Source: Tannerellaceae bacterium | GTDB lineage: Bacteria > Bacteroidota > Bacteroidia > Bacteroidales > Tannerellaceae | NCBI GenBank assembly: GCA_021203545.1 | Contig: JAJQAZ010000111.1 | Span: 62,001 to 126,000 of the forward strand | DNA: 64,000 bases | Direction: 5' to 3' | Shown here: positions 1-64,000 of the stretch, one piece after another | Layout: each line of letters opens with the position of its first letter | How positions within the stretch are numbered: position 1 is the stretch's first letter | The notes under the pieces: generated by a model | What the model was told of the DNA's origin: nothing | What the model saw: the letters and a program-made list of their open reading frames with translations, nothing else | Database searches by the model: none | Position numbers and translations under genes: made by a program

Positions 1-937
1 AAACAATCATCCAGAGAGATTGGACGGCGAATACAACCATGGCGAATGCTAATGCATCAGACATGCTTACACCGTAGATCATTAAAGTTGTATAGGTCAT
101 AAAATGCCAGGCTCCTAACCCTCCCTGTGTAGGTGCGGCGACTCCTATACTGCTCATCACGAATGTTACCAATCCGGCAACAAATCCCAGGTCCTTTGTA
201 AAATCAAAGGCAAAAAATGTCAGGTAAAAATAGAAAAAATATCCGACCCAGATTGCAATTGTCTGAATAAGAAACTGAATCTTATTCTCCATCAGCCAGA
301 CACTTTGCATTCCCTCCCAGATATTTTTAAATACACCTTTCAGTTTCTGTACTATAACATTGCTGTTCATGTAGGTAAATATATACCATATAATACCTCC
401 AATAATGAACAGTATCAGAATAAGCCAGGTTGTATTTAATAGAGAAAAGCCTTCTACCAGATTTATGTTCTCTGTGAAGTATTGTTTGAAAAATCCAAAG
501 TTGAAGATTAATAAACCTATTGTAATCAAGCCTACCGCAATGGTATCGAAAACACGGTCTACTAATAAAGTACCGATCAATTTGGTAAATGATATTTTTT
601 CATATTTGGTGATAACTCCACAGCGCCAGACTTCGCCGGCCCGGGGAAGCACAAAATTGATCGCATAATTTCCTAATACCGTGTATACGAGGTTACTCAT
701 TTTATATTTTTCTCCTAACGAATCAATCAGGAGCCCCCAGCGGTAAGCCCGGATTATATTGGCAATCAAACCAAAGACCAGAGAGAATAACAAAATATTG
801 TAGTCTACCCCATTCTGAAGGATAAACCATATTTGGCTAAAATCGGTCCCGTTATAGATGTATTTTAGTAATAAAATACCTAAGGCGAGAGACAGGATCA
901 CTTTGAAAGTCGTGCTTAGAAGCTTCTTAAAATCCAT
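1..937 (-). CDS. LPG-synthase-type (UPF0104/COG0392) integral membrane protein, partial
   Basis: The frame opens with ATG at 937 and stays open to the window edge, so the C-terminus is missing; 312 codons are visible. The protein is very hydrophobic, with about seven to eight membrane segments. It carries a GNYAINFVLPRAGE motif near residues 89-102 and a PTQGGLGAWH motif near residue 273, both typical of the lysylphosphatidylglycerol synthase transmembrane/flippase-like family. That family moves or modifies lipids in the inner membrane; there is no sign here of the soluble synthase domain, so the substrate is unknown. It is divergent from rsmA and has its own -7 box at 984-991. Confidence 0.8.
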   Translation of the reverse strand, partial: MDFKKLLSTTFKVILSLALGILLLKYIYNGTDFSQIWFILQNGVDYNILLFSLVFGLIANIIRAYRWGLLIDSLGEKYKMSNLVYTVLGNYAINFVLPRAGEVWRCGVITKYEKISFTKLIGTLLVDRVFDTIAVGLITIGLLIFNFGFFKQYFTENINLVEGFSLLNTTWLILILFIIGGIIWYIFTYMNSNVIVQKLKGVFKNIWEGMQSVWLMENKIQFLIQTIAIWVGYFFYFYLTFFAFDFTKDLGFVAGLVTFVMSSIGVAAPTQGGLGAWHFMTYTTLMIYGVSMSDALAFAMVVFAVQSLWMIV

Positions 938-967
938 GCTGAATAGAAGACATTAAATTATTTGTTG

Positions 968-975
968 TACTTTTG
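968..975 (+). promoter_or_regulatory. Bacteroidetes -7 box for rsmA
   Basis: TACTTTTG matches TAnnTTTG and lies about 60 bases upstream of the rsmA ATG at 1035. Confidence 0.55.
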
Positions 976-983
976 CGTACCTG

Positions 984-991
984 CAAAGATA
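984..991 (-). promoter_or_regulatory. Bacteroidetes -7 box for the flippase-like gene
   Basis: The minus strand reads TATCTTTG, matching TAnnTTTG. It lies about 47 bases upstream of the ATG at 937. It overlaps the start region of the divergent rsmA promoter. Confidence 0.55.
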
Positions 992-1034
992 AACATTAAT
1001 ATTTTAAAACAAACTTTCTGGCGGGAAGAAGCTG

Positions 1035-1835
1035 ATGAAACAGGTAAGAGCGAAAAAAGCATTAGGACAACATTTTCTGAAAGACCTGCAGGTCGCGGAA
1101 CGGATTGCAGACACGTTGTCCGGTTATAAGGAATATCCGGTACTGGAAGTCGGGCCGGGCATGGGCGTTCTTACCCGCTTTTTGCTGGATAAAGGATTTG
1201 ATCTGTCGGTGATAGAACTCGATTCCGAATCGGTGGAGTACCTGGAAGAACATTTCCCGGAATTAAAGGGGCATATCTTTTCCGGGGATTTCCTTAAACT
1301 TGATTTAGGTGAGTTGTTTGCCGGGCCATTCTGTATCATAGGCAACTACCCTTACAATATCTCCAGCCAGATATTTTTTAAAGTATTGGATTACAAGGAC
1401 CAGATACCATGCTGTTCCGGAATGTTGCAGAAGGAAGTGGCCGAGCGGTTGGCTGCCGGTCCGGGAAGTAAAACATACGGCATATTGAGCGTATTGTTGC
1501 AGGCGTGGTATGATGTGGAATATCTTTTTACAGTGAGTGAAAAGGTGTTTGATCCGCCTCCAAAAGTAAAAAGTGGTGTGATCCGGGTTGTAAGAAACGG
1601 GCGGACTACACTGGGATGCGATGAAAAGCTTTTTAAAACAGTGGTTAAAACCTCTTTCAACCAACGTCGTAAAACGTTGCGGAATTCGATGAAACCATTG
1701 TTGGGAAAAGATTGTTCCGATTATAGTTTACCTATCTTTGATAAACGTCCGGAACAGTTATCTGTTGAGCAATTCATCGAATTGACCCTGATTACGGACC
1801 GTAATCTGAAACTGCAGGCGGAGAAAAATTGTTAA
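1035..1835 (+). CDS. rsmA: 16S rRNA (adenine1518/1519-N6) dimethyltransferase RsmA/KsgA
   Basis: The 266-residue protein has the expected length. It shows the N-terminal GQHFL motif (residues 11-15), the SAM-binding loop LEVGPGMG (37-44) and the catalytic NYPY motif (104-107). The enzyme dimethylates two adjacent adenines in the 3' terminal hairpin of 16S rRNA during small-subunit assembly. The C-terminal basic lobe contains [13 protein letters not shown], typical of the family. It is followed 23 bases later by mgtE, so the two are probably cotranscribed from the box at 968-975. Confidence 0.97.
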
Positions 1836-1858
1836 ACCGTTGCAAAGAAAGCGTGTAG

Positions 1859-3208
1859 ATGATCGAACTGACGAAAGAATACATAGACAATCTTAAACAG
1901 GTAATTGATCAGAAGGATGATCAAAAGGGAATAGACCTATTGAAAGATCTTTATCCGGCTGATATTGCGGAAATATTCCAGGAACTAAGCGTAAATGAGG
2001 CGATTTATCTCTATCTGTTGATGGATGGGGAGAGGGCGGCTGATGTGCTGATGGAACTGGACGACGACGACCGGAATAAATTACTGAAAGTATTGCCAAG
2101 CGAGGTCATCGCCAAACGGTTTATCGATAACATGGATACCGATGATGCGGTAGACCTGATGCGTGATCTGGACGAGGATACACAGGAGGAGATTCTTTCG
2201 CATATCGAAGATGTAGAGCAGGCCGGTGATATTGTAGACCTGCTGAAATATGATGAAGATACGGCCGGGGGGTTAATGGGTACAGAAATGATCGTGGTAA
2301 ACGAGAATTGGAGTATGCCCCAGTGCATCGAAGAGATGCGTAGCCAGGCCGAGGATATGGATGAGATTTATTATGTGTATGTAATTGACGACGATGAAAA
2401 ACTGAAAGGTGTATTACCATTAAAACGGTTGATCACTAACCCGTCGGTTTCGAAGATCAGGCATGTAATGAAAAAAGATCCGATTGCAGTGAGGGATGAT
2501 GATAGTATCGAAGAGGTAGCACAGGTAATCGAGAAGTATGACCTGGTAGCCCTGCCTGTAGTAGATAGTATCGGCCGTCTGATCGGCCGTATTACGGTGG
2601 ACGACGTAATGGAAGAGATTCGTGAACAACGGGAACGTGAGTACCAGTTGGCTTCGGGTCTTTCGCAGGATGTGGAAAGTTCGGATAATGTATTTCTACA
2701 AACGGCTGCCCGGTTACCCTGGTTAGTGATGGGGATGATCGGAGGATTGGGTAATTCAATGATTTTGGGTGGTTATGAGGCGAATCTGGGAACCAATCCT
2801 AAACTGGCGCTTTTTATTCCGCTGATTGGGGGAACAGGAGGGAATGTAGGAATCCAATCTTCTGCGATTGTGGTACAGGGATTAGCTAATAATTCATTGA
2901 AACCCGAAAATATTGTTTCGCAGATCATGAAAGAATCGGTCGTAGCCCTGATCAATGCGAGTATGATCAGCCTGATCGTTTTTCTGTATAACTTTTTTAC
3001 TCTGGGTGATACGGGTATTACAGCTTCCGTATCGTTAAGCCTTTTTGCGGTAGTGATGTTTGCCAGTATTTTCGGAACCATAGTACCCATTACGTTAGAT
3101 AAATTAAAAATAGACCCGGCTTTAGCGACAGGCCCTTTTATAACGATCACGAATGATATTATAGGAATGATGATCTACATGTTCATCTCATCTATACTTA
3201 CCAGATAA
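1859..3208 (+). CDS. mgtE: Magnesium transporter MgtE
   Basis: This 449-residue protein has the MgtE order: an acidic N-terminal helical domain (about 1-130), two CBS domains (about 135-255) and a C-terminal five-helix membrane channel domain from about residue 280. The channel signature GGTGGNVGIQSS is visible. MgtE is a homodimeric Mg2+ channel of the inner membrane, gated by cytosolic Mg2+ binding to the N and CBS domains. I see no M-box riboswitch upstream; the gene follows rsmA closely. Confidence 0.95.
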   Translation: MIELTKEYIDNLKQVIDQKDDQKGIDLLKDLYPADIAEIFQELSVNEAIYLYLLMDGERAADVLMELDDDDRNKLLKVLPSEVIAKRFIDNMDTDDAVDLMRDLDEDTQEEILSHIEDVEQAGDIVDLLKYDEDTAGGLMGTEMIVVNENWSMPQCIEEMRSQAEDMDEIYYVYVIDDDEKLKGVLPLKRLITNPSVSKIRHVMKKDPIAVRDDDSIEEVAQVIEKYDLVALPVVDSIGRLIGRITVDDVMEEIREQREREYQLASGLSQDVESSDNVFLQTAARLPWLVMGMIGGLGNSMILGGYEANLGTNPKLALFIPLIGGTGGNVGIQSSAIVVQGLANNSLKPENIVSQIMKESVVALINASMISLIVFLYNFFTLGDTGITASVSLSLFAVVMFASIFGTIVPITLDKLKIDPALATGPFITITNDIIGMMIYMFISSILTR

Positions 3209-3240
3209 GGTGAAATCGTAGAATGCCGTTAAGATTGAAC

Positions 3241-3272
3241 ATTTTTCATTCTTCATTTTTCATTTTTCATTT
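3241..3272. repeat. Low-complexity TTTTTCATTTTTCAT repeat
   Basis: The stretch between mgtE and efp is built from repeated TTCATTTTTCA words. The same words in both orientations form an arm of the cobalamin riboswitch region at 50073-50147. Confidence 0.6.
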
Positions 3273-3281
3273 AATATGTGC

Positions 3282-3289
3282 TATTTTTG
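3282..3289 (+). promoter_or_regulatory. Bacteroidetes -7 box for efp
   Basis: TATTTTTG matches TAnnTTTG and sits 48 bases before the ATG at 3338. It shows that the longer in-frame start at 3278 lies upstream of the transcript. Confidence 0.6.
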
Positions 3290-3337
3290 CGGTCTGTATT
3301 CAAAGAATTATTAATCAAAATTATAGATAAAATCTTT

Positions 3338-3904
3338 ATGGCAACAACTGCTGATTTTAGAAATGGAATGTGCATCGACTTAGATGGCAATTACTATTTT
3401 ATTGTGGAATTCCTACACGTTAAGCCAGGTAAAGGCCCGGCTTTTGTACGTACTAAACTGAAAAACGTAACTACCGGCCGTGTAATTGATAAAACCTGGA
3501 ATTCAGGGGTAAAAATAGAAGAAGTACGTATCGAACGCCGTCCGTACCAGTTCCTTTATCAGGACGATATGGGATATAACTTTATGCACCCTGAAACTTT
3601 TGAACAGATTTCTATTCCGGGCGAATCTATTGACGGGGTACGTTTCCTGAAAGAAGGTGATATGGTAGAAGCTATGGTACATGCAGCCAGCGAAACAATC
3701 CTGACCTGCGAATTACCTGCTCACGTAGTATTGGAAGTAACTTATACTGAACCTGGTGTGAAAGGCGATACCGCAACAAACACATTAAAACCTGCTACAG
3801 TTGAAACAGGCGCAGAAGTACGTGTACCTCTTTTCATCAATACAGGCGAAAAAATTGAAATTGATACCCGCGACGGTTCATATGTAGGCCGCGTAAAAGC
3901 CTAA
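3338..3904 (+). CDS. efp: Translation elongation factor P
   Basis: EF-P relieves ribosome stalling at polyproline stretches by binding between the P and E sites. From the ATG at 3338 the protein has 188 residues, the usual length, beginning [11 protein letters not shown]. The tip loop VKPGKGPAF carries the modifiable lysine (K32 here). A longer reading from 3278 adds 20 unrelated residues and would begin before the promoter, so it was rejected. No lysine-modifying enzyme gene is nearby. Confidence 0.96.
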
Positions 3905-3912
3905 AAGACACT

Positions 3913-3950
3913 TTCAAATCACCGCGGAGTATAAAACCCGGTGGTTTGAA
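3913..3950 (+). terminator. Hairpin downstream of efp
   Basis: TTCAAATCACCG (3913-3924) pairs with CGGTGGTTTGAA (3939-3950) over 12 pairs with one G-U. There is no long T-run, so it could be a processing or weak termination hairpin. Confidence 0.5.
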
Positions 3951-4055
3951 CTCTTTAGATGGGGATTTATAATCCTCTGACTCCAAACTTAAATCTAAAC
4001 TTATAATTGTCAATTGGGTATGATCAATTGTCAGTTAGTTTAACCTTTAACTTTT

Positions 4056-4748
4056 ATGGATAAATTTGCCATTCCCAAGTGGGCGGAGGAAGACCGTCCC
4101 AGAGAGAAACTATTATTCAAAGGCCCCTCAGCTTTGAGTGATGCAGAATTAATAGCTATCCTTATACGTTCCGGCTCTGCCAATGAATCTGCTGTTAAAC
4201 TCTCCCAACGAATTTTAAAGTCTATTGAGAATAATCTGAATGAATTGGCTAAAGTTCCTGTCCGGGAACTGACCACACAGTTTCATGGAATAGGTGAAGC
4301 AAAAGCTCTATCGATTGCCGCAGCATTGGAACTGGGTAAACGAAGGCTTTCCACTGATGTGGTACACCGGAATCAGATTACCAGTAGCCGTGATGTGTGG
4401 GAATTGTTTTATCCTACTTTGGCAGACCTGCCTCATGAGGAACTATGGGTTTTATTTCTGGGTCGTTCCAGTAAAATACTTCGCCGTTTGAAAGTAAGCC
4501 AGGGAGGTATCAGTAGTACTTCGGCTGATTTGAGGATCATTTTGAAAGGAGCAATCGAATGGCTGGCATCCGGAATTATACTTTGCCATAACCATCCTTC
4601 CGGTAGCCTGGTTCCCAGTAAACAGGACGACTTATTGACCGAACGGCTCAAAAACTCGGCTAAGATTTTAGATATCAGTCTGCTGGATCATATTATTTTA
4701 ACAGAAACTTCCTATTTCAGTTATGCCGACGAATGCCGTATTTTATAG
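4056..4748 (+). CDS. radC: RadC family JAB-domain protein
   Basis: The 230-residue protein has an N-terminal helix-hairpin-helix-like region (ending FHGIGEAKA, about residues 76-84) and a C-terminal JAB/MPN metalloprotease-like domain. The zinc motif HNHPSG followed by PSKQD is complete. RadC is often annotated as a DNA repair protein, but its biochemical role is unsettled. It is flanked upstream by repeats containing AATTGTCA (4004-4033). It appears to be a single-gene unit ending before the promoter at 4802. Confidence 0.92.
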   Translation: MDKFAIPKWAEEDRPREKLLFKGPSALSDAELIAILIRSGSANESAVKLSQRILKSIENNLNELAKVPVRELTTQFHGIGEAKALSIAAALELGKRRLSTDVVHRNQITSSRDVWELFYPTLADLPHEELWVLFLGRSSKILRRLKVSQGGISSTSADLRIILKGAIEWLASGIILCHNHPSGSLVPSKQDDLLTERLKNSAKILDISLLDHIILTETSYFSYADECRIL

Positions 4749-4801
4749 ACCGGGATCATATATTTTCCCTCTGTAACTGTTATTAATACAGGAGAATCAT
4801 T

Positions 4802-4809
4802 TACTTTTG
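4802..4809 (+). promoter_or_regulatory. Bacteroidetes -7 box for the SufT-like gene and lpxH
   Basis: TACTTTTG matches TAnnTTTG and lies 20 bases before the ATG at 4829, giving a short leader. Confidence 0.6.
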
Positions 4810-4828
4810 TAGTTAAAATAGACATGTT

Positions 4829-5146
4829 ATGGAGAATGAGTTTTTGCAAATAGAGGAAGCGATTGTAGCAATAATTAAAACGGTCTACGATCCGGAGATT
4901 CCTGTTAATATATATGATCTCGGCCTGATTTACAGTGTAGATGTGGATGAGGATAAAAATGTCCGGATCGAAATGACACTGACAGCCCCCAATTGCCCGG
5001 CTGCTGACTTTATTCTGGAAGATGTGCGGATGAAAGTGGAATCGGTGGAAGGAGTCAAAAGCGTAAATGTACAATTAGTCTTTGAGCCTGAATGGGATAA
5101 AGAGATGATGTCTGAAGAGGCCAAACTGGAACTGGGATTCCTCTAA
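4829..5146 (+). CDS. MIP18/DUF59 family Fe-S assembly protein (SufT-like)
   Basis: This is a 105-residue single-domain protein of the DUF59 family. It shows the typical sequence YDPEIPVNIYDLGLIY near residues 20-35 and the TLTAPNCPAA segment, whose cysteine is conserved in the family. Members help mature iron-sulfur proteins or act in related metal-cluster assembly. Here it stands apart from any suf operon and is followed 12 bases later by lpxH, so cotranscription is likely. The gene name sufT would be a guess. Confidence 0.85.
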   Translation: MENEFLQIEEAIVAIIKTVYDPEIPVNIYDLGLIYSVDVDEDKNVRIEMTLTAPNCPAADFILEDVRMKVESVEGVKSVNVQLVFEPEWDKEMMSEEAKLELGFL

Positions 5147-5158
5147 TATCCGGATCAA

Positions 5159-5926
5159 ATGGCAGCAGACCGGAAGAAAATATATTTTATTTCAGACGCT
5201 CATCTGGGAGCCCGTTACCATCAGGAACCACTTGAAATAGAGAAGAAACTGGTGCGTTGGATGGACAGTATCAAAGAGGATGCGCAAGCCCTTTATATTC
5301 TGGGAGATATATTTGATTTCTGGTTTGAATATAAACATGTTGTACCCAAAGGGCATATCCGTTTTCTGGGCAAACTGGCAGAACTGGCAGACCGGGGTGT
5401 GGAAATACACCTTTTTATCGGCAACCATGATATGTGGATGTTCGATTACCTGGAAAAAGAGACGGGAGCCTTTATTCACCGGGATACGATTACGGTAGAC
5501 TTATTGGGAAAACGTTTCTTCCTTGGTCATGGGGATGAAGTGAATTTCAGGAAACGGTCGTTCCGGTTGTTGCGTGCTGTCTTCAGGAACAGATGGTGCC
5601 AGCGCATGTATGCTTCCGTACATCCCTGGTGGACTTTCCCGGTAGCGATGGGATGGTCGCATAGCAGCCGTAAAAGCGGGCTTAAAAAATATGAAACGGT
5701 TGAATACCAGGGAGAGGATAACGAATATCTGGTATTATTTGCCAAAGAATATCTGAAAGAACATCCGGATATCAACTTCTTTATTTTCGGACACCGCCAT
5801 ATTATGCTTGATCTGATGCTTTCCCGTACATCCCGCTTACTAATATCAGGCGACTGGATGCAATATTTCTCGTATGTTGAGTGGGATGGCAACAATCTAA
5901 CCCTTAAGCAGTTCGAAGTAGACTAA
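5159..5926 (+). CDS. lpxH: UDP-2,3-diacylglucosamine diphosphatase LpxH
   Basis: LpxH hydrolyses UDP-2,3-diacylglucosamine to lipid X and UMP in lipid A synthesis at the inner membrane. The 255-residue protein carries all calcineurin-like phosphoesterase motifs: SDAHLGA (residues 12-18), GDIFDFWFE, GNHDMW and the C-terminal FGHRH. Length and motifs fit LpxH rather than a generic phosphoesterase. It is the last gene of the 4829-5926 unit and converges on ackA. Confidence 0.9.
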   Translation: MAADRKKIYFISDAHLGARYHQEPLEIEKKLVRWMDSIKEDAQALYILGDIFDFWFEYKHVVPKGHIRFLGKLAELADRGVEIHLFIGNHDMWMFDYLEKETGAFIHRDTITVDLLGKRFFLGHGDEVNFRKRSFRLLRAVFRNRWCQRMYASVHPWWTFPVAMGWSHSSRKSGLKKYETVEYQGEDNEYLVLFAKEYLKEHPDINFFIFGHRHIMLDLMLSRTSRLLISGDWMQYFSYVEWDGNNLTLKQFEVD

Positions 5927-5957
5927 AAAAAGCAGTCTCAACCGGTGTCGAGACTGC
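5924..5957 (-). terminator. Rho-independent terminator of pta-ackA
   Basis: GCAGTCTC (5932-5939) pairs with GAGACTGC (5950-5957). On the minus strand the hairpin is followed by seven Ts, so it serves the leftward ackA transcript. Confidence 0.8.
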
Positions 5958-6019
5958 CAAACACTAATCCAAATGTTTATGTAAGCTGTGAGGATTAGTT
6001 ACAAATCAATTATTAATTA

Positions 6020-7219
6020 TTATTTCGATAATATTTCGAGCGTATCGGAAGCGATCATAAACTCTTCGTCCGTAGGAACTACAATAACAGTTACTTTACT
6101 GTCAGGAGTACTGATCACCATTTCTTCTCCACGCATGCCGTTATTCTTTTCAAAATCGAATTGGATACCCATGAATTCCATGTCTTTGCAAACAGCGGCA
6201 CGGGTAGCCCATTGATTTTCCCCTACACCACCTGTAAATACAAGAATATCCAAACCGCCTAAGGCAGCCGCGTATGCCCCGATGTATTTTTTGATCCGGT
6301 AGTTGTATACATTCAGGGTCATGATAGCCCGTTTATCTCCTTCGGCAACAGCCGCTTCGATTTCCCGCATATCCGAAGAAATTCCGGAAAGGGCATATAC
6401 ACCGCTTTGTTTGTTGATCAGGTCAGATAACCCTTTGCCGTCAATGTTTTCACGGTCCATGATGAAAGAAAGCGCACCAGCATCCACATCCCCACAACGG
6501 GTACCCATCAATAAACCTTCTACAGGAGTTAATCCCATTGAAGTATCTATGGATTTACCATCTTTAATAGCTGCCAGCGATCCTCCGTTACCAATATGAG
6601 CTGTGATAATCTTCTGGTCTTCGTATTTTACACCCAGCAGTTCACAGGCTCTTTTAGATACATACCGGTGGCTGGTTCCGTGGAAACCGTACCGGCGGAT
6701 ACCATATTTTTTATATAACCTGTAAGGAAGTCCATACATATAAGCGTAATCCGGCATGGTCTGGTGGAAAGCCGTATCAAATACGCCTACCTGGCGGATT
6801 CCCGGAATCAATGCACTCATAGCCCGGATACCTTTCAGGTTGGGCGGATTATGCAAAGGAGCCAGATCAATGCATTCAACCATTTTACCGATCACTTCGG
6901 GAGTAATTTCCACACTGCTGCTGAACTTTTCAGCACCATGAACCACGCGGTGGCCTACTGCATCAATTTCGTTCAGCGATTGAATGCAGGCATATTCTCC
7001 TTCGGTTAAAACACTTAAAATAAATTCGATGGCAGCCGTATGTTCGGGCAGGTCTTTATCCAGAATTACTTTGTTGCCTTCCGCATCGGTAAATTTAAGG
7101 AACGAGCCGGGCAAACCCAGTTTTTCAACACCTCCCTGTGCCAGAACTTCCTGGCTGGTCATGTCGAATAATTTGTATTTTACGGAAGAACTTCCGCAGT
7201 TTAAAACCAATATCTTCAT
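6020..7219 (-). CDS. ackA: Acetate kinase
   Basis: AckA makes ATP and acetate from acetyl phosphate in fermentative energy metabolism. The 399-residue length is standard. The ASKHA-fold motifs are present: LNCGSSSVKYKLF at residues 5-17, the catalytic region GFHGTSHRYVS and the phosphate loop HIGNGGSLAAI. It lies 21 bases downstream of pta and ends in the terminator at 5924-5957, so pta-ackA is a two-gene operon. Confidence 0.97.
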   Translation of the reverse strand: MKILVLNCGSSSVKYKLFDMTSQEVLAQGGVEKLGLPGSFLKFTDAEGNKVILDKDLPEHTAAIEFILSVLTEGEYACIQSLNEIDAVGHRVVHGAEKFSSSVEITPEVIGKMVECIDLAPLHNPPNLKGIRAMSALIPGIRQVGVFDTAFHQTMPDYAYMYGLPYRLYKKYGIRRYGFHGTSHRYVSKRACELLGVKYEDQKIITAHIGNGGSLAAIKDGKSIDTSMGLTPVEGLLMGTRCGDVDAGALSFIMDRENIDGKGLSDLINKQSGVYALSGISSDMREIEAAVAEGDKRAIMTLNVYNYRIKKYIGAYAAALGGLDILVFTGGVGENQWATRAAVCKDMEFMGIQFDFEKNNGMRGEEMVISTPDSKVTVIVVPTDEEFMIASDTLEILSK

Positions 7220-7240
7220 TTTATCTAATTTGTATCTGTT

Positions 7241-8254
7241 TTATTTGCCTGCTTTTAACCCCATGGCCTGATTGGCAGTGATAGCAACCATTTTATAAAT
7301 ATCGTCTGATGAACAACCGCGTGAAAGGTCGTTTACCGGTGCTGCCATACCCTGCAGGATGGGGCCTACTGCTTCGGCATCTCCCAAACGTTGTACCAGT
7401 TTATAGGCAATATTACCTACTTCCAGTGAAGGGAATACCAATACATTGGCTTTTCCTGCAATTTCGCTTCCGGGAGCTTTGCTTTGTCCGATTTTAGGAA
7501 CCAAAGCCGCATCCGCCTGCATTTCGCCATCAATTTTCAGGGAAGGATCCATCTCTTTTGCCAGGCGGGTAGCTTCAATTACTTTGTCTACTCTTTCGTG
7601 TTTTGCACTTCCTTTGGTGGAGAAGCTCAGCATAGCAACCCGGGGCTCAATTCCCACAATTGCTTCTGTCGTTCTGGCGGTAGATACGGCGATTTGTGCA
7701 AGTTCGGCGGCTGTCGGATCCGGTATTACTGCACAATCTGCAAATACAAGAATACCATCTTCTCCGTAGCTTTTATCTTTAACAAACATAAGGAAGGCTC
7801 CGGAAACGCTGCTGATACCCGGAGTTGTTTTGATGATCTGCAGGGCCGGACGCAATACATCTCCGGTTGTGTTGCCTGCTCCGGCAATTTCTCCGTCGGC
7901 ATCACCGGCTTTGATCATCAAACATGCAAGATACAAGGGATTTTCTACCATTAGGGCTGCTTTTTCCGGCGTCATTCCTTTTTTCTGTCTCAACAGATAA
8001 AAAAGTTCGGCATAAGCTTCTTTTTTCTCATGGTTAAGTGGGTCAACAATTGTAGCTTTGTCGATATTCGTTAATCCGTATCCGGCAGCCAATTGCCTGA
8101 TCTCTTCCGGATTACCGATTAAAATAATATCAGCAATTTCGTCGGCCAATAAACGGTCGGCAGCTTTAAGGGTTCTTTCCTCTGTTCCTTCGGGAAGCAC
8201 AATACGCTGTTTATTAGCCTGTGCACGTTTGATAATTTCTTGCATCAAATCCAT
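7241..8254 (-). CDS. pta: Phosphate acetyltransferase
   Basis: Pta interconverts acetyl-CoA and acetyl phosphate. At 337 residues this is the short form without the N-terminal regulatory DRTGG domain. The PTA_PTB fold is recognisable from the N-terminal [29 protein letters not shown] near the middle and [18 protein letters not shown] near the C-terminus. It is the first gene of the pta-ackA operon, driven by the box at 8304-8311. Confidence 0.96.
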
Positions 8255-8303
8255 AATGGCAGAATTTTTATATAATTTAAGAATAATCGCCTTGAATTGA
8301 TTG

Positions 8304-8311
8304 CAAAATTA
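8304..8311 (-). promoter_or_regulatory. Bacteroidetes -7 box for pta-ackA
   Basis: The minus strand reads TAATTTTG, matching TAnnTTTG, 50 bases upstream of the pta ATG. Confidence 0.6.
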
Positions 8312-8381
8312 GCGAAAATGCAATATCGAGATTGCAAATTGTGGGATATATTTTAAACTCAATGTGTCAATTTTGGAATAT

Positions 8382-9164
8382 TTAACAGAAATCGCTAACA
8401 ACTTTTTCTTTTGACAGGATTTGTTGTAAGGCTTCAGCCGAAATGTTGGTACATAGTTTTCCCATATGGGCTACCGAAATTTTTCCCCGTTCTTCAGATA
8501 CAATAATAACAATGGCATCTGTTTCCATAGACATTCCCAGCCCGGAACGGTGGCGTAATCCCAGATCTTTAGGCAGATCAGCGTTTTGTGCAACCGGCAA
8601 GATACACCCGGCAGCTTTGATTTTATTATCGGCAATAATCATAGCCCCGTCATGTAGCGGGCTATTCTTAAAGAAAATATTCTCTATCAGGCGTGCGTTT
8701 ACATCTGCATTGAACATCTCCCCGGTATGTTCATAAACAGTCAGAACCACATCTTGTTGTATAACAATTAAGGCTCCGGTTTTCTTACGTGCCATATTCA
8801 TACAGGCCAATACTACCGGTGCCACGAATTTCTGTTCGTTGTCTGTCTCTGTTTTACGGGAAAATAGCCTGGAGATAAACTTCCACCCCCTGTGTGAGCC
8901 TAAAGCCAGCAGGAAACGCCGTATCTCGTCCTGAAATAATACCACCAGTACAAAAAATCCAATCCCTACAATTTGCTCCAGGATAGCCCCGATCAGTCGC
9001 ATTTCAAGTACGCGGGACATAAGTATCCATACCAGAATAAACGAGACAACCCCACTGAAAAGTGCAATTGAACCCGAACTTTTCATGAGTTTATAGGTCT
9101 GGTAGAGAACAAACGCTACCAGTAATATATCAATAATGTCTTTTATTCCAATATGCATCCACAT
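8382..9164 (-). CDS. dacA: Diadenylate cyclase, CdaA/DacA type
   Basis: This 260-residue protein has about three N-terminal membrane helices (residues 8-75) and a DisA_N cyclase domain. The cyclase motifs DGAMII and RHRSGLGMS are intact. It should make cyclic di-AMP from two ATP at the inner membrane. It starts 3 bases after the folP stop, so the two genes form an operon. No CdaR-like partner is adjacent. Confidence 0.92.
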   Translation of the reverse strand: MWMHIGIKDIIDILLVAFVLYQTYKLMKSSGSIALFSGVVSFILVWILMSRVLEMRLIGAILEQIVGIGFFVLVVLFQDEIRRFLLALGSHRGWKFISRLFSRKTETDNEQKFVAPVVLACMNMARKKTGALIVIQQDVVLTVYEHTGEMFNADVNARLIENIFFKNSPLHDGAMIIADNKIKAAGCILPVAQNADLPKDLGLRHRSGLGMSMETDAIVIIVSEERGKISVAHMGKLCTNISAEALQQILSKEKVVSDFC

Positions 9165-9167
9165 AAT

Positions 9168-10007
9168 TCAACAGGATTTTAACTTGTTTACCAGTTTAAT
9201 AGCTTCCACAGCCTCTTTTACATCGTGTACCCGCAGGATATCAGCCCCATTCAACAGTGCAAACGTATTCAACACAGTGGTTCCGTTGAGGCTTTCCTGT
9301 GGGGTAGAATCCAGTAATTTATAAATCATTGCTTTGCGGGAGATCCCGACTAACAAAGGTAAATCAAAAATCCGGAATTCTTTCAGGTTCCCCAAAAGCG
9401 AATAGTTTTGTTCCAGTGTTTTACTGAATCCGTAACCAGGGTCTATAATAATATCATTTACTCCCAGTAACCGCAGTTTTTCTATCTTTTCCGCAAAATA
9501 TTTCCGGATATCAACAAGCAGGTGTTCATAATCTGTATATTGTTGCATGGTTTGTGGAGTACCCCGCATATGCATCAGGATATAAGGAACTTTTAATTCT
9601 CCCATCACCGGAAACATCGTTTCATCTAACTGCCCTCCGCTTATATCATTGATAATAGCCACACCATACTCTTCCACGCACCGGCGGGCAATTTCTCCCC
9701 TGAAAGTATCAACAGATATAATCGCCTCGGGGTAGTTCCTGTTCAGGATAGTTAAAGCAAAATGTAACCGTTCCATCTCCTCTTCCGGCGAAATATCTGT
9801 TGCCCCGGGACGCGATGAATAGGCTCCCACATCAATAATATCCCCTCCTTCCGACAGAATGGATTCTACCCGTTCGGAAATCTCCTTTTCGGTTTGTTTC
9901 CGGCTGCCTGAATAAAAAGAGTCCGGCGTGATATTAACAATACCCATAACCAGGGGATTTTCCAGCGAAACCAGTTCCCCTTTGATGTTAATGCTTTTAA
10001 AAGTCAT
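9168..10007 (-). CDS. folP: Dihydropteroate synthase
   Basis: FolP condenses p-aminobenzoate with the pterin pyrophosphate in folate synthesis. From the ATG at 10007 the protein has 279 residues, with the signatures MGIVNITPDSFYSG, VDTFRGEIA and IIDPGYGFSKT. A longer reading starts with TTG at 10043, but the -7 box at 10042-10049 overlaps that codon, so the ATG at 10007 is the real start. It shares a transcript with dacA and is divergent from murF. Confidence 0.95.
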   Translation of the reverse strand: MTFKSINIKGELVSLENPLVMGIVNITPDSFYSGSRKQTEKEISERVESILSEGGDIIDVGAYSSRPGATDISPEEEMERLHFALTILNRNYPEAIISVDTFRGEIARRCVEEYGVAIINDISGGQLDETMFPVMGELKVPYILMHMRGTPQTMQQYTDYEHLLVDIRKYFAEKIEKLRLLGVNDIIIDPGYGFSKTLEQNYSLLGNLKEFRIFDLPLLVGISRKAMIYKLLDSTPQESLNGTTVLNTFALLNGADILRVHDVKEAVEAIKLVNKLKSC

Positions 10008-10041
10008 TTTTTTAACTCTATCTGCTGAAACAATTTCACAC

Positions 10042-10049
10042 AAAAGTAC
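10042..10049 (-). promoter_or_regulatory. Bacteroidetes -7 box for folP-dacA
   Basis: The minus strand reads TACTTTTG. It overlaps the upstream TTG codon and thereby fixes the folP start at 10007. Confidence 0.65.
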
Positions 10050-10069
10050 GTAAATAATATAATATACTT

Positions 10070-10077
10070 TACATTTG
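10070..10077 (+). promoter_or_regulatory. Bacteroidetes -7 box for murF
   Basis: TACATTTG matches TAnnTTTG and lies 27 bases before the murF ATG at 10104. It is back to back with the folP box. Confidence 0.65.
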
Positions 10078-10103
10078 TATTAGATATAAACTCATGTGAG
10101 CCT

Positions 10104-11387
10104 ATGACTATTGCGGAACTTTACGAGAAATTTTTACACCATCCCAAAATTACAACCGATAGCAGGAACTGTCCTAAAGCATCCCTGTTCTTTGGTTTGA
10201 AAGGAGAGCGGTTCGATGGTAATCAATATGCGGCCCAGGCTTTATCGGTAGGGGCATCCTATGCTATTATTGATGATGAAAAGTATTATACCGGTGAGCG
10301 TACTATCCTGGTAGAAAATGCGTTGGTAACTTTGCAGAAGCTGGCCCGGCACCACAGAAAAGTACTGGGCATACCGGTAATTGCCATTACAGGAACCAAT
10401 GGAAAGACTACCACAAAAGAATTAGTGGCCTCTGTGCTTTCTTCTAAATTTAATCTGGCTTATACGGAAGGAAACCTGAATAATCAGATAGGAGTGCCCC
10501 TCACCCTGCTGAAAATGAACCATGAACATGAGATGGCGGTCATAGAAATGGGTGCCAGTAAACCGGGAGACATTAAAGAACTGGTTGATATCGCATTACC
10601 TAACTATGGGATAATCACCAATGTAGGGCATGCGCATCTGGAAGGGTTCGGTTCTTTTGAAGGGGTGGTACAAACCAAAGGGGGATTATACGATTACCTG
10701 AAACGTACCAAAGGTACTGTGTTTATTAATGAAGATGATCCTATCATGAAAAATATGGCCCGTGGCATTGAACAGGTAACCTATGGAACTTCTGACGATG
10801 TATTTGCCTCCGGTTCAGTAGAATCCTCTGATCCTTTCCTGACCTTCAACTGGAAACAGCAGGGGAAAATAAATACAGTCGAAACACACCTGATCGGTTC
10901 CTATAATCTGATGAACGCGTTGGCTGCTGTGGCAATCGGTCGGTATTTTAAGATACCTTCCCACCGCATCAGCCGTATTATCTCCGAATATGAGCCGGTT
11001 AATAACCGTTCGCAGTTAAAATGTACAGGGAAAAACGAACTGATCATCGATGCCTACAATGCCAATCCCAGCAGTATGAAAGTGGCATTGGAGAATTTCG
11101 CATCCATAAAACAAACACCTAAAGCAGTCATCGTAGGAGATATGTTTGAATTAGGAGAGGAGAGCGAAGCCTTACACCGGGAAATCGTAGACCAGTTAAA
11201 AGGTATCTCTTTAGATAAAGTGTACCTGTGCGGAGAAATCTTTGGACGTGTAACAAAAGATTTTCCCGTGTTCGGAACAACTGCGGAATTAAAAGCCGAA
11301 TTGGAAAAAGAGTCGCTGGCAGGATATACCATTCTGATCAAAGGATCACGGGGTATGGCTCTGGAACAATTAGTAGATGCTTTATAA
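10104..11387 (+). CDS. murF: UDP-N-acetylmuramoyl-tripeptide--D-alanyl-D-alanine ligase
   Basis: MurF adds D-Ala-D-Ala to the UDP-MurNAc-tripeptide in the cytoplasm, using ATP. The 427-residue protein has the Mur ligase order: an N-terminal UDP-substrate domain, a central ATPase with P-loop GTNGKTTTKE near residue 96, NVGHAHLEGFGS, and a C-terminal domain with DAYNANPSSM. It stands outside the usual dcw cluster. The decayed TauE/SafE gene follows after 12 bases. Confidence 0.95.
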   Translation: MTIAELYEKFLHHPKITTDSRNCPKASLFFGLKGERFDGNQYAAQALSVGASYAIIDDEKYYTGERTILVENALVTLQKLARHHRKVLGIPVIAITGTNGKTTTKELVASVLSSKFNLAYTEGNLNNQIGVPLTLLKMNHEHEMAVIEMGASKPGDIKELVDIALPNYGIITNVGHAHLEGFGSFEGVVQTKGGLYDYLKRTKGTVFINEDDPIMKNMARGIEQVTYGTSDDVFASGSVESSDPFLTFNWKQQGKINTVETHLIGSYNLMNALAAVAIGRYFKIPSHRISRIISEYEPVNNRSQLKCTGKNELIIDAYNANPSSMKVALENFASIKQTPKAVIVGDMFELGEESEALHREIVDQLKGISLDKVYLCGEIFGRVTKDFPVFGTTAELKAELEKESLAGYTILIKGSRGMALEQLVDAL

Positions 11388-11399
11388 AATATCCTGTTA

Positions 11400-11953
11400 A
11401 TGAGCAATTTTATAGTTGATCAGTATACGTTTGTACAATTTATCATACTATTTGTTACTGCTTTATTAATCGGAATGTCTAAAACCGGTATACAGGGAAT
11501 CACGTTGTTTATGATCCCTTTAATGGCTTTTAGCTTTGGAGCCAAAGCCTCTACCGGTGTTATTCTTCCTATGTTGTGCTTTGCCGATCTGTCTCCTCTT
11601 CCTGGTGGTATGCACCGTTTTTCGGGCTATTAGGAGGTTTTACAACCATGATCGGTAATGCCGCCGGCCCTGTTATGGCTGTCTATCTTCTTTCCATGCG
11701 TTTACCTAAATATAGTTTTGTAGGAACAAGCGCATGGTTCTTTCTGGTTGTCAACTATCTGAAACTCCCTTTACAAGTATTCGTCTGGGAAAATATAACC
11801 TTGCAAACCCTAATACTTAATTTATTTACTATTCCCATTATCATAATAGGTGCTGTTATCGGTATCTGGTTTGTAAAAAAAGTACCTCAGGAAACCTATA
11901 CCAGGTTCATTATTATAATTACTATACTCTCCACATTGATGCTGTTCTTTTAA
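11400..11953 (+). pseudogene. TauE/SafE family permease, internally deleted and frameshifted
   Basis: The first frame (11400-11633) encodes an N-terminal TauE/SafE half with LIGMSKTGIQG, then diverges after LPMLCFADL. The second frame resumes with FFGLLGGFTTMIGNAAGP and runs through the C-terminal helices to 11953. Together they would give about 185 residues against roughly 250 for the family, so the middle membrane segments are lost and the reading frame is broken. Intact members export sulfite or organosulfonates. The gene is almost certainly inactive. Confidence 0.85.
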
Positions 11954-12020
11954 TATTCCGGCGTACGACTTTTTCCAAAGTTACTATGTTCATTTTTTCG
12001 TTTTATAGATATAACTTAAT

Positions 12021-12115
12021 CGTTTATCAATTGTCAAACGAATAAGTAACAATTGTCAAACGAATAGTCCATAACTGTCAAACGAATAAGTAACAATTGA
12101 TAAACGGAAAAGTAT
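12021..12115. repeat. 22-bp tandem repeat, four copies, with an inverted half-unit
   Basis: Units begin at 12028, 12050, 12072 and 12094, exactly 22 bases apart. The core is CAATTGTCAAACG; the third copy begins TAACTG and the fourth has CAATTGATAAACG. An inverted half-unit CGTTTATCAATTG (12021-12033) is an exact reverse complement of the fourth core. The array lies 70-160 bases upstream of the ECF sigma gene. A 22-base period is two helical turns. Confidence 0.85.
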
Positions 12116-12171
12116 AGATAACGAATTTACAAAGTTGTGTACGTAAACATACTTACTTATCCTTTTTTGCT

Positions 12172-12179
12172 TATATTTG
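12172..12179 (+). promoter_or_regulatory. Possible -7 box just before the ECF sigma gene
   Basis: TATATTTG matches TAnnTTTG but ends only 5 bases before the ATG at 12184. The transcript would be nearly leaderless, or translation begins at the second ATG (12190). Confidence 0.4.
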
Positions 12180-12183
12180 TTTA

Positions 12184-12729
12184 ATGGATATGGATTCTGA
12201 TTCAACTGATCTTTATCGCAAAGTGTATCTTGAATATGCGCCCATGTTATTACGTTTTGCGGAGAAGTTTGTCTCTCCCTTTTATGCAGAAGACATCGTA
12301 CACGATGTTTTTCTGAAGCTTTGGGACAGGCAGGTATTCCTTTTGCCGGAAAATGAGTTGAAGCGGGTTCTCTTTGTAGCAGTTAGAAATGCCTGTTTTG
12401 ACCAATTACGTAAATTCAACCTGGAGCAGGAATATCTGGATAAAAGTATTATTCAGTTAAAATTAGATGAACTGGAATTTTACGAAAATGCAGAACAACA
12501 GTTTATGCAAAAGGAGTTACTGGCATTGTTGCTCCAAAAAGTAGAGGAACTTCCGGAAAGAAGCCGTGAGATTTTCAAACTATCTTATCTTGAAGGTTTA
12601 AAAGCGGCTGAAATAGCAGACCGTTTGGATCTATCCGTTCGTACCGTAGAAAACCAACTTTACCGTGCTTTACTTCATTTACGGAAATCCGGCTCCCGTA
12701 TTTTTCTTTATTTGTTTACTTTTCTCTGA
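12184..12729 (+). CDS. ECF RNA polymerase sigma factor (SusCD-associated)
   Basis: This 181-residue protein has the sigma-70 region 2 sequence YAEDIVHDVFLKLWDR (about residues 36-51) and a region 4 helix-turn-helix LEGLKAAEIADRLDLSVRTVENQLYR near the C-terminus. It belongs to the Bacteroidetes ECF group that works with FecR-type anti-sigma factors and TonB-linked receptors. By analogy it activates the downstream SusC/SusD operon when substrate binding signals through the receptor's N-terminal STN domain. Confidence 0.93.
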   Translation: MDMDSDSTDLYRKVYLEYAPMLLRFAEKFVSPFYAEDIVHDVFLKLWDRQVFLLPENELKRVLFVAVRNACFDQLRKFNLEQEYLDKSIIQLKLDELEFYENAEQQFMQKELLALLLQKVEELPERSREIFKLSYLEGLKAAEIADRLDLSVRTVENQLYRALLHLRKSGSRIFLYLFTFL

Positions 12730-12818
12730 TTTTTTCAAAAAGTTTATTTGTGTGTGAGTACTTTTCTTTTCCTGTTCGTTGTAGAAGAAAGGATACATAA
12801 CTAATCCAGCGGTTTACC

Positions 12819-13793
12819 ATGAACAATGACTACTCACATCTCATCATAGGATACCTGCAGGGCACATTATCAACAGAAGAAATGGTGGCTTTCCGGACAT
12901 GGGTAAATGCCGGTCCGGACCATAAAAAGTTATTCTTTGAGGTAAAAGCGGTTTATGATGCCTGCTTAAGTGAAAACCGGGCCATCGATATAAACGGGAG
13001 TTGGCTACGCCTTTTAAAGAAAAAACAACAATCAAAGAGATATTTTACCCTATTGAAACGGGCCGGGTCGTATGCTGCCACTATTTTGTTAGCTATTGGT
13101 ATTACTTCTTTACTTTTTATATGGATTCCGGATAGAACAGAGACAATCGCTTCCCGCTATATCGGAGGAGACGGTTTAGAAGCGGATGTGGTTATTTTAC
13201 CGGATGGTACACAGGTAAGCCTCGGGTCAAAAACGACCTTTTATTATGAGTCCGGTTACGGTAAATCCCAACGAAAAGTATTTTTGGAGGGCGAAGCCTA
13301 CTTCGAAGTAGCTGCCAATAAAAAGAAACCTTTCATCGTACAGTTAAACGGACAGGCAATAGAAGTTTTAGGCACTAAGTTTAATGTAATGGCTTATCCC
13401 ACTGATTCTCTCTTCACTACAACCTTGCTGGAAGGATCCATCCGGATATCAGGTGATAACTTATCCCGGAGTGTCGTACTTAAACCCAATCAGCAATTTA
13501 TATTAAACCGCAACAACCTGGCCGCTAAGGTACATCAGGTAGATGTCAGCCAGTTTATTTCCTGGACATCCGGTTATTATTATTTTCCGGAACAACGTCT
13601 GGAATCTATTCTGCACCGTTTAAGCCATGTATATGGAGTAACATTTGCCGTCCATTCCGAAAAATTGAATAATACAGTCTTTACCGGAACATTCTATCGT
13701 GGGCAAAGCATCAAAGACATCATGGAAATCATCCATTTGTCGGTACCTATTAAATACATCATCGATGAGCAACATGTAAGCATATATGACTAA
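12819..13793 (+). CDS. FecR family anti-sigma factor
   Basis: The 324-residue protein has a cytoplasmic N-terminal segment, one membrane helix near residues 85-105, a periplasmic FecR domain (about 115-215, with VILPDGTQVSLGSKT and FLEGEAYFEVA) and a C-terminal DUF4974 domain (about 250-320). It should hold the upstream ECF sigma at the inner membrane and release it on a signal from the SusC-like receptor that follows. Confidence 0.93.
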   Translation: MNNDYSHLIIGYLQGTLSTEEMVAFRTWVNAGPDHKKLFFEVKAVYDACLSENRAIDINGSWLRLLKKKQQSKRYFTLLKRAGSYAATILLAIGITSLLFIWIPDRTETIASRYIGGDGLEADVVILPDGTQVSLGSKTTFYYESGYGKSQRKVFLEGEAYFEVAANKKKPFIVQLNGQAIEVLGTKFNVMAYPTDSLFTTTLLEGSIRISGDNLSRSVVLKPNQQFILNRNNLAAKVHQVDVSQFISWTSGYYYFPEQRLESILHRLSHVYGVTFAVHSEKLNNTVFTGTFYRGQSIKDIMEIIHLSVPIKYIIDEQHVSIYD

Positions 13794-13949
13794 TAAATTG
13801 TCTAACCCTAAAGAAAAGTACCATGAATAGCAGCTAATCAACAAAAAGAAAGAAGAGAAAATCTTGCAGGATCCTCTCTTCTTATAATCGTTCCTAATTA
13901 AATTCCCATTGCAGTGGGATCAGTATTTAATTCTTAAACATACAAATAT

Positions 13950-16900
13950 ATGAATAACCAGCATATAGTTACTTTTAATTACCCAAAAAGAGCTATAAAT
14001 ATTATGAAAATAATACTAATTATGATGGTTGCCGGCTTAACACAAGCAGTCGCTGTCACGTACGCACAGACAACAATACTCAGTGTTCAAGTGAAAAATG
14101 AAACATTGGAAAGTGTATTCAAGAGGATCGAGAAAGAGAGCGAATTTCTGTTTTTCTATAACGTGGACGAGATAGATAAAAATGAAAAAATATCGCTGGA
14201 TAAAAAGAATAGTCCCATTGATGAGATATTACAGGAAATATTTGAAAAAACAGGAATAACCTATTCAATCAAAGACCGTCATATTGTATTGACTTCTTCT
14301 CCCGGAACCAAAGTACAGGATACTCCCCAAACAAATAAAACCATTTCCGGTATAATCCGCGATGACAGGGGAGAGACAATTATCGGAGCCAATGTTGTGG
14401 AAAAAGGAACCACCAACGGAGTTATTACCGATATGGATGGACATTTCACACTGTCTGTTTCTGAAAACTCAACTCTTCAGATATCTTATATCGGCTATCT
14501 GATGCAGGAAGTGCCTGTACGCAACCAAACAAATTTTCAAATAACCTTACGGGAAGATATACAAAGCTTAGATGAAGTTGTGGTAATCGGGTACGGTACA
14601 GTGAAAAAGAAAGATGTTACGGGAGCGGTATCGCAGGTCCGTTCGGAAGAGATCCTGAAAACAAACAGTCCCACACTGGCTACCGCTTTACAGGGACAAA
14701 TACCTGTAGATGTGGGCGGTGTCTGGAAACCGGGATCTAACCCTTCGATCGAAATAAGGGGAGTCAGTTCTATTACCGGCTCTAACGATCCTTTGTGGGT
14801 GGTGGATGGAATACCGATGCAAAGTTCAAGTGTCAGCCTGAATCCCAATGATGTGGAATCTATTGACATCCTCAAAGATGCTTCCGCTTCGGCTATATAC
14901 GGGGCACGGGGTTCCAATGGAGTAATTATCGTAACAACCAAACGGGCTGTAGCTGGCCAAAACAGTATAAAAGCCAGCTATAGTGGTTGGGTAGGATTCG
15001 AGCAACTAAGCAGAAGGCCGGATCTGATGAATGGAGACGAACATGTGGCTTACAGGCGCCTGGCAGTACAAAATGCCGGAAGAGATACTTCGGATGAAGC
15101 CATGTTCGATGCGGTGGAACTTGCCACGCTGCAAAGTAGAAATTATACCGATTGGTTTGACCTGGTATGGGGCGGAACCGCTTTTTCTACCAATCATAAT
15201 TTTACTCTCAACGCTTCCAGCCAGAAAACAGCCACTATGCTTTCTTTATCTTATCTCGATCAGGGTTCCTTAATTGAAACCGCCGGATATAAACGGTTCA
15301 ATGTAAATTTCAATAACACATTTGAGTTTTCCGAACGGTTGAAATTTACAACAGCAATTTTAGGTTCTTATTCAAAAACCGAAAATTTTCATGCCTATGT
15401 GCGGCATGCTTATTATCTGTCGCCCCTGGTTACTCCATACGATGAAGAAGGAAATGTGAAATTATATTCGAATCCCAATGAAAACCTGATCACTAACCCG
15501 TTGGCAGAAATAGAAAATAACCGCAACTCCACCACATTGTATGGCTTTATCGGTTCCCTTTCCATGGACTGGCGGATCTGGGACGAATTAAGGTATAAAT
15601 TTTCTGCCGGTATCGATTTCTCAACAGACGATAACGGAAAGTATGAAGGGAGCGAAACCCGTGAAAGAAGCGAAGGCCCCCATGCGGCAAGCTACGAAAG
15701 CAGGAAACGTCTCTCTTCAATTGTAGATAATGTCTTATCCTACAATAAGGTTGTTAATAATCACCGGATAGGCGTTATGGCAGCTTATAATATAGAAACG
15801 TATCAATCAAAATCAGTTTACCTGAAGGGCACTGATATGTTTTTTGATGGTTTGTTTTATAATCTGGAATCTGCCGCCACTGTATTAGGGAAAAATACCA
15901 AACTATCCGAATGGGGCATCATGTCTTATATGGGGCGTATTAACTATAGTTTTTTGGAGCGCTATCTGTTAACCCTTACCTATCGCCGGGATGGCTCCTC
16001 CCGCTTGTCGGATAAAAATAAGTGGGCCGGATTCCCCTCTGTCTCTGTAGCATGGAGACTATCCGAAGAACCGTTCATGCTCTCTTTCAATCAAAAATTC
16101 CTGGATAATCTGAAATTGCGCCTCTCCTGGGGAAATACGGGAAATACAAATGCAGATCCTTACGGAACATTGGGGAAACTCTCCACTACCTATTATTCAT
16201 GGGATGAAACTCCGGCAATGGGTATTATTCCAACCGGTATTCCTAATCCGGATCTAAAATGGGAGAAAACGGAAGAATATAATATCGGACTGGATTTCGG
16301 ATTATTCCATTCCCGCCTCAATGGTGCGGTCGACTGGTATAGGCGTACAACAAAAGATTTAATCCTATCCCGTAATCTTCCTGCTACATCCGGTTACACA
16401 TCTATTACACAAAATATAGGTAGTACACGGAACCAGGGTATTGAAATCAGCCTGAATGGAGATTTAATACGAAAAAAAGATTTACGATGGAATATGGGTA
16501 TTACTTTCTTTAAAAATAAAAACCAAATACTGGATCTGTTCGGAGATAAGAAAGATGATGTAGGGTCAAAACACTTTATCGGATATCCCATACGGGTTCA
16601 ATATTTACTGGATTTCATCGGCGTGTGGCAGGAAAATGAAGCCGAACAGGCCGCTGTGTGTAACGCGGAACCGGGATACCCTAAATACTGGGATATATAT
16701 AACAAAGAGGGGGAAGCCCCCGGTATTAATTTGAATGACGACCGGTACATCATCAACACAGATCCTTCCTGGATCGGAGGATTAAATACAACGGTAGTCT
16801 ACAAAGATTTTGATTTGTATATAAGCATGAATACCCGTCAGGGAGAAAAACAATGGTCGGATGTACATGCCATTGATAATATCGAAAGGTATATCAGTTT

Positions 16901-17219
16901 CAGGCAAAATTACTGGACTCCTGAAAACAAATCCAACACCGATCCGGCTCCTGCTGTAGCAAATACCTATACCGATTTTACTAACAGCGATTATTATATT
17001 CATGATGTCTCTTTTGTCCGTTTATCCAATATCTCCCTGGGATACACTTTACCGTCGAACGTGGCTAAAAAGTTTGGAATGGAAAGGGCAAAAGTATATG
17101 TAAATATCAGCAATCCATGTGTCTGGAGCAGTTACAAAGGACAGGATCCGCAGGTAACGCACCGGGAATCATATCCTGCTGTAACCTCTTATCAATTTGG
17201 TATAAATCTGAATTTCTAA
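13950..17219 (+). CDS. SusC/RagA TonB-linked outer-membrane receptor with STN domain
   Basis: The 1089-residue protein has a signal peptide ending near TYAQ (about residue 40), a signalling STN domain (about 46-110), a carboxypeptidase-D-like regulatory domain (about 127-205), a plug domain starting at EVVVIGYGTVKKKDVTGAV, and a beta-barrel to the C-terminal aromatic residue. The STN domain marks it as a transducing receptor for the FecR/ECF pair just upstream. It imports a ligand captured by the SusD-like partner. The ligand cannot be read from sequence. Confidence 0.95.
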   Translation: MNNQHIVTFNYPKRAINIMKIILIMMVAGLTQAVAVTYAQTTILSVQVKNETLESVFKRIEKESEFLFFYNVDEIDKNEKISLDKKNSPIDEILQEIFEKTGITYSIKDRHIVLTSSPGTKVQDTPQTNKTISGIIRDDRGETIIGANVVEKGTTNGVITDMDGHFTLSVSENSTLQISYIGYLMQEVPVRNQTNFQITLREDIQSLDEVVVIGYGTVKKKDVTGAVSQVRSEEILKTNSPTLATALQGQIPVDVGGVWKPGSNPSIEIRGVSSITGSNDPLWVVDGIPMQSSSVSLNPNDVESIDILKDASASAIYGARGSNGVIIVTTKRAVAGQNSIKASYSGWVGFEQLSRRPDLMNGDEHVAYRRLAVQNAGRDTSDEAMFDAVELATLQSRNYTDWFDLVWGGTAFSTNHNFTLNASSQKTATMLSLSYLDQGSLIETAGYKRFNVNFNNTFEFSERLKFTTAILGSYSKTENFHAYVRHAYYLSPLVTPYDEEGNVKLYSNPNENLITNPLAEIENNRNSTTLYGFIGSLSMDWRIWDELRYKFSAGIDFSTDDNGKYEGSETRERSEGPHAASYESRKRLSSIVDNVLSYNKVVNNHRIGVMAAYNIETYQSKSVYLKGTDMFFDGLFYNLESAATVLGKNTKLSEWGIMSYMGRINYSFLERYLLTLTYRRDGSSRLSDKNKWAGFPSVSVAWRLSEEPFMLSFNQKFLDNLKLRLSWGNTGNTNADPYGTLGKLSTTYYSWDETPAMGIIPTGIPNPDLKWEKTEEYNIGLDFGLFHSRLNGAVDWYRRTTKDLILSRNLPATSGYTSITQNIGSTRNQGIEISLNGDLIRKKDLRWNMGITFFKNKNQILDLFGDKKDDVGSKHFIGYPIRVQYLLDFIGVWQENEAEQAAVCNAEPGYPKYWDIYNKEGEAPGINLNDDRYIINTDPSWIGGLNTTVVYKDFDLYISMNTRQGEKQWSDVHAIDNIERYISFRQNYWTPENKSNTDPAPAVANTYTDFTNSDYYIHDVSFVRLSNISLGYTLPSNVAKKFGMERAKVYVNISNPCVWSSYKGQDPQVTHRESYPAVTSYQFGINLNF

Positions 17220-17238
17220 CCCTAAAAATTCAACTACA

Positions 17239-18843
17239 ATGAAGAAACTGTTTATGATATATATGGCTGTTTGCATCTGTTTTTCCGGTTGTGATATCCT
17301 GGATGAAGATCCGCAAACCCAATTAACACCCAAGGGATATTATGATACCAAAGAAGGGATCGAAACATTAGTAAATGCCTGTTATTCCAGATTACGTTAC
17401 GTTACGGCTTCCGATGTGTATCTGTTACGCCTCACCGAGCAGGGCACAGATATCTTTGAATCAGGTCTTGATGGGTCTATCAATTTTGATAGCTACAGAA
17501 TCTCGCTTACAGCCGGCGAAATTACCAGGCTATGGGAAGATTGTTATATTGGTATCAATGGCTGCAACACACTAACCGCTTATCTGCCTGCTGTAGCGGA
17601 TATGACCGGTCCGGAGAAAATTATCCGGGAAGCTGAAGTCCGTTTTCTCCGGGCCTATATGTATTATCACCTGATTATGCAATTTGGAGATGTACACCTC
17701 ACGCTTGAACCGACTGAAGGAGTAGAAACAGAAGCCAACCGTACATCGGTGGCGCAGATACTGGACGAAGCCATTTATCCGGACTTACGGTATGCTGTTG
17801 CGAATCTGCCGCTATTGCAATCTGATTATGGCCGCGTTGATGTGCATGGTGCCCGGTTCTTTCTGTCGTATGTACTCCTGTCCGATAGCCGGAGCGGTAA
17901 AGCCCAATTTGACGAAGCTGCCGGGTTAGCGGTAAATGTAATTGAAAATTCGCCCTATGCGTTACAGGAAAACCGTTTCCTGGTGTACGACCAGGACAAT
18001 GATATGAACAACGAAATCATCTGGAGTTTTCAGTTCTCGCAGGATGAATCTCTCCGGGAGAATGGCAATAAAACCCATTTGTATTTTGTACCCCAATACC
18101 AAAATTCACCGGGTATGACACGTGTTATAGAGTACGGACGCTCTTTTACCCGGTTTAAACCTACACAATTTATGTGCGATCTGTATGATCCGGACATAGA
18201 TGCCCGTTATCAGGCCTATTGGCGCGATACCTGGTATACCGTGGTTGAAACCGAAAATCTGTCTCTGGGAGACACCGCAATATATATGCCTCAGAAAGCA
18301 TGGACCAAAGAACAGATAGATGCCCAAAAGTACAGAGTATATAATCCGGAATTCAGCGAAAATTATGGTGATGGTTATTTCCGTACAAATAACCAGGTAT
18401 TCTGGCAGCTGAGAAAATTCGATGATGTTAAGCGGCCCACTATGAACGAAGAAAAAGGAACCCGTGATTGGGTCTGCTTCCGCGTGGCCGAAGCCTATTT
18501 GCTGGCCGGAGAAGCCTATTACCGTAGTGGCGACAATGGCAATGCCGTAAAATATATCAATATTCTGCGTCGCAACGCAGCCGTACCGGGCAAAGAAAGT
18601 GACATGGAGATCACCGCAGCCGATCTCTCTATTGATTTTATACTGGATGAACGGGCACGTGAACTTTGTGGAGAAGGTAAACGCTGGTACGACCTGAAAC
18701 GTTTGGATAAACTACTGGAAAGGGCCATGAAACATAACCCGCTGGCTTCTGTGAATATGAAACCATACCATGTGCTCCGTCCCATACCACAAAGTCAGAT
18801 CGACAGATGTTCCAATCTATATCCTCAAAACGAAGGATGGTAA
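17239..18843 (+). CDS. RagB/SusD family lipoprotein
   Basis: The 534-residue protein starts with a lipoprotein signal (FSGCDILDEDP; lipidated Cys near residue 18) and has the N-terminal SusD-like TPR region and the C-terminal RagB/SusD domain, including FRVAEAYLLAGEAYYRSG and LDERARELCGEGKRWYDLKR. It is the surface substrate-binding lid of the SusC receptor encoded 19 bases upstream. No glycoside hydrolase is adjacent. Confidence 0.95.
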   Translation: MKKLFMIYMAVCICFSGCDILDEDPQTQLTPKGYYDTKEGIETLVNACYSRLRYVTASDVYLLRLTEQGTDIFESGLDGSINFDSYRISLTAGEITRLWEDCYIGINGCNTLTAYLPAVADMTGPEKIIREAEVRFLRAYMYYHLIMQFGDVHLTLEPTEGVETEANRTSVAQILDEAIYPDLRYAVANLPLLQSDYGRVDVHGARFFLSYVLLSDSRSGKAQFDEAAGLAVNVIENSPYALQENRFLVYDQDNDMNNEIIWSFQFSQDESLRENGNKTHLYFVPQYQNSPGMTRVIEYGRSFTRFKPTQFMCDLYDPDIDARYQAYWRDTWYTVVETENLSLGDTAIYMPQKAWTKEQIDAQKYRVYNPEFSENYGDGYFRTNNQVFWQLRKFDDVKRPTMNEEKGTRDWVCFRVAEAYLLAGEAYYRSGDNGNAVKYINILRRNAAVPGKESDMEITAADLSIDFILDERARELCGEGKRWYDLKRLDKLLERAMKHNPLASVNMKPYHVLRPIPQSQIDRCSNLYPQNEGW

Positions 18844-18876
18844 AAATACCTGTATAACTTAATTAAATAACACAGT

Positions 18877-20214
18877 ATGCAAAAATCAAGAAGAACATTT
18901 ATAAAGACAGCAGCGACAGGGGTAGTAGCCTCTGTTGTTGCCCCTGCAGCATTAGGAAATACCCATTCCGGCAACATAACTCACCCCACCATAATCCCTC
19001 AAAAAGTGTTTGGTGCCAACGATCGTATACAGGTGGCCGTATTGGGAGTAAACGGCCGGGGGCAAAATCATATTTCGGAAATTATGCAACAACCCAACGT
19101 ACAAATAGTCGCCTTGTGCGACCCGGATAAAAATATATTGCATGAAAGAGCAAAATCCTTTGAAGAAACCTATAAACAGAAAGTCCGTATTGAACAGGAT
19201 TTCCGTACCATATATGAAGCAAAAGACATTGATGCCGTTACATTAGCCACTCCGAACCATTGGCATGCCCTGCAAACTATCTGGGCTTGCCAGGCCGGAA
19301 AAGATGTATATGTCGAGAAACCTGCTACCCATAACATCTATGAAGGCAGGAAAATGATCGAAGCCGCCTATAAATACAACCGGATTGTGCAACATGGTGT
19401 ACAACTGCGTAGTTCCGTGGCTATCCGGGAAGCAATCCAACATCTGCGGGAGGGTCTGATCGGCAAAGTATATATGGCACGCGGACTTGTTTACCGTTGG
19501 CGGCCGGATATAGGTAATCAGGGCATATCCAATGTGCCGGAAGGGTTAGACTACGATTTGTGGTGTGGGCCCGCTCCAATGGCCCCGTTTACCCGTAATC
19601 TGGTACATTATAACTGGCATTGGCACTGGAACTACGGCAACGGGGATGTTGGCAATCAGGAAATACATGAAACAGACCTCTGTATGTGGGGACTTGATGT
19701 GGGACTGCCCGAACGCATCACCTCTATGGGCGGTAAATTTCTCTGGGACGACTGTAAAGAAGTACCAGAGATACAAACCTCCATTTATCATTATCCCAAA
19801 CAGAAAAAAATCATACAGTTTGAGGTAAGGAACTGGTGTACAAACCTGGAAGACGGTGCCGGAGTCGGTAATATCTTTTATGGCGACAAAGGTTATATCG
19901 TAATCAATGGATACGACACCTATCAAACCTACCTGGGAGAAAAACGGGAAAAAGGGCCGGGCCGCAAAGCATCAGGCAACCATTTTGGAAACTGGTTCGA
20001 TGCGATTCGTGCCCGTGATATGAGCCTGCGAAACGCTCCGGTAGAAACCGGGCATTTATCTTCCGCACTGGCCCATTTAGGAAATATATCCTATCGCTTA
20101 GGCAGACAATTGGAATTTGATCCCGTATCTGAATGTTTCATCGGAGATGAGGATGCAAATAATATGTTATCGCGCGAATATAGGGCACCCTATATATTGC
20201 CGTCTCAGGTATAA
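18877..20214 (+). CDS. Gfo/Idh/MocA family oxidoreductase with Tat signal
   Basis: The 445-residue protein begins with a twin-arginine-type signal (SRRTFIKTAATGV) and contains the NAD(P)-binding Rossmann motif VLGVNGRGQNH and the EKPATHN segment of the family. Such exported oxidoreductases in Bacteroidetes act on sugars or sugar derivatives using a bound cofactor. It follows susD by 33 bases and belongs to the same operon. The substrate is unknown. Confidence 0.88.
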   Translation: MQKSRRTFIKTAATGVVASVVAPAALGNTHSGNITHPTIIPQKVFGANDRIQVAVLGVNGRGQNHISEIMQQPNVQIVALCDPDKNILHERAKSFEETYKQKVRIEQDFRTIYEAKDIDAVTLATPNHWHALQTIWACQAGKDVYVEKPATHNIYEGRKMIEAAYKYNRIVQHGVQLRSSVAIREAIQHLREGLIGKVYMARGLVYRWRPDIGNQGISNVPEGLDYDLWCGPAPMAPFTRNLVHYNWHWHWNYGNGDVGNQEIHETDLCMWGLDVGLPERITSMGGKFLWDDCKEVPEIQTSIYHYPKQKKIIQFEVRNWCTNLEDGAGVGNIFYGDKGYIVINGYDTYQTYLGEKREKGPGRKASGNHFGNWFDAIRARDMSLRNAPVETGHLSSALAHLGNISYRLGRQLEFDPVSECFIGDEDANNMLSREYRAPYILPSQV

Positions 20215-20287
20215 CCAATAAATTCAGATTCAACATGAAATGAGGCACTGCTGAATTCCATACCTACCATTAAAATAAATTTATCGT

Positions 20288-21328
20288 ATGAAATATTTAC
20301 TGAAACTACTTTTAGTTGTTTTTATAACAAATACCCTGGCATGTGCAAACTCTCCAAAGGGTATCCAAATTATTCCGGATGAAGCACAGCAGAAAATAGA
20401 TATTCTATATGATGGGAAACTATTCACATCCTATCTCTATGCATCTGATATCGAAAAACCTGTATTATATCCAATCTATACGGCAAACGGAACAGTAATC
20501 ACGCGGGGCTTTCCCCGTGAACCCCGCCCGCATGAACGGATAGACCATCCCCACCATATAGGTTTGTGGTTTAATTTTGGAGATGTCAACGGTCTTGACT
20601 TCTGGAATAACTCCTATATAGTACCACCGGAAAGGAAGCCACGATATGGCTCTATCCGGCACCGTAAAATTGTCGATATATCAGAGGGTACATTGACCGT
20701 AGCAGCCGACTGGATTAATCATACAGGAAAAGCTTTACTAACAGAGGAAATCCATTTTATTTTCAGTGGCGAAGGTGATTGGCGTATAATTGAGCGGCGA
20801 ACCAAACTCTCCGCCCTGCAGGATACAGTAACCTTTACAGACAATAAAGAAGGCCTGATCGCAATCCGTATGGACCGGGCCTTTGAAGAACCCACAGATA
20901 AACCGGAGATATTCCTCGATAGCGATGGTAATCCCACAGAAGTAAAGTCGATGAACAAGGAAGGAATAAACGGAGTATACCGCAACAGTAACGGATTAGA
21001 GAAAGGCGATGTCTGGGGAAAACTGGCAAACTGGGTCAGCCTGTCTGCCGAAAAAGAGGGAGAAAAAATAACAGTAGCAATCCTTGATCACAGCGAAAAT
21101 CCAGGCTACCCCGCTCATTCCCATGACAGAGGATATGGACTATTCGCAACCAACAATATGGGAAGCCAGGCCTTCAATAAAGAAGCTCCATTATTCACCC
21201 TCAAATTAAATCCGGGAGAATCAGTCACCTTCAAACACCTGATCATTATAAAAACAGGCGGTTTCACCACAGATGAAGAACTGAACCGGAAGTTTTCTGA
21301 ATTCAATCAGGATAATGCATCCCTGTAA
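20288..21328 (+). CDS. DUF6807 (PmoA-like) family exported protein
   Basis: The 346-residue protein has an N-terminal signal with a possible lipobox (LACANS). It contains the features of the DUF6807 family, often annotated as methane oxygenase PmoA: RIDHPHHIGLWFNFGDVNG and a C-terminal YPAHSHDRGYGLFATNN. The histidines suggest metal or sugar binding. Members commonly sit beside Gfo/Idh/MocA oxidoreductases, as here, which supports a shared sugar-derivative pathway. The biochemical role is not established. Confidence 0.75.
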   Translation: MKYLLKLLLVVFITNTLACANSPKGIQIIPDEAQQKIDILYDGKLFTSYLYASDIEKPVLYPIYTANGTVITRGFPREPRPHERIDHPHHIGLWFNFGDVNGLDFWNNSYIVPPERKPRYGSIRHRKIVDISEGTLTVAADWINHTGKALLTEEIHFIFSGEGDWRIIERRTKLSALQDTVTFTDNKEGLIAIRMDRAFEEPTDKPEIFLDSDGNPTEVKSMNKEGINGVYRNSNGLEKGDVWGKLANWVSLSAEKEGEKITVAILDHSENPGYPAHSHDRGYGLFATNNMGSQAFNKEAPLFTLKLNPGESVTFKHLIIIKTGGFTTDEELNRKFSEFNQDNASL

Positions 21329-21355
21329 ATAGTATGTATTTTTCGCCCTTGAAAA

Positions 21356-21424
21356 GGGCAGTTTAGTTCAGCCCATGGCAGAATAAGCGTAGCGAATAGT
21401 ACCGTGGGTTGGACTAAACTGCCC
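21356..21424. repeat. Large hairpin with 23-pair stem
   Basis: Arms 21356-21378 and 21402-21424 pair over 23 positions; the three non-identical positions are all G-U in RNA. The outer flanks TATTTTTC and GAAAAATA also pair. It marks the right border of the SusCD locus and could terminate it, though it lacks a T-run directly after the stem. Confidence 0.75.
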
Positions 21425-21488
21425 CTTAGCAGGAGAAAAATAACACCAGTCGCCCGAACAATTCACTGGGAATATTGACATTCAATCA

Positions 21489-21827
21489 TTATTCTTCCAG
21501 TTTTTTTAGGGAATCCAGAAGTCTATTTTGTACTTCTTCGTTAAAAAGAGCCAGATCTTCCTTATCCAAAACTTTGTCATAAAAAAGCCCTAACAATGTT
21601 ATAAAATATCTGGAACCTGTCATTGCATCGTATCTCCTGGCAACATGTTTATCAAATGTAACGACCTTTTTATATAGCTTTAAATACGATTCATGCGAAT
21701 CTGTGTTTTTGATATCAGGATGGTTTATAAACTTCTCCATATCTTCAAGAAATAGAGAGCATTCTTTATGAAGCCCTTTATTAATAAGTTCTCTTGCTAT
21801 TTTCTTTTGGCTTTTAGAAAATTCCAT
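21489..21827 (-). CDS. Uncharacterised small helical protein
   Basis: I do not recognise this family. From the ATG at 21827 it has 112 residues, beginning MEFSKSQKKIARELINKG, and is charged and helical with no signal peptide or membrane segment. An in-frame start at 21917 adds 30 hydrophobic residues but overlaps the remnant at 21896-22068, so the shorter form is preferred. It lies in an AT-rich accessory segment next to a nucleotidyltransferase-HEPN protein; a functional link is unproven. Confidence 0.6.
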   Translation of the reverse strand: MEFSKSQKKIARELINKGLHKECSLFLEDMEKFINHPDIKNTDSHESYLKLYKKVVTFDKHVARRYDAMTGSRYFITLLGLFYDKVLDKEDLALFNEEVQNRLLDSLKKLEE

Positions 21828-21895
21828 ATCTACGTCTATATTAAGCAAATTAATAAAAGCAAAGATATGAAATATCTTTTTTGATACGCTTCCGC

Positions 21896-22068
21896 TTACT
21901 TTTCGCTTATTTTCCAATAACCTGTTTTGTCGCTACCTATGCGTTCAATTATTTTCTGCTCTTTGAGTTCTTTTATTCTTGCCTGGCAGTACTTAAACTG
22001 AATACAGTGTCATTTACAGTGTCATTTGTTGTGTCAATGAACTGAAAGTTATAAGCTACTCTACTCAT
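21896..22068 (-). pseudogene. Winged-helix fragment of an AlbA_2/Fic-type ATP-binding regulator
   Basis: From ATG at 22068 the frame reads MSRVAYNFQFIDTTNDTVND and stops at 21973. In another frame the sequence continues RIKELKEQKIIERIGSDKTG and YWKI to 21896. That second part matches the C-terminal winged helix seen in Bacteroides AlbA_2-domain or Fic proteins, where NDTxNDT linkers are common. Only the C-terminal tail of a larger gene remains, and it is frameshifted. It starts one base after the stop of the 22069-22953 gene. Confidence 0.6.
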
Positions 22069-22953
22069 TTAATTTGTACTATAATTCTTAATTCTCTCCT
22101 CACAAATCCTCTCTGCTATCTCTCTGAGCAATTCCACTTTGGGAACCAGTTGATCAATATCCTCCTTCGTTACCACAAAATACGGATTATATCTTGCATC
22201 CACATAAGCCGCTTTTATAAGAGAAAACAACCGTTTCTCTTCCGGAGTATCCTGTGGAAACACTTTTCTCAAATCTTCCGAATACTTCTTTACAGAAGCA
22301 GATAGCTTGGAAAGATTATGTTGTTTGTTATTCCGTAGAGTAAAAGTTAATCGAATGGCATAATAATAGTTTTCACAGGCTTGATGTAAATCAAATGAAG
22401 CTATTGGGTAATCTTTGTCATCATACGCATGTTTTGCTTGTCTCAAAAAGCCATTTGCTTTCTGAAACTTCTCATCAAAATATTCCTGTGCTTGTTCTTT
22501 AATCTCCTCAAAGTTTAACTTTCTTCTCCGGGCTAATTTATATTTCCCGTTATTAAATAAAATAACCCCTTCCCCTTTGATTTGAGTGTAGAAATATCTG
22601 CCCTGTTCAATAAACTTATTAAAGTTTTTGACATCATCGTTAATAAATTGTACAGGAGTATCGCGGTCGAAATCCTTACCGGCAAAAAAGAGATCTTCTA
22701 CATTATCCAGCATAGTTTCTACTTTTTTACTGTTGATACCGCTGGTTAATACCAGTATATCATAATCGGATATTTTCACGGTGGGAACCCCGTCTTTCTC
22801 TACTCTGATACCGCGACGTACATAATGATCCCGTACATAGCTACCATACAGAATAATATATTCTGTATGAGATAATCGCTTTAACACCTGGTTAACGAGG
22901 AAGTTTAACTCCTCCTGTTTGTCTTTCGGCAGATAGGCTATCGAATTTTTCAT
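22069..22953 (-). CDS. Minimal nucleotidyltransferase-HEPN fusion protein
   Basis: The 294-residue protein combines two halves usually found as separate MNT antitoxin and HEPN toxin proteins. The N-terminal half has the nucleotidyltransferase motif LYGSYVRD (about residues 38-45) and SDYDILVL (about 68-75), separated by a small insertion. The C-terminal half is a helical HEPN domain with an RNNKQH (Rx4H) motif typical of HEPN ribonucleases. It could be a one-polypeptide toxin-antitoxin or RNA-modifying enzyme. It has its own -7 box at 22983-22990. Confidence 0.8.
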   Translation of the reverse strand: MKNSIAYLPKDKQEELNFLVNQVLKRLSHTEYIILYGSYVRDHYVRRGIRVEKDGVPTVKISDYDILVLTSGINSKKVETMLDNVEDLFFAGKDFDRDTPVQFINDDVKNFNKFIEQGRYFYTQIKGEGVILFNNGKYKLARRRKLNFEEIKEQAQEYFDEKFQKANGFLRQAKHAYDDKDYPIASFDLHQACENYYYAIRLTFTLRNNKQHNLSKLSASVKKYSEDLRKVFPQDTPEEKRLFSLIKAAYVDARYNPYFVVTKEDIDQLVPKVELLREIAERICEERIKNYSTN

Positions 22954-22982
22954 TGTGATGATTATGTAGAAACCAGAAAATA

Positions 22983-22990
22983 CAAAACTA
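22983..22990 (-). promoter_or_regulatory. Bacteroidetes -7 box for the MNT-HEPN gene
   Basis: The minus strand reads TAGTTTTG, 30 bases before the ATG at 22953. Confidence 0.55.
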
Positions 22991-23032
22991 CGAAAAAAGC
23001 GGGATTTGTTTTACCCTTTTTACGCGAAGTTA

Positions 23033-23040
23033 TATATTTG
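23033..23040 (+). promoter_or_regulatory. Bacteroidetes -7 box, rightward
   Basis: TATATTTG matches TAnnTTTG and would drive the gene at 23175 with a leader of about 130 bases. Confidence 0.5.
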
Positions 23041-23174
23041 TGCAGCGTTCCTGTTTTTATTTGTTTTGTGCCTGTCCATACAAAATAAATAAGCCTATAT
23101 ACACAGGTAGTTACTTTATTATTTGATTATTTATCTGACCCTGATATGCAGTCAGGAGCAAAAGGAACGTATCT

Positions 23175-23567
23175 ATGAACAACAATAAAACTACCGGTAT
23201 AGAACATTATACAGGCCTATTTCAGCAAATCATCCATTTATTAGGCAAAACTCCTGAAGAAATAATAAACAGTTATCCGGATCATGAAATGAGTCTTTTG
23301 GAATGGCCCAAAAGTTATGGCATGAAAGAAAGACTTGAAATCCGTTTTCAAGAAGAACAGGCAACCCTTACCTGTGAATTTGATAAAAAAAGGAGATCCA
23401 GGGTTGTAAACATATTCACAGACATCAATCCAACGGCAGAAGAATGCATCCGTGTGTTTAATCAAAATTACCCGTACAATTGGTTTTTCAACAGATGGAA
23501 AATGGCTTCCTGCTATCTGTACTTAAAACAATTGGATGAAATAATTTATTTTAAATGTACTTTATGA
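23175..23567 (+). CDS. Uncharacterised 130-residue protein
   Basis: I do not recognise this family. The protein is soluble, with no signal peptide, and rich in aromatic residues (NQNYPYNWFFNRWKMASCYLY near residues 97-117). It precedes a truncated HlyD-type adaptor gene by about 90 bases, separated by a hairpin at 23590-23629. In Bacteroidetes small proteins of this kind are sometimes found near bacteriocin export genes, but that link is only a guess. Confidence 0.6.
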   Translation: MNNNKTTGIEHYTGLFQQIIHLLGKTPEEIINSYPDHEMSLLEWPKSYGMKERLEIRFQEEQATLTCEFDKKRRSRVVNIFTDINPTAEECIRVFNQNYPYNWFFNRWKMASCYLYLKQLDEIIYFKCTL

Positions 23568-23589
23568 TTTCCCCGTTAGGTAGCAGGTT

Positions 23590-23629
23590 TGTTTTGGGAT
23601 GTCCAACATATTTTAGGTGTCCCAAAACA
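23590..23629 (+). terminator. Hairpin after the 23175 gene
   Basis: TGTTTTGGGA (23590-23599) pairs perfectly with TCCCAAAACA (23620-23629). A third copy of TGTCCCAAAA lies at 23652-23661. There is no T-run, so the role may be regulatory instead. Confidence 0.5.
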
Positions 23630-23660
23630 TAATTTGCCATCATTACTCATATGTCCCAAA

Positions 23661-24215
23661 ATGGAACCAACTGAATCTTCTTTTTATTCCTCTCAACTTT
23701 TAACGATGATCCCGCTTTTATATCACCGGATATTGGATTGGGAAAAGAAGTATATCCTCAAATCTCCATCTGTAGGAAAAATTACTTTCTTAAACTTTTG
23801 GAGTAAAGATCAATATGTGAGTGCTGGAGAAAGAATCTTTTCTGTTATATCGGTTCATTCGGGTTCTATATTAGGCAGATGTTATCTTAATACATCCGGC
23901 TTGGGAAAAGTGAGAGAGGTACAATTAGTGATAATAAAGCTTAATGAATATACCTATATGGAGTTTGGTATGCTCAAAGGAGTAGTCTCAACTATCTTTT
24001 TGATAGGTATTGAAGATAATCGGCAGGAGGAACAAAATCGGTATGCTGTTGTTGAAATTGGTTTTGATACCGGAAATTTACAAAGTACCTATAGCAGAGT
24101 CCTTGAGTTCAGAGGAGAACTAACCGGTATTGCTGAAATTGCAACCAAAGAGATGTCCTTGCTCGAACATTTAATAAATCCGTTGAAATATTTATGGAGT
24201 ACTATTGAACACTAA
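23661..24215 (+). pseudogene. C-terminal fragment of an HlyD-family secretion adaptor
   Basis: From the first ATG (23661) 184 residues remain. They cover the end of the biotinyl-lipoyl-like domain (ILDWEKKYILKSPSVGKITF, SAGERIF) and the beta-barrel (YTYMEFGMLKGVVSTI) of a periplasmic adaptor such as those exporting bacteriocins with ABC transporters. The membrane anchor, coiled coil and first half of the lipoyl domain are missing, so the protein cannot bridge a pump. A TTG start at 23589 adds only unrelated residues. Treated as a truncated remnant. Confidence 0.7.
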
Positions 24216-24234
24216 ATATGATGTACGTTTCTCT

Positions 24235-24870
24235 TTAATAAGATTTCGTTAGTTTGAATTCGTAATATTCTGTCAGCCATGCGATGGTATCGGATGGGAA
24301 CGTCATATCCTGCAAAGAACGAAATTTGGAATTTTCATGAAAGAACTCTTCCTTCTTTGCTTTTTCATAATTCCGCCAGTAGCCGTAATGACCGACTTGA
24401 GAATAATCATTATAGTCGGTTTCTCTGCCATCGTAATGAATGAAATAATGAGCTCTGTTCATTATAAAAGTAGAGTCGTTTGAAAATACTCCCCAATATT
24501 CTCTGTTATTACTTTCATATTGTAGTGTGTCGTTTGATAACTGCAGCAGGAATTGATGATGTGAATAGATATCTTTGAGATAGATGCTGTCTTTACTTTT
24601 ATCAACAATCAATGTTGTATAATAAGGTTGTCCTAACAGTGACTGTTCACCCCAGAATTGATTTGCCAGTGCCGATTCAGACTCCAATTTATTCCCTTCA
24701 GGGCCTATAAATACATTGAAGTCTTTTATTTCATGCTCTCCTGTATAGGTGAATTCGAATACGGTAGAATCTTCTATTGTAATTTTAGGTTCTCCTGATT
24801 CTTTTTCGCAGGAAATAACCAACAAGAATAAAGCCATTAAAGGAAACAGGTAATTTTTCATTCTCTCCAT
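24235..24870 (-). CDS. Uncharacterised lipoprotein
   Basis: The 211-residue protein begins with a lipoprotein signal and lipobox LVISC (Cys near residue 21; a start three codons later at 24861 is equally good). The mature part is rich in Tyr, Asp and Ser, consistent with a surface beta-protein, but I recognise no family. It is transcribed from the -7 box at 24916-24923 and converges on the HlyD fragment. Confidence 0.75.
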   Translation of the reverse strand: MERMKNYLFPLMALFLLVISCEKESGEPKITIEDSTVFEFTYTGEHEIKDFNVFIGPEGNKLESESALANQFWGEQSLLGQPYYTTLIVDKSKDSIYLKDIYSHHQFLLQLSNDTLQYESNNREYWGVFSNDSTFIMNRAHYFIHYDGRETDYNDYSQVGHYGYWRNYEKAKKEEFFHENSKFRSLQDMTFPSDTIAWLTEYYEFKLTKSY

Positions 24871-24915
24871 TTTTTGTTATACACTCATTTGATATAGGCG
24901 AACTGTATCTACCAA

Positions 24916-24923
24916 CAAAGGTA
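24916..24923 (-). promoter_or_regulatory. Bacteroidetes -7 box for the lipoprotein gene
   Basis: The minus strand reads TACCTTTG, about 45 bases before the ATG. Confidence 0.6.
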
Positions 24924-24925
24924 AA

Positions 24926-24959
24926 ACAAAAAATCCCCCTAAGAAATCTTAGAAGGATT
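24926..24959 (-). terminator. Terminator of tRNA-Leu
   Basis: On the minus strand AATCC and CTAAG segments pair with their complements (24932-24943 with 24948-24959), followed by a T-run. It lies just after the tRNA 3' end. Confidence 0.65.
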
Positions 24960-24968
24960 TATTTGTTG

Positions 24969-25050
24969 TGCGGCTGAAGGGACTCGAACCCCCACGCCGT
25001 GAAGCACCAGATCCTAAGTCTGGCGTGGCTACCAATTACACCACAGCCGC
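24969..25050 (-). tRNA. tRNA-Leu (anticodon TAG)
   Basis: The minus strand folds into an 82-base tRNA. The acceptor stem is GCGGCTG/CAGCCGC with discriminator A. The anticodon stem CCAGA/TCTGG carries loop CTTAGGA, giving anticodon TAG. A long variable arm (class II) and the T arm GTTCGAGTC confirm leucine. The CCA end is not encoded. A -7 box TACCTTTG sits at 25066-25073. Confidence 0.95.
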
Positions 25051-25065
25051 ATCGGTTTGCGTGTG

Positions 25066-25073
25066 CAAAGGTA
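25066..25073 (-). promoter_or_regulatory. Bacteroidetes -7 box for tRNA-Leu
   Basis: The minus strand reads TACCTTTG, ending 15 bases before the mature tRNA 5' end. Confidence 0.6.
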
Positions 25074-25212
25074 ATGCTTTTTTGAATAAAAGCAAGTGTT
25101 TTTCTGTAGATTTTCAATACTATGTTTATTCTGAATGTAATCAATCCCTTATCTGCCTATTTTGATGGTGGGTAAAAAACGTGCTATTCTCTCTCTGAAG
25201 GTTTTTTTTGTT

Positions 25213-25334
25213 GAAAAGTTTGCTACTTTGCATCATCTGTTGGGTTAATTGTCTGATTGTTAATTTAGTAAGGAGTAAGATGGGTGATGCAAAGTATGAT
25301 GCAAAGGTGATGCAAACTTGTTGGTTTGCATCAC
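25213..25334. repeat. Left inverted terminal array of the HU/primase cassette
   Basis: This 122-base block aligns without gaps to the reverse complement of 28332-28453; by hand count about 96 of 122 positions agree. It contains five GATGCAAA iterons: inverted at 25227-25234, direct at 25286-25293, 25298-25305 and 25309-25316, inverted at 25325-25332. It begins 16 bases after the stop of the primase-like gene. Confidence 0.85.
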
Positions 25335-25349
25335 TTTTGGGGGTGGGAG

Positions 25350-27422
25350 TTATTTTTCTATCAGGAAATACTTGTTTTTGCCTCTTATGCGTTCTGAGGG
25401 GATGCCTGCTCCGGTTAGCATGTGGGAGAAGGCTTTGCCGCTCGAGGTACTGAATTTTTGCTTGCTGCGGGCTTTGATGATTTCCCATATTTCTACGGCA
25501 TAGTATCCTTTTGCCTCTTCATCAATTTTAGGTAGGCGGAAGTAGGTGAAAACGTATTGCATTTCCAGGGGTAGCTGCTGGAAGTTGGTGTTGATTTCCT
25601 GCATTTGTTTTTCCTCTTCTTCTGTCAGCCAGTACGTTTCGCCCTGATTGATCGCTTGGAGTACCTGGGCATATAACTGTTCATAGTGGATTGTTCCGGA
25701 TGTGTCGATTGTTCCGGTTACTTCTACACACAGGTAACGGCGGCTACCGGTGGGGTCTGTAAGCAGTTCTACCGGATTGGCGTTGGCTGCGAAAGAGGCC
25801 AGACGGGGGAATAGGTCGTCGTTTTTGCGGTAGGGCTTTTTTACTTTTATTACCGGTAACTGTATCAAATGTTTGAGTTCTGTCTGATGGCGCCTGTTGA
25901 GCCTGTCGAATTCGTCGAGTACGACCAACACGTGTTGCGCCATTTTGAGTTCTGCATCCCTGCGGTTATCCAATGTCATATTTTCAATATAGTATTCTTC
26001 GAGTTCGCGAGGTATCAACATGCGGTAGAAGGTTGACTTACGGATGCCTTGTCCGCCGGTCAATACAGGTACCAGGCTGTTGCCATACATCCGGTTGGGT
26101 TTTATCCACTGGGCTACCATCGCAACAAACCATTTGTAGAAAAGAGGTTCCCATAGGGGGTGTGTTGTTGGTACACGTGCGGCTAAAGGCCGGATACGGT
26201 CTGTTCCATCCCATGGCGGCAAATTTCCTAAAAACTCTTTTACCGGATGAAAGAGTTGGGTTCGGGAGGAGTGGATTTCTCTTTCTATATCTTCGTTCCA
26301 TGCATCAATGCCTTCTTTGCGTGCTTCGCGTACCATATCGTTTATTATTTCGGGCTGTAGAGGCCGGAACCTGAAACTGACAGATACTTCTTCTTTGTAT
26401 TCAATCCTGTCGTTTAGTTGATTTTTACGGAACCGGTACCGTCTTTTCAGAAATTCTTCTATCCTTAAAACTATATCTGTGCAACGTGGCAGGCAGGGTT
26501 TGGTTCCAAACATTTTTTCCTGCCGGTATACATTAAGTACTGTCAGCCTTACGGTCAGCAGATCGGTTACATCCCAAAACTTTCTTGCGAATATCCACCG
26601 TATGGTATCTTCTTCCGGTATACCACTGCGTAAACATTTTTTGGCCAGGGCAACGATAAAGCTTTTATCATCGTCTTCCTCCCAGGTTTTGCCCACTTCG
26701 ACCATCGTCTGGTCGAGACAGGTTTCAAAAAGGAGTTCCATTTTCTTATAAAGTTCATACCCGGGCAACATATTTTGTAACGGGTTGGGTACGGAAACCG
26801 TATCTTTATCCTTATTTTCCGGTAGTGGTATTGACAAAGAGGTTCCGTGAGACAGTTCCATCCGGATCGGTTGTGTATCCGGATTATAAAAGCACTGCGA
26901 ATCCGAACTGATGCGGCAGAAACGTCTTAACACCGGCTCTTTGAGCGTAACCGGATAGGGGAACTGCTCTTTGTAATGAAGTGCCGCATGCCGGTAAGCC
27001 TGTTCATGGAACCAGGCTGCCTCTTCTTCGGTTACGGGGAGTGAACCGCCGGGCAGTGTATACCTTATTACTACTTTTACACTTAGGTTGCTGATGCCCA
27101 GAAAGGTAAGGTAGGGCTGTTTGTAGGCAATGATTTGTTGTTGCAGTGCACGGGCTACCCGGTAAGAGGGGAGCTTGTTGAATTCAAGCAGTACCAGTCC
27201 GTTGTAATGGCTCCAGCTATTATCCTTATAACCGGATGAAAAGATGATGGCCGGAATTTTCTCTGCTCCGGGTGGTGCATAGGCCGGTGCACTCCAGGAA
27301 AGGTCTTCCCTGAATGTTTCTATTCGTTTGGAAGCCGGTTTTTCTTTTATTTGCCTGACCACTTTTTCGATTGTTACCATCTTTTGTGTGGTGAGTTCTG
27401 CGTTTAGCCAGGTTACTTTCAT
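25350..27422 (-). CDS. VirE/VapE-like primase-helicase with BT4734-like N-terminus
   Basis: From the ATG at 27422 the protein has 690 residues. The N-terminal third resembles the BT4734-like/primase-polymerase region of Bacteroides VirE proteins. The central VirE (D5-like) ATPase has Walker A GGQGIRKST near residue 455, Walker B VLVVLDEFDRL near 499, and GSRRYLCVEV near 559 as sensor/arginine finger. A DUF3874-like tail ends the protein. The ATG overlaps the upstream stop as ATGA, so it is translationally coupled to the HU-like gene. A longer start at 27500 would run deep into that gene. Confidence 0.85.
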   Translation of the reverse strand: MKVTWLNAELTTQKMVTIEKVVRQIKEKPASKRIETFREDLSWSAPAYAPPGAEKIPAIIFSSGYKDNSWSHYNGLVLLEFNKLPSYRVARALQQQIIAYKQPYLTFLGISNLSVKVVIRYTLPGGSLPVTEEEAAWFHEQAYRHAALHYKEQFPYPVTLKEPVLRRFCRISSDSQCFYNPDTQPIRMELSHGTSLSIPLPENKDKDTVSVPNPLQNMLPGYELYKKMELLFETCLDQTMVEVGKTWEEDDDKSFIVALAKKCLRSGIPEEDTIRWIFARKFWDVTDLLTVRLTVLNVYRQEKMFGTKPCLPRCTDIVLRIEEFLKRRYRFRKNQLNDRIEYKEEVSVSFRFRPLQPEIINDMVREARKEGIDAWNEDIEREIHSSRTQLFHPVKEFLGNLPPWDGTDRIRPLAARVPTTHPLWEPLFYKWFVAMVAQWIKPNRMYGNSLVPVLTGGQGIRKSTFYRMLIPRELEEYYIENMTLDNRRDAELKMAQHVLVVLDEFDRLNRRHQTELKHLIQLPVIKVKKPYRKNDDLFPRLASFAANANPVELLTDPTGSRRYLCVEVTGTIDTSGTIHYEQLYAQVLQAINQGETYWLTEEEEKQMQEINTNFQQLPLEMQYVFTYFRLPKIDEEAKGYYAVEIWEIIKARSKQKFSTSSGKAFSHMLTGAGIPSERIRGKNKYFLIEK

Positions 27423-28030
27423 GGGTTTGTGTTTTGGTGGGTTAATACATAAAACCGGGTAGCAGCTTGTCCCATGGCTGTGATAAGCCCCTTTTGGCAC
27501 ATATCTTCAAGATCTTTTTGTGCCAGGTAACGGGTACATCCGTTGATACGCATACAGTCTGAACTGCGTATGAATTGTTCTTTTGATAAATGAGACAAAA
27601 TCCGTGCAATCCGTTGTTGTTCGGGTCGCACCGCGGCATGGCGGTAAGCCGGATCCCGTACGAAATCCATCGTTTTCATCTTTTCTTTTAACTCTGTACA
27701 CGGACGGAATAACACACTTGCAAACCGGATATCTCCAGCCTGAATATCATGCGGATTAGTTACTATGGGTGCTTTTATCGCAGCTTTGAAATAGCCGAAC
27801 TCTTCAATCTCAACATTGTAGCCTCGTTTCATGTATCGAACCATGACATGCCTGAGTGCAGCAATAGTTCCTATACAATCCGGAACTGATATGGTACACA
27901 TGAAGGCTACCTCTTCACAGATTTCCCTGAAAGAAACAGTTCCCCGTTGGGTAAGTCTCACATGATACGTTTGTTCATCCGGTTTATCCGGATTGGGTGG
28001 ATTTTTGAATAGATAATACTTTGCGCTCAT
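27419..28030 (-). CDS. Bacteroidetes-type HU/IHF-like DNA-binding protein with C-terminal extension
   Basis: The 203-residue protein has an HU-like N-terminal half: helices GTVSFREICEEVAFMCTIS and PDCIGTIAALRHVMVRYMKRG, and a beta segment YNVEIEEFGYFKAAIKAP. Its C-terminal part (about residues 125-200) looks like a winged helix (RIARILSHLSKEQFIRSSDC). It should bind and bend DNA. It is coupled to the VirE-like gene by an ATGA overlap, and both lie inside 122-base inverted arrays whose iterons are candidate binding sites. Confidence 0.85.
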   Translation of the reverse strand: MSAKYYLFKNPPNPDKPDEQTYHVRLTQRGTVSFREICEEVAFMCTISVPDCIGTIAALRHVMVRYMKRGYNVEIEEFGYFKAAIKAPIVTNPHDIQAGDIRFASVLFRPCTELKEKMKTMDFVRDPAYRHAAVRPEQQRIARILSHLSKEQFIRSSDCMRINGCTRYLAQKDLEDMCQKGLITAMGQAATRFYVLTHQNTNP

Positions 28031-28124
28031 AAGTTTTTAATTAAAATAGGTTATGTAATTAGTGTATATTCAATATTTTATCTATTGCCGGGTAATATCT
28101 TTAGTTGTTTTTGAGCCAGGTCGT

Positions 28125-28188
28125 AAACCTTTGCGACCCGGATGACAAAGGTTTGCTACCATGGTCGCAAAGGTTCGCTACCATGGTC
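28125..28188. repeat. Tandem 22-bp duplication and hairpin upstream of the HU-like gene
   Basis: Two 22-base units, 28145-28166 and 28167-28188, share the core GGTTYGCTACCATGGTC and differ at two positions. AAACCTTTG at 28125-28133 is the exact reverse complement of CAAAGGTTT at 28146-28154, giving a hairpin. The cluster sits about 100-160 bases before the HU start and is a candidate operator or origin-like site. Confidence 0.75.
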
Positions 28189-28331
28189 AAAAACTGACAA
28201 TCTTATTGCTCGTATACAAGAAAGATATTTATCTGCTAAAGATTATATATTGTCAAATATAAGTTTCCTAATGGGAAAAGCAGGATACTATCATCTCAAA
28301 ATAGAGTACTTTTGTCTCAAAATGGTGAAAA

Positions 28332-28453
28332 GTGATGCAAAGTGAAAAGTTTGCATCGGGTTTGCATCATACTTTGCATCACCTGTTTTGCCTATTACTA
28401 AGCTAACAACCAGGTCATTACTTTAATAGATGATGCAAAGTGGCAAACTTTTC
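28332..28453. repeat. Right inverted terminal array of the HU/primase cassette
   Basis: Mirror partner of 25213-25334, exactly 122 bases long, with GATGCAAA iterons in mirrored order (for example 28432-28439). The similarity continues weakly outside into an A/T run. The 300 bases between this array and the HU start hold the 28125-28188 repeats and no convincing gene. Confidence 0.85.
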
Positions 28454-28537
28454 GACTAAAAAACTTTTGGAGAGGTGTTGGTATTCCTTTGAAGGGGTAC
28501 TTTCTATACATCTTTGATAATGCTTACTGTCTATTGG

Positions 28538-28573
28538 TTTAGGCACAGATTTAAATCTGCGCCAGCAAAAATT
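28538..28573. repeat. Dispersed palindrome, copy A
   Basis: A near-perfect 22-base palindrome (28542-28563), left half GGCACAGATTT, lies in a 36-base block that recurs inverted at 61474-61510 with one extra base. Confidence 0.8.
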
Positions 28574-28715
28574 TGTACAGATGAATAATAGGAACAGATA
28601 TACAGGAGATATCTGCTTTGGCTGAAAACGGGTTATTGCCATTACGTGTATTGTAAAGGAAACCACCCATCAGATGTCCCGCTCCACCTGCCAGTATCCG
28701 GCGGGGTTTATTCAT
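28551..28715 (-). CDS. Short ORF after parC, possibly a truncated gene
   Basis: ATG at 28715 lies 5 bases after the parC stop, so it could be translated from the same transcript. It encodes 54 residues starting MNKPRRILAGGAGHLMGGF. The stop lies within the dispersed palindrome at 28538-28573. I recognise no family. It may be the 5' stub of a gene cut off by arrival of the palindrome or the neighbouring cassette. Confidence 0.35.
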   Translation of the reverse strand: MNKPRRILAGGAGHLMGGFLYNTRNGNNPFSAKADISCISVPIIHLYKFLLAQI

Positions 28716-28719
28716 ATAA

Positions 28720-31440
28720 CTATTTGTCAAAAAGTTTCATCTGTCCTGTTATCTCATCTATTAGGTCTGTGTTGCTTACTTCTTCTGTTTCGTCATCCGT
28801 GATGTCTTCCTGTACCTGGTTGACCGGTTCGGGTTCTTCTTCCGGGAAGCGGGTAGGCTCTAACTCATTGATTGTTTCAATTTGGTAGGTAGTAATCCGT
28901 TTCCCTTTTGCTTTGAATCCTTTTACGGAGATAAATTCTTCCGCATCTATGATCATGCTGCCCCGGAAGGCATCGTTTCCTCCGAATACGACTTCCATAC
29001 GCGGATAGGCTTCGTCGGTGAGCAGGTAGAGTGTGTTTTTGGGGTTTTCTCCCAGGTAGTTCTGCTTGCTTGCTTTGGCTTCGAGCTGGAACCGTTTCAG
29101 GTAAGGGAATTTCTGTTCGGCGTCGTAGAGAGCGGCCGTCCAGATTTTGTTCGGATTGTATTTCTCGATTACCTGTATGTTGTTTTCGTAATGGTTGCTC
29201 ACTTCGTAGTTGGTGATGTAGAAATCGCCGTTCCGCAGAATAACCAGTATTTTATCGTCGTTATGGAATTCGCCTAACTCTTCGCCGCGGCCGTCGTTGT
29301 TGAGGCGTAACACATCCCAGTCAAACCAAACCTGTACTCCGCCCAGTGTGGAGGTTCCTTTTTGTTTCAGGGATACTTTGTGGATTTCTGCTTTTGTGAG
29401 AATGTTACCCATAGAGCTACGGCCTTTGATCTGCACGTCGCTGAAGTTCTTTTCGAACACCAATAACCGCTGGCGTGGTTTGGGTTTGAGTATGATTTTT
29501 ACCGTTTCGGCTTCACCGTTCGGGTTTACACTGAAGTAGAGGACGCGCGATCCGGGTGTACCTTTGGTGAGGTTATATTCCTTATCACGGGTGATACTGG
29601 TTACCGCAAACCGTTTGATGTGGTTGAAACCATTGGCTCCTCCATCCCTGTAGATTACATTGTAAATGGTACGGCTGTCGTTACGTTTGAATACGTTGAT
29701 GTAAAGTACCTCCTTGCCGACAAACATTTTATCTGCTACTTTCACTACTTTGAAGGTACCGTTGCGGTAGAAGATGATTACATCGTCGATATCGGAACAG
29801 TTGCAGATAAATTCATCTTTTTTGAGGGCCATACCGGCAAATCCTTCCGCCCGGTTGAAGTATAATTTTTCGTTGGCCTCTACCACTTTGGTTACTTCGA
29901 TGGTATCGAAGTTGCGGATTTCTGTCATGCGGGGGTAAGCGGCTCCGTATTTTTCTTTTAAAGAGGTAAACCAATTGACCGTGTAATCTACGATGTGTTT
30001 AAGGTGATGATCAATTTGTTTGATATCTTTTTTGATCTCCGCGATCAGCTTGTTGCTTTTCTCGGAGTTGAATTTCAGGATACGGGCCATTTTGATTTCC
30101 ATTAGTTTCAGGATATCTTCCCGTGTTACTTCCCGTATGAAAGTGGGTTTAAAAGGTTCCAGGCGCGAATCGATATGGGCAATGGCCACATCCATGTTTT
30201 TCGCGTTCTCAAATTCTTTGTCTTTGTAGATACGCTCTTCGATGAATATTTTTTCGAGTGAGGCAAAGAATAATGTTTCCTGTTTCTCTTTTTTCTCTAT
30301 CTCCAGTTCTGTTTGGAGTAATTTTAAGGTGTTGTCGGTGGAGTGGCGTAAAACATCACTTACCGTAAGGAAATGAGGTTTTTTATCCTGAATTACGCAA
30401 CAGTTGGGCGAGATGCTGATCTCGCAGTCCGAAAAGGCATAGAGGGCATCGATTGTTTTGTCTGATGATACGCCCGGTGCCAGGTGGATCAGGATCTCTA
30501 CGTTCCGTGCGGTATTATCATCTACCTTTTTTATTTTGATTTTACCCTTGTCGTTGGCCCTGAGGATTGACTCGATTAGTGAAGAGGTTGTTTTTCCGTA
30601 AGGAACTTCGGTGATAACCAGCGTTTTATTGTCGAGTTTGCTGATTTTGGCTCGTACTTTAACGGAGCCACCCCGCTCGCCATCGTTGTATTTGCTTACA
30701 TCTATGGAACCTCCTGTCTGGAAATCAGGATAGAGCCTGAATTCTTCTCCTTTCAGGTGGGCGATGGATGCATCCAGTAACTCGTTGAAGTTGTGGGGTA
30801 ATATTTTGGATGAAAGACCTACGGCAATACCTTCTACCCCCTGTGCCAACAGTAAAGGGAATTTGATGGGCAGGGTGACCGGTTCTTTGTTTCTGCCGTC
30901 GTATGACGGTTGCCATTCTGTTGTTTTGGGGTTGAAGACTGTTTCCAGGGCGAATTTGGAAAGGCGGGCTTCGATATAACGGGGAGCAGCAGCGCCGTCG
31001 CCGGTCAGAATGTTCCCCCAGTTTCCCTGGCAATCTATCAGGATGTCTTTTTGCCCCAACTGAACCAATGCATCTCCAATGGACGCGTCTCCGTGTGGGT
31101 GGAACTGCATGGTATGTCCTACCACATTGGCCACCTTGTTGTAGCGCCCGTCGTCCAGTCTTTTCATCGAGTGGAGGATACGGCGTTGCACGGGTTTGAG
31201 TCCGTCGTTGATATGGGGTACGGCACGTTCCAGAATTACGTAAGAGGCGTAATCGAGGAACCAATCCTGGTACATACCGGACAGGTGATGGGTTATTTTC
31301 CCTTCACTTTTGGTGGGTACCTTGTATTCGGAGTGTGCATCGGAATCGGAGGAGGATTCCTGTATATTTTCAGCGGAGGATTCTCCGGTGTTGTCTGTTA
31401 TTTCGTTTTCGTTGTTCTCTGTAATATCTTCCGGTTTCAT
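28720..31440 (-). CDS. parC: DNA topoisomerase IV subunit A (ParC-type)
   Basis: From ATG 31440 the protein has 906 residues. It has an acidic N-terminal extension, the GyrA/ParC breakage-reunion domain with HPHGDASIGDAL and the catalytic tyrosine in AAPRYIEARLS, a coiled coil, and a C-terminal propeller region. The insertless sequence LSSKILPHNFNELLDA and the absence of a clear GyrA box favour ParC over GyrA. The start 10 codons upstream (31470) lies at or before the transcription start set by the box at 31472-31479. parE is not adjacent. Confidence 0.88.
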   Translation of the reverse strand: MKPEDITENNENEITDNTGESSAENIQESSSDSDAHSEYKVPTKSEGKITHHLSGMYQDWFLDYASYVILERAVPHINDGLKPVQRRILHSMKRLDDGRYNKVANVVGHTMQFHPHGDASIGDALVQLGQKDILIDCQGNWGNILTGDGAAAPRYIEARLSKFALETVFNPKTTEWQPSYDGRNKEPVTLPIKFPLLLAQGVEGIAVGLSSKILPHNFNELLDASIAHLKGEEFRLYPDFQTGGSIDVSKYNDGERGGSVKVRAKISKLDNKTLVITEVPYGKTTSSLIESILRANDKGKIKIKKVDDNTARNVEILIHLAPGVSSDKTIDALYAFSDCEISISPNCCVIQDKKPHFLTVSDVLRHSTDNTLKLLQTELEIEKKEKQETLFFASLEKIFIEERIYKDKEFENAKNMDVAIAHIDSRLEPFKPTFIREVTREDILKLMEIKMARILKFNSEKSNKLIAEIKKDIKQIDHHLKHIVDYTVNWFTSLKEKYGAAYPRMTEIRNFDTIEVTKVVEANEKLYFNRAEGFAGMALKKDEFICNCSDIDDVIIFYRNGTFKVVKVADKMFVGKEVLYINVFKRNDSRTIYNVIYRDGGANGFNHIKRFAVTSITRDKEYNLTKGTPGSRVLYFSVNPNGEAETVKIILKPKPRQRLLVFEKNFSDVQIKGRSSMGNILTKAEIHKVSLKQKGTSTLGGVQVWFDWDVLRLNNDGRGEELGEFHNDDKILVILRNGDFYITNYEVSNHYENNIQVIEKYNPNKIWTAALYDAEQKFPYLKRFQLEAKASKQNYLGENPKNTLYLLTDEAYPRMEVVFGGNDAFRGSMIIDAEEFISVKGFKAKGKRITTYQIETINELEPTRFPEEEPEPVNQVQEDITDDETEEVSNTDLIDEITGQMKLFDK

Positions 31441-31471
31441 ATATCTTTTTACACGAATTATGCTTAACATG

Positions 31472-31479
31472 CAAATATA
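31472..31479 (-). promoter_or_regulatory. Bacteroidetes -7 box for parC
   Basis: The minus strand reads TATATTTG. It ends 1 base before the upstream ATG at 31470, which supports the ATG at 31440 as the start. Confidence 0.6.
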
Positions 31480-31546
31480 GTCAAAAAAGGGGATATAAAA
31501 TAGTCGTGGCCGGAAGATTGTAAAGTACTGGTTTTTATAAGTTCCC

Positions 31547-31655
31547 GTTCGGCGTAGTGTCTTCGCTACGTCGTTGATAAGAGTGAGGCTCCTGCCTCAC
31601 GTGAAGCTGGAGCTTCACAAGATTTTAGCGACGTAGCGAGGACACTACGCCGAAC
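31547..31655. repeat. Cloverleaf-like inverted repeat
   Basis: Arms 31547-31573 and 31629-31655 are 27 bases and complementary except for one wobble position. Between them are two further hairpins: GTGAGGC/GCCTCAC (31583-31600) and GTGAAGCT/AGCTTCAC (31601-31618). The end word GTTCGGCGTAG recurs at 35807. Confidence 0.85.
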
Positions 31656-31668
31656 AAAGGTGGATATA

Positions 31669-31714
31669 GAAAAAGGCGCAGTCCTACAGTGCTTATTTAC
31701 TGTAGGCTGCGCCT
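31669..31714 (-). terminator. Terminator of the oxidoreductase pseudogene
   Basis: A 16-pair stem with one bulge (31674-31690 with 31699-31714) is followed on the minus strand by a T-run. Confidence 0.8.
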
Positions 31715-31739
31715 GCCTCTGATTTATTTAATATGGAAG

Positions 31740-33174
31740 TTAAATCTTATAATATTCTTCCCAACCTTTGCGGGGTGGTTCGCCTACGAGCATTTGGTTC
31801 GCCAGCGCATTGTTTGTTATTTGTTTGGTGGTACGGTCGAACAGTAGTTTTTCTCCTAACTGCTGGCTTAATACGCCCAGACAGAATACCTGGCTGAGGG
31901 GGCCTGCGATGGAGAACGGAGAACGTGTCTTTTCTTTACCCATACAGCTCAACAGGAAGTTGGCATAATGGTTGGACGGGCTTTTAGGCACTTCCGGGTA
32001 GTCTATTTTTGTATCCTGTGCTATTTTGTCAGGAATAACAGACAGTGTACTTCCGTGCGACCCTCCTTTGAATGTAAGTGTTTTTGTGTAAATCTCTTTT
32101 CCCGGATTGAGGGTAGAGGGTTGTATGGTACCACCTGCTACAGGAGGTATATTCGGGTCGATTTCAGAGGTTCCGTAGTTTTAGGTACCTGTGGTATGTT
32201 ATCTAATCCGTCGTACCAGGTTACATCTACTGCCGGCATGTTATTCCGTTCCGGGAATCTGAATACAATGGTTGAAGACATGGGGAAGAAGAACGGGTTA
32301 TGGTCTTTCAGGTAAGTAGGATTTACTTCGTAAGGTAATCCTAAATCCAGGAATTCGTGTGCTGTATCCAGTATGTGGGCTCCCCAGTCTCCCAACGCAC
32401 CCATTCCGAAATCGTACCAGCAACGCCATTGTCCGTTTACGAAATCTTTATTGAAATCGTGGTGCTTAACAACTCCCAGCCATGTGTCCCAGTCTAATGT
32501 GGAAGGAATGGGTTCGGCAGGAGGGAAGCTTTTGATATTCGGATCCCAGCCATGCCAGCGGCGTGGTGAGTTCATATGGGCTGTGATGGCGGTTACATCT
32601 TTGATGATGCCGGCTTCTTTCCAGGCTTTGAACTGGAAATAGTTTGCTTCGGAGTGTCCCTGGTTACCCATTTGGGTTATTACACCGTATTTTTTTCGCC
32701 CTTCATCATCAGTTCGACTTCGTTGAAGGTACGCGCCATCGGTTTTTCAACATATACATGTTTTCCGTGTGCCATGGCTTCCATGGTGATGGGAAAGTGC
32801 GAGTGATCCGGGGTTCCTACGGTTACAGCATCAATTTTATCTCCCATTTTGTCGAACATCTGGCGGAAGTCCTGGAAACGGGGAACATCCGGGAACATGG
32901 AGATTATTTCCTGTGTGTGTGGAGCACCCATATCTACATCACATAGAGCCACAATGTTGCAAATGCCTGTGTTGTAAAGGTCTTTTGCTATATCTCCCCC
33001 CCGGAAACCGATTCCGATCAGAGCCAGGTTTACCCGGTCGTTCGCACTGATGAATGGATTTTTAGGTTGTGTCCGGGCTTTTACCGGAGTCCAGAACGAT
33101 GGGAGGGCAGTAACTGCTGAAATTGCTGCTGCCTGTTTAAGGAACAGGCGACGATTGATTTCTTTTGATTTCAT
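31740..33174 (-). pseudogene. Gfo/Idh/MocA oxidoreductase, two frameshifts
   Basis: Three frames together encode one complete exported oxidoreductase of about 478 residues. The N-terminal part (33174 to about 32690) has a Tat-like signal (INRRLFLKQAAAIS), the Rossmann motif IGIGFRGGD and YVEKPMARTF. The frame is lost in an A7 run (32690-32696 on the plus strand as T7); one more A would restore EKKYGVITQMGNQGHS. A second one-base loss near 32165-32175 interrupts TTEPSEIDPN. The last frame ends PPRKGWEEYYKI. Intact relatives act on sugars. The gene is probably inactive here. Confidence 0.88.
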
Positions 33175-33199
33175 GGTAACTTATTATATATCTTTTAAG

Positions 33200-33213
33200 T
33201 GTTTGCGCAAACA
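33200..33213. promoter_or_regulatory. LacI-type operator, proximal copy
   Basis: TGTTTGCGCAAACA is a perfect 14-base palindrome of LacI/GalR style, 26 bases upstream of the oxidoreductase ATG at 33174. Confidence 0.75.
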
Positions 33214-33255
33214 TTAGCCTAATACAGGGGATAAATATAGGGATAAAATTGTATT

Positions 33256-33269
33256 TGTTTGCGCAAACA
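33256..33269. promoter_or_regulatory. LacI-type operator, distal copy
   Basis: A second identical TGTTTGCGCAAACA lies 56 bases away centre to centre. A TATATTTA box (minus strand, 33231-33238) lies between the two. Confidence 0.75.
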
Positions 33270-33437
33270 CACTGAAATTATTGAATTTTTTAACGTTTCC
33301 CTTATCCTTTTACTACGCTAAAACTCTTACTTTGCCTGTTTTAGTAGATTTCTTTTAACGAAATTGCGTGTCACATTGCCAAAAAATCATTTACTTTGCA
33401 TCTCTTATTGAAATGAATATTACAAGATTGCATACAA

Positions 33438-34982
33438 ATGGCACAGGAAGATGTTTTTAAGAAATTAGTTTCACACTGTAAAGAATACGGTTTTGTATTT
33501 CCCTCATCTGAAATTTATGATGGTCTGGGTGCGGTGTACGATTATGGCCAGAACGGCGTAGAGTTGAAAAATAACATAAAAAAATACTGGTGGGATAGCA
33601 TGACGCTGTTGCACGAGAATGTAGTGGGGATTGACTCTGCTATTTTTATGCATCCTACTATCTGGAAAGCATCCGGCCACGTAGATGCCTTTAATGATCC
33701 TTTGATTGATAATAAAGATTCGAAGAAACGGTACCGTGCCGATGTGCTGATTGAAGATTATCTGGCAAAGATTGATGAAAAGATGGATAAGGAGGTGGCG
33801 AAAGCTGCCAAACGTTTCGGAGAATCTTTTGATGAAGCCCAGTTCCGTGCTACTAACGGGCGGGTGTTGGAATATGCCGCGAAGAGGGAGGAAGTGCATA
33901 CCCGTTTCGCGAAGGCCCTGAATGATTCAAACCTGGAGGAGTTACGCCAGATTATTCTGGACTGCGAGATTGTATGCCCCATTTCAGGTACCCGTAACTG
34001 GACGGAGGTACGCCAGTTTAACCTGATGTTTTCTACTGAAATGGGTTCGACTGCCGACGGTGCACAGAAAATATATTTGCGTCCCGAGACTGCACAGGGT
34101 ATTTTTGTGAATTTCCTGAATGTACAGAAAACCGGCCGTATGAAGATACCTTTTGGTATTGCGCAGATCGGTAAGGCGTTCCGTAACGAGATTGTGGCCC
34201 GCCAGTTTATTTTCCGTATGCGGGAGTTTGAGCAGATGGAGATGCAGTTTTTTGTTCGTCCGGGCGAAGAGATGGAATGGTTTAACCAGTGGAAAGAGTT
34301 CCGTCTGAAATGGCACAAAGCATTAGGCCTGGGAGATAAGAAATATCGTTACCACGATCATGATAAGTTGGCTCACTATGCCAATGCCGCTACCGATATT
34401 GAGTTTGAAATGCCGTTTGGCTTTAAAGAGGTGGAAGGTATTCATAGCCGTACGGATTTCGACCTGAGCCAGCACGAGAAATTTTCCGGCAAGAAGGTTC
34501 AGTATTTTGACCCGGAACTGAATAAGAGTTACACTCCGTATGTGGTGGAAACTTCGATTGGTGTGGATCGTATGTTCCTGACTGTACTGGCCGGATCGTA
34601 TTGCGAAGAGACACTGGAAGGTGGCGAAACACGTGTTGTATTGAAGTTGCCTGCTGCCCTGGCTCCGGTGAAACTGGCGGTTATGCCTTTGGTGAAGAAG
34701 GATGGTTTGCCTGAAAAAGCGCGTGAAATTATGGATATGCTGAAGTTTGATTTCCGTTGCCAGTATGACGAGAAAGATTCGATCGGTAAACGGTATCGCC
34801 GCCAGGATGCTATTGGTACTCCCTACTGTATTACAGTAGACCATGATTCGTTGAAAGACAATTGCGTAACAATCCGTTTCCGGGATACGATGGAACAGGA
34901 GCGGGTGGCTATCGACCAATTGTATTCAATTATTTCAGAAAAGGTGAATATGCGTAACCTGTTGAAAAAAATAACAGAATAA
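33438..34982 (+). CDS. glyQS: Glycyl-tRNA synthetase, homodimeric type
   Basis: This class II synthetase charges tRNA-Gly. The 514-residue protein has the eukaryote-like single-chain form, with an N-terminal region containing SHCKEYGFVFPSSEIYDG, motif 2 (FRNEIVARQFIFRMREFEQME) and motif 3 (ETSIGVDRMFL), and a C-terminal anticodon-binding domain. It is followed 7 bases later by an FKBP lipoprotein gene, so the two are cotranscribed. Confidence 0.95.
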   Translation: MAQEDVFKKLVSHCKEYGFVFPSSEIYDGLGAVYDYGQNGVELKNNIKKYWWDSMTLLHENVVGIDSAIFMHPTIWKASGHVDAFNDPLIDNKDSKKRYRADVLIEDYLAKIDEKMDKEVAKAAKRFGESFDEAQFRATNGRVLEYAAKREEVHTRFAKALNDSNLEELRQIILDCEIVCPISGTRNWTEVRQFNLMFSTEMGSTADGAQKIYLRPETAQGIFVNFLNVQKTGRMKIPFGIAQIGKAFRNEIVARQFIFRMREFEQMEMQFFVRPGEEMEWFNQWKEFRLKWHKALGLGDKKYRYHDHDKLAHYANAATDIEFEMPFGFKEVEGIHSRTDFDLSQHEKFSGKKVQYFDPELNKSYTPYVVETSIGVDRMFLTVLAGSYCEETLEGGETRVVLKLPAALAPVKLAVMPLVKKDGLPEKAREIMDMLKFDFRCQYDEKDSIGKRYRRQDAIGTPYCITVDHDSLKDNCVTIRFRDTMEQERVAIDQLYSIISEKVNMRNLLKKITE

Positions 34983-34988
34983 AGAAAT

Positions 34989-35522
34989 ATGATGAAGAAA
35001 GAATTAGTATTCTCTTTTTTACTGTGTCTGTGCTGCACCTTCTTTATGGGTTGCAAGGATGATGATGATGATAATGGCTTAGCTGAGGATCCGGCATGGA
35101 CTGCTGCAAATGAAGCAAAGCTGGCGGAGATTGCTAAAGATCCGGAATATCAAAAAGTTGAATCTTTTCAGCAAAAAGGGGTTTTTATGTATTATAAAGT
35201 GTTGGAGAGTGGAGATGGAGAAAGACCTGTGTTTGGTATGTCTGCTAAAGTAGAATATGAAGGACGGTTTTACAATGGTGAAGTTTTTGATTCACAACTT
35301 CTGGTAGACGGTGTAATTACAAAGTATTGGGATATTTTATATTCCGGAACAAATAAGAATATCCCAATTGTCGGTTGGGTTGAAATTCTTCAGCATATGC
35401 AAGTTGGTGACCGTTGGGATGTATGGATCCCTGCAAGTCTGGGCTATGGAACCAGAGGGAATACGACGATTCTTCCCAATACTGTTTTAAATTTTGAAAT
35501 GGAGCTATTGGATGTAAAATAA
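34989..35522 (+). CDS. FKBP-type peptidyl-prolyl isomerase lipoprotein
   Basis: The 177-residue protein has a lipoprotein signal (FFMGCKDDDDD; Cys near residue 22) followed by an acidic linker and a C-terminal FKBP domain (about 70-177) with VEYEGRFYNGEVFDS, VGWVEILQHMQVGD and IPASLGYGTRG. It likely folds exported proteins in the periplasm or on the outer membrane. It ends in a strong terminator. Confidence 0.9.
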   Translation: MMKKELVFSFLLCLCCTFFMGCKDDDDDNGLAEDPAWTAANEAKLAEIAKDPEYQKVESFQQKGVFMYYKVLESGDGERPVFGMSAKVEYEGRFYNGEVFDSQLLVDGVITKYWDILYSGTNKNIPIVGWVEILQHMQVGDRWDVWIPASLGYGTRGNTTILPNTVLNFEMELLDVK

Positions 35523-35544
35523 AATAGTTTGAAATAATAAAAAA

Positions 35545-35576
35545 GCCCCTGCAAAAACAATTGCAGGGGCTTTTTT
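35545..35576 (+). terminator. Rho-independent terminator of glyQS-FKBP
   Basis: GCCCCTGCAA (35545-35554) pairs with TTGCAGGGGC (35561-35570), followed by six Ts. Confidence 0.95.
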
Positions 35577-35659
35577 ATTTGGATCTTATATAAAACAATT
35601 AAAGGCTGTCTCACGACAACCCCTAACCAAACTTTGTTAACCTTAAATCTAATACTATT

Positions 35660-35731
35660 ATGAAAAAACCACGATACAAAGATACGGGTTGTAATTGTTC
35701 TGACAATACTTTTGGGTGTAATATATGTTAA
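35660..35731 (+). CDS. Possible 23-residue cysteine-rich peptide
   Basis: ATG at 35660 opens a short frame for a peptide beginning MKKPRYKDTG, with Cys at positions 11, 13, 20 and 23 and a Cys at the very end. It follows a leader (CTTAAATCTAATACTATT) of a kind common before expressed Bacteroides genes. No signal peptide is present. It is too short to judge from sequence alone. Confidence 0.35.
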   Translation: MKKPRYKDTGCNCSDNTFGCNIC

Positions 35732-35806
35732 GGAGATACTACTAAATAGTGAAAGGTTGTTAGCTAATATCAAAGGATGTTTTATTTGTTCTATTATCGT
35801 TTTATT

Positions 35807-35856
35807 GTTCGGCGTAGCGAGGACGCTACGCCGAACGTAAGAACGTAAGAACGTAA
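35807..35856. repeat. Palindrome with GAACGTAA tandem repeats
   Basis: GTTCGGCGTAGC (35807-35818) and its exact complement (35825-35836) enclose a 6-base loop. Three copies of GAACGTAA follow (35833-35856). The stem shares its end word with the cloverleaf at 31547-31655. Confidence 0.8.
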
Positions 35857-35939
35857 GATCCGTGCTGGTAAATTATCTAACACCGCTACACTGAAAAATG
35901 GATGTGACGCTGAACAATAGAAACTCTGTAAAATAGTTG

Positions 35940-35947
35940 TACCTTTG
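35940..35947 (+). promoter_or_regulatory. Bacteroidetes -7 box for ribF
   Basis: TACCTTTG lies 25 bases before the ATG at 35973 and excludes the in-frame start at 35937. Confidence 0.65.
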
Positions 35948-35972
35948 TGGGTTGTATAATATATGGAAGAGG

Positions 35973-36920
35973 ATGGTTGTTATTGATCAGGTGGAAGAGG
36001 TAAAGGAGAAGGCGCTGGCTGTTACGGTGGGATTCTTTGATGGGGTGCATATGGGACACCGGTTTCTGATACACGATTTGAGGGAACGGGCAGATGCCTG
36101 TGGACTTTCTCCGGCAGTGATTACGTTCCGGACTCATCCACGGGCTGTTTTGCATGCAGATTATCAGCCACAGCTTTTAAATACATACGAAGAGAAGTTG
36201 TATCAACTTTCTACAATAGGTGTTGATTACTGCATCGTGCTTGATTTTACTCCTGAACTGGCGGCTTTGCCGGCACAGGAGTTTATGAGAAAGGTGTTGG
36301 TACAACAGTTGGGCGTGAAGCTGTTACTGGTTGGTTATGATCACCGGTTTGGGAATAACCGGACAGATGGGTTTGAACAGTATGTGGAATATAGCAAAGC
36401 GTCCGGTATAGAGGTTATCCAATCGCTTCCTTACCACAGGGATGGTTTGCATATCAGTTCTTCTACTATCAGGAGGTGCCTGGAGGAGGGGAAAGTGAAA
36501 GAGGCGAATCAATTGCTTACTTATCCATATCAACTGACAGGACATATTATCCGGGGGAACCGGATCGGGCGTACCCTGGGTTTTCCTACTGCGAATATAC
36601 GTATCAATGATGCCGGGAAGGTGATTCCGGCTGCCGGTGTGTATGGAGTAGAGGTGCTGTGGCGTGAAAACAGATATAACGGTATGTTGCATATAGGCAA
36701 CCGCCCGACTGTGAATAAAGGGGATGAACTGAGCGTTGAGGTACATATTATTGGTTTTGAGGGCGATATTTATGATGATGAGATCACACTTCTTTTTAAA
36801 GAATATGTACGTGGGAATGTGCGGTTTGATTCTTTGGAGGAGTTGCGGCAACAATTAGAGAGAGATAAAGAGTATATAACCCGGTTAATGGAGACGAAAG
36901 AAAATGGAACAGTTTTATGA
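35973..36920 (+). CDS. ribF: Bifunctional riboflavin kinase/FAD synthetase
   Basis: RibF converts riboflavin to FMN and FAD. From the ATG at 35973 (preceded by a purine-rich GGAAGAGG) the protein has 315 residues. The N-terminal adenylyltransferase domain shows VGFFDGVHMGHRFLI and SSSTIRR; the C-terminal kinase domain shows GRTLGFPTANI. The upstream in-frame start at 35937 precedes the promoter and was rejected. Its end overlaps the next gene by 17 bases. Confidence 0.95.
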   Translation: MVVIDQVEEVKEKALAVTVGFFDGVHMGHRFLIHDLRERADACGLSPAVITFRTHPRAVLHADYQPQLLNTYEEKLYQLSTIGVDYCIVLDFTPELAALPAQEFMRKVLVQQLGVKLLLVGYDHRFGNNRTDGFEQYVEYSKASGIEVIQSLPYHRDGLHISSSTIRRCLEEGKVKEANQLLTYPYQLTGHIIRGNRIGRTLGFPTANIRINDAGKVIPAAGVYGVEVLWRENRYNGMLHIGNRPTVNKGDELSVEVHIIGFEGDIYDDEITLLFKEYVRGNVRFDSLEELRQQLERDKEYITRLMETKENGTVL

Positions 36921-37959
36921 GGCAATAGATCTTTTAAAGGGAATGGTTGCGATTCCTTCTTATAGCAGGGAGGAAAATCAGGTGGCTGATTTTCTGGAGA
37001 AAAACTTTCGTTTATTGGGCTATAATCCTCAACGTGAAGGGAATAATGTTTGGATTCAGGCTGCCGGCTATGATGCATTGAAACCTACTATTTTATTAAA
37101 TTCGCATATAGATACTGTTAAGCCTGTATCCGGGTGGACGGTGAATCCTTTTTTACCGGAGGAAGATGATAACGGGAAGATTACAGGGTTAGGGAGTAAC
37201 GATGCCGGAGCAAGTGTTGTGTCTCTTTTTACGGCTTTCCGTCTGCTTATTGAAAAGCAACAACCTTATAATCTGATTTTTCTGGCCTCCTGTGAAGAGG
37301 AGGTTTCCGGCAGGGAAGGCATAGAGAAGGCATTAACGAAGCTTCCGCCTGTTGATTTTGCTGTGGTGGGTGAACCTACCGGGATGCAGCCGGCAGTGGC
37401 TGAAAAGGGGCTGATGGTGCTGGATTGTACCGTGCGGGGTAAGTCCGGTCATGCTGCCCGTAACGAAGGGGAGAATGCGATTCTGAAAGCAATTCCTGTT
37501 ATTGAGTGGTTTAGTACGTATCGTTTTCCGAAACAGAGTGAATTTCTGGGGGCGGTAAAGATGAGTGTTACCATTATACAGTCAGGTACACAGCATAATG
37601 TGGTACCTGATGCATGTGTGTTTACTGTGGATGTCCGGACAAATGAGTGTTACTCCAACGAACAGTTGTTTGAGTTGATAAAGGAGCATGTATCCTGCGA
37701 AGTGGAGGCTCGTAGTTTCCGGTTGAATTCATCGCATACACCGGCTGGCCATCCGTTCCTGAAACGGGCAGGCCTGTTGGAGCGTATTCCGTTTGGTTCT
37801 CCTACGTTAAGCGACCAGGCACTGATGAATTTTCCTTCCGTTAAAATAGGGCCGGGAGACTCTGCCCGTTCCCATTCGGCAGATGAATATATATATGTAC
37901 ATGAGATTCGCGAAGCAATTGACCTGTACGTGCGTTTACTGGATGGCCTCCGGCTGTAA
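36904..37959 (+). CDS. M20 family deacylase, ArgE-like
   Basis: The 351-residue protein is a zinc-dependent M20 peptidase-family deacylase. Metal and catalytic motifs are visible: SHIDTVKP, SNDAGASVVS, CEEEVSGREG and VGEPTG. Bacteroidetes use an ArgE-type enzyme to deacylate a succinyl- or acetyl-citrulline/ornithine intermediate in arginine synthesis, and this protein fits that group. The gene overlaps ribF by 17 bases. Its stop abuts the envC stop with no gap. Confidence 0.8.
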   Translation: MEQFYEAIDLLKGMVAIPSYSREENQVADFLEKNFRLLGYNPQREGNNVWIQAAGYDALKPTILLNSHIDTVKPVSGWTVNPFLPEEDDNGKITGLGSNDAGASVVSLFTAFRLLIEKQQPYNLIFLASCEEEVSGREGIEKALTKLPPVDFAVVGEPTGMQPAVAEKGLMVLDCTVRGKSGHAARNEGENAILKAIPVIEWFSTYRFPKQSEFLGAVKMSVTIIQSGTQHNVVPDACVFTVDVRTNECYSNEQLFELIKEHVSCEVEARSFRLNSSHTPAGHPFLKRAGLLERIPFGSPTLSDQALMNFPSVKIGPGDSARSHSADEYIYVHEIREAIDLYVRLLDGLRL

Positions 37960-39207
37960 TTACCCGTTTAGCCAGGGGCGCGGGTTCTGTTTTTCTTTTT
38001 CTTTGCGGATTTCGAAGTGTAGGATGGTTGCGTTTCCGTCTTCGGTATCTGTAAATATCTTACCTATGGGTTGTCTGGTATCTACTTTATCTCCTTTTTT
38101 TACGTATACATCCGTCAGGTTGCTGTAGATCGTGAGGTAGTTGCCATGGCGTACAATTACGGAATAGTTGTAACCGGGCACTTTGAATATGGTTGTTACT
38201 TCTCCTTTGAATACGGATAGGGCATCTGCGCCGGGTGTGGTCTGGATATCAATACCGTTGTTGTTTACCCGTACGTTTTTAAGCTGTGGATGTGCGTGCT
38301 CTCCAAAATGTCCCACTACTGTATACCGGCCGGATACCGGAAAAGGTAGTTTACCGCGATTGCCGGCAAAGTTGTCGGATAGTACTTTTTCTTCTTTTGT
38401 CATCGCATATCCACCTTTGCTGTCGGCAACCCTTTGTGAGGAACTTTGTGATTGAGCCAGTTTTTTGCGTTCGGCTTCTGCGCGGGCTATTTCGGCTGCA
38501 ATCTGTTTTTCGATCTGTTTATCTAATGCCTGTGCCTGTTGCCGTTTCTTTTTGAGATCGGCCTGTAGTTGGTTTTGTTTTTTGGTTAATTGTTGTACTT
38601 CGTTTTTCTGGGTTGTCTCTTCCTGGGATAGCTTTTTGTTTTCGGCTTCTCTTTCCGCAAGGAGTGCCTGTTTTTCGGAACGGGTTTTCTCCAGTGCTTC
38701 CTTTTTAAGGTTGATTTCTTCCTGTTTGGCTATGATTTCTGTGGCCTGTTGTTTTTGCCAGTTGGCAAATTCCTGCAGGTAACGGAAACGGCGGAAAGAT
38801 TGGGTGAAGTTTTCTGCCGATAGGATGAACAGTAGTTTATCCATGGATGAATGGCGTTTATACAAGCCCTGTACGGATTTGGTATAATTGCCTTTTTTCT
38901 CGTTTAACTCTTTTTCCAGTGTGGCAATCTCTTTGTTCATGGCAGTGATGTCTTTATCTATGCCGTTGATTTCCTGATTCAGGAGGTTGATTACCTTTTT
39001 ACGGGAAAGTATCTGCTGGGAGAGCAGGTTGAGTTTGTTGAGGGAGTTTTTGGTTATTTTGGTTGCCTCCTGTAACAGTTTATCTGTTACTTCTATGTCT
39101 GCCAGTGCTTTCTTTCGTTGCGCTTCCAATTCTTTCACCTTTGCCGAATTTTGTCCGGAAAGGGTGAAGGTTAGTATCAGGAAAAGGGTGAACAACGTGT
39201 ATCGCAT
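37960..39207 (-). CDS. EnvC-like murein hydrolase activator with degenerate LytM domain
   Basis: The 415-residue protein has a signal peptide, a long coiled coil (about residues 22-250) and a C-terminal M23/LytM domain. In place of the HxGxD zinc site it has NNGID, and HxH reads ILHFEI, so at least two metal ligands are absent. This matches EnvC-type activators of cell-wall amidases, which are catalytically dead. It is the last gene of the rpoN-envC run and follows the DUF4292 gene by 6 bases. Confidence 0.85.
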   Translation of the reverse strand: MRYTLFTLFLILTFTLSGQNSAKVKELEAQRKKALADIEVTDKLLQEATKITKNSLNKLNLLSQQILSRKKVINLLNQEINGIDKDITAMNKEIATLEKELNEKKGNYTKSVQGLYKRHSSMDKLLFILSAENFTQSFRRFRYLQEFANWQKQQATEIIAKQEEINLKKEALEKTRSEKQALLAEREAENKKLSQEETTQKNEVQQLTKKQNQLQADLKKKRQQAQALDKQIEKQIAAEIARAEAERKKLAQSQSSSQRVADSKGGYAMTKEEKVLSDNFAGNRGKLPFPVSGRYTVVGHFGEHAHPQLKNVRVNNNGIDIQTTPGADALSVFKGEVTTIFKVPGYNYSVIVRHGNYLTIYSNLTDVYVKKGDKVDTRQPIGKIFTDTEDGNATILHFEIRKEKEKQNPRPWLNG

Positions 39208-39213
39208 AGGGAT

Positions 39214-40062
39214 CTACAGGTTTTTAGTGAGACTTTTCAGTATGCTATCCAATGATACTTTTGTGTATTTTGAAGGGATAGAGCTGTCAATGCGTAACGC
39301 TTCGTTGAGCTGTACCCTTGAGAATCCTATTTGTATTCCTCCTTTCGAAGTTTCGTTTTCCAGTACTTTTATATCCATCAGCATAGGAAAGGTTTGTGCC
39401 TCTACCATCCGGAAATCCGAATAGTTCCAGTCCAGATGGTATATGTACGAGGAATCTGATATTCTGGTAGACAATATTTTCTCTTCGCCATCGGCAGTGA
39501 AGGCATAGAGGATATCCATATCGTCGCGGATACGTATTTCGGCCACAGGGCCTTCCTGTAGTAAGGTGAACCGGTTATATTCGTCCGGCGAGAAGTCTTT
39601 TTCGCCCGGAATGAATATATGGTTTGTGAAAAGTGCCTGTAGGTTGTAGAAGTTGAAAGCAATAGGTGTCTGCGAACGTAATTTTTCGTAATTGTCGTTT
39701 ACGTACCGTTTGTTGAGCCTATCGATTACCAATACATTTTCGGGGGTTAGTTCGATCCGGAATACTTCGAAACCTAACAAGGGCACTACTGATAAATGAA
39801 TGATGCTGTCTTTAATCATTTTCAGGTCTACACGTGAACTAAGGTTTTTATTGGGCAGATCCAGATTTACGTTTAATCTTGCCGACAGTGTGTTATACGA
39901 AAGTGCCTGTTCTTTCAGGGAGGTGAAAAATTCACTTTCCTGTTTCACTCCTCCGGCTGCGACAGTACCTACCCGTTTGGTGGATTTACATCCGCTGATG
40001 ATTACTATCAGTGTAAGAAACAGGCAGATTGCCTGTGTATAATATAAAATTCTTTTTTTCAT
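39214..40062 (-). CDS. DUF4292 family lipoprotein
   Basis: The 282-residue protein has a lipoprotein signal with lipobox IISGC (Cys near residue 25). The mature part resembles LolA/LolB-like folds found in DUF4292 members, with LSARLNVNLDLPNKNLSSRVDLKMIKDS. It is probably an outer-membrane or periplasmic lipoprotein linked to envelope biogenesis. Its start overlaps the upstream TPR gene stop by 4 bases (ATGA), so translation is coupled. Confidence 0.8.
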   Translation of the reverse strand: MKKRILYYTQAICLFLTLIVIISGCKSTKRVGTVAAGGVKQESEFFTSLKEQALSYNTLSARLNVNLDLPNKNLSSRVDLKMIKDSIIHLSVVPLLGFEVFRIELTPENVLVIDRLNKRYVNDNYEKLRSQTPIAFNFYNLQALFTNHIFIPGEKDFSPDEYNRFTLLQEGPVAEIRIRDDMDILYAFTADGEEKILSTRISDSSYIYHLDWNYSDFRMVEAQTFPMLMDIKVLENETSKGGIQIGFSRVQLNEALRIDSSIPSKYTKVSLDSILKSLTKNL

Positions 40063-41819
40063 TTTGCTTGTATATCTTCAATATATTTACCTTCTGAGAT
40101 TTTCCGATCCAGTATTTCATCTTCTTTTCCCAGTTCTTTTGCCTTTTTCCACTGTTCGAGAGCCTTTTCATGGTCTCCGCTCATATATAGAATATCGCCG
40201 TAGTGATCGATCAGTTCGGTATTGTCTGTTTTATCGTTATCCAGTGCCTTTTCAATATAAATTTTGGCCAATGTATAATTGCCCTGCATGAAGTAGATCC
40301 ATGCGTAGGTATCGAGGTATGTGGGGTTGCTGGGTTCTTTACGAATGGTTTGCCCACTCATTCGTTCGGCCTTTGTAAGGTCTTTTTTTGCCAGCGACAG
40401 GAAGTAGGCATAGTTATTTAAGACCATGACATTCCCTTCGTTGTATTTAAGCGCCTCTTCGTACGATTCAAAGGCTTTGTCCATATTTCCCATCTGGTAG
40501 TATACATCGCCTATCTGTCCATAGAAATCGGAGAGGTAAGGAGTGTTTTCCTGTGGGATGTTGGCTATACCGTTCCGGTAGGCTTCGAGTGCGGCAGAGT
40601 AATCCTGTTTTTGATGGTAGGCAATACCCAGATAGAAGTAATATCCCGGTGCGTCAGGGAATAGTTCGATACATTTTTTACATACTCTGATCACCTCTTC
40701 CAGGTCTTCTGTGCGGAGCGAGAGTTGTAATAACTGTTGCCAGGCTCCTACGTTTTCCGGTTCCATTTCTGTGATCAGCCGGAGCTGGAAGCGGGCTTCT
40801 TCGTTTTTCTCCTGTAGTATCAGTAAACTACCATACATTAATTTTAATTCTGTTTCTTCCGGATGGTTCTCTATTAGAGCCTCGAAGAGGGTATTGGCAT
40901 TTTCTACATCTTTTTTGGATTGCTGCAGGGTGATAATATAGCGTGAAAGGATATTTACTTTGGTATCGATATCCAGTTTTTCGTTTAACAGGGCATTCTC
41001 TATTTCTTTTTCTGCTGCGTCTTTATCGCCGGTTACCTCGTAATAGTTAGCCATTGCAACAATATAATAGGGGCTTTCCGGGTCGATGGTGCAGGCTTTA
41101 TCGTATGCCGCTAACGCTTTTTGTGTTTCATTTTTTTCCAGAAACAGGTCGCCGAGGATGATCTGGTAGCGGGATTCCATAGGGAATTTATCTACCAGTT
41201 TCTCTATTTCACCAATTGCATTTTCTTCTTCTCCTAATATGCTATATAAGCGATATTTCTGCATAGAAAGCATTTCGCTCATCCTGATGCTTGATTCGAG
41301 GGAGTTGAAGGCTTCTATGGCGCGTTCTATTTCGCCCTGTTGTGTGAGGGCTTCCGCCAGGTAATAATTTAACTCTACCTTTTCGGGGTATTGTTTTACT
41401 AATTCTTCAAATTCCTGCGCCGCTTCGCCAAACATGCCCAGTCCCCTGGTTATATTGGCTAAGGCTATTTTGTAGGAAAAGTTATCCGAACTGTTTGCTA
41501 CGGCTGCTTTTAATAATTGTACGGCTTTTTCCGGGCGGTTGAGTTGTATATAGAAAGAGGAGAGTTCGAAAAGCAGGGGAGCTGCTGTCGAGTCGATTGC
41601 CAGGCAATAGTTGAACGCATCGAATGCTTCACTGTATTTTCCGCTGTTTTTCAGATTTAAACCTTCATAGTAAAAGTAATCGAATTTTCGTTGGTCGGCC
41701 ATACTTAAACTGTTTTTCTCTTTTTTGCCTGTTTCTTTTGCAGGCATACTTTTAACCGGCATCAGTAAGGCACCGGATATCCAAAAGAGAAAAGAGATGT
41801 AGTATATTTTTTTCAACAT
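40059..41819 (-). CDS. Tetratricopeptide repeat protein, exported
   Basis: From the ATG at 41819 the protein has 586 residues. It has an N-terminal signal peptide and about 12 TPR motifs through the rest, for example YYEGLNLKNSGKYSEAFDAF and IGDVYYQMGNMDKAFESYEE. It is likely a periplasmic scaffold. The longer reading starts with TTG (41840) and is less likely. It is followed by an overlapping lipoprotein gene and then envC, which suggests a cell-envelope role. Confidence 0.85.
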   Translation of the reverse strand: MLKKIYYISFLFWISGALLMPVKSMPAKETGKKEKNSLSMADQRKFDYFYYEGLNLKNSGKYSEAFDAFNYCLAIDSTAAPLLFELSSFYIQLNRPEKAVQLLKAAVANSSDNFSYKIALANITRGLGMFGEAAQEFEELVKQYPEKVELNYYLAEALTQQGEIERAIEAFNSLESSIRMSEMLSMQKYRLYSILGEEENAIGEIEKLVDKFPMESRYQIILGDLFLEKNETQKALAAYDKACTIDPESPYYIVAMANYYEVTGDKDAAEKEIENALLNEKLDIDTKVNILSRYIITLQQSKKDVENANTLFEALIENHPEETELKLMYGSLLILQEKNEEARFQLRLITEMEPENVGAWQQLLQLSLRTEDLEEVIRVCKKCIELFPDAPGYYFYLGIAYHQKQDYSAALEAYRNGIANIPQENTPYLSDFYGQIGDVYYQMGNMDKAFESYEEALKYNEGNVMVLNNYAYFLSLAKKDLTKAERMSGQTIRKEPSNPTYLDTYAWIYFMQGNYTLAKIYIEKALDNDKTDNTELIDHYGDILYMSGDHEKALEQWKKAKELGKEDEILDRKISEGKYIEDIQAK

Positions 41820-41862
41820 ATTCAATCTTGTTGTATGCAATCCACAGTTAGATTATATTGGT

Positions 41863-42297
41863 TTACTCTTTACCTGTGTGTCCAAAACCTCCGGCACCGC
41901 GTTCGGTTTCGTTTAACACCTCTACCGGTTCCCATGTGATCCGGCTATGTGTAGTGATAACCATCTGGCAAATACGTTCTCCATCATTAACCGTAAACTC
42001 TTCATTGGAAAGGTTTACCAGAATAATTCCTATTTCGCCCCTGTAATCGGCATCGATTGTTCCCGGTGTATTTAATAAACTGATTCCATGCTTGAGAGCC
42101 AGGCCGCTACGGGGGCGCATTTGTGCTTCGTAGCCATCCGGCAGGGCTATATACAGCCCGGTAGGAATTAATTTACGTTCCAGGGGTTTTAAGGTAACCG
42201 GCTCCGACAGGTTGGCACGAATATCCATTCCTGCAGATAAAGAGGTTGCATACTGAGGTAATGGATGATGGGACTTATTAATGATTTGAATTTGCAT
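41863..42297 (-). CDS. dut: dUTP diphosphatase
   Basis: Dut hydrolyses dUTP to dUMP, keeping uracil out of DNA. From the ATG at 42297 it has 144 residues, the standard length. All five trimeric dUTPase motifs are seen: [38 protein letters not shown] and the C-terminal [11 protein letters not shown]. An upstream in-frame start (42321) adds eight residues and is not needed. Confidence 0.95.
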
Positions 42298-42352
42298 ATA
42301 TTTTATTATTCTAATTGTCATTGAACAGACAAAGATAATAATAAACTATTTA

Positions 42353-44191
42353 TTATCTTTTTTCCCAGTCTCCGTTATCTTTAATTAACTGAATGAGGCG
42401 GGTAACAGCTTCTTCTTCAGGAATGTTTTTCAGGATACACTCTTTTCCTTTGTACAGGTTTATTTTGCCTTTGCCGGAACCTACATAACCATAGTCCGCA
42501 TCTGCCATTTCTCCCGGCCCGTTTACGATACATCCCATGATTCCGATTTTTAATCCTTTCAGGTGGGAAGTGGCTGCTTTAATGCGGGCAATGGTAGATT
42601 GCAGGTCGTAGAGTGTACGTCCGCAACCGGGGCAGGAGATGTATTCCGTTTTGCTGATGCGGGAACGGGTTGCCTGTAAGATGCCGAACATGCAGCTATC
42701 GGATAGCCTGGGTTCGCACTCTTCATTATTCAGCATAATACCGTCTCCCAGTCCGTCGAGCAGTAATGTGCCGAAGTTGATTCCTGCTTTGACCTGTAGC
42801 GATTCGATATCTTTTTCTTTATAGTCCCTGTGCAGGATAACCGGAACATCGCAACCGGCAGCTGCCAGTTTCTGAAATGCGGCTCGTTGGGCTCCAATAC
42901 CGTTTTTGTTGTGGGTACTTAGTATGACAACGATTTCCGGTGTGCCGGCCAGTATTTTTATTGTTTCCTCCGTCAGGTCGCTGTTGGTAAAGCGGATGAA
43001 TTTTAAAGGTGCATCGTACTGTTGTATTTCGGATATTTCGGATGCGATGAAGAAAGGGTAGGCATTGGGTAATGGTTTCCAGAAATGGGCATCCACCAAC
43101 AGGCGGAATGTATCCGGGAGGTTTTCGGGGTCTTCTTTCCCGATGTAGAGGTAATCCGGACGGCATAGCGGGTCGAATTCGAAGTTGCCGTTTCGCCTGT
43201 CAGAGATAACTATAGGTACCTGGTTTCCTCCTGTGTTGCCTGTTTTCCGGCTCACACGTTTTTGCATAGCGGTGTGTTGGTAGCCGGAAATAGCCGTTCC
43301 GGTTACAGTGGGGCCCTCTTTTCGCTCGCTGATGTATTCTACTATTTTCCGTGCAACAGGAATTTCGGCTTCCGGGTCTTCGCTTAATGATACCCGGATG
43401 GTATCGCCGATGCCATCAACCAGTAGCGCACCGATGCCTACTGCACTTTTGATCCTGCCATCTTCTCCGTCGCCGGCTTCGGTTACTCCCAGATGCAGGG
43501 GATAAGACATGCCTTCTTTTTCCATGGTTTCGGCCAATAGGCGTACAGTTTTAACCATGGTCACAGTGTTAGAGGCTTTGATAGATATCACGACATCCGG
43601 AAAATTTACTTCACGGCATATCCGGAGGAATTCCATGCACGAGGCCACCATGCCTTCGGGAGTATCTCCATACCGGCTCATGATGCGGTCTGAAAGCGAT
43701 CCATGGTTTACACCAATCCGTACGGCGGTTTGGTGTTCTTTGCAGATATCCAGGAAAGGCACTAAGCGTTCGCGTATTTTTTCTATTTCGGCGGTATACT
43801 CTTCGTCCGTGTATTCAATCAGGTTGAAGGTTTTTACCCGGTCTACGTAGTTGCCCGGATTGATGCGTACTTTGTCGATGTTCCGGGCAGCTACGTCGGC
43901 GGCTGCCGGATTGAAATGGATATCCGCAACAACAGGTGTGTTGTATCCCTGTTCTACCAGTCTTTTTTTGATTTCTCCCAGGTTGCGGGCTTCCCGTTCT
44001 CCCTGTGCAGTGAAGCGTATGTATTCGGCACCGGCTTCTATCATCCGGATGGATTGCCTTACGGCAGCACCGGTATCCATAGTGGATACATTTCCCATGG
44101 TTTGTAAACGTACCGGATACATTCCTCCCAGAGGAGTATTTCCTATGTGTACAACAGAAGATTGGCGACGGTGGTAGTTGAAGATGTCCAT
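42353..44191 (-). CDS. ispG: 4-hydroxy-3-methylbut-2-enyl diphosphate synthase, long form
   Basis: IspG is the [4Fe-4S] enzyme of the MEP isoprenoid pathway. The 612-residue length is the three-domain form with an insert, as in Bacteroidetes, Chlamydia and plants. The TIM-barrel part shows TMGNVSTMD and VADIHFNP. The cluster ligands lie in SCPGCGRTL and GCIVNGPGE near the C-terminus. A large inverted repeat separates it from the upstream purE gene. Confidence 0.95.
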   Translation of the reverse strand: MDIFNYHRRQSSVVHIGNTPLGGMYPVRLQTMGNVSTMDTGAAVRQSIRMIEAGAEYIRFTAQGEREARNLGEIKKRLVEQGYNTPVVADIHFNPAAADVAARNIDKVRINPGNYVDRVKTFNLIEYTDEEYTAEIEKIRERLVPFLDICKEHQTAVRIGVNHGSLSDRIMSRYGDTPEGMVASCMEFLRICREVNFPDVVISIKASNTVTMVKTVRLLAETMEKEGMSYPLHLGVTEAGDGEDGRIKSAVGIGALLVDGIGDTIRVSLSEDPEAEIPVARKIVEYISERKEGPTVTGTAISGYQHTAMQKRVSRKTGNTGGNQVPIVISDRRNGNFEFDPLCRPDYLYIGKEDPENLPDTFRLLVDAHFWKPLPNAYPFFIASEISEIQQYDAPLKFIRFTNSDLTEETIKILAGTPEIVVILSTHNKNGIGAQRAAFQKLAAAGCDVPVILHRDYKEKDIESLQVKAGINFGTLLLDGLGDGIMLNNEECEPRLSDSCMFGILQATRSRISKTEYISCPGCGRTLYDLQSTIARIKAATSHLKGLKIGIMGCIVNGPGEMADADYGYVGSGKGKINLYKGKECILKNIPEEEAVTRLIQLIKDNGDWEKR

Positions 44192-44200
44192 TTTTTTATA

Positions 44201-44305
44201 GTAGTCAAGTAGTTATCAGTCGTTTCACGAGTTAGTAGTCAAGTAGTTAAGTAGAATTTATTCCTGACTACTAAGGAGTATAACGACTGATAACTACTTG
44301 ACTAC
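44201..44305. repeat. 24-25 bp perfect inverted repeat between purE and ispG
   Basis: The arm 44201-44224 is an exact reverse complement of 44282-44305. An inner copy of part of the arm (about 44234-44249) offers a competing pairing. Units of AGTAGTCAAGTAGTTA recur within it. Confidence 0.85.
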
Positions 44306-44321
44306 TTAACTACTTTTATTC

Positions 44322-44828
44322 TTAATTAGTTTTGTATTTAAATGAGATTTGTGATAACTCTTCGTTGGCTTTTACGATTTTCTTTTTCAGATCTTCTTTG
44401 TAGTCTGCCAGTTTTGTTTGTAGTGCTTCGTCTCCTACAGACAGGATTTGTACAGCCAGGATGCCGGCGTTGAGGGCTCCGTTAATGCCTACAGTGGCTA
44501 CCGGAATTCCCGGAGGCATTTGTACGATTGCCAGTAAAGCGTCCATACCGTCCAGCGTAGAGTTAATAGGTACTCCGATGACCGGCAGGGTAGTCATGGA
44601 TGCGATTACTCCACAAAGATGTGCGGCCATTCCGGCTGCCGCGATGATTACTTTGATGCCTCTGTCTTTGGCTCCTTTTGCAAATGCTTCTACTTCTGCC
44701 GGTGTACGATGTGCCGACAAAGCATGCATTTCAAAAGGGATTTCCATTTCATCCAGAAACTTCGCTGCTTTTTCCATGATGGGCAGGTCTGATGTGCTGC
44801 CCATGATTATACTTACGATTGGTGTCAT
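44322..44828 (-). CDS. purE: N5-carboxyaminoimidazole ribonucleotide mutase
   Basis: PurE converts N5-CAIR to CAIR in purine synthesis. The 168-residue class I protein carries [18 protein letters not shown] and [13 protein letters not shown]. It lies 38 bases after gcvH and is followed by the 44201-44305 repeat and ispG, in a leftward run. Confidence 0.95.
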
Positions 44829-44866
44829 ATTGCCTTCTCTTAGTCCCCCTTCAGGGGGCCGGGGGG

Positions 44867-45241
44867 TTATATAATTGCTTTATATTCTTCTGCGGATAAT
44901 AATTCTTCTAACTGTGATGCGTCCGTGATGGCTACTTTGATTAACCAGCCCGCGCCGTATGCATCTTCGTTTACCAGTTCCGGTTGTTCTTCAAGGGCGG
45001 GATTTACTTCCAGTACTTCGCCGCCTACCGGCATAAACAGGTCGGAAACTGTTTTAACAGCTTCAATTGAACCAAATACTTCTTCCTGACCGAGTGTTTC
45101 TCCTTCGGTGGTGATATCTACATATACAATTTCGCCCAGTTCGCCCTGTGCATAATCTGTAATTCCAACATAGGCTGTATCGCCTTCTACACGAACCCAT
45201 TCGTGATTTTTTGTGTACTTTAACTCAGCGGGAAAGTTCAT
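44867..45241 (-). CDS. gcvH: Glycine cleavage system H protein
   Basis: The 124-residue lipoyl carrier shuttles the aminomethyl group between the P and T proteins. The lipoyl-lysine motif is [12 protein letters not shown], near residue 60. It begins with the usual KYTKNHEWV. No gcvP or gcvT is nearby. A G/C-rich hairpin (CCCCCTGAAGGGGG on the minus strand, 44846-44859) lies just after the gene. Confidence 0.95.
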
Positions 45242-45253
45242 AACTGTTGATTT

Positions 45254-45880
45254 TTATTTGATGAATAAATAGAATAAGACTGACTTGATTGAAAACAGGT
45301 AGGTACAGAGGAATCCCAACAGAAAGCCACTGTACACCTGCATGGGGGTATGCTTTTGCAGAATTACCCGGGATGTGCATACCAATCCCGCCGCGATCAT
45401 GAAAAGTATGAAAGCGGGCCAGAGATTTAACATGTAGACCCGGCACATGTCCATAACGGCTCCCATTAGTCCGCCAATACCCAGGGCATGGGCACTGATT
45501 TTCCAGAAGAAGTTGATACAGAAAGCTATTAATAATGCTATACCGGTACCCAGTGCCAGGTTCAATAACCAATCCGGTACCCGCATCCGGTACATCAGGA
45601 AAATGCAGGTAGTAGTAGAAAATATCATGATCAGGTATGGGATTACTCTCTCTCTTCTGTTGGTTAGTTCCAGATCAGAGACTCCACCAATCCTGACGAG
45701 CAAATAGATGAACAGACCCGGCACTATTGCTGTAGTTGTGAAAACCCCTCCGAGTAAAACCTGTTTAACATGTACCGGATAGATGGCCAGATACGTATAG
45801 GATAATGCCAGAAGTACCCCATACGTTAGCATTAGTAACGGATGAAGAACAATGGAAACAATATTTGCAAATAGTCTCAT
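45254..45880 (-). CDS. PAP2-like membrane phosphatase
   Basis: The 208-residue protein has about six membrane helices. The PAP2 motifs are partly recognisable: KISAHALGIGG in the middle and SRVILQKHTPMQVYSGFLLG near the C-terminus. It may dephosphorylate a lipid pyrophosphate or phosphatidyl lipid at the inner membrane. It sits 11 bases after rpoN and 12 before gcvH, as part of the same run. Confidence 0.8.
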   Translation of the reverse strand: MRLFANIVSIVLHPLLMLTYGVLLALSYTYLAIYPVHVKQVLLGGVFTTTAIVPGLFIYLLVRIGGVSDLELTNRRERVIPYLIMIFSTTTCIFLMYRMRVPDWLLNLALGTGIALLIAFCINFFWKISAHALGIGGLMGAVMDMCRVYMLNLWPAFILFMIAAGLVCTSRVILQKHTPMQVYSGFLLGFLCTYLFSIKSVLFYLFIK

Positions 45881-45891
45881 CGCTTACAAAT

Positions 45892-47337
45892 TTATATTTC
45901 TTTTCGCAGACGTGCAACCGGTATATCCATTTGTTCCCGGTATTTTGCTACAGTACGCCGGGCAATTACATATCCTTCGGCTTTTAATATTTTAGCAAGT
46001 TCGTCGTCTGTCAACGGTTTCCGTTTATCCTCCGCCTGTATATGATCTTTCATGATCTTTTTTACTTCGCGTGTCGACACCTCTTCGCCACTATCGGTAT
46101 GCATTGATTCGGAGAAGAAGTATTTCAACGGATAAATCCCGAAATTGGTTTGCACATATTTACTGTTGCTTACCCGTGAAATGGTGGATATATCGTATCC
46201 GGCTCTTTCTGCCACATCTTTCAGGATCATTGGTTTGAGAGAAGATTCTTCGCCGGTGAAAAAGAAATCGCGCTGTAACTGGATAATTGCTTCCATGGTA
46301 CGGTGCAGGGTTTCCTGTCTTTGGCGGATAGCATCAATAAACCATTGGGCTGAATCGAGTTTTTGTTTTACAAATTGTACCGCGTCGCGCATTTCTGTTG
46401 TTTGGTTTGCTTTGTTGGCGGTATAATTCTCCAGCATATCCCGGTATTCCGGGTTTACTCTCATTTCGGGTATGCCTCTGTTATTCATGGAAAGATATAA
46501 CTCTCCATTGATAGCCTCTACAAGAAAATCGGGCGTAACCTGGCTCAGGATTGTTTCCATTGAGCCACCCCAGCCATTTCCGGGTTTGGGGTTTAATGTG
46601 GTGATTTTCTGAATAGCTGCTTTTAATTGCGGTTCTTTAATAGATAAAGAACGCAGGATTTTATCGTAATGTTTACGGCCGAACTCGTCAAAATGGTTGC
46701 GCAGTATCTGCGTAGCCAGTTGCACAACGGCAGTCTGCTCCCGTTTTTCGAGTTGTATCAATAAACATTCTTTCAGATTACGGGCAGCTATGCCGGGAGG
46801 GTCAAAATCCTGCACGATTTTTAATACCTCTTTAATGTCTTGTAGCGAAACCTCTTGTCCGGCCTGGAAAGCCAGATCATCTGAAATAGCAGATAATTCA
46901 CGTCGCAGGTACCCGTCGTCATCAATATTTCCGATAATGTATTCGGCGATCAACATTTCTTTTTCCGGTAGTTCCCTTAGTCCTAATTGTTGCAGGAGGA
47001 ACTCGTTGAGGGATTGTCCGGCAGAAAAAGGTATATCCTCTTTGCGTTCGGTGCGTTCCCGTATCTCCCTTAATTTGTAATCAGGAATATCATCTTCGGT
47101 CAGGTAATCGCCCAGTAAAAGGTCGGTTTCTTCTGTCCGGTTTTCGTCTGCCTGGTCGCCAATATGTTCAAACTCCTCAGCTATGTCGCTTCCTTCTTCC
47201 AGTGCGGGGTTCTCTTCCAGTTCATGTTTTACCCGCTCTTCGAGTTCGATAGAGGGTAATTCCAGCAACCGGATCAGCTGAATCTGCTGCGGAGAGAGTT
47301 TTTGTTGTAATTTTTGCTGTAGATGCTGTTTTAACAT
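45892..47337 (-). CDS. rpoN: RNA polymerase sigma-54 factor
   Basis: The 481-residue protein has the glutamine-rich region I (LKQHLQQKLQQKLSPQQIQLI), an acidic linker, a core-binding domain and the C-terminal RpoN box ARRTVAKYREQM. It directs RNA polymerase to -24/-12 promoters with enhancer-binding ATPases. No such activator is in the window. It heads the run through envC, from the box at 47371-47378. Confidence 0.95.
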   Translation of the reverse strand: MLKQHLQQKLQQKLSPQQIQLIRLLELPSIELEERVKHELEENPALEEGSDIAEEFEHIGDQADENRTEETDLLLGDYLTEDDIPDYKLREIRERTERKEDIPFSAGQSLNEFLLQQLGLRELPEKEMLIAEYIIGNIDDDGYLRRELSAISDDLAFQAGQEVSLQDIKEVLKIVQDFDPPGIAARNLKECLLIQLEKREQTAVVQLATQILRNHFDEFGRKHYDKILRSLSIKEPQLKAAIQKITTLNPKPGNGWGGSMETILSQVTPDFLVEAINGELYLSMNNRGIPEMRVNPEYRDMLENYTANKANQTTEMRDAVQFVKQKLDSAQWFIDAIRQRQETLHRTMEAIIQLQRDFFFTGEESSLKPMILKDVAERAGYDISTISRVSNSKYVQTNFGIYPLKYFFSESMHTDSGEEVSTREVKKIMKDHIQAEDKRKPLTDDELAKILKAEGYVIARRTVAKYREQMDIPVARLRKEI

Positions 47338-47370
47338 ATTGTTTTTTTACTGTTCAATAATTCTACATTG

Positions 47371-47378
47371 CAAATATA
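47371..47378 (-). promoter_or_regulatory. Bacteroidetes -7 box for the rpoN run
   Basis: The minus strand reads TATATTTG, about 34 bases before the rpoN ATG. Confidence 0.6.
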
Positions 47379-47423
47379 ACTTTTTCGGATAAACCAACCT
47401 TGTTCTCTTTTAATATAAATCTA

Positions 47424-48113
47424 TTACAGATCAAAAGGTGAAATTTTATCCCACCGCCTGCGGGTGTTTGACAGGAGTATCTCATTTAACAAAGAAAATT
47501 CCTCTTTTTGATAACTTCCCTGTATCTCTCCTTTTGCCAGGTAATGAATCCGGTCGCAACAGCCGGTCAGCGTTTCAAAAATATGTGAAGTGATAATCAG
47601 GGTTTTTTGTTCGGAACGTAATTGCGCGATAATCAGGAGAAGCATCTGTACGCTTTCCAGATCCAGGCCGTTGAATGGCTCATCCAGTATTATGACCGGT
47701 TTATCCTGTTTGATGATGGCTAACAGAGCCAGCTTTTTACACATTCCGGTCGAGTAGGTATCTGTTGTTTTCCGGAGTGGGAGAGAAAATGCCTCTGCCC
47801 ATTTGGAATAGTTAAACTCTTTTCTGTTTTCCGGAAATAGTTTCAGGTATTCGTAACCTGTCATATTCGGATAAAAATAGTTTGTGGCTTCCAGATATCC
47901 GATGTCTTTCCGTTTCAGGGGCTGTCCGTTGTAATCAACCGAACCGCTTTCAGGTGCGATAAACCCGTACAATGTGTTAAGTAAGGTTGTTTTTCCTGCA
48001 CCGTTTAGCCCTACTAAGCCATGTACCTGGCCTGTTTGAAGTGACAGGGATATGTTTTTCAGTATGTTTTTCCCTTTTTCGTAAGATACTGTCAGGTTAT
48101 TTATGATAAGCAT
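47424..48113 (-). CDS. ABC transporter ATP-binding protein
   Basis: The 229-residue ATPase has Walker A GLNGAGKTT, the signature motif STGMCKKLALL (a variant of LSGGQ) and Walker B VIILDEPFNGLD, followed by the switch histidine in ITSHIF. It resembles ATPases of small two-component exporters. Its start overlaps the end of the upstream permease gene, which is broken, so the transporter is probably not functional. Confidence 0.92.
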   Translation of the reverse strand: MLIINNLTVSYEKGKNILKNISLSLQTGQVHGLVGLNGAGKTTLLNTLYGFIAPESGSVDYNGQPLKRKDIGYLEATNYFYPNMTGYEYLKLFPENRKEFNYSKWAEAFSLPLRKTTDTYSTGMCKKLALLAIIKQDKPVIILDEPFNGLDLESVQMLLLIIAQLRSEQKTLIITSHIFETLTGCCDRIHYLAKGEIQGSYQKEEFSLLNEILLSNTRRRWDKISPFDL

Positions 48114-49051
48114 CGAGGTAGGGTTTTAATTGAACAATAGCTTTCCGGTAATATTTGACCAGAAATAAAAGGGTGAAAGGTGCAAAAAAAAGGAAGTATA
48201 ATGCCCAAAAAAGAGAATCCTACACCTATTTGTCCGTTTACCAGTTTTTGCCGGGTATATAAAATGCGTATTTTGTAAAGATAAAAAGAGCGATATTTAA
48301 ACATGAAACAATGAAGTAATAGGTTATAATCCACCATTGATCCGGATAAATCAATATGTACACCATACAGACCGGGAGAAGAGAAATTCCGTAAACCGCC
48401 AGATTTGTTTTTAATTTATTTTTCAGGAATTGAACCGGAGTATACTCTCCGCTTAGAAGAACCGGAAGAGATTCGAAAGCCGAAAAACAGTTCAGGAAGC
48501 AGGCTGTGTAAAGAAAGAGGATGCCTAATGACAGGTAAGGAAGCAGAAGTGCACCCCATCCTGCCAGATAGAAAAATACCATAGCGATACCTGCAGAGCG
48601 AAATCCTGTCCGTATTTCGAAAGTATTGAACGGGAGAATATCCGGTACCGGAATACCTGTACGGTTTTTGCGGAAGGGTTGTTTTATAAAACTGATCCCC
48701 ATACCTGCGGTAAGTAATAGTAGTGCGGGCATCCACTGTTGACGTATTAATAGTAAAGCCAATAGGGGGGGAGGAGAGTAAAAAATAATCAACCCCAAAT
48801 ACTTTGTAGCTATTTTCTTCCAATAGGCAGATAAAATGGTAATCTTTTCGTTGCAAATGGATATACAACATAAAAACAGATAGGACACCTGCCAATAAAA
48901 AAGCATTTGGAGTTTCTTTTATCCAGCCAAAACAAACATATCCTACTATGAGAAACAGCAACAAAAAAAGAAGAAAATAAGGAACCGGAAATTCCTTAAT
49001 AAACTTAGTTCCCTGTTGCAGCCGAAAATATAGAAATCGTGTGTTTATCAT
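48097..49051 (-). pseudogene. ABC transporter permease, three homopolymer frameshifts
   Basis: Three frames together give one hydrophobic permease of about 317 residues. The first starts MINTRFLYFRLQQG at 49051. It is broken at a run of seven Cs (G7 at 48765-48771 on the plus strand); six would continue LLALLLIRQQW. The second ends in GKNW at 48238, where one A is missing from an A-run to continue KLVNGQIGV. A third shift at T8 (plus-strand A8, 48184-48191) precedes APFTLLFLVKYYR and the true stop at 48097. The partner ATPase follows. Confidence 0.85.
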
Positions 49052-49107
49052 TTTTTATTATCTTTATCCAATTGGATAACATGTTACCGTCTTTAATAAA
49101 CAAAAGT

Positions 49108-49903
49108 ATGAAAAAGTATAGTTGTTTTATTATTTCTCTGTTTTTTTCCTGCTTTGCTTATGCCCAAACGATCCGGCAGGAAATAAATCCTCCGCAGGAG
49201 TATGTTCGCCCGGAAGTACCGTCCACTTCGTTTGCCGCTTACTTACGGGATTTACCTTTATTGCCGGAAGGGAGTAAAGTACTTTTATATAATGGTGAAG
49301 AGAAAGGGAATCAGCGTGCTGCATACAGAGTGGTAGATCTGGATATCGGGAAACGTGATCTGCAACAGTGTGCCGATGCGATTATTCGGTTACGTGCCGA
49401 ATATCTGTATAAACAGAAGCAGTACAGGAAGATTCATTTTAATTTTACAAACGGTTTCCGGGCTGATTATAAAAAATGGGCGGAAGGTAACAGCATCCGG
49501 GTAGATGGGAATAAGGTGAACTGGTATTCTTCGAAAGGTGAAGACTATTCGTATGCTACCTTCCGCTCGTATCTGGATATTGTTTTTATTTATGCCGGTA
49601 CCGCTTCGTTGTCAAAAGAACTGGTAAAAACAGCCTATTCGGATTTACAGCCCGGTGATGTTTTTATACAGGGAGGTTTCCCGGGGCATGCAGTTATAGT
49701 AGTAGATGTAGCCGTTCATCCTGCTACGGAAAAAAGTATTTCTGCTGGCTCAGAGTTATATGCCGGCCCAACATATCCATGTACTTATCAATCCCCGGAA
49801 TACAGCTCTTTCCCCCTGGTATGAACTGGAAGAACAATCTACCGGAAAAGTATATACACCGGAATGGACGTTTGAGAAAACTGATTTAATGCGTTTTCCG
49901 TAA
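49108..49903 (+). pseudogene. DUF4846 family exported protein, one frameshift
   Basis: From ATG 49108 a signal peptide (MKKYSCFIISLFFSCFAYAQ) and most of a DUF4846 domain are read. The frame is lost at A6 (49730-49735) after AVHPATE; one more A would give KKVFLLAQSYMPAQHIH and run to the stop at 49903 with WTFEKTDLMRFP. Without repair the last quarter is replaced and the protein ends early. The function of the family is unknown. Confidence 0.82.
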
Positions 49904-49930
49904 GGATGTAAAATTTAATAAAATAATCGT

Positions 49931-49938
49931 TACCTTTG
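49931..49938 (+). promoter_or_regulatory. Bacteroidetes -7 box of the btu operon
   Basis: TACCTTTG lies just upstream of the cobalamin riboswitch, placing the transcript start near 49944. Confidence 0.65.
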
Positions 49939-49946
49939 TTGCCGTA

Positions 49947-50200
49947 ATTATGGTGTAACTACCGTACCGCCGTAAGGTAGTTAGTAAAAGGGAATCCGGT
50001 GTAAATCCGGAGCTGTACCCGTAGCTGTAAGTTCAATAAAACCCCGGCAACTTCATTGCCACTGACGTAGTAAATGAAAAATGAAAAGCGAAAAATGAAA
50101 AATATGAGTAAACCCAATTTTTCATTTTTCATTATTCACTTTTCATTGAAGAGTTGGGAAGGCAGCCGATGATGGGGAGAACAAGCCAGAAAACCTGCCA
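49947..50200 (+). promoter_or_regulatory. Cobalamin riboswitch with expanded variable arm
   Basis: The conserved blocks are present in order: GGGAATCCGGTG and GGAGCTGTACCCGTAGCTGT (49990-50029), GCCACTG (50058-50064), GGGAAGGC (50156-50163) and GCCAGAAAACCTGCC near 50185-50199. About 91 bases separate GCCACTG from GGGAAGGC. They are filled by a TGAAAAATGAAAAAT hairpin (50073-50103 with 50117-50147). It should repress btuB when adenosyl- or other cobalamins are bound. Confidence 0.92.
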
Positions 50201-50253
50201 TAGTTTAGTTTGTTTCAGTGCCTCGGGTAAAGGTATTGCTAAACTACATCATT

Positions 50254-52257
50254 ATGCAGTCTGGTATTTATAGAAAGATTCTTTGTTTGATTGGGATTAC
50301 TTTGTCTTGTTCCGGTATGCTCCGGGGGCAGGAGAGAGACTCTATGAATATACGTGAACTAACGGATGTGGAGATCGTAGAAAAAAGACGTACTTCGGTA
50401 ACCCGCGAGTCAGCTCCTGTACAGTTATTGGAGAAAGGACGGATTGAACAGTTGGGGCTGCAAAATCTTTCGGAAGCTGTCCGGCGTTTTTCCGGCGTAA
50501 CCGTCCGGGATTACGGAGGTGTTGGTGGTTTAAAGACTGTTTCGGTAAGGAGTCTGAGTGCACACCATACGGCGGTTAGCTATGATGGGGTAACCATTAC
50601 GGATGCTCAAAGCGGACAGGTCGATATCAGCCGTTTTTCTCTGGATGATGTGGAATCCGTTTCGTTAGTTATGGGGCAATCCGACGAAATATTCCAGACG
50701 GCACGAATGTTTGCTTCTGCCGGGGTGCTGAGTATAAAAACAGAGAAACCTTCTTTCGAACATCGGAGTTTTTATTTGCAGGGAGGGGTAGATGCCGGAT
50801 CGTTTGGGTATGTAAATCCCTCTATCCGGTATGGGCAGAAATTAAATAAAACCTATTCTTTTACTCTTCATTCGGACTGGATGCATGCGGACAGCCGTTA
50901 TCCTTATTCTACTTCGTATGAGAATATCCATATGGAAGGAAAACGAAAGAACAGTGATATTGAAAGTTTCCGTACCGAGATTAACCTATATAGTGACTGG
51001 CAGCAAAAAGGAACCTTACAGGTAAAGGGATACTGGTTTGATTCGGAGCGTGGATTGCCGGGTAGCCTGATATATCGCGAAGATTATTCCGTAGAACGTT
51101 TACAGAATAAAAATGGTTTTGTACAGGCTGCTTACCAGAATTCTTTGCATGAAAAAGTATCGTTGAAAGCGTTTGCAAAAGTAGATTATGCACGGACACG
51201 CTATCAGGATTTCCATAGTGCTTATCCGGATGGTCATAAAACTGACCGCTATACACAGAAAGAATATTATGGTTCGGTGGTACTGGGATACGAGCCTTTT
51301 AAAAGGGTGCGTTTTGTGTTGTCGCAGGATTTTTATAAGAATGAACTGGAGGCGACATTGAATAATTTTGCTGATCCCAGACGGTATACTTCGCTAACTA
51401 TCATAGGGGCACAATACCGGAATAGCCGTTTTACTGCAACGGGTAGTTTGCTGAATACGTTTATTAAAGAGGAGGCTGAAACATATGATCCATCAAAAAG
51501 TAAACGTCTCTCTCCCGCGGTAAGTTTTTCTTACCGGCTTTTTCCTCATTATAACTTACGTGTACGGGGTTCTTATAAGGATATTTTCCGTACGCCTACT
51601 TTTAACGACCTTTATTACGGGCAATCAGCAAAAAAATCGTTGAAACCGGAGAAAGCCCGGCAGTATAATCTGGGGGTAACATGGAGTGGGGAGGTAACTC
51701 TGTTAGCGATAGATTATTTGAGTGTTTCGGCAGATGGGTATTATAATCAGGTAAAGGATAAAATTATAGCCTTTCCAACGATGTTTATCTGGCAGATGAC
51801 CAATATGGGGCAGGTGAATATCAAAGGGATTGATTTTAATCTCTCTTCCCGTTTTGTGCTTCCTGCAGGCATGTTCCTGCGAATGTATGGAAATTACAGT
51901 TGGCAGGATGCTACGGATGCTACCGAAAAGGGTTCTAAAGTATATGGGCATCAGATACCCTATACGCCTGTACATACCGGAAATACATCGGTTACGTGGG
52001 AGAATCCCTGGGTAAATATTAGCTGGCTTTTAACCGCTGTTGGCCAACGGTATTCAATGGCACAGAATATAGAACAAAACCGGATGCCGGGATATGTGGA
52101 GCAACAACTCTCCTTCAACCGGGATATAAAGTGGAAAGAAGTTCTTTTGAAACTTCATGTGGAAATATTAAATATCGGTGATGTATCGTACGATGTGATC
52201 CGGTATTATCCGATGCCGGGCCGGACGTTCCGCGCCGGGGTAAAAGTGATTTATTAA
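50254..52257 (+). CDS. btuB: TonB-dependent cobalamin receptor BtuB
   Basis: From ATG 50254 the 667-residue outer-membrane receptor has a signal peptide ending near RGQ, a TonB-dependent plug (VTRESAPVQLLEKGRIEQLG to about residue 165) and a 22-strand barrel ending GVKVIY. The cobalamin assignment comes from the riboswitch directly upstream and the BtuG- and BtuF-like genes that follow. The in-frame start at 50218 is a TTG or weaker upstream codon and was not used. Confidence 0.9.
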   Translation: MQSGIYRKILCLIGITLSCSGMLRGQERDSMNIRELTDVEIVEKRRTSVTRESAPVQLLEKGRIEQLGLQNLSEAVRRFSGVTVRDYGGVGGLKTVSVRSLSAHHTAVSYDGVTITDAQSGQVDISRFSLDDVESVSLVMGQSDEIFQTARMFASAGVLSIKTEKPSFEHRSFYLQGGVDAGSFGYVNPSIRYGQKLNKTYSFTLHSDWMHADSRYPYSTSYENIHMEGKRKNSDIESFRTEINLYSDWQQKGTLQVKGYWFDSERGLPGSLIYREDYSVERLQNKNGFVQAAYQNSLHEKVSLKAFAKVDYARTRYQDFHSAYPDGHKTDRYTQKEYYGSVVLGYEPFKRVRFVLSQDFYKNELEATLNNFADPRRYTSLTIIGAQYRNSRFTATGSLLNTFIKEEAETYDPSKSKRLSPAVSFSYRLFPHYNLRVRGSYKDIFRTPTFNDLYYGQSAKKSLKPEKARQYNLGVTWSGEVTLLAIDYLSVSADGYYNQVKDKIIAFPTMFIWQMTNMGQVNIKGIDFNLSSRFVLPAGMFLRMYGNYSWQDATDATEKGSKVYGHQIPYTPVHTGNTSVTWENPWVNISWLLTAVGQRYSMAQNIEQNRMPGYVEQQLSFNRDIKWKEVLLKLHVEILNIGDVSYDVIRYYPMPGRTFRAGVKVIY

Positions 52258-52276
52258 CTACATTAATTATAATACA

Positions 52277-53380
52277 ATGAAGAAAAACTTATTTGTTTAT
52301 CTGTTGAGTGGTTTGTTTTTGTGTGTGGGGTTGATTTCGTGTGACGATAAAGAGGATAACGGAGGGGATAATGTCATATTGAGCCCCAGAAGTTTTTATT
52401 TATTGAGTCGCGGAAATGAAAATCAGAATAATGCAGGTTTAGGATACTATGATGCGAAAGCGGAGGAATACATTCCGGATTATTTTGAGCAGCAAAATGG
52501 TGAAAAGCTCGGTGAATTGGCCGAGGATATGTTGATTTACGGGGGTAAGATGTATATTACCTTACCAGGTTCCAATTCTTTAATTGTAACTGACCTGAAT
52601 GCGAAAATAGAAAAAGTTATTAAACCGGCAGGAGATGAACCATTAAAGCCTAAAACATTGGCCGCCTATAAAAACAATGTGTTTGTAACTTATTATGCGG
52701 GAGAGGCAGTTGCCGTATTAGATACTGTTACTCTTTCAATTACACAAACAATACCGGTAGGCCGTTATCCGGAGCAAATGGCTGTAAGTGGGAATAAATT
52801 GTTTGTAACTAATTCCGGTGGATTAGACTGGGAAAATGACCTGGGTTACGATAAAACAGTTTCAGTAATCAATTTGTCTTCTTTAGTGAAAGAAGAAGAT
52901 ATTGAAGTTGTAGAGAATCCTACAAAAATAACAGTAAATAGTCAGGGTGATTTGTTCGTGATTTCAATGGGTGATTATAAGACGATACCTAATTCCTTAC
53001 AGAAAATTACAGAAAAAGACGGTAAATATGTTGTTACAAATGTTGGAAACGCTTCATTAATGCAAATAGTGGGTAATACATTATATGCATTGTATTCTCA
53101 AATGGTTTGGGATGAAGCAAAGGCCGACTTGGATATAATAGTTGAATATATTAAATACAATGCTATAACCGGTAACAAAGAAAGTGGTAGTTTTCTGAAA
53201 AATCCGGATATACCTAATCCATATTCACTTGATATTGATCCTCAAACTGGCTATTATTACATCAATGATTTTGTTTGGCAGGTAACAAATGACCTGTACA
53301 TTTTTGATGCAAGCGGCAATAAAACAGGAATTCTTGAGACCGAAGCGCATGATGTAGCCGGAGTTTGGTTTCTCCCTTAA
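52277..53380 (+). CDS. btuG: BtuG-like surface beta-propeller lipoprotein (DUF5074)
   Basis: The 367-residue lipoprotein has lipobox GLISC (Cys near residue 22) and a repeating beta-propeller pattern, with units such as YKNNVFVTYYAGEAVAVLD. In Bacteroides, BtuG binds cobalamin very tightly on the cell surface and passes it to BtuB. Its place 19 bases after btuB under a B12 riboswitch supports the name, though its cobalamin affinity is inferred. Confidence 0.82.
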   Translation: MKKNLFVYLLSGLFLCVGLISCDDKEDNGGDNVILSPRSFYLLSRGNENQNNAGLGYYDAKAEEYIPDYFEQQNGEKLGELAEDMLIYGGKMYITLPGSNSLIVTDLNAKIEKVIKPAGDEPLKPKTLAAYKNNVFVTYYAGEAVAVLDTVTLSITQTIPVGRYPEQMAVSGNKLFVTNSGGLDWENDLGYDKTVSVINLSSLVKEEDIEVVENPTKITVNSQGDLFVISMGDYKTIPNSLQKITEKDGKYVVTNVGNASLMQIVGNTLYALYSQMVWDEAKADLDIIVEYIKYNAITGNKESGSFLKNPDIPNPYSLDIDPQTGYYYINDFVWQVTNDLYIFDASGNKTGILETEAHDVAGVWFLP

Positions 53381-53392
53381 CATAATAAAATT

Positions 53393-54511
53393 ATGAAACA
53401 GTTCTTTTCTTTCTTTTTAGTTCTTTTCTTATTATCCTGTGGGCAATCATCTTCTAGAAAGGCGCATGATCTGGTCTTTTTTTCTGATCCGATTATATAT
53501 GCTTCTGTATTTACGATTGATAGATATACGGATTATACAGTTGCCGAAGTAAAAGATCCCTGGGATAGTACACAAATATTGCAACGTTATATTTTGGTAG
53601 ACAGGAACCGGCCGGTTCCCGAAGGACTGCCGAAAGGAACAATTTTACAAGTACCTCTTAGAAAGGTCGTTGTTTATTCGTCTGTGCATGCATCAATTAT
53701 CGATCAATTGGGAGAAACAGACCATATTATCGGTGTTTGTGAACCTCAGTATATGGGATCGTTTATACAGGATAAAATTAAGGAAGGGAAAATTGTTGAT
53801 TTAGGAGAGTCAACAGCACCTAATATTGAAAAGATCATAGATATTGGGGCGGAGGCAATTATTGTTTCTCCTTTTCAGAATATGGGGTATGGTACAGTCG
53901 AGAAATTGGGTATCCCAATCATTGAGTCGGCCGATTATATGGAGTCGCTTCCATTGGGGCGGGCAGAATGGTATAAGTTTTTTGGTTTGCTTTTTGATAG
54001 TGAAGAGAGAGCATATATTGTATTTGAAGAGACAGAACAACGGTATCTGGCATTGAAAGAGTTAACGGCAAGTGTTGAGTACCGTCCTACGGTAATCTCT
54101 GAAAAAAAATATGGTGCTTTCTGGTATATCCCCGGTGGTGATAGTTATACGGCTCATTTCTTTAAAGATGCCGGAGCGGAATATGTTTTTAACTATGTGC
54201 AGGGTGCTCAAACTGAGCCTTTCTCTTTCGAAACTGTATTGGACGAAGGGATAGAGGCAGACTTCTGGCTGATGAAATATCACATGGTAGATGAACTTTC
54301 TTACCGGGACTTACGTATGGAATATACCCCCTATGAAAATTTTGCAGCTTTTAAAAACAAACAGATTTATACCTGTAATACGGGTAAGGTTCCCTATTAT
54401 GATGAATTTCCTATACACCCCGATTATCTGTTAAAAGATTTAATAAAGATATTTCATCCGGAGTTATTACCTGATTATGAGTTGAGATATTATCAACCGA
54501 TGAAAAGGTAA
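53393..54511 (+). CDS. btuF: BtuF-like cobalamin-binding lipoprotein of an ABC importer
   Basis: The 372-residue protein has lipobox LLSCG (Cys near residue 17) and the two-lobe helical-backbone fold of class III substrate-binding proteins, with RKVVVYSSVHASIIDQLG and LGIPIIES. It probably carries cobalamin in the periplasm. The usual btuC permease and btuD ATPase do not follow; a repeat-rich gap begins after the stop. Confidence 0.82.
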   Translation: MKQFFSFFLVLFLLSCGQSSSRKAHDLVFFSDPIIYASVFTIDRYTDYTVAEVKDPWDSTQILQRYILVDRNRPVPEGLPKGTILQVPLRKVVVYSSVHASIIDQLGETDHIIGVCEPQYMGSFIQDKIKEGKIVDLGESTAPNIEKIIDIGAEAIIVSPFQNMGYGTVEKLGIPIIESADYMESLPLGRAEWYKFFGLLFDSEERAYIVFEETEQRYLALKELTASVEYRPTVISEKKYGAFWYIPGGDSYTAHFFKDAGAEYVFNYVQGAQTEPFSFETVLDEGIEADFWLMKYHMVDELSYRDLRMEYTPYENFAAFKNKQIYTCNTGKVPYYDEFPIHPDYLLKDLIKIFHPELLPDYELRYYQPMKR

Positions 54512-54582
54512 TTACTCTATATTACTCCTGTTTGGCATAGCGAGGACACCAATGCCGTCAACTTAAGAAAATAGTAGTCTTT

Positions 54583-54734
54583 GGTCAGAGGGGATTTGTA
54601 ATCCCCGACTAACGAGTATTAGGATCTGTGATCCGACAAACAAATGAATACTCATTAAATAGAGAGTTAGGAATCTGTAAGCGGATTACAAATCCTTATA
54701 TTCCACAGGCGGGGATTGCAAATCCCCTTCGACC
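54583..54734. repeat. Palindrome-bounded intergenic element
   Basis: The ends are inverted copies: GGTC plus GGGGATTTGTAATCCCC (54590-54606) opposite GGGGATTGCAAATCCCC (54711-54727) plus GACC. An internal GGATTACAAATCC lies at 54683-54695. Related palindromes occur at 61533-61545 and 61561-61577. No gene is seen from 54512 to 55168. Confidence 0.75.
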
Positions 54735-54767
54735 AACAAAGATAAGGATCTATATTATCAAAGTATA

Positions 54768-54862
54768 GAGAACGCAGATTTCGCAGAAAACGCAGAATTT
54801 CGCATAATAATATTTAAAATAAAAAATCTGCGTAATTCTGTCTAATCTGTGTAATCTACGTT
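54768..54862. repeat. ACGCAGA-type inverted repeat
   Basis: Copies of AACGCAGA on the left face TCTGCGTAAT-type copies on the right across an A/T-rich loop. A related element lies at 60141-60247. The rest of the gap to 55168 is AT-rich, with nothing else recognisable. Confidence 0.65.
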
Positions 54863-55168
54863 CCCTTTCGTACAGCTTCCAAATCAATTTTAATTTATTT
54901 TTTAGAACTACAATTCATCGTAATAGAAATAAAATATTTATCTTCCCGCAATTTTTAGACCTAAGTAAAATAGTTGAAGATAGAATGATGAAAAGCACTT
55001 GTTCTTTCACCGTTATTTGTCTGTATTTTTTCAGGCTGGTTCCGGACAATACATGTATTATATTCTATTTAGGTAATTGATGTATAAACACCGGTTTAAT
55101 CAGGTGTTGAAAGAGTCTGTGGAATGAAATAGATCAATGGAAATATATAATGTAAAATGTGTTTGAAG

Positions 55169-56389
55169 ATGAATTTTAAATTTATTAGTTGTGTATTATT
55201 AATTGGAAGTGTGTTTATCTCCTGCAATAAGCAGGGAAATAAGAATCAGGAAACAGGGCTTGTCCAGACTTCGGAAGAGTATTCCGTATCAGACTGTCTG
55301 TCGATAGCGGATACGTTATTGAATACTATTCTGGATAAATATGAGGTAAAGAAGTACGGACTGCTTCTGGAAACGTATCCGGTTAATCCGGATCATACGG
55401 TTTCTTACCTGGCAGAAGGAGCCGAACAGAAGAAAGAGCAGGAAGTTTCGTTTTTGTGGCCTTACTCTGGCATGCCTTCCGGACTGGTTGCTTTGTATAA
55501 ACAGACCGGCGAAGAGAAATATCTCCATCTGATAGAACAACAAATTATTCCGGGGTTGCAGTTATACTGGGATCATACCCGTTTGCCTGCCTGTTACCAG
55601 AGTTATCCTCTTTTTAACGGTGAAAGCGACCGTTTTTATGATGATAACGATTGGCTTGCGATTGATTTCTGTGATTTGTACGAACTGACCGGGAAAAAAG
55701 AATACCTGCAAAAAGCAATTGATTTGCATACCTATATTTATAGTGGATGGGATGATAAGCTGGAAGGGGGCATTTATTGGTGCGAACAACAGCAAACATC
55801 TAAAAACACCTGCTCGAATGCTCCGGCAGCTGTTTTATGTATGAAGCTATATAAACAAACCGGAGAAACGAAGTATCTGGATCAGGCTAAGGAAACGTAT
55901 AGCTGGACTAAAAAGTTTCTGGAAGACCCTCAGGATCATGTATATTGGGACAATATACGCCTGGACGGTGGTATAGGAAAAGAAAAATATACCTATAACA
56001 GCGGGCAAATGATACAGGCGGCTGTTTTGCTGTATGAAGCCACCAAAGATGACGAATATTTGCAGGATGCCCGTCAGACAGCAGCAGGTTCTTATAGTTA
56101 TTTTGTTTCCAAACGAACCAATAACAGAGGCGGATCTATGGAATTTTATCCGGATATGCCCTGGTTTAATGTTATATTATTGAGAGGCCTTGTAGCTCTT
56201 GCACCTTATGATACGGCAACAGCTTATATACAGACCATGAAAGAAAATGTGTTGTATGCCTGGAATTATACCCGCGATGAAAACGGGCTATTGGGTAACC
56301 ACTGGTCGGGTGTGGGTAACTCCAAATATAAATGGTTGCTTGATAATGCCTGCATGTTGGAATTATATGCTGAAATTTGTGAATTTTAA
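55169..56389 (+). CDS. Glycoside hydrolase family 76, alpha-1,6-mannanase
   Basis: The 406-residue lipoprotein has lipobox VFISC (Cys near residue 18) and an (alpha/alpha)6 barrel. The family's paired aspartates are seen in FYDDNDWLAIDF, near residue 155. GH76 enzymes cut the alpha-1,6-mannan backbone of yeast or mycobacterial glycans. The start at 55169 is preferred over 55157. It precedes a GH125 exo-mannosidase gene, making a two-enzyme mannan pair. Confidence 0.87.
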   Translation: MNFKFISCVLLIGSVFISCNKQGNKNQETGLVQTSEEYSVSDCLSIADTLLNTILDKYEVKKYGLLLETYPVNPDHTVSYLAEGAEQKKEQEVSFLWPYSGMPSGLVALYKQTGEEKYLHLIEQQIIPGLQLYWDHTRLPACYQSYPLFNGESDRFYDDNDWLAIDFCDLYELTGKKEYLQKAIDLHTYIYSGWDDKLEGGIYWCEQQQTSKNTCSNAPAAVLCMKLYKQTGETKYLDQAKETYSWTKKFLEDPQDHVYWDNIRLDGGIGKEKYTYNSGQMIQAAVLLYEATKDDEYLQDARQTAAGSYSYFVSKRTNNRGGSMEFYPDMPWFNVILLRGLVALAPYDTATAYIQTMKENVLYAWNYTRDENGLLGNHWSGVGNSKYKWLLDNACMLELYAEICEF

Positions 56390-56423
56390 ACGATAATATA
56401 AATCTCATAAAAAATTAGACCTT

Positions 56424-57890
56424 ATGACAACTCGCCGTGATTTTCTTAGAAATGGAGGCCTATCCCTGGCAGGCCTTTTAGTTGGTGGCCGTAGTTTGGC
56501 AAGTGTGGCTGAATCAGCTGCAACAGCAAACCTGAATGCGGTTAAATATGTATCACAACGTCCTCCGGTGGAACAGAGACATTTTGTGTCGGATGTGATC
56601 GAAAAAGTAATTAAGGATACCAAAGCAAAGTTGAAAGATCCGAAATTGGCATGGATGTTTGAAAACTGTTTCCCCAGTACGCTGGATACAACCTGCGAAT
56701 TCAAAATGGTTAACGGTAAGCCGGATACGTTTGTAATTACAGGTGATATACATGCGATGTGGTTGCGCGATTCGTCCGCACAGGTATTCCCACACATTCA
56801 GTTTGCGAATGATGATCCCAAAGTAAAACTGATGCTGGAAGGAGTTATCCGCAGACAAACCGAATGTATCCTGATAGACCCATATGCAAACGGTTTCAAT
56901 GAAAACGGAGATGAAGTAGGACACTGGGATAGTGATAATACGGATATGAAAAATGAGTTGCACGAACGTAAATGGGAAATCGACTCTCTTTGCTACCCGA
57001 TCCGTCTGGCTTACCATTATTGGAAAAAGACAGGTGATACTTCTCCTTTCGATTCGGACTGGGAGAAAGCTATGCTGTTGGTTCATCAAACATTTATCGA
57101 GCAACAACGTAAAGACAGTCTTGGACCGTATAAATTTACCCGTGTAACGGATCGCCAGGGAGATACTTTATTAAACGATGGTTGGGGAAGCCCGGTAAAT
57201 CCTGTAGGATTGATCGTTTCTTCTTTCCGTCCGTCTGATGATGCCAGTTTGTTTGGTTTCCTGATACCCTCTAATATGTTTGCTATCACTTCTCTTCGCC
57301 AGCTGGCAGAGATGATGCGTGCAATTAAAAACAACAACACATTTGCTGCCAAATGCGAAGCGCTGGCAAATGAAGTAGAAGCCGCTGTTAAGAAATACGC
57401 AATTATTGAGCATCCTGAATTCGGTAAAGTGTATGCATTTGAAGTAGATGGTTACTATAACCACGTATTTATGGATGATGCAAATGTACCGAGTTTGCTG
57501 GCCATGCCTTATTTGGGCTGTATAGATGTAAATGATCCGATTTACCAGAATACCCGTAAATTAGTATTAAGCCCGATGAATCCGTACTTCTTTAAAGGTA
57601 CAGCCGGAGAAGGTATTGGTGGACCACACATTGGTTTCGGTTATATCTGGCCGATGAGTATCATCATGCGTTGTAATACTACCAACGATCCCGAAGAAAT
57701 CTGTAAATGCGTGAAAATGTTGCGTGATACCGATGCCGATACCGGGTTTATGCACGAATCATTCTATAAAGATAATCCGGCTGACTTTACCCGTTCATGG
57801 TTTGCCTGGGTAAATACCTTATTCGGTGAAATGATTTATCGTTTGGTAAATGAAGGAAAATTAGATATCCTGAATTCGCTGGATAAGTAA
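56424..57890 (+). CDS. Glycoside hydrolase family 125, exo-alpha-1,6-mannosidase
   Basis: The 488-residue protein has a Tat-like signal (TTRRDFLRNGGLSLAGLL) and the GH125 (formerly DUF1237) fold. Family sequences ITGDIHAMWLRDSSAQ, DSDNTDMKNELHERKWEIDS and GGPHIGFGYIWPMSI are present. It removes single mannoses from alpha-1,6-linked chains by inversion. It lies 34 bases after the GH76 gene, so the two form an operon; they end at two strong terminators. Confidence 0.92.
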   Translation: MTTRRDFLRNGGLSLAGLLVGGRSLASVAESAATANLNAVKYVSQRPPVEQRHFVSDVIEKVIKDTKAKLKDPKLAWMFENCFPSTLDTTCEFKMVNGKPDTFVITGDIHAMWLRDSSAQVFPHIQFANDDPKVKLMLEGVIRRQTECILIDPYANGFNENGDEVGHWDSDNTDMKNELHERKWEIDSLCYPIRLAYHYWKKTGDTSPFDSDWEKAMLLVHQTFIEQQRKDSLGPYKFTRVTDRQGDTLLNDGWGSPVNPVGLIVSSFRPSDDASLFGFLIPSNMFAITSLRQLAEMMRAIKNNNTFAAKCEALANEVEAAVKKYAIIEHPEFGKVYAFEVDGYYNHVFMDDANVPSLLAMPYLGCIDVNDPIYQNTRKLVLSPMNPYFFKGTAGEGIGGPHIGFGYIWPMSIIMRCNTTNDPEEICKCVKMLRDTDADTGFMHESFYKDNPADFTRSWFAWVNTLFGEMIYRLVNEGKLDILNSLDK

Positions 57891-57915
57891 TCCTGTAAAT
57901 TAAACCTCCAAATAT

Positions 57916-57938
57916 GTTCCCGGATCAAGTCCGGGAAC
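57916..57938 (+). terminator. First terminator hairpin after GH125
   Basis: GTTCCCGGA (57916-57924) pairs with TCCGGGAAC (57930-57938), followed by AATTTTG. Confidence 0.75.
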
Positions 57939-57962
57939 AATTTTGTTTTTATTTTTTGTGAA

Positions 57963-57987
57963 CAGGTTTTACGGAACCTGTTTTTTT
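57963..57987 (+). terminator. Second terminator after GH125
   Basis: CAGGTT (57963-57968) pairs with AACCTG (57975-57980), followed by seven Ts. It lies just before the next promoter. Confidence 0.85.
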
Positions 57988-57990
57988 ATT

Positions 57991-57998
57991 TATATTTG
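57991..57998 (+). promoter_or_regulatory. Bacteroidetes -7 box for the T9SS cargo gene
   Basis: TATATTTG lies 28 bases before the ATG at 58027. It excludes the in-frame start at 57943, which lies across the terminator. Confidence 0.65.
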
Positions 57999-58026
57999 TC
58001 GCTGTACCTTAACACTACTTAAACTT

Positions 58027-59811
58027 ATGAACAAAAACACAATTTTATTTTCTTCCTTATTTACTATTGGCGTTGTTTCTAACGCATTGTGCCAGGATGT
58101 GAAACTTGAAGTCCATGATCCAACCTGTTGGGAAACTTTTGTGCAGGAATCAGTCAATCCATTGACAATAGATACCTTTGTTATTCAATCTTTTGAAGGA
58201 ACAGAAGTACCTTATTGGGCTTTCGAAGATACAGGGGAACATACACCTGTCATAGTTGATGCTTCGCAACAGCAGGTAATGAACCAACGAGGAGACAGGT
58301 CTCTGGAATTAAAAGGAAATTGTCAAATCAGGTATGAATGGGAAAAGCCTGCCGGATACAATGTGCAAATATTTTCTTTTTATATCGCTGCCCGCAAAGT
58401 TAATTCCGGTGGTACTTTTACTGTAGCAATTGATAAAGGGAATACTACTGACATATTGTCTGAACTGAAAATTGCTCAATCGAATTATGCGCTTGATTTT
58501 GGACAGAATTTTACTACAGGAGCTATCAAAGACCGTATCTACATAAGTAATGCAGACCATATGAATATTACGACAAAGAACTTAGGTCCGGATGGAGCTT
58601 TTTTTATAGATTATATGACTGTATCCGGTTCCATAAAGCGGTATAGCTTATTCCGGGGAGAAGGGAGATGGGAAGATGTAGAAAAGTGGACACATCGCCC
58701 TGCTTACAGAAACCGGCATGCATTGGTTCAGGGAGAGGTTAATGTAAAAAGTGACGTCACGTGTAATCATCTTCATCTTGGAAATGGTTCCGTTTCTGTT
58801 CATTCCGGGTCCGGTTTAAAAAGTAATCAGACTCTCCTGCATGCACCCGGAAGTGCAGTTTATACTTTGGGAGAATGGGAGATGAAACAGGCAGGAGTCT
58901 ATAAACATCTTCCGGAAAAAGGAAAATGGTATTTTGTATCTTTCCCGTTCGATGTGTATAAAAATGATATTGACCCGGCATTTGAATTAAAAGACGAAAC
59001 TACAGATTTGTCCGGTAATTATTTATATGTCTTGACTTATGGCGGCGAGAATAGAAGTTATTCAAATTCGTTAGGGAATTGGAAAGTAGTTTCGGAGAAT
59101 TATCCGGAAACGGTTCCTCTGTTTGAAAGAGGGAAAGGTTATCTGATCGCTTTGGATAAAGAGGCCTTTTCTTCGAATATTCTTTTTTCTTCTCAAGCTG
59201 GAAAAGAAATTATCTGGGATGCTGCGGATTATGAGAAATATGTTGACATACCTTTAAAGACTGATCAAATGGAAGATGCACATCATGGCTGGGTATTGTG
59301 TGGAAATCCGTTTCCTTCGCCTTTACCGTCGAAAAATATTTCCATTAACGGACAATCGGACCGGGATCTGTATTATTTTGACGGCGACAAATACCGTACG
59401 GTTCCTTTAAAAGGAGATTTTGTGTTACCTCCGTATTGTGCTTTCTTTTTAAAAGATGCTAATTCGTTTACTATCCGGTTTAAACCGCCGGGAAGTAAAC
59501 CGGAGGGTAATTATCTGCCTGAGAATATAGGCGTAGTTAAGCCCGGTGAACCTGACCCTAATCCTTTTTCACCCGATCCTTCCCGGCCGGGAAGTAAAAT
59601 TGATTTCCGGATAAGGGGTAATCAGTTATATCTGAATAATCTTCCGGACAGCGGAACTGTTTTAATTGCTGATATTGCCGGAAGTGTAGTGGTTAGTCAA
59701 ACTGTTTCAAAAGGCAGCAGTATGATCCCACTGAATCTTCCGAAGGGAGTATATATATTATCTGTCAGGTCTGGTAATGAACAAACCCAGGAAAAGTTCA
59801 TTCTATACTAA
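58027..59811 (+). CDS. Secreted protein with type IX secretion C-terminal sorting domain
   Basis: From ATG 58027 the 594-residue protein has a signal peptide ending near ALCQD and no recognised catalytic domain in its body. After a proline-rich linker (about residues 505-525) the last 75 residues form a Por-secretion sorting domain, with GTVLIADIAGSVVVSQTV and LPKGVYILSV. It should be exported by T9SS and anchored or released at the surface. The body may be a beta-sandwich or adhesin, but I do not recognise it. Confidence 0.82.
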   Translation: MNKNTILFSSLFTIGVVSNALCQDVKLEVHDPTCWETFVQESVNPLTIDTFVIQSFEGTEVPYWAFEDTGEHTPVIVDASQQQVMNQRGDRSLELKGNCQIRYEWEKPAGYNVQIFSFYIAARKVNSGGTFTVAIDKGNTTDILSELKIAQSNYALDFGQNFTTGAIKDRIYISNADHMNITTKNLGPDGAFFIDYMTVSGSIKRYSLFRGEGRWEDVEKWTHRPAYRNRHALVQGEVNVKSDVTCNHLHLGNGSVSVHSGSGLKSNQTLLHAPGSAVYTLGEWEMKQAGVYKHLPEKGKWYFVSFPFDVYKNDIDPAFELKDETTDLSGNYLYVLTYGGENRSYSNSLGNWKVVSENYPETVPLFERGKGYLIALDKEAFSSNILFSSQAGKEIIWDAADYEKYVDIPLKTDQMEDAHHGWVLCGNPFPSPLPSKNISINGQSDRDLYYFDGDKYRTVPLKGDFVLPPYCAFFLKDANSFTIRFKPPGSKPEGNYLPENIGVVKPGEPDPNPFSPDPSRPGSKIDFRIRGNQLYLNNLPDSGTVLIADIAGSVVVSQTVSKGSSMIPLNLPKGVYILSVRSGNEQTQEKFILY

Positions 59812-59832
59812 CAGTGAATAACAGAATATCTT

Positions 59833-59840
59833 TATCTTTG
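59833..59840 (+). promoter_or_regulatory. Bacteroidetes -7 box for the 59868 gene
   Basis: TATCTTTG lies 28 bases before the ATG at 59868 and excludes the start at 59844. Confidence 0.6.
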
Positions 59841-59867
59841 TAAGTGTTTAATATTAAAGAGCATATA

Positions 59868-60110
59868 ATGAAAAAAATAAACATAGTTTCAGTTATCCTA
59901 TTTGTTTACATTCTTACTATCGCAGTCTGGCAATGGCCGGGAAACGAGCCAAACCCGGACTATGTGCAGTATTTCTTCATAATTGGTCTTTCACTAGTCC
60001 TTGCGGTGTTAGTCCGGTTCATACAGATCAAACGTATGAAAATGAGGCAACAGTGGGGAGATGAATACCAGGATAAAAAGAAGAATCGCAATTTAAAAGA
60101 AAACAAATAA
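59868..60110 (+). CDS. Small two-helix membrane protein
   Basis: From ATG 59868 the protein has 80 residues, with two membrane segments (about 5-22 and 34-52) and a basic C-terminal tail. I do not recognise the family. It stands between the T9SS cargo gene and a frameshifted AI-2E family transporter, with its own promoter. Confidence 0.65.
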   Translation: MKKINIVSVILFVYILTIAVWQWPGNEPNPDYVQYFFIIGLSLVLAVLVRFIQIKRMKMRQQWGDEYQDKKKNRNLKENK

Positions 60111-60140
60111 CGGTTGTTATTACATAATTACTGATAGGGC

Positions 60141-60247
60141 ACGCAGACAAGCGCAGAATTACGCAGATGGAACATTTCGATTTATCGGAAAAAATATAAA
60201 AAAATAAAATTCTGCGTTCATCTGCGCTTGTCTGCGTAATCTGCGTT
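60141..60247. repeat. ACGCAGA-type inverted repeat, second copy
   Basis: ACGCAGACAAGCGCAGA (60141-60157) is exactly complementary to TCTGCGCTTGTCTGCGT on the right. The loop is A/T-rich. It resembles 54768-54862. Confidence 0.8.
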
Positions 60248-60353
60248 CTCTCTACTTAAACCTATAGAACCAGCGATATTATTCATATGGATTAAACATT
60301 TCGATAAAATCATTGTTTTGGAGAAACAGGTCTATCCAAATTTCAAAACAACG

Positions 60354-61416
60354 ATGAGTTTACGCGAGCAATATTGGAAATATTCACTTATTGGTATTTT
60401 ATTGGTTTTAGGTTATATTCTGTTCAGGGAGTTTATCCCTTATTTAGGGGGAATTCTCGGAGCTACTACAATCTATATCCTGGTTCGTAACCAGATGTTT
60501 TATTTAACCGAAAAGAAGAAATGGGGAAGGGGAGTTTCTGCCCTTCTTATTCTGCTTGAATCTATTCTGATCTTTTTAATACCTCTGTCTGGTGCTGTAT
60601 GGCTTTTTGTTTCTAAAATACAGGATTTGAATCTGAACCCATCGCAGGTGGTAGCCGGAATTGAGCATGTGGCCGAATTAATCGAAACTAAAATTGGTTA
60701 TAATTTTCTGGAAAAGAAGAACCTTGATTCGGCTCTGGGTTTTCTTCCGCACATCGGACAATACCTCATGGGAGGGATTAGTGGTTTTGCTATAAATGTC
60801 GCGATTTTAGTCTTGGTACTCTATTTTATGTTGATCGGCGGACGGAATATGGAAGCCTATATATAGTGTCCTGCCTTTTAACGATGGAAATAAAAAGCAG
60901 GTCATGGAAGAGATCAGCATCATGGTAAAGTCTAACGCTATCGGTATACCTGTTCTTGCTATTATACAAGGGATTATTGCTACAATCGGATATTTTATTT
61001 TTAAAACTCCTACGCCTATCCTTTTCGGATTGATAACTTGTATCTCAACTATTATTCCGGTTATCGGTACAGCTATTGTGTGGGCACCTCTTTGTTTATA
61101 TATGGGTATATCCGGCGAATGGCTGCACGCATTAGGGTTGGCTATTTATGCGCTAATTGTAATTTCAAATGCGGATAATTTTATCCGTTTTATTTTACAG
61201 AAAAAGCTGGCAGATATCCACCCGTTAATAACTATATTCGGTGTATTCATCGGTCTTTCTTTGTTTGGTTTTATCGGGATTATATTCGGGCCATTGCTGA
61301 TTTCTTTTTTCCTTTTGTGTTTTAATTTCTTTAAGCGGGAGTTTATTGAAGGAAAGGATTTTGAGGGTGTTAATCTGGAAGGAATGAATAGGGATGATCC
61401 TCCTAAAACCCCCTAA
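60354..61416 (+). pseudogene. AI-2E family transporter, frameshifted at a TA repeat
   Basis: From ATG 60354 the first frame encodes about 170 residues with four membrane helices, ending GGRNMEAYI at a (TA)4 tract (60858-60865). The second frame continues with VLPFNDGNKKQVMEEISIMV and the C-terminal helices to 61416. One more TA unit would join the two. The last codons (PPKTP) come from a CCCCCTAAAGGGGG hairpin repeat. The family includes putative autoinducer or Na+ transporters. Confidence 0.85.
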
Positions 61417-61431
61417 CCCCCTAAAGGGGGG
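61417..61431. repeat. CCCCCTAAAGGGGG hairpin
   Basis: CCCCC pairs with GGGGG around TAAA, followed by ATTGTTTTT. It overlaps the 3' end of the transporter gene and resembles the hairpin after gcvH (44846-44859). Confidence 0.7.
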
Positions 61432-61473
61432 ATTGTTTTTCTTTGTTTGGCATGTCTTCTATGGTGTCAACCT

Positions 61474-61510
61474 AATTTTTCGCTGGCGCAGATTTAAATC
61501 TGTGCCTAAA
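61474..61510. repeat. Dispersed palindrome, copy B
   Basis: Near-identical inverted copy of 28538-28573; the core includes GGCGCAGATTTAAATCTG. The rest of the gap to 61624 holds two short palindromes (61533-61545, 61561-61577). Confidence 0.8.
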
Positions 61511-61623
61511 CTTACGTACCTATTAGTAAAAAGGATTACAAATCCAAAGACTCGTTTGTCGGGGATTGCAAATCCCCTCCGTCCAAAAGAACACTATGCC
61601 GAACGATCAAATCTATCTATGGA

Positions 61624-64000
61624 TTAAGGGGAGTTGTACTCTCTGTCGTTCGGTGCTTCCTGTTTAGATTTCTCTTTTTTGAAGATGTTTTTGATTTTGG
61701 TTATAAAACCGGAAACTCCTATTGCTATTTTTTGTTGGGTTTTGCTGATTCCTACTGATTCTGCCAGCGCAGGGCGTAGTAACTGCCACAGATAGTTGAA
61801 AGTAGAGTGGTAAGGGTCGCGTACAATGGTAACGGAAGATTGGCGGGGACGTGACCGTGGCTTATGGGGACTGTTCGGGTTATTATCGCGTACTATAGCA
61901 TTGGCGAGAAAGTTAAGAAACTTATTACTTTTCCTTTTTTCGTCTTTGATTTTAAAGATATCCACTTTTAATCCATTATACAGAAAAAGCATGTCAATAC
62001 TTCCTCCTACACTTCCGGCATCCATTAAAAAGGTGAAATCATCCAGATGTCCCCCTGTTAACCGGGCAGAAGCCAGTGGCTCTATTATTTCCTTCAATAA
62101 AGTAATATCCATATCCGGCAGATGTGCTTCCAGAATAAAGCGGTCGTTTAATGAATCCACGGGCAATAACCAGACAGCGTTAAAATGTCCGTTGCCATAC
62201 AATTTCCCGTCCGCATCCAGGTGAATGTATTGTCCGGGATAAGATACAATATTGGTAAAACCGGAGAAAGTACCGTTTAATTCTTTGAAAACGAGTCTCC
62301 CCGGCTTTATCCCTTTCTTTGCTAATTCTTCATAAATAACGTCAAAGTTGTTTACCTGAACCGTTTCAATATTAACCGGCAAAGGGGTTTTTTGTAATCC
62401 TTCGTATATCATGGGCATCCACCGGGGTGGGGTAGGTATTTTTTGTTTTTGTAATTTTGTAATACAGGATTATCTATTGTTACTTTTTGTATATTCAACG
62501 AATCTTTATAAAACCAGGTAAGAAAATCAATATTCTGTATCTCTATCTTCTCTGCGGTTACATCAAACCAGTCCTCATGTTGGGGGTGCAGATAGGCAAA
62601 ATATTCTTTTTGATAGGCCGGATTCAGATGAATATTTTTGATAGTTATATTTTGATTCGTTAGCCTGGCACTTTCTACCTCCAATGTGTAAAATCCCTGA
62701 TCAATTGGGTAGGAAAAATTGTATGTGTGAAAATGAATATCTTCCCAAGCAAACTTTTTCAGGTCGTTATTAATGGTTAGATTTACCAGAGAAAAGCCGG
62801 TTTCATTAAATTTCTGGTTCCTTTCTTCGTTACCGGTAAGTTCCTGGCTAAATTAAATATTCCCTCCTTCTATTTGTAACGAATTAACCGCAATTTGATC
62901 CCCTACTATTTTCAACTGATCATATAGGCTGGTTTTAATAGAATCTTCTATTTGAGAGGTTTTTAATCCCGGGTTGTATCTTTTATGTATATCCACACGG
63001 GGTGTGCCAACCAGAATACTTTCTATTTGCATGTTCTTCTCATTCTCTTTAAATGTCCATGTAAGTGAATCGAGCCGGACATTCTGAATTCCAAATTGTG
63101 CCGATAAATAGGGCTGTTGTGCGGTTAATTGGATATTGCCGGAAAAGAAATGTTGCAATGTTAGTTTCTCTGCATACGGGTATAATATCTCTGGGATTGT
63201 TTTTGCTTCTGTTGTTTTTGTCTGTGCTGTATTTGAGGCCGTATCTGTAACAGACCAGCCTATTGTAGGAGAGTGTACTTCAAAGTTGCCAAGATCTAAT
63301 GTACGTAATTCTTCCAGATTCCACCGTAAGTCTTCTATTTTTAACTGATCATACTTTACCTGCAGGTAAGGGTCATTTTGTGGAGTACTATATTGCAATT
63401 GTGTGCCATTCAGTAAAATATGATTGATTCCTAAGCTTAGAAAAGGTTGAAAGGGTGTATACTCCTCTGCTTTTTTCTGTACTTCTTCTGTGGGCAGAGC
63501 TGTGCGGATAGCTATTTCCGGTTGTTCTATGTGTATGGAATCGGCATTCAGATGCTGCCGGTTGCTCCACAGGCTTTCTGCTCCGTTTATATATAAATGG
63601 GGAATATATACCGAAATATAAGTTTGTGAAAGATCCTGATGTATCGCTTCCGGCGAACGGTATTGTATATTTTCCAATTCTAAAATACCGGATTGACTGG
63701 AATAAGAGGCTTTTCCTGTTTTTATTTCCGGATTGCCTCCCGGAGTATTACTTATGCTGTTCAGATACAGTTCTACCTTATTGCATTCAAATCCTCTTGC
63801 ACCCGGACCGTACAATGTTTTTTCGTTAATCAAAAGATCCTGTAGTAGCAGGTTAATATTTTTAGCCTGCCAGTTATTCCGGTTTGTATGTTCACGGTAA
63901 GCAACATTTCCTTTCTTTAAATGAAAATTCTCTACCCGCAGATATTGAAACCAGGGAGATAAAGAGGCCTCTTTATTTTTTGTTTTCTGTTTTCCGGCAG
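61624..64000 (-). pseudogene. AsmA-like large envelope protein, nonsense codon and frameshift, partial
   Basis: The gene enters from beyond the window and reads leftward. The frame from 64000 has repeated beta units (for example LRVENFHLKKGNVAYREH, LEELRTLDLGNFEVHSP). A TAA stop (62853-62855) interrupts it after LQIEGGNI, but the same frame continues with FSQELTGNEERNQK. Near 62421-62433 one base is missing in a C-run, and another frame finishes with RWMPMIYEGLQKTPLPVN down to 61624. The family is probably AsmA/DUF748-like, linked to outer-membrane biogenesis. Confidence 0.7.

Follow-up and report, generated by a model that had tools for sequence, protein, structure and literature searches.

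A row of four 22-bp tandem units with an inverted half-site lies upstream of an ECF sigma factor gene in a Tannerellaceae bacterium, and it raises the question of whether such units are the operator of one operon or members of a wider class of repeats. The window considered here is the whole 64,000-nt stretch C136:62001-126000 of the organism's own assembly (G000; 4.96 Mb, 187 contigs). The repeat itself is present as originally described, with exact copies of CAATTGTCAAACG at 12028 and 12050, copies with two mismatches at 12072 (TAACTGTCAAACG) and 12094 (CAATTGATAAACG), and an inverted copy on the minus strand at 12021-12033. Its regularity is far beyond chance. Tandem Repeats Finder gives it as the top row of the window (period 22, 4.0 copies, score 109), and its best 22-bp self-match over 66 bp scores 49, whereas the highest value among 200 windows resampled under a first-order Markov model is 39. 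Isolated 13-mers with up to three mismatches are not enriched over the whole window (24 found, 24.2 expected), so the signal is the phasing rather than the word.

Direct repeats with an added half-site describe the window array less well than four palindromes whose outer arms are inverted. The dyad centres fall at about 12030, 12052, 12074 and 12096 on CAATTG-like hexamer cores, and the left and right outer arms mirror one another (Table 1).

Table 1. The array and its surroundings in window coordinates
Feature	Position	Strand	Remarks
TauE/SafE-family gene	11576-11953	+	In congener G001 likewise precedes an array, of another core
Stretch matching a second array of the same genome (C136:130531-130692) at 74%	11945-12106		Second array lies beside a putative KpsF-like gene (name from reading frame)
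Array of four 22-bp dyad units, A-type, with TTGACAATTGTCAA-like core and inverted outer arms	12019-12108		Counterpart of the 90-bp element of Parabacteroides sp. PF5-9
Dyad unit 1 (TCGTTTATCAATTGTCAAACGA)	12020-12041		Register from family alignment
Dyad unit 2	12042-12063		
Dyad unit 3, core TAACTG	12064-12085		
Dyad unit 4 (CAATTGATAAACG)	12086-12107		Mirror of left arm
TATATTTG, element before sigma gene	12172-12179	+	Like element in two congeners without array
ECF sigma factor gene	12184-12729	+	Neighbour
FecR, SusC-like and SusD-like genes	12819-18843	+	Neighbours
tRNA-Leu	24968-25050	-	In G001 comes directly after TauE and array

The suggestion that the units belong to a dispersed family is strongly supported. 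A genome-wide search with a 16-base core places A-type arrays at four places in G000, the window copy being joined by three more at C6 (at a contig edge), C10:32303 and C136:130604. The window and C136:130604 copies have 162 bp in common at 74%, so their likeness includes the flank. An AT-rich variant, the B-type, has cores TATAATTATA and CGTTT arms and occurs at ten places, at two of which it is incomplete; in five copies the likeness extends over about 225 bp in the region of the array. Core-blind scanning also yields GGCACN4GTGCC and CAACN4GTTG (D-type) arrays, all in the 4 x 22 format, and two D-type copies have about 250 bp in common. These copies, L264 and L274 (C48 and C112), are also alike in a 61-bp inverted piece at 92%. 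Palindromic 22-bp repeats with A/T-tract flanks (AAAGCATGTACATGCTTT, CCCATGGG, AAAGCACCGGTGCTTT) at L294, L295, L296 and L269 may be another sub-class. One proposed member drops out: the words before radC (4004-4033), TAATTGTCAATTG and CAATTGTCAGTTAG, show no 22-bp phasing, and CAATTGTCAATTG-type words occur both there and, equally unphased, at several other places in the genome, so we rejected the radC words as look-alikes.

The constant feature of the class is its geometry, usually four palindromes with centres 22 bp apart, and the cores are interchangeable. A sequence-blind detector, designed with its thresholds after the arrays had already been seen, looks for sets of four dyads, each judged over eight half-positions, at a set spacing. 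It makes seven matches at spacing 22 (score at least 22) in 540 kb of G000 and seven in 400 kb of the single-contig genome G014, with 0-2 matches in the same stretches at each other spacing from 17 to 29. When the 92 arrays detected in this way are extended by a simple blind rule, 62 come out at exactly four units and the others at one to five; those of G019, scored differently, often have five or six. The same format recurs within the family with its own linkers and cores, such as TTTTGACAACTGTCAAAAG in G019, TTGATAATTATCAA in G025 and CANNTG centres in G014 and G023, and G027 holds two array families.

Among Bacteroidales, the model R1 matched 15 of 393 genomes at E 1e-4 or better, a count that concerns the A-type and is silent on other cores. 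The 15 include G000 and G025, which were already known. Ten R1 loci were viewed, from genomes other than G058, G228 and G332, which are also among the 15. Dyad arrays are present at L304 (G012, same family) and, in families other than Tannerellaceae, at L305 (G152) and L306 (G446); L307, L308, L311, L312 and L313 resemble plain tandem repeats, and at L309 and L310 the viewed stretch lies outside the match. A pattern search across genome contigs returned 14 stretches: three PF5-9 arrays, one element of another Parabacteroides MAG, and ten others (Listeria, Chitinophaga and others) that look like single palindromes and were set aside. An intergenic perfect palindrome, TTCATTTATCAATTGATAAATGAA, is common to three Listeria species, apparently at one locus (L134 1750, L139 905, L141 1392).

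As a class, the arrays are dispersed, mostly fixed in geometry, interchangeable in core and subject to turnover between congeners. At the KpsF-like locus, the gap that bears the array in G000 is 300-362 bp long, and its counterparts in G001 and G004 measure 77 and 36 bp. For the C11 locus the figures are 286 bp in G000 and 81 bp in G001, and the gaps of G002 and G003 are each 225 bp shorter. These two G000 loci, 205-326 bp longer than in congeners, differ between relatives by presence and absence as MITEs do, which is an observation about other loci than the window copy. MITEs in general have terminal inverted repeats with target-site duplications; the arrays have inverted outer arms, and their exact edges could not be drawn. 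Because neither target-site duplications (in the flanks of G000 loci and in G016) nor a clean terminal repeat for the A-type element could be defined, mobility of the window copy is something that we infer.

A relative identified as Parabacteroides sp. PF5-9, also of the Tannerellaceae (G016), carries the arrays at no fewer than 42 places (pattern and model searches; at least 88 model rows, both strands), and the search pattern makes 86 matches there compared with one for the reversed pattern. After exclusion of the incomplete place C6:1-82, and with L133 repeating L160, 41 distinct elements align gap-free over 90 columns; identity averages 80% in a set of 42 rows that contains one place twice. 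Among 32 loci with enough flank, again with one place entered twice, no array lies inside an ORF of more than 150 aa, and the surrounding genes are co-directional in 17 cases, divergent in nine and convergent in six. The array flanks are A-rich and T-rich. At L091 and L097, ends of the ACGTGAGTTCGATATAA kind lie near two arrays and resemble the terminal repeat of MITE700, an element listed for P. gingivalis (PMC4596501), and L097 contains two tandem 21-bp copies of TCCGTTTGATAATTGGCAACC at 1719-1760.

These elements also indicate what may be under selection within a unit. Half-site conservation in G016 is 2.0 bits at position 3 and 1.8-1.9 bits at positions 1, 6, 7 and 10, with lower values of 1.0-1.3 bits at 0, 2, 4, 5 and 8. 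Position 3 from the dyad centre is invariant and paired in 164 of 164 dyads. Covariation shows no Watson-Crick excess over all unit pairs (1103 observed, 1107.6 expected) or over the whole-array hairpin (1374 observed, 1386.8 expected); an exception is base-pair covariation at positions 0 and 2, counted from the centre of the dyad. Since conservation peaks at fixed half-site positions without overall hairpin covariation, we infer four protein dimers per array. A protein probably binds the arrays, and the conserved positions would be its contacts, with one dimer per dyad. An RNA hairpin as the main selected feature was rejected for want of covariation over all pairs, the covarying positions 0 and 2 notwithstanding.

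The strongest lead is a transposon end found beside arrays, although not beside the window copy. In G016, a number of contigs are broken off beside an array at one sequence, ...GGATAAGTCA, and all nine G016 copies of the end word TGACTTATCC (up to two mismatches) adjoin an array. By BLAST with 95 bases, the end occurs in six of 123 family genomes, at 14 places besides those in G016. By blind scoring, 21 of the 23 places (9/9 in G016, 12/14 elsewhere) have an array of four dyads at spacing 22 no more than 150 bp beyond the end, as expected of a transposable element that inserts at repeats; other spacings at the same score give 0-2 of 23, and a random DNA control gives 13 of 5000. In 11 of the 23 cases, spread over G016, G027, G000 and G021 with differing cores, the distance from the end to the first dyad centre is +28 or +29 bp, and the remaining distances in the detector output run from 8 to 73 bp. 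At two G021 places the distance is 36, and the spacer starts with an extra TAAGTC-like copy of the end. L209 has the end without an array; L210 has GGCAC dyads by eye, with one 23-bp step and a score below threshold.

No match to a transposase was made in G016 or G027 by a search with rve (PF00665), these assemblies perhaps being without the element interior. An IS21 pair of G032 that has a PF00665 match was rejected as the transposase on account of its different ends, and a plasmid search for the transposon end found nothing. At L164 (G016 C36, 1-140), a different terminal sequence, ...GTGGAAAAGTCA, in which ACAACTTGT recurs, also borders an array at a distance of 16 bp and is perhaps the other end of the same transposon.

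On balance, we think that the array is probably one copy of a MITE-like, dispersed protein-binding element, of a class present in Tannerellaceae and in certain other Bacteroidales, and that transposons use it as a landing pad. The dispersed, intergenic, non-coding arrays, usually of four palindromes with centres 22 bp apart, would each hold four dimers of a DNA-binding protein on one DNA face, with one paralogue per core family. The elements may spread in the manner of MITEs, two families sitting inside larger repeated elements, and what a transposon recognises as its landing pad would be the array in its bound state and not the sequence, in parallel to the res-site hunters on resolvase-bound res sites. 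It is also possible, and we suggest it tentatively, that dimeric DNA-binding proteins of Bacteroidales have diversified with quartet cores of their own and that the transposon reads an occupied quartet regardless of sequence and inserts outside it at a preferred distance.

The array could instead be the inner part of a larger MITE or transposon, arranged as end, spacer, array, spacer and mirrored end, with solo arrays as BrickBuilt-like remnants. The surroundings common to B-type (about 225 bp) and D-type (about 250 bp) arrays fit such a unit, and two G021 arrays have degenerate ends on both sides. In G021 the end, its 17-bp spacer and the array are alike in four copies, which favours end and array travelling together. 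However, the spacers of G016 differ, most of its arrays lack an end, and two insertions there cut the first arm of the array. At L207, moreover, what appears by eye to be a small element, about 125 bp long and bounded by inverted ends of its own, lies outside the array; this speaks for the array as the target. We consider the larger unit unlikely, but a serious contender.

It is distinctly improbable that the arrays are nucleoid-organising or segregation sites at which an architectural protein finds high-affinity nucleation points. Intergenic copies that number in the tens per genome and show no preferred orientation could serve in this way, and the strong half-site constraint would be expected, but copy number is very different between relatives and the core changes between species.

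According to the original prediction, the four sites could be bound cooperatively by a regulator, which would thereby control the whole ECF sigma/FecR/SusCD operon. Its first half has merit, since the phasing does fit cooperative dimers, and the window array ends about 65 bp upstream of the promoter-like TATATTTG, which we take to be the Bacteroidota-type -7 element of the sigma gene. One G021 array also precedes a putative ECF sigma gene (L225, read from DNA). Control of the operon is another matter. The sigma homologues of congeners G004 and G001 have a TAnnTTTG promoter just 5' of the gene and no array upstream, so the conservation ahead of the regulated gene that marks a CRP/FNR operator is missing in both. 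In G001 the gene order is murF, TauE, an array with core TGTCACN4GTGACA, and tRNA-Leu, without the SusCD segment between array and tRNA, and in G000 the ECF/FecR/SusCD segment separates TauE from tRNA-Leu. With sigma homologues that lack the array and a TauE array that lacks SusCD, the array is not tied to the operon, and we rejected an operator specific to it. The array beside TauE in both G000 and G001 counts as one case of shared position; G002 and G003 have none after TauE, and about 107 kb of congener loci (overlapping loci counted twice) contain no further array. The block of about 12.8 kb at 12184-24900 (ECF sigma/FecR/SusCD/oxidoreductase/DUF6807) was either gained in G000 or lost in G001.

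Elsewhere, too, arrays adjoin unrelated genes or sit in convergent gaps. Those of G016 occupy gaps of every gene orientation, and the 30 scanned among 39 listed neighbour proteins (DNA polymerase I, rubrerythrin, aldehyde dehydrogenase, EamA transporters and others) include no sigma factor, no common theme and no candidate array-binding protein. The A-type dyad TTGAY-N4-RTCAA presumably has the FNR half-site layout of CRP/FNR-type operators; the arrays differ from these in not being promoter-specific and in having other families with unrelated cores. We judge the ECF sigma gene to be an incidental neighbour, consider an operator role very unlikely, and suppose that any influence of the window array on the sigma operon would be incidental.

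Least credible of all are transcribed hairpins or terminators acting as RNA stem-loops, for although the units are palindromic, none of 200 shuffles folds as well as the window array on either strand (z -3.7 and -3.9), the G016 flanks would suit a terminator and the covarying positions 0 and 2 a hairpin or cruciform, nine of 32 G016 arrays lie between divergent genes, Watson-Crick pairs are not in excess over all unit or whole-array pairs, and eight array loci, the window copy not among them, gave no Rfam match.

The open-access literature on Bacteroidales MITEs and on 22-bp and Parabacteroides repeats yielded no description of such quartets. REP/BIME elements with RAYT are GTAG/CGTC-tagged hairpins served by a Y1 transposase, a res site consists of subsites bound by several resolvase dimers, and res-site hunters carry TniA/B/Q transposition genes. 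The nearest described element is BrickBuilt, a MITE of Porphyromonas gingivalis, which belongs to the order Bacteroidales. The accessible part of its account (PMC4596501) gives 19 dispersed, intergenic, non-coding copies of 1 to 22.8 tandem 23-nt units, capable of stem-loops and of promoter activity in both directions, with 12-bp GAGACCTTTGCA-like inverted ends on leader and tail, like ISPg1, and reports no BLASTn matches outside P. gingivalis. Ends of that kind were not noticed in the array flanks viewed. The arrays resemble BrickBuilt in being intergenic, dispersed, non-coding and built of tandem units almost equal to its own in length (23 nt versus 22 bp). They differ in that BrickBuilt has 23-nt units in widely varying number, whereas spacing 22 and usually four units are typical here, and interchangeable cores do not appear in that part of the BrickBuilt account.

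Two other systems are closer in how a target is chosen. IS elements use intergenic REP/BIME palindromes as preferred targets (PMC1525189, from the portion available), and the arrays are likewise intergenic palindromes preferred by a specific transposable element; each IS there is paired with its REP sequence, whereas here one end lies beside unrelated arrays, often 28-29 bp from the first dyad. The Tn5053/Tn402 res-site hunters use target-bound resolvase and insert in a preferred orientation (PMC7765201, in excerpt). By analogy, the target here would be the site of a dimeric protein, recognised via that protein and in a preferred orientation, with the difference that the arrays are dispersed in tens of copies and known from DNA alone. 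PINSR, a 188-bp, high-copy, intergenic, non-coding Prevotella repeat without obvious terminal repeats (PMC4755523, likewise in excerpt), is similar as an abundant repeat of a Bacteroidales lineage; in this comparison by description, phased palindromes are not part of what the excerpt says of PINSR.

Bacterial repeats are usually defined by sequence, and here the common feature is geometry while the sequence swaps between families and species. This combination suggests a protein family of changing specificity, and the array DNA offers a handle for finding that protein. It also carries a warning that such arrays should not be named operators of the nearest gene. If the landing-pad reading is true, these genomes would contain a sequence-independent, geometry-read landing pad with exchangeable protein specificity, and it would provide an example from nature in which a transposon recognises a nucleoprotein complex instead of a sequence.
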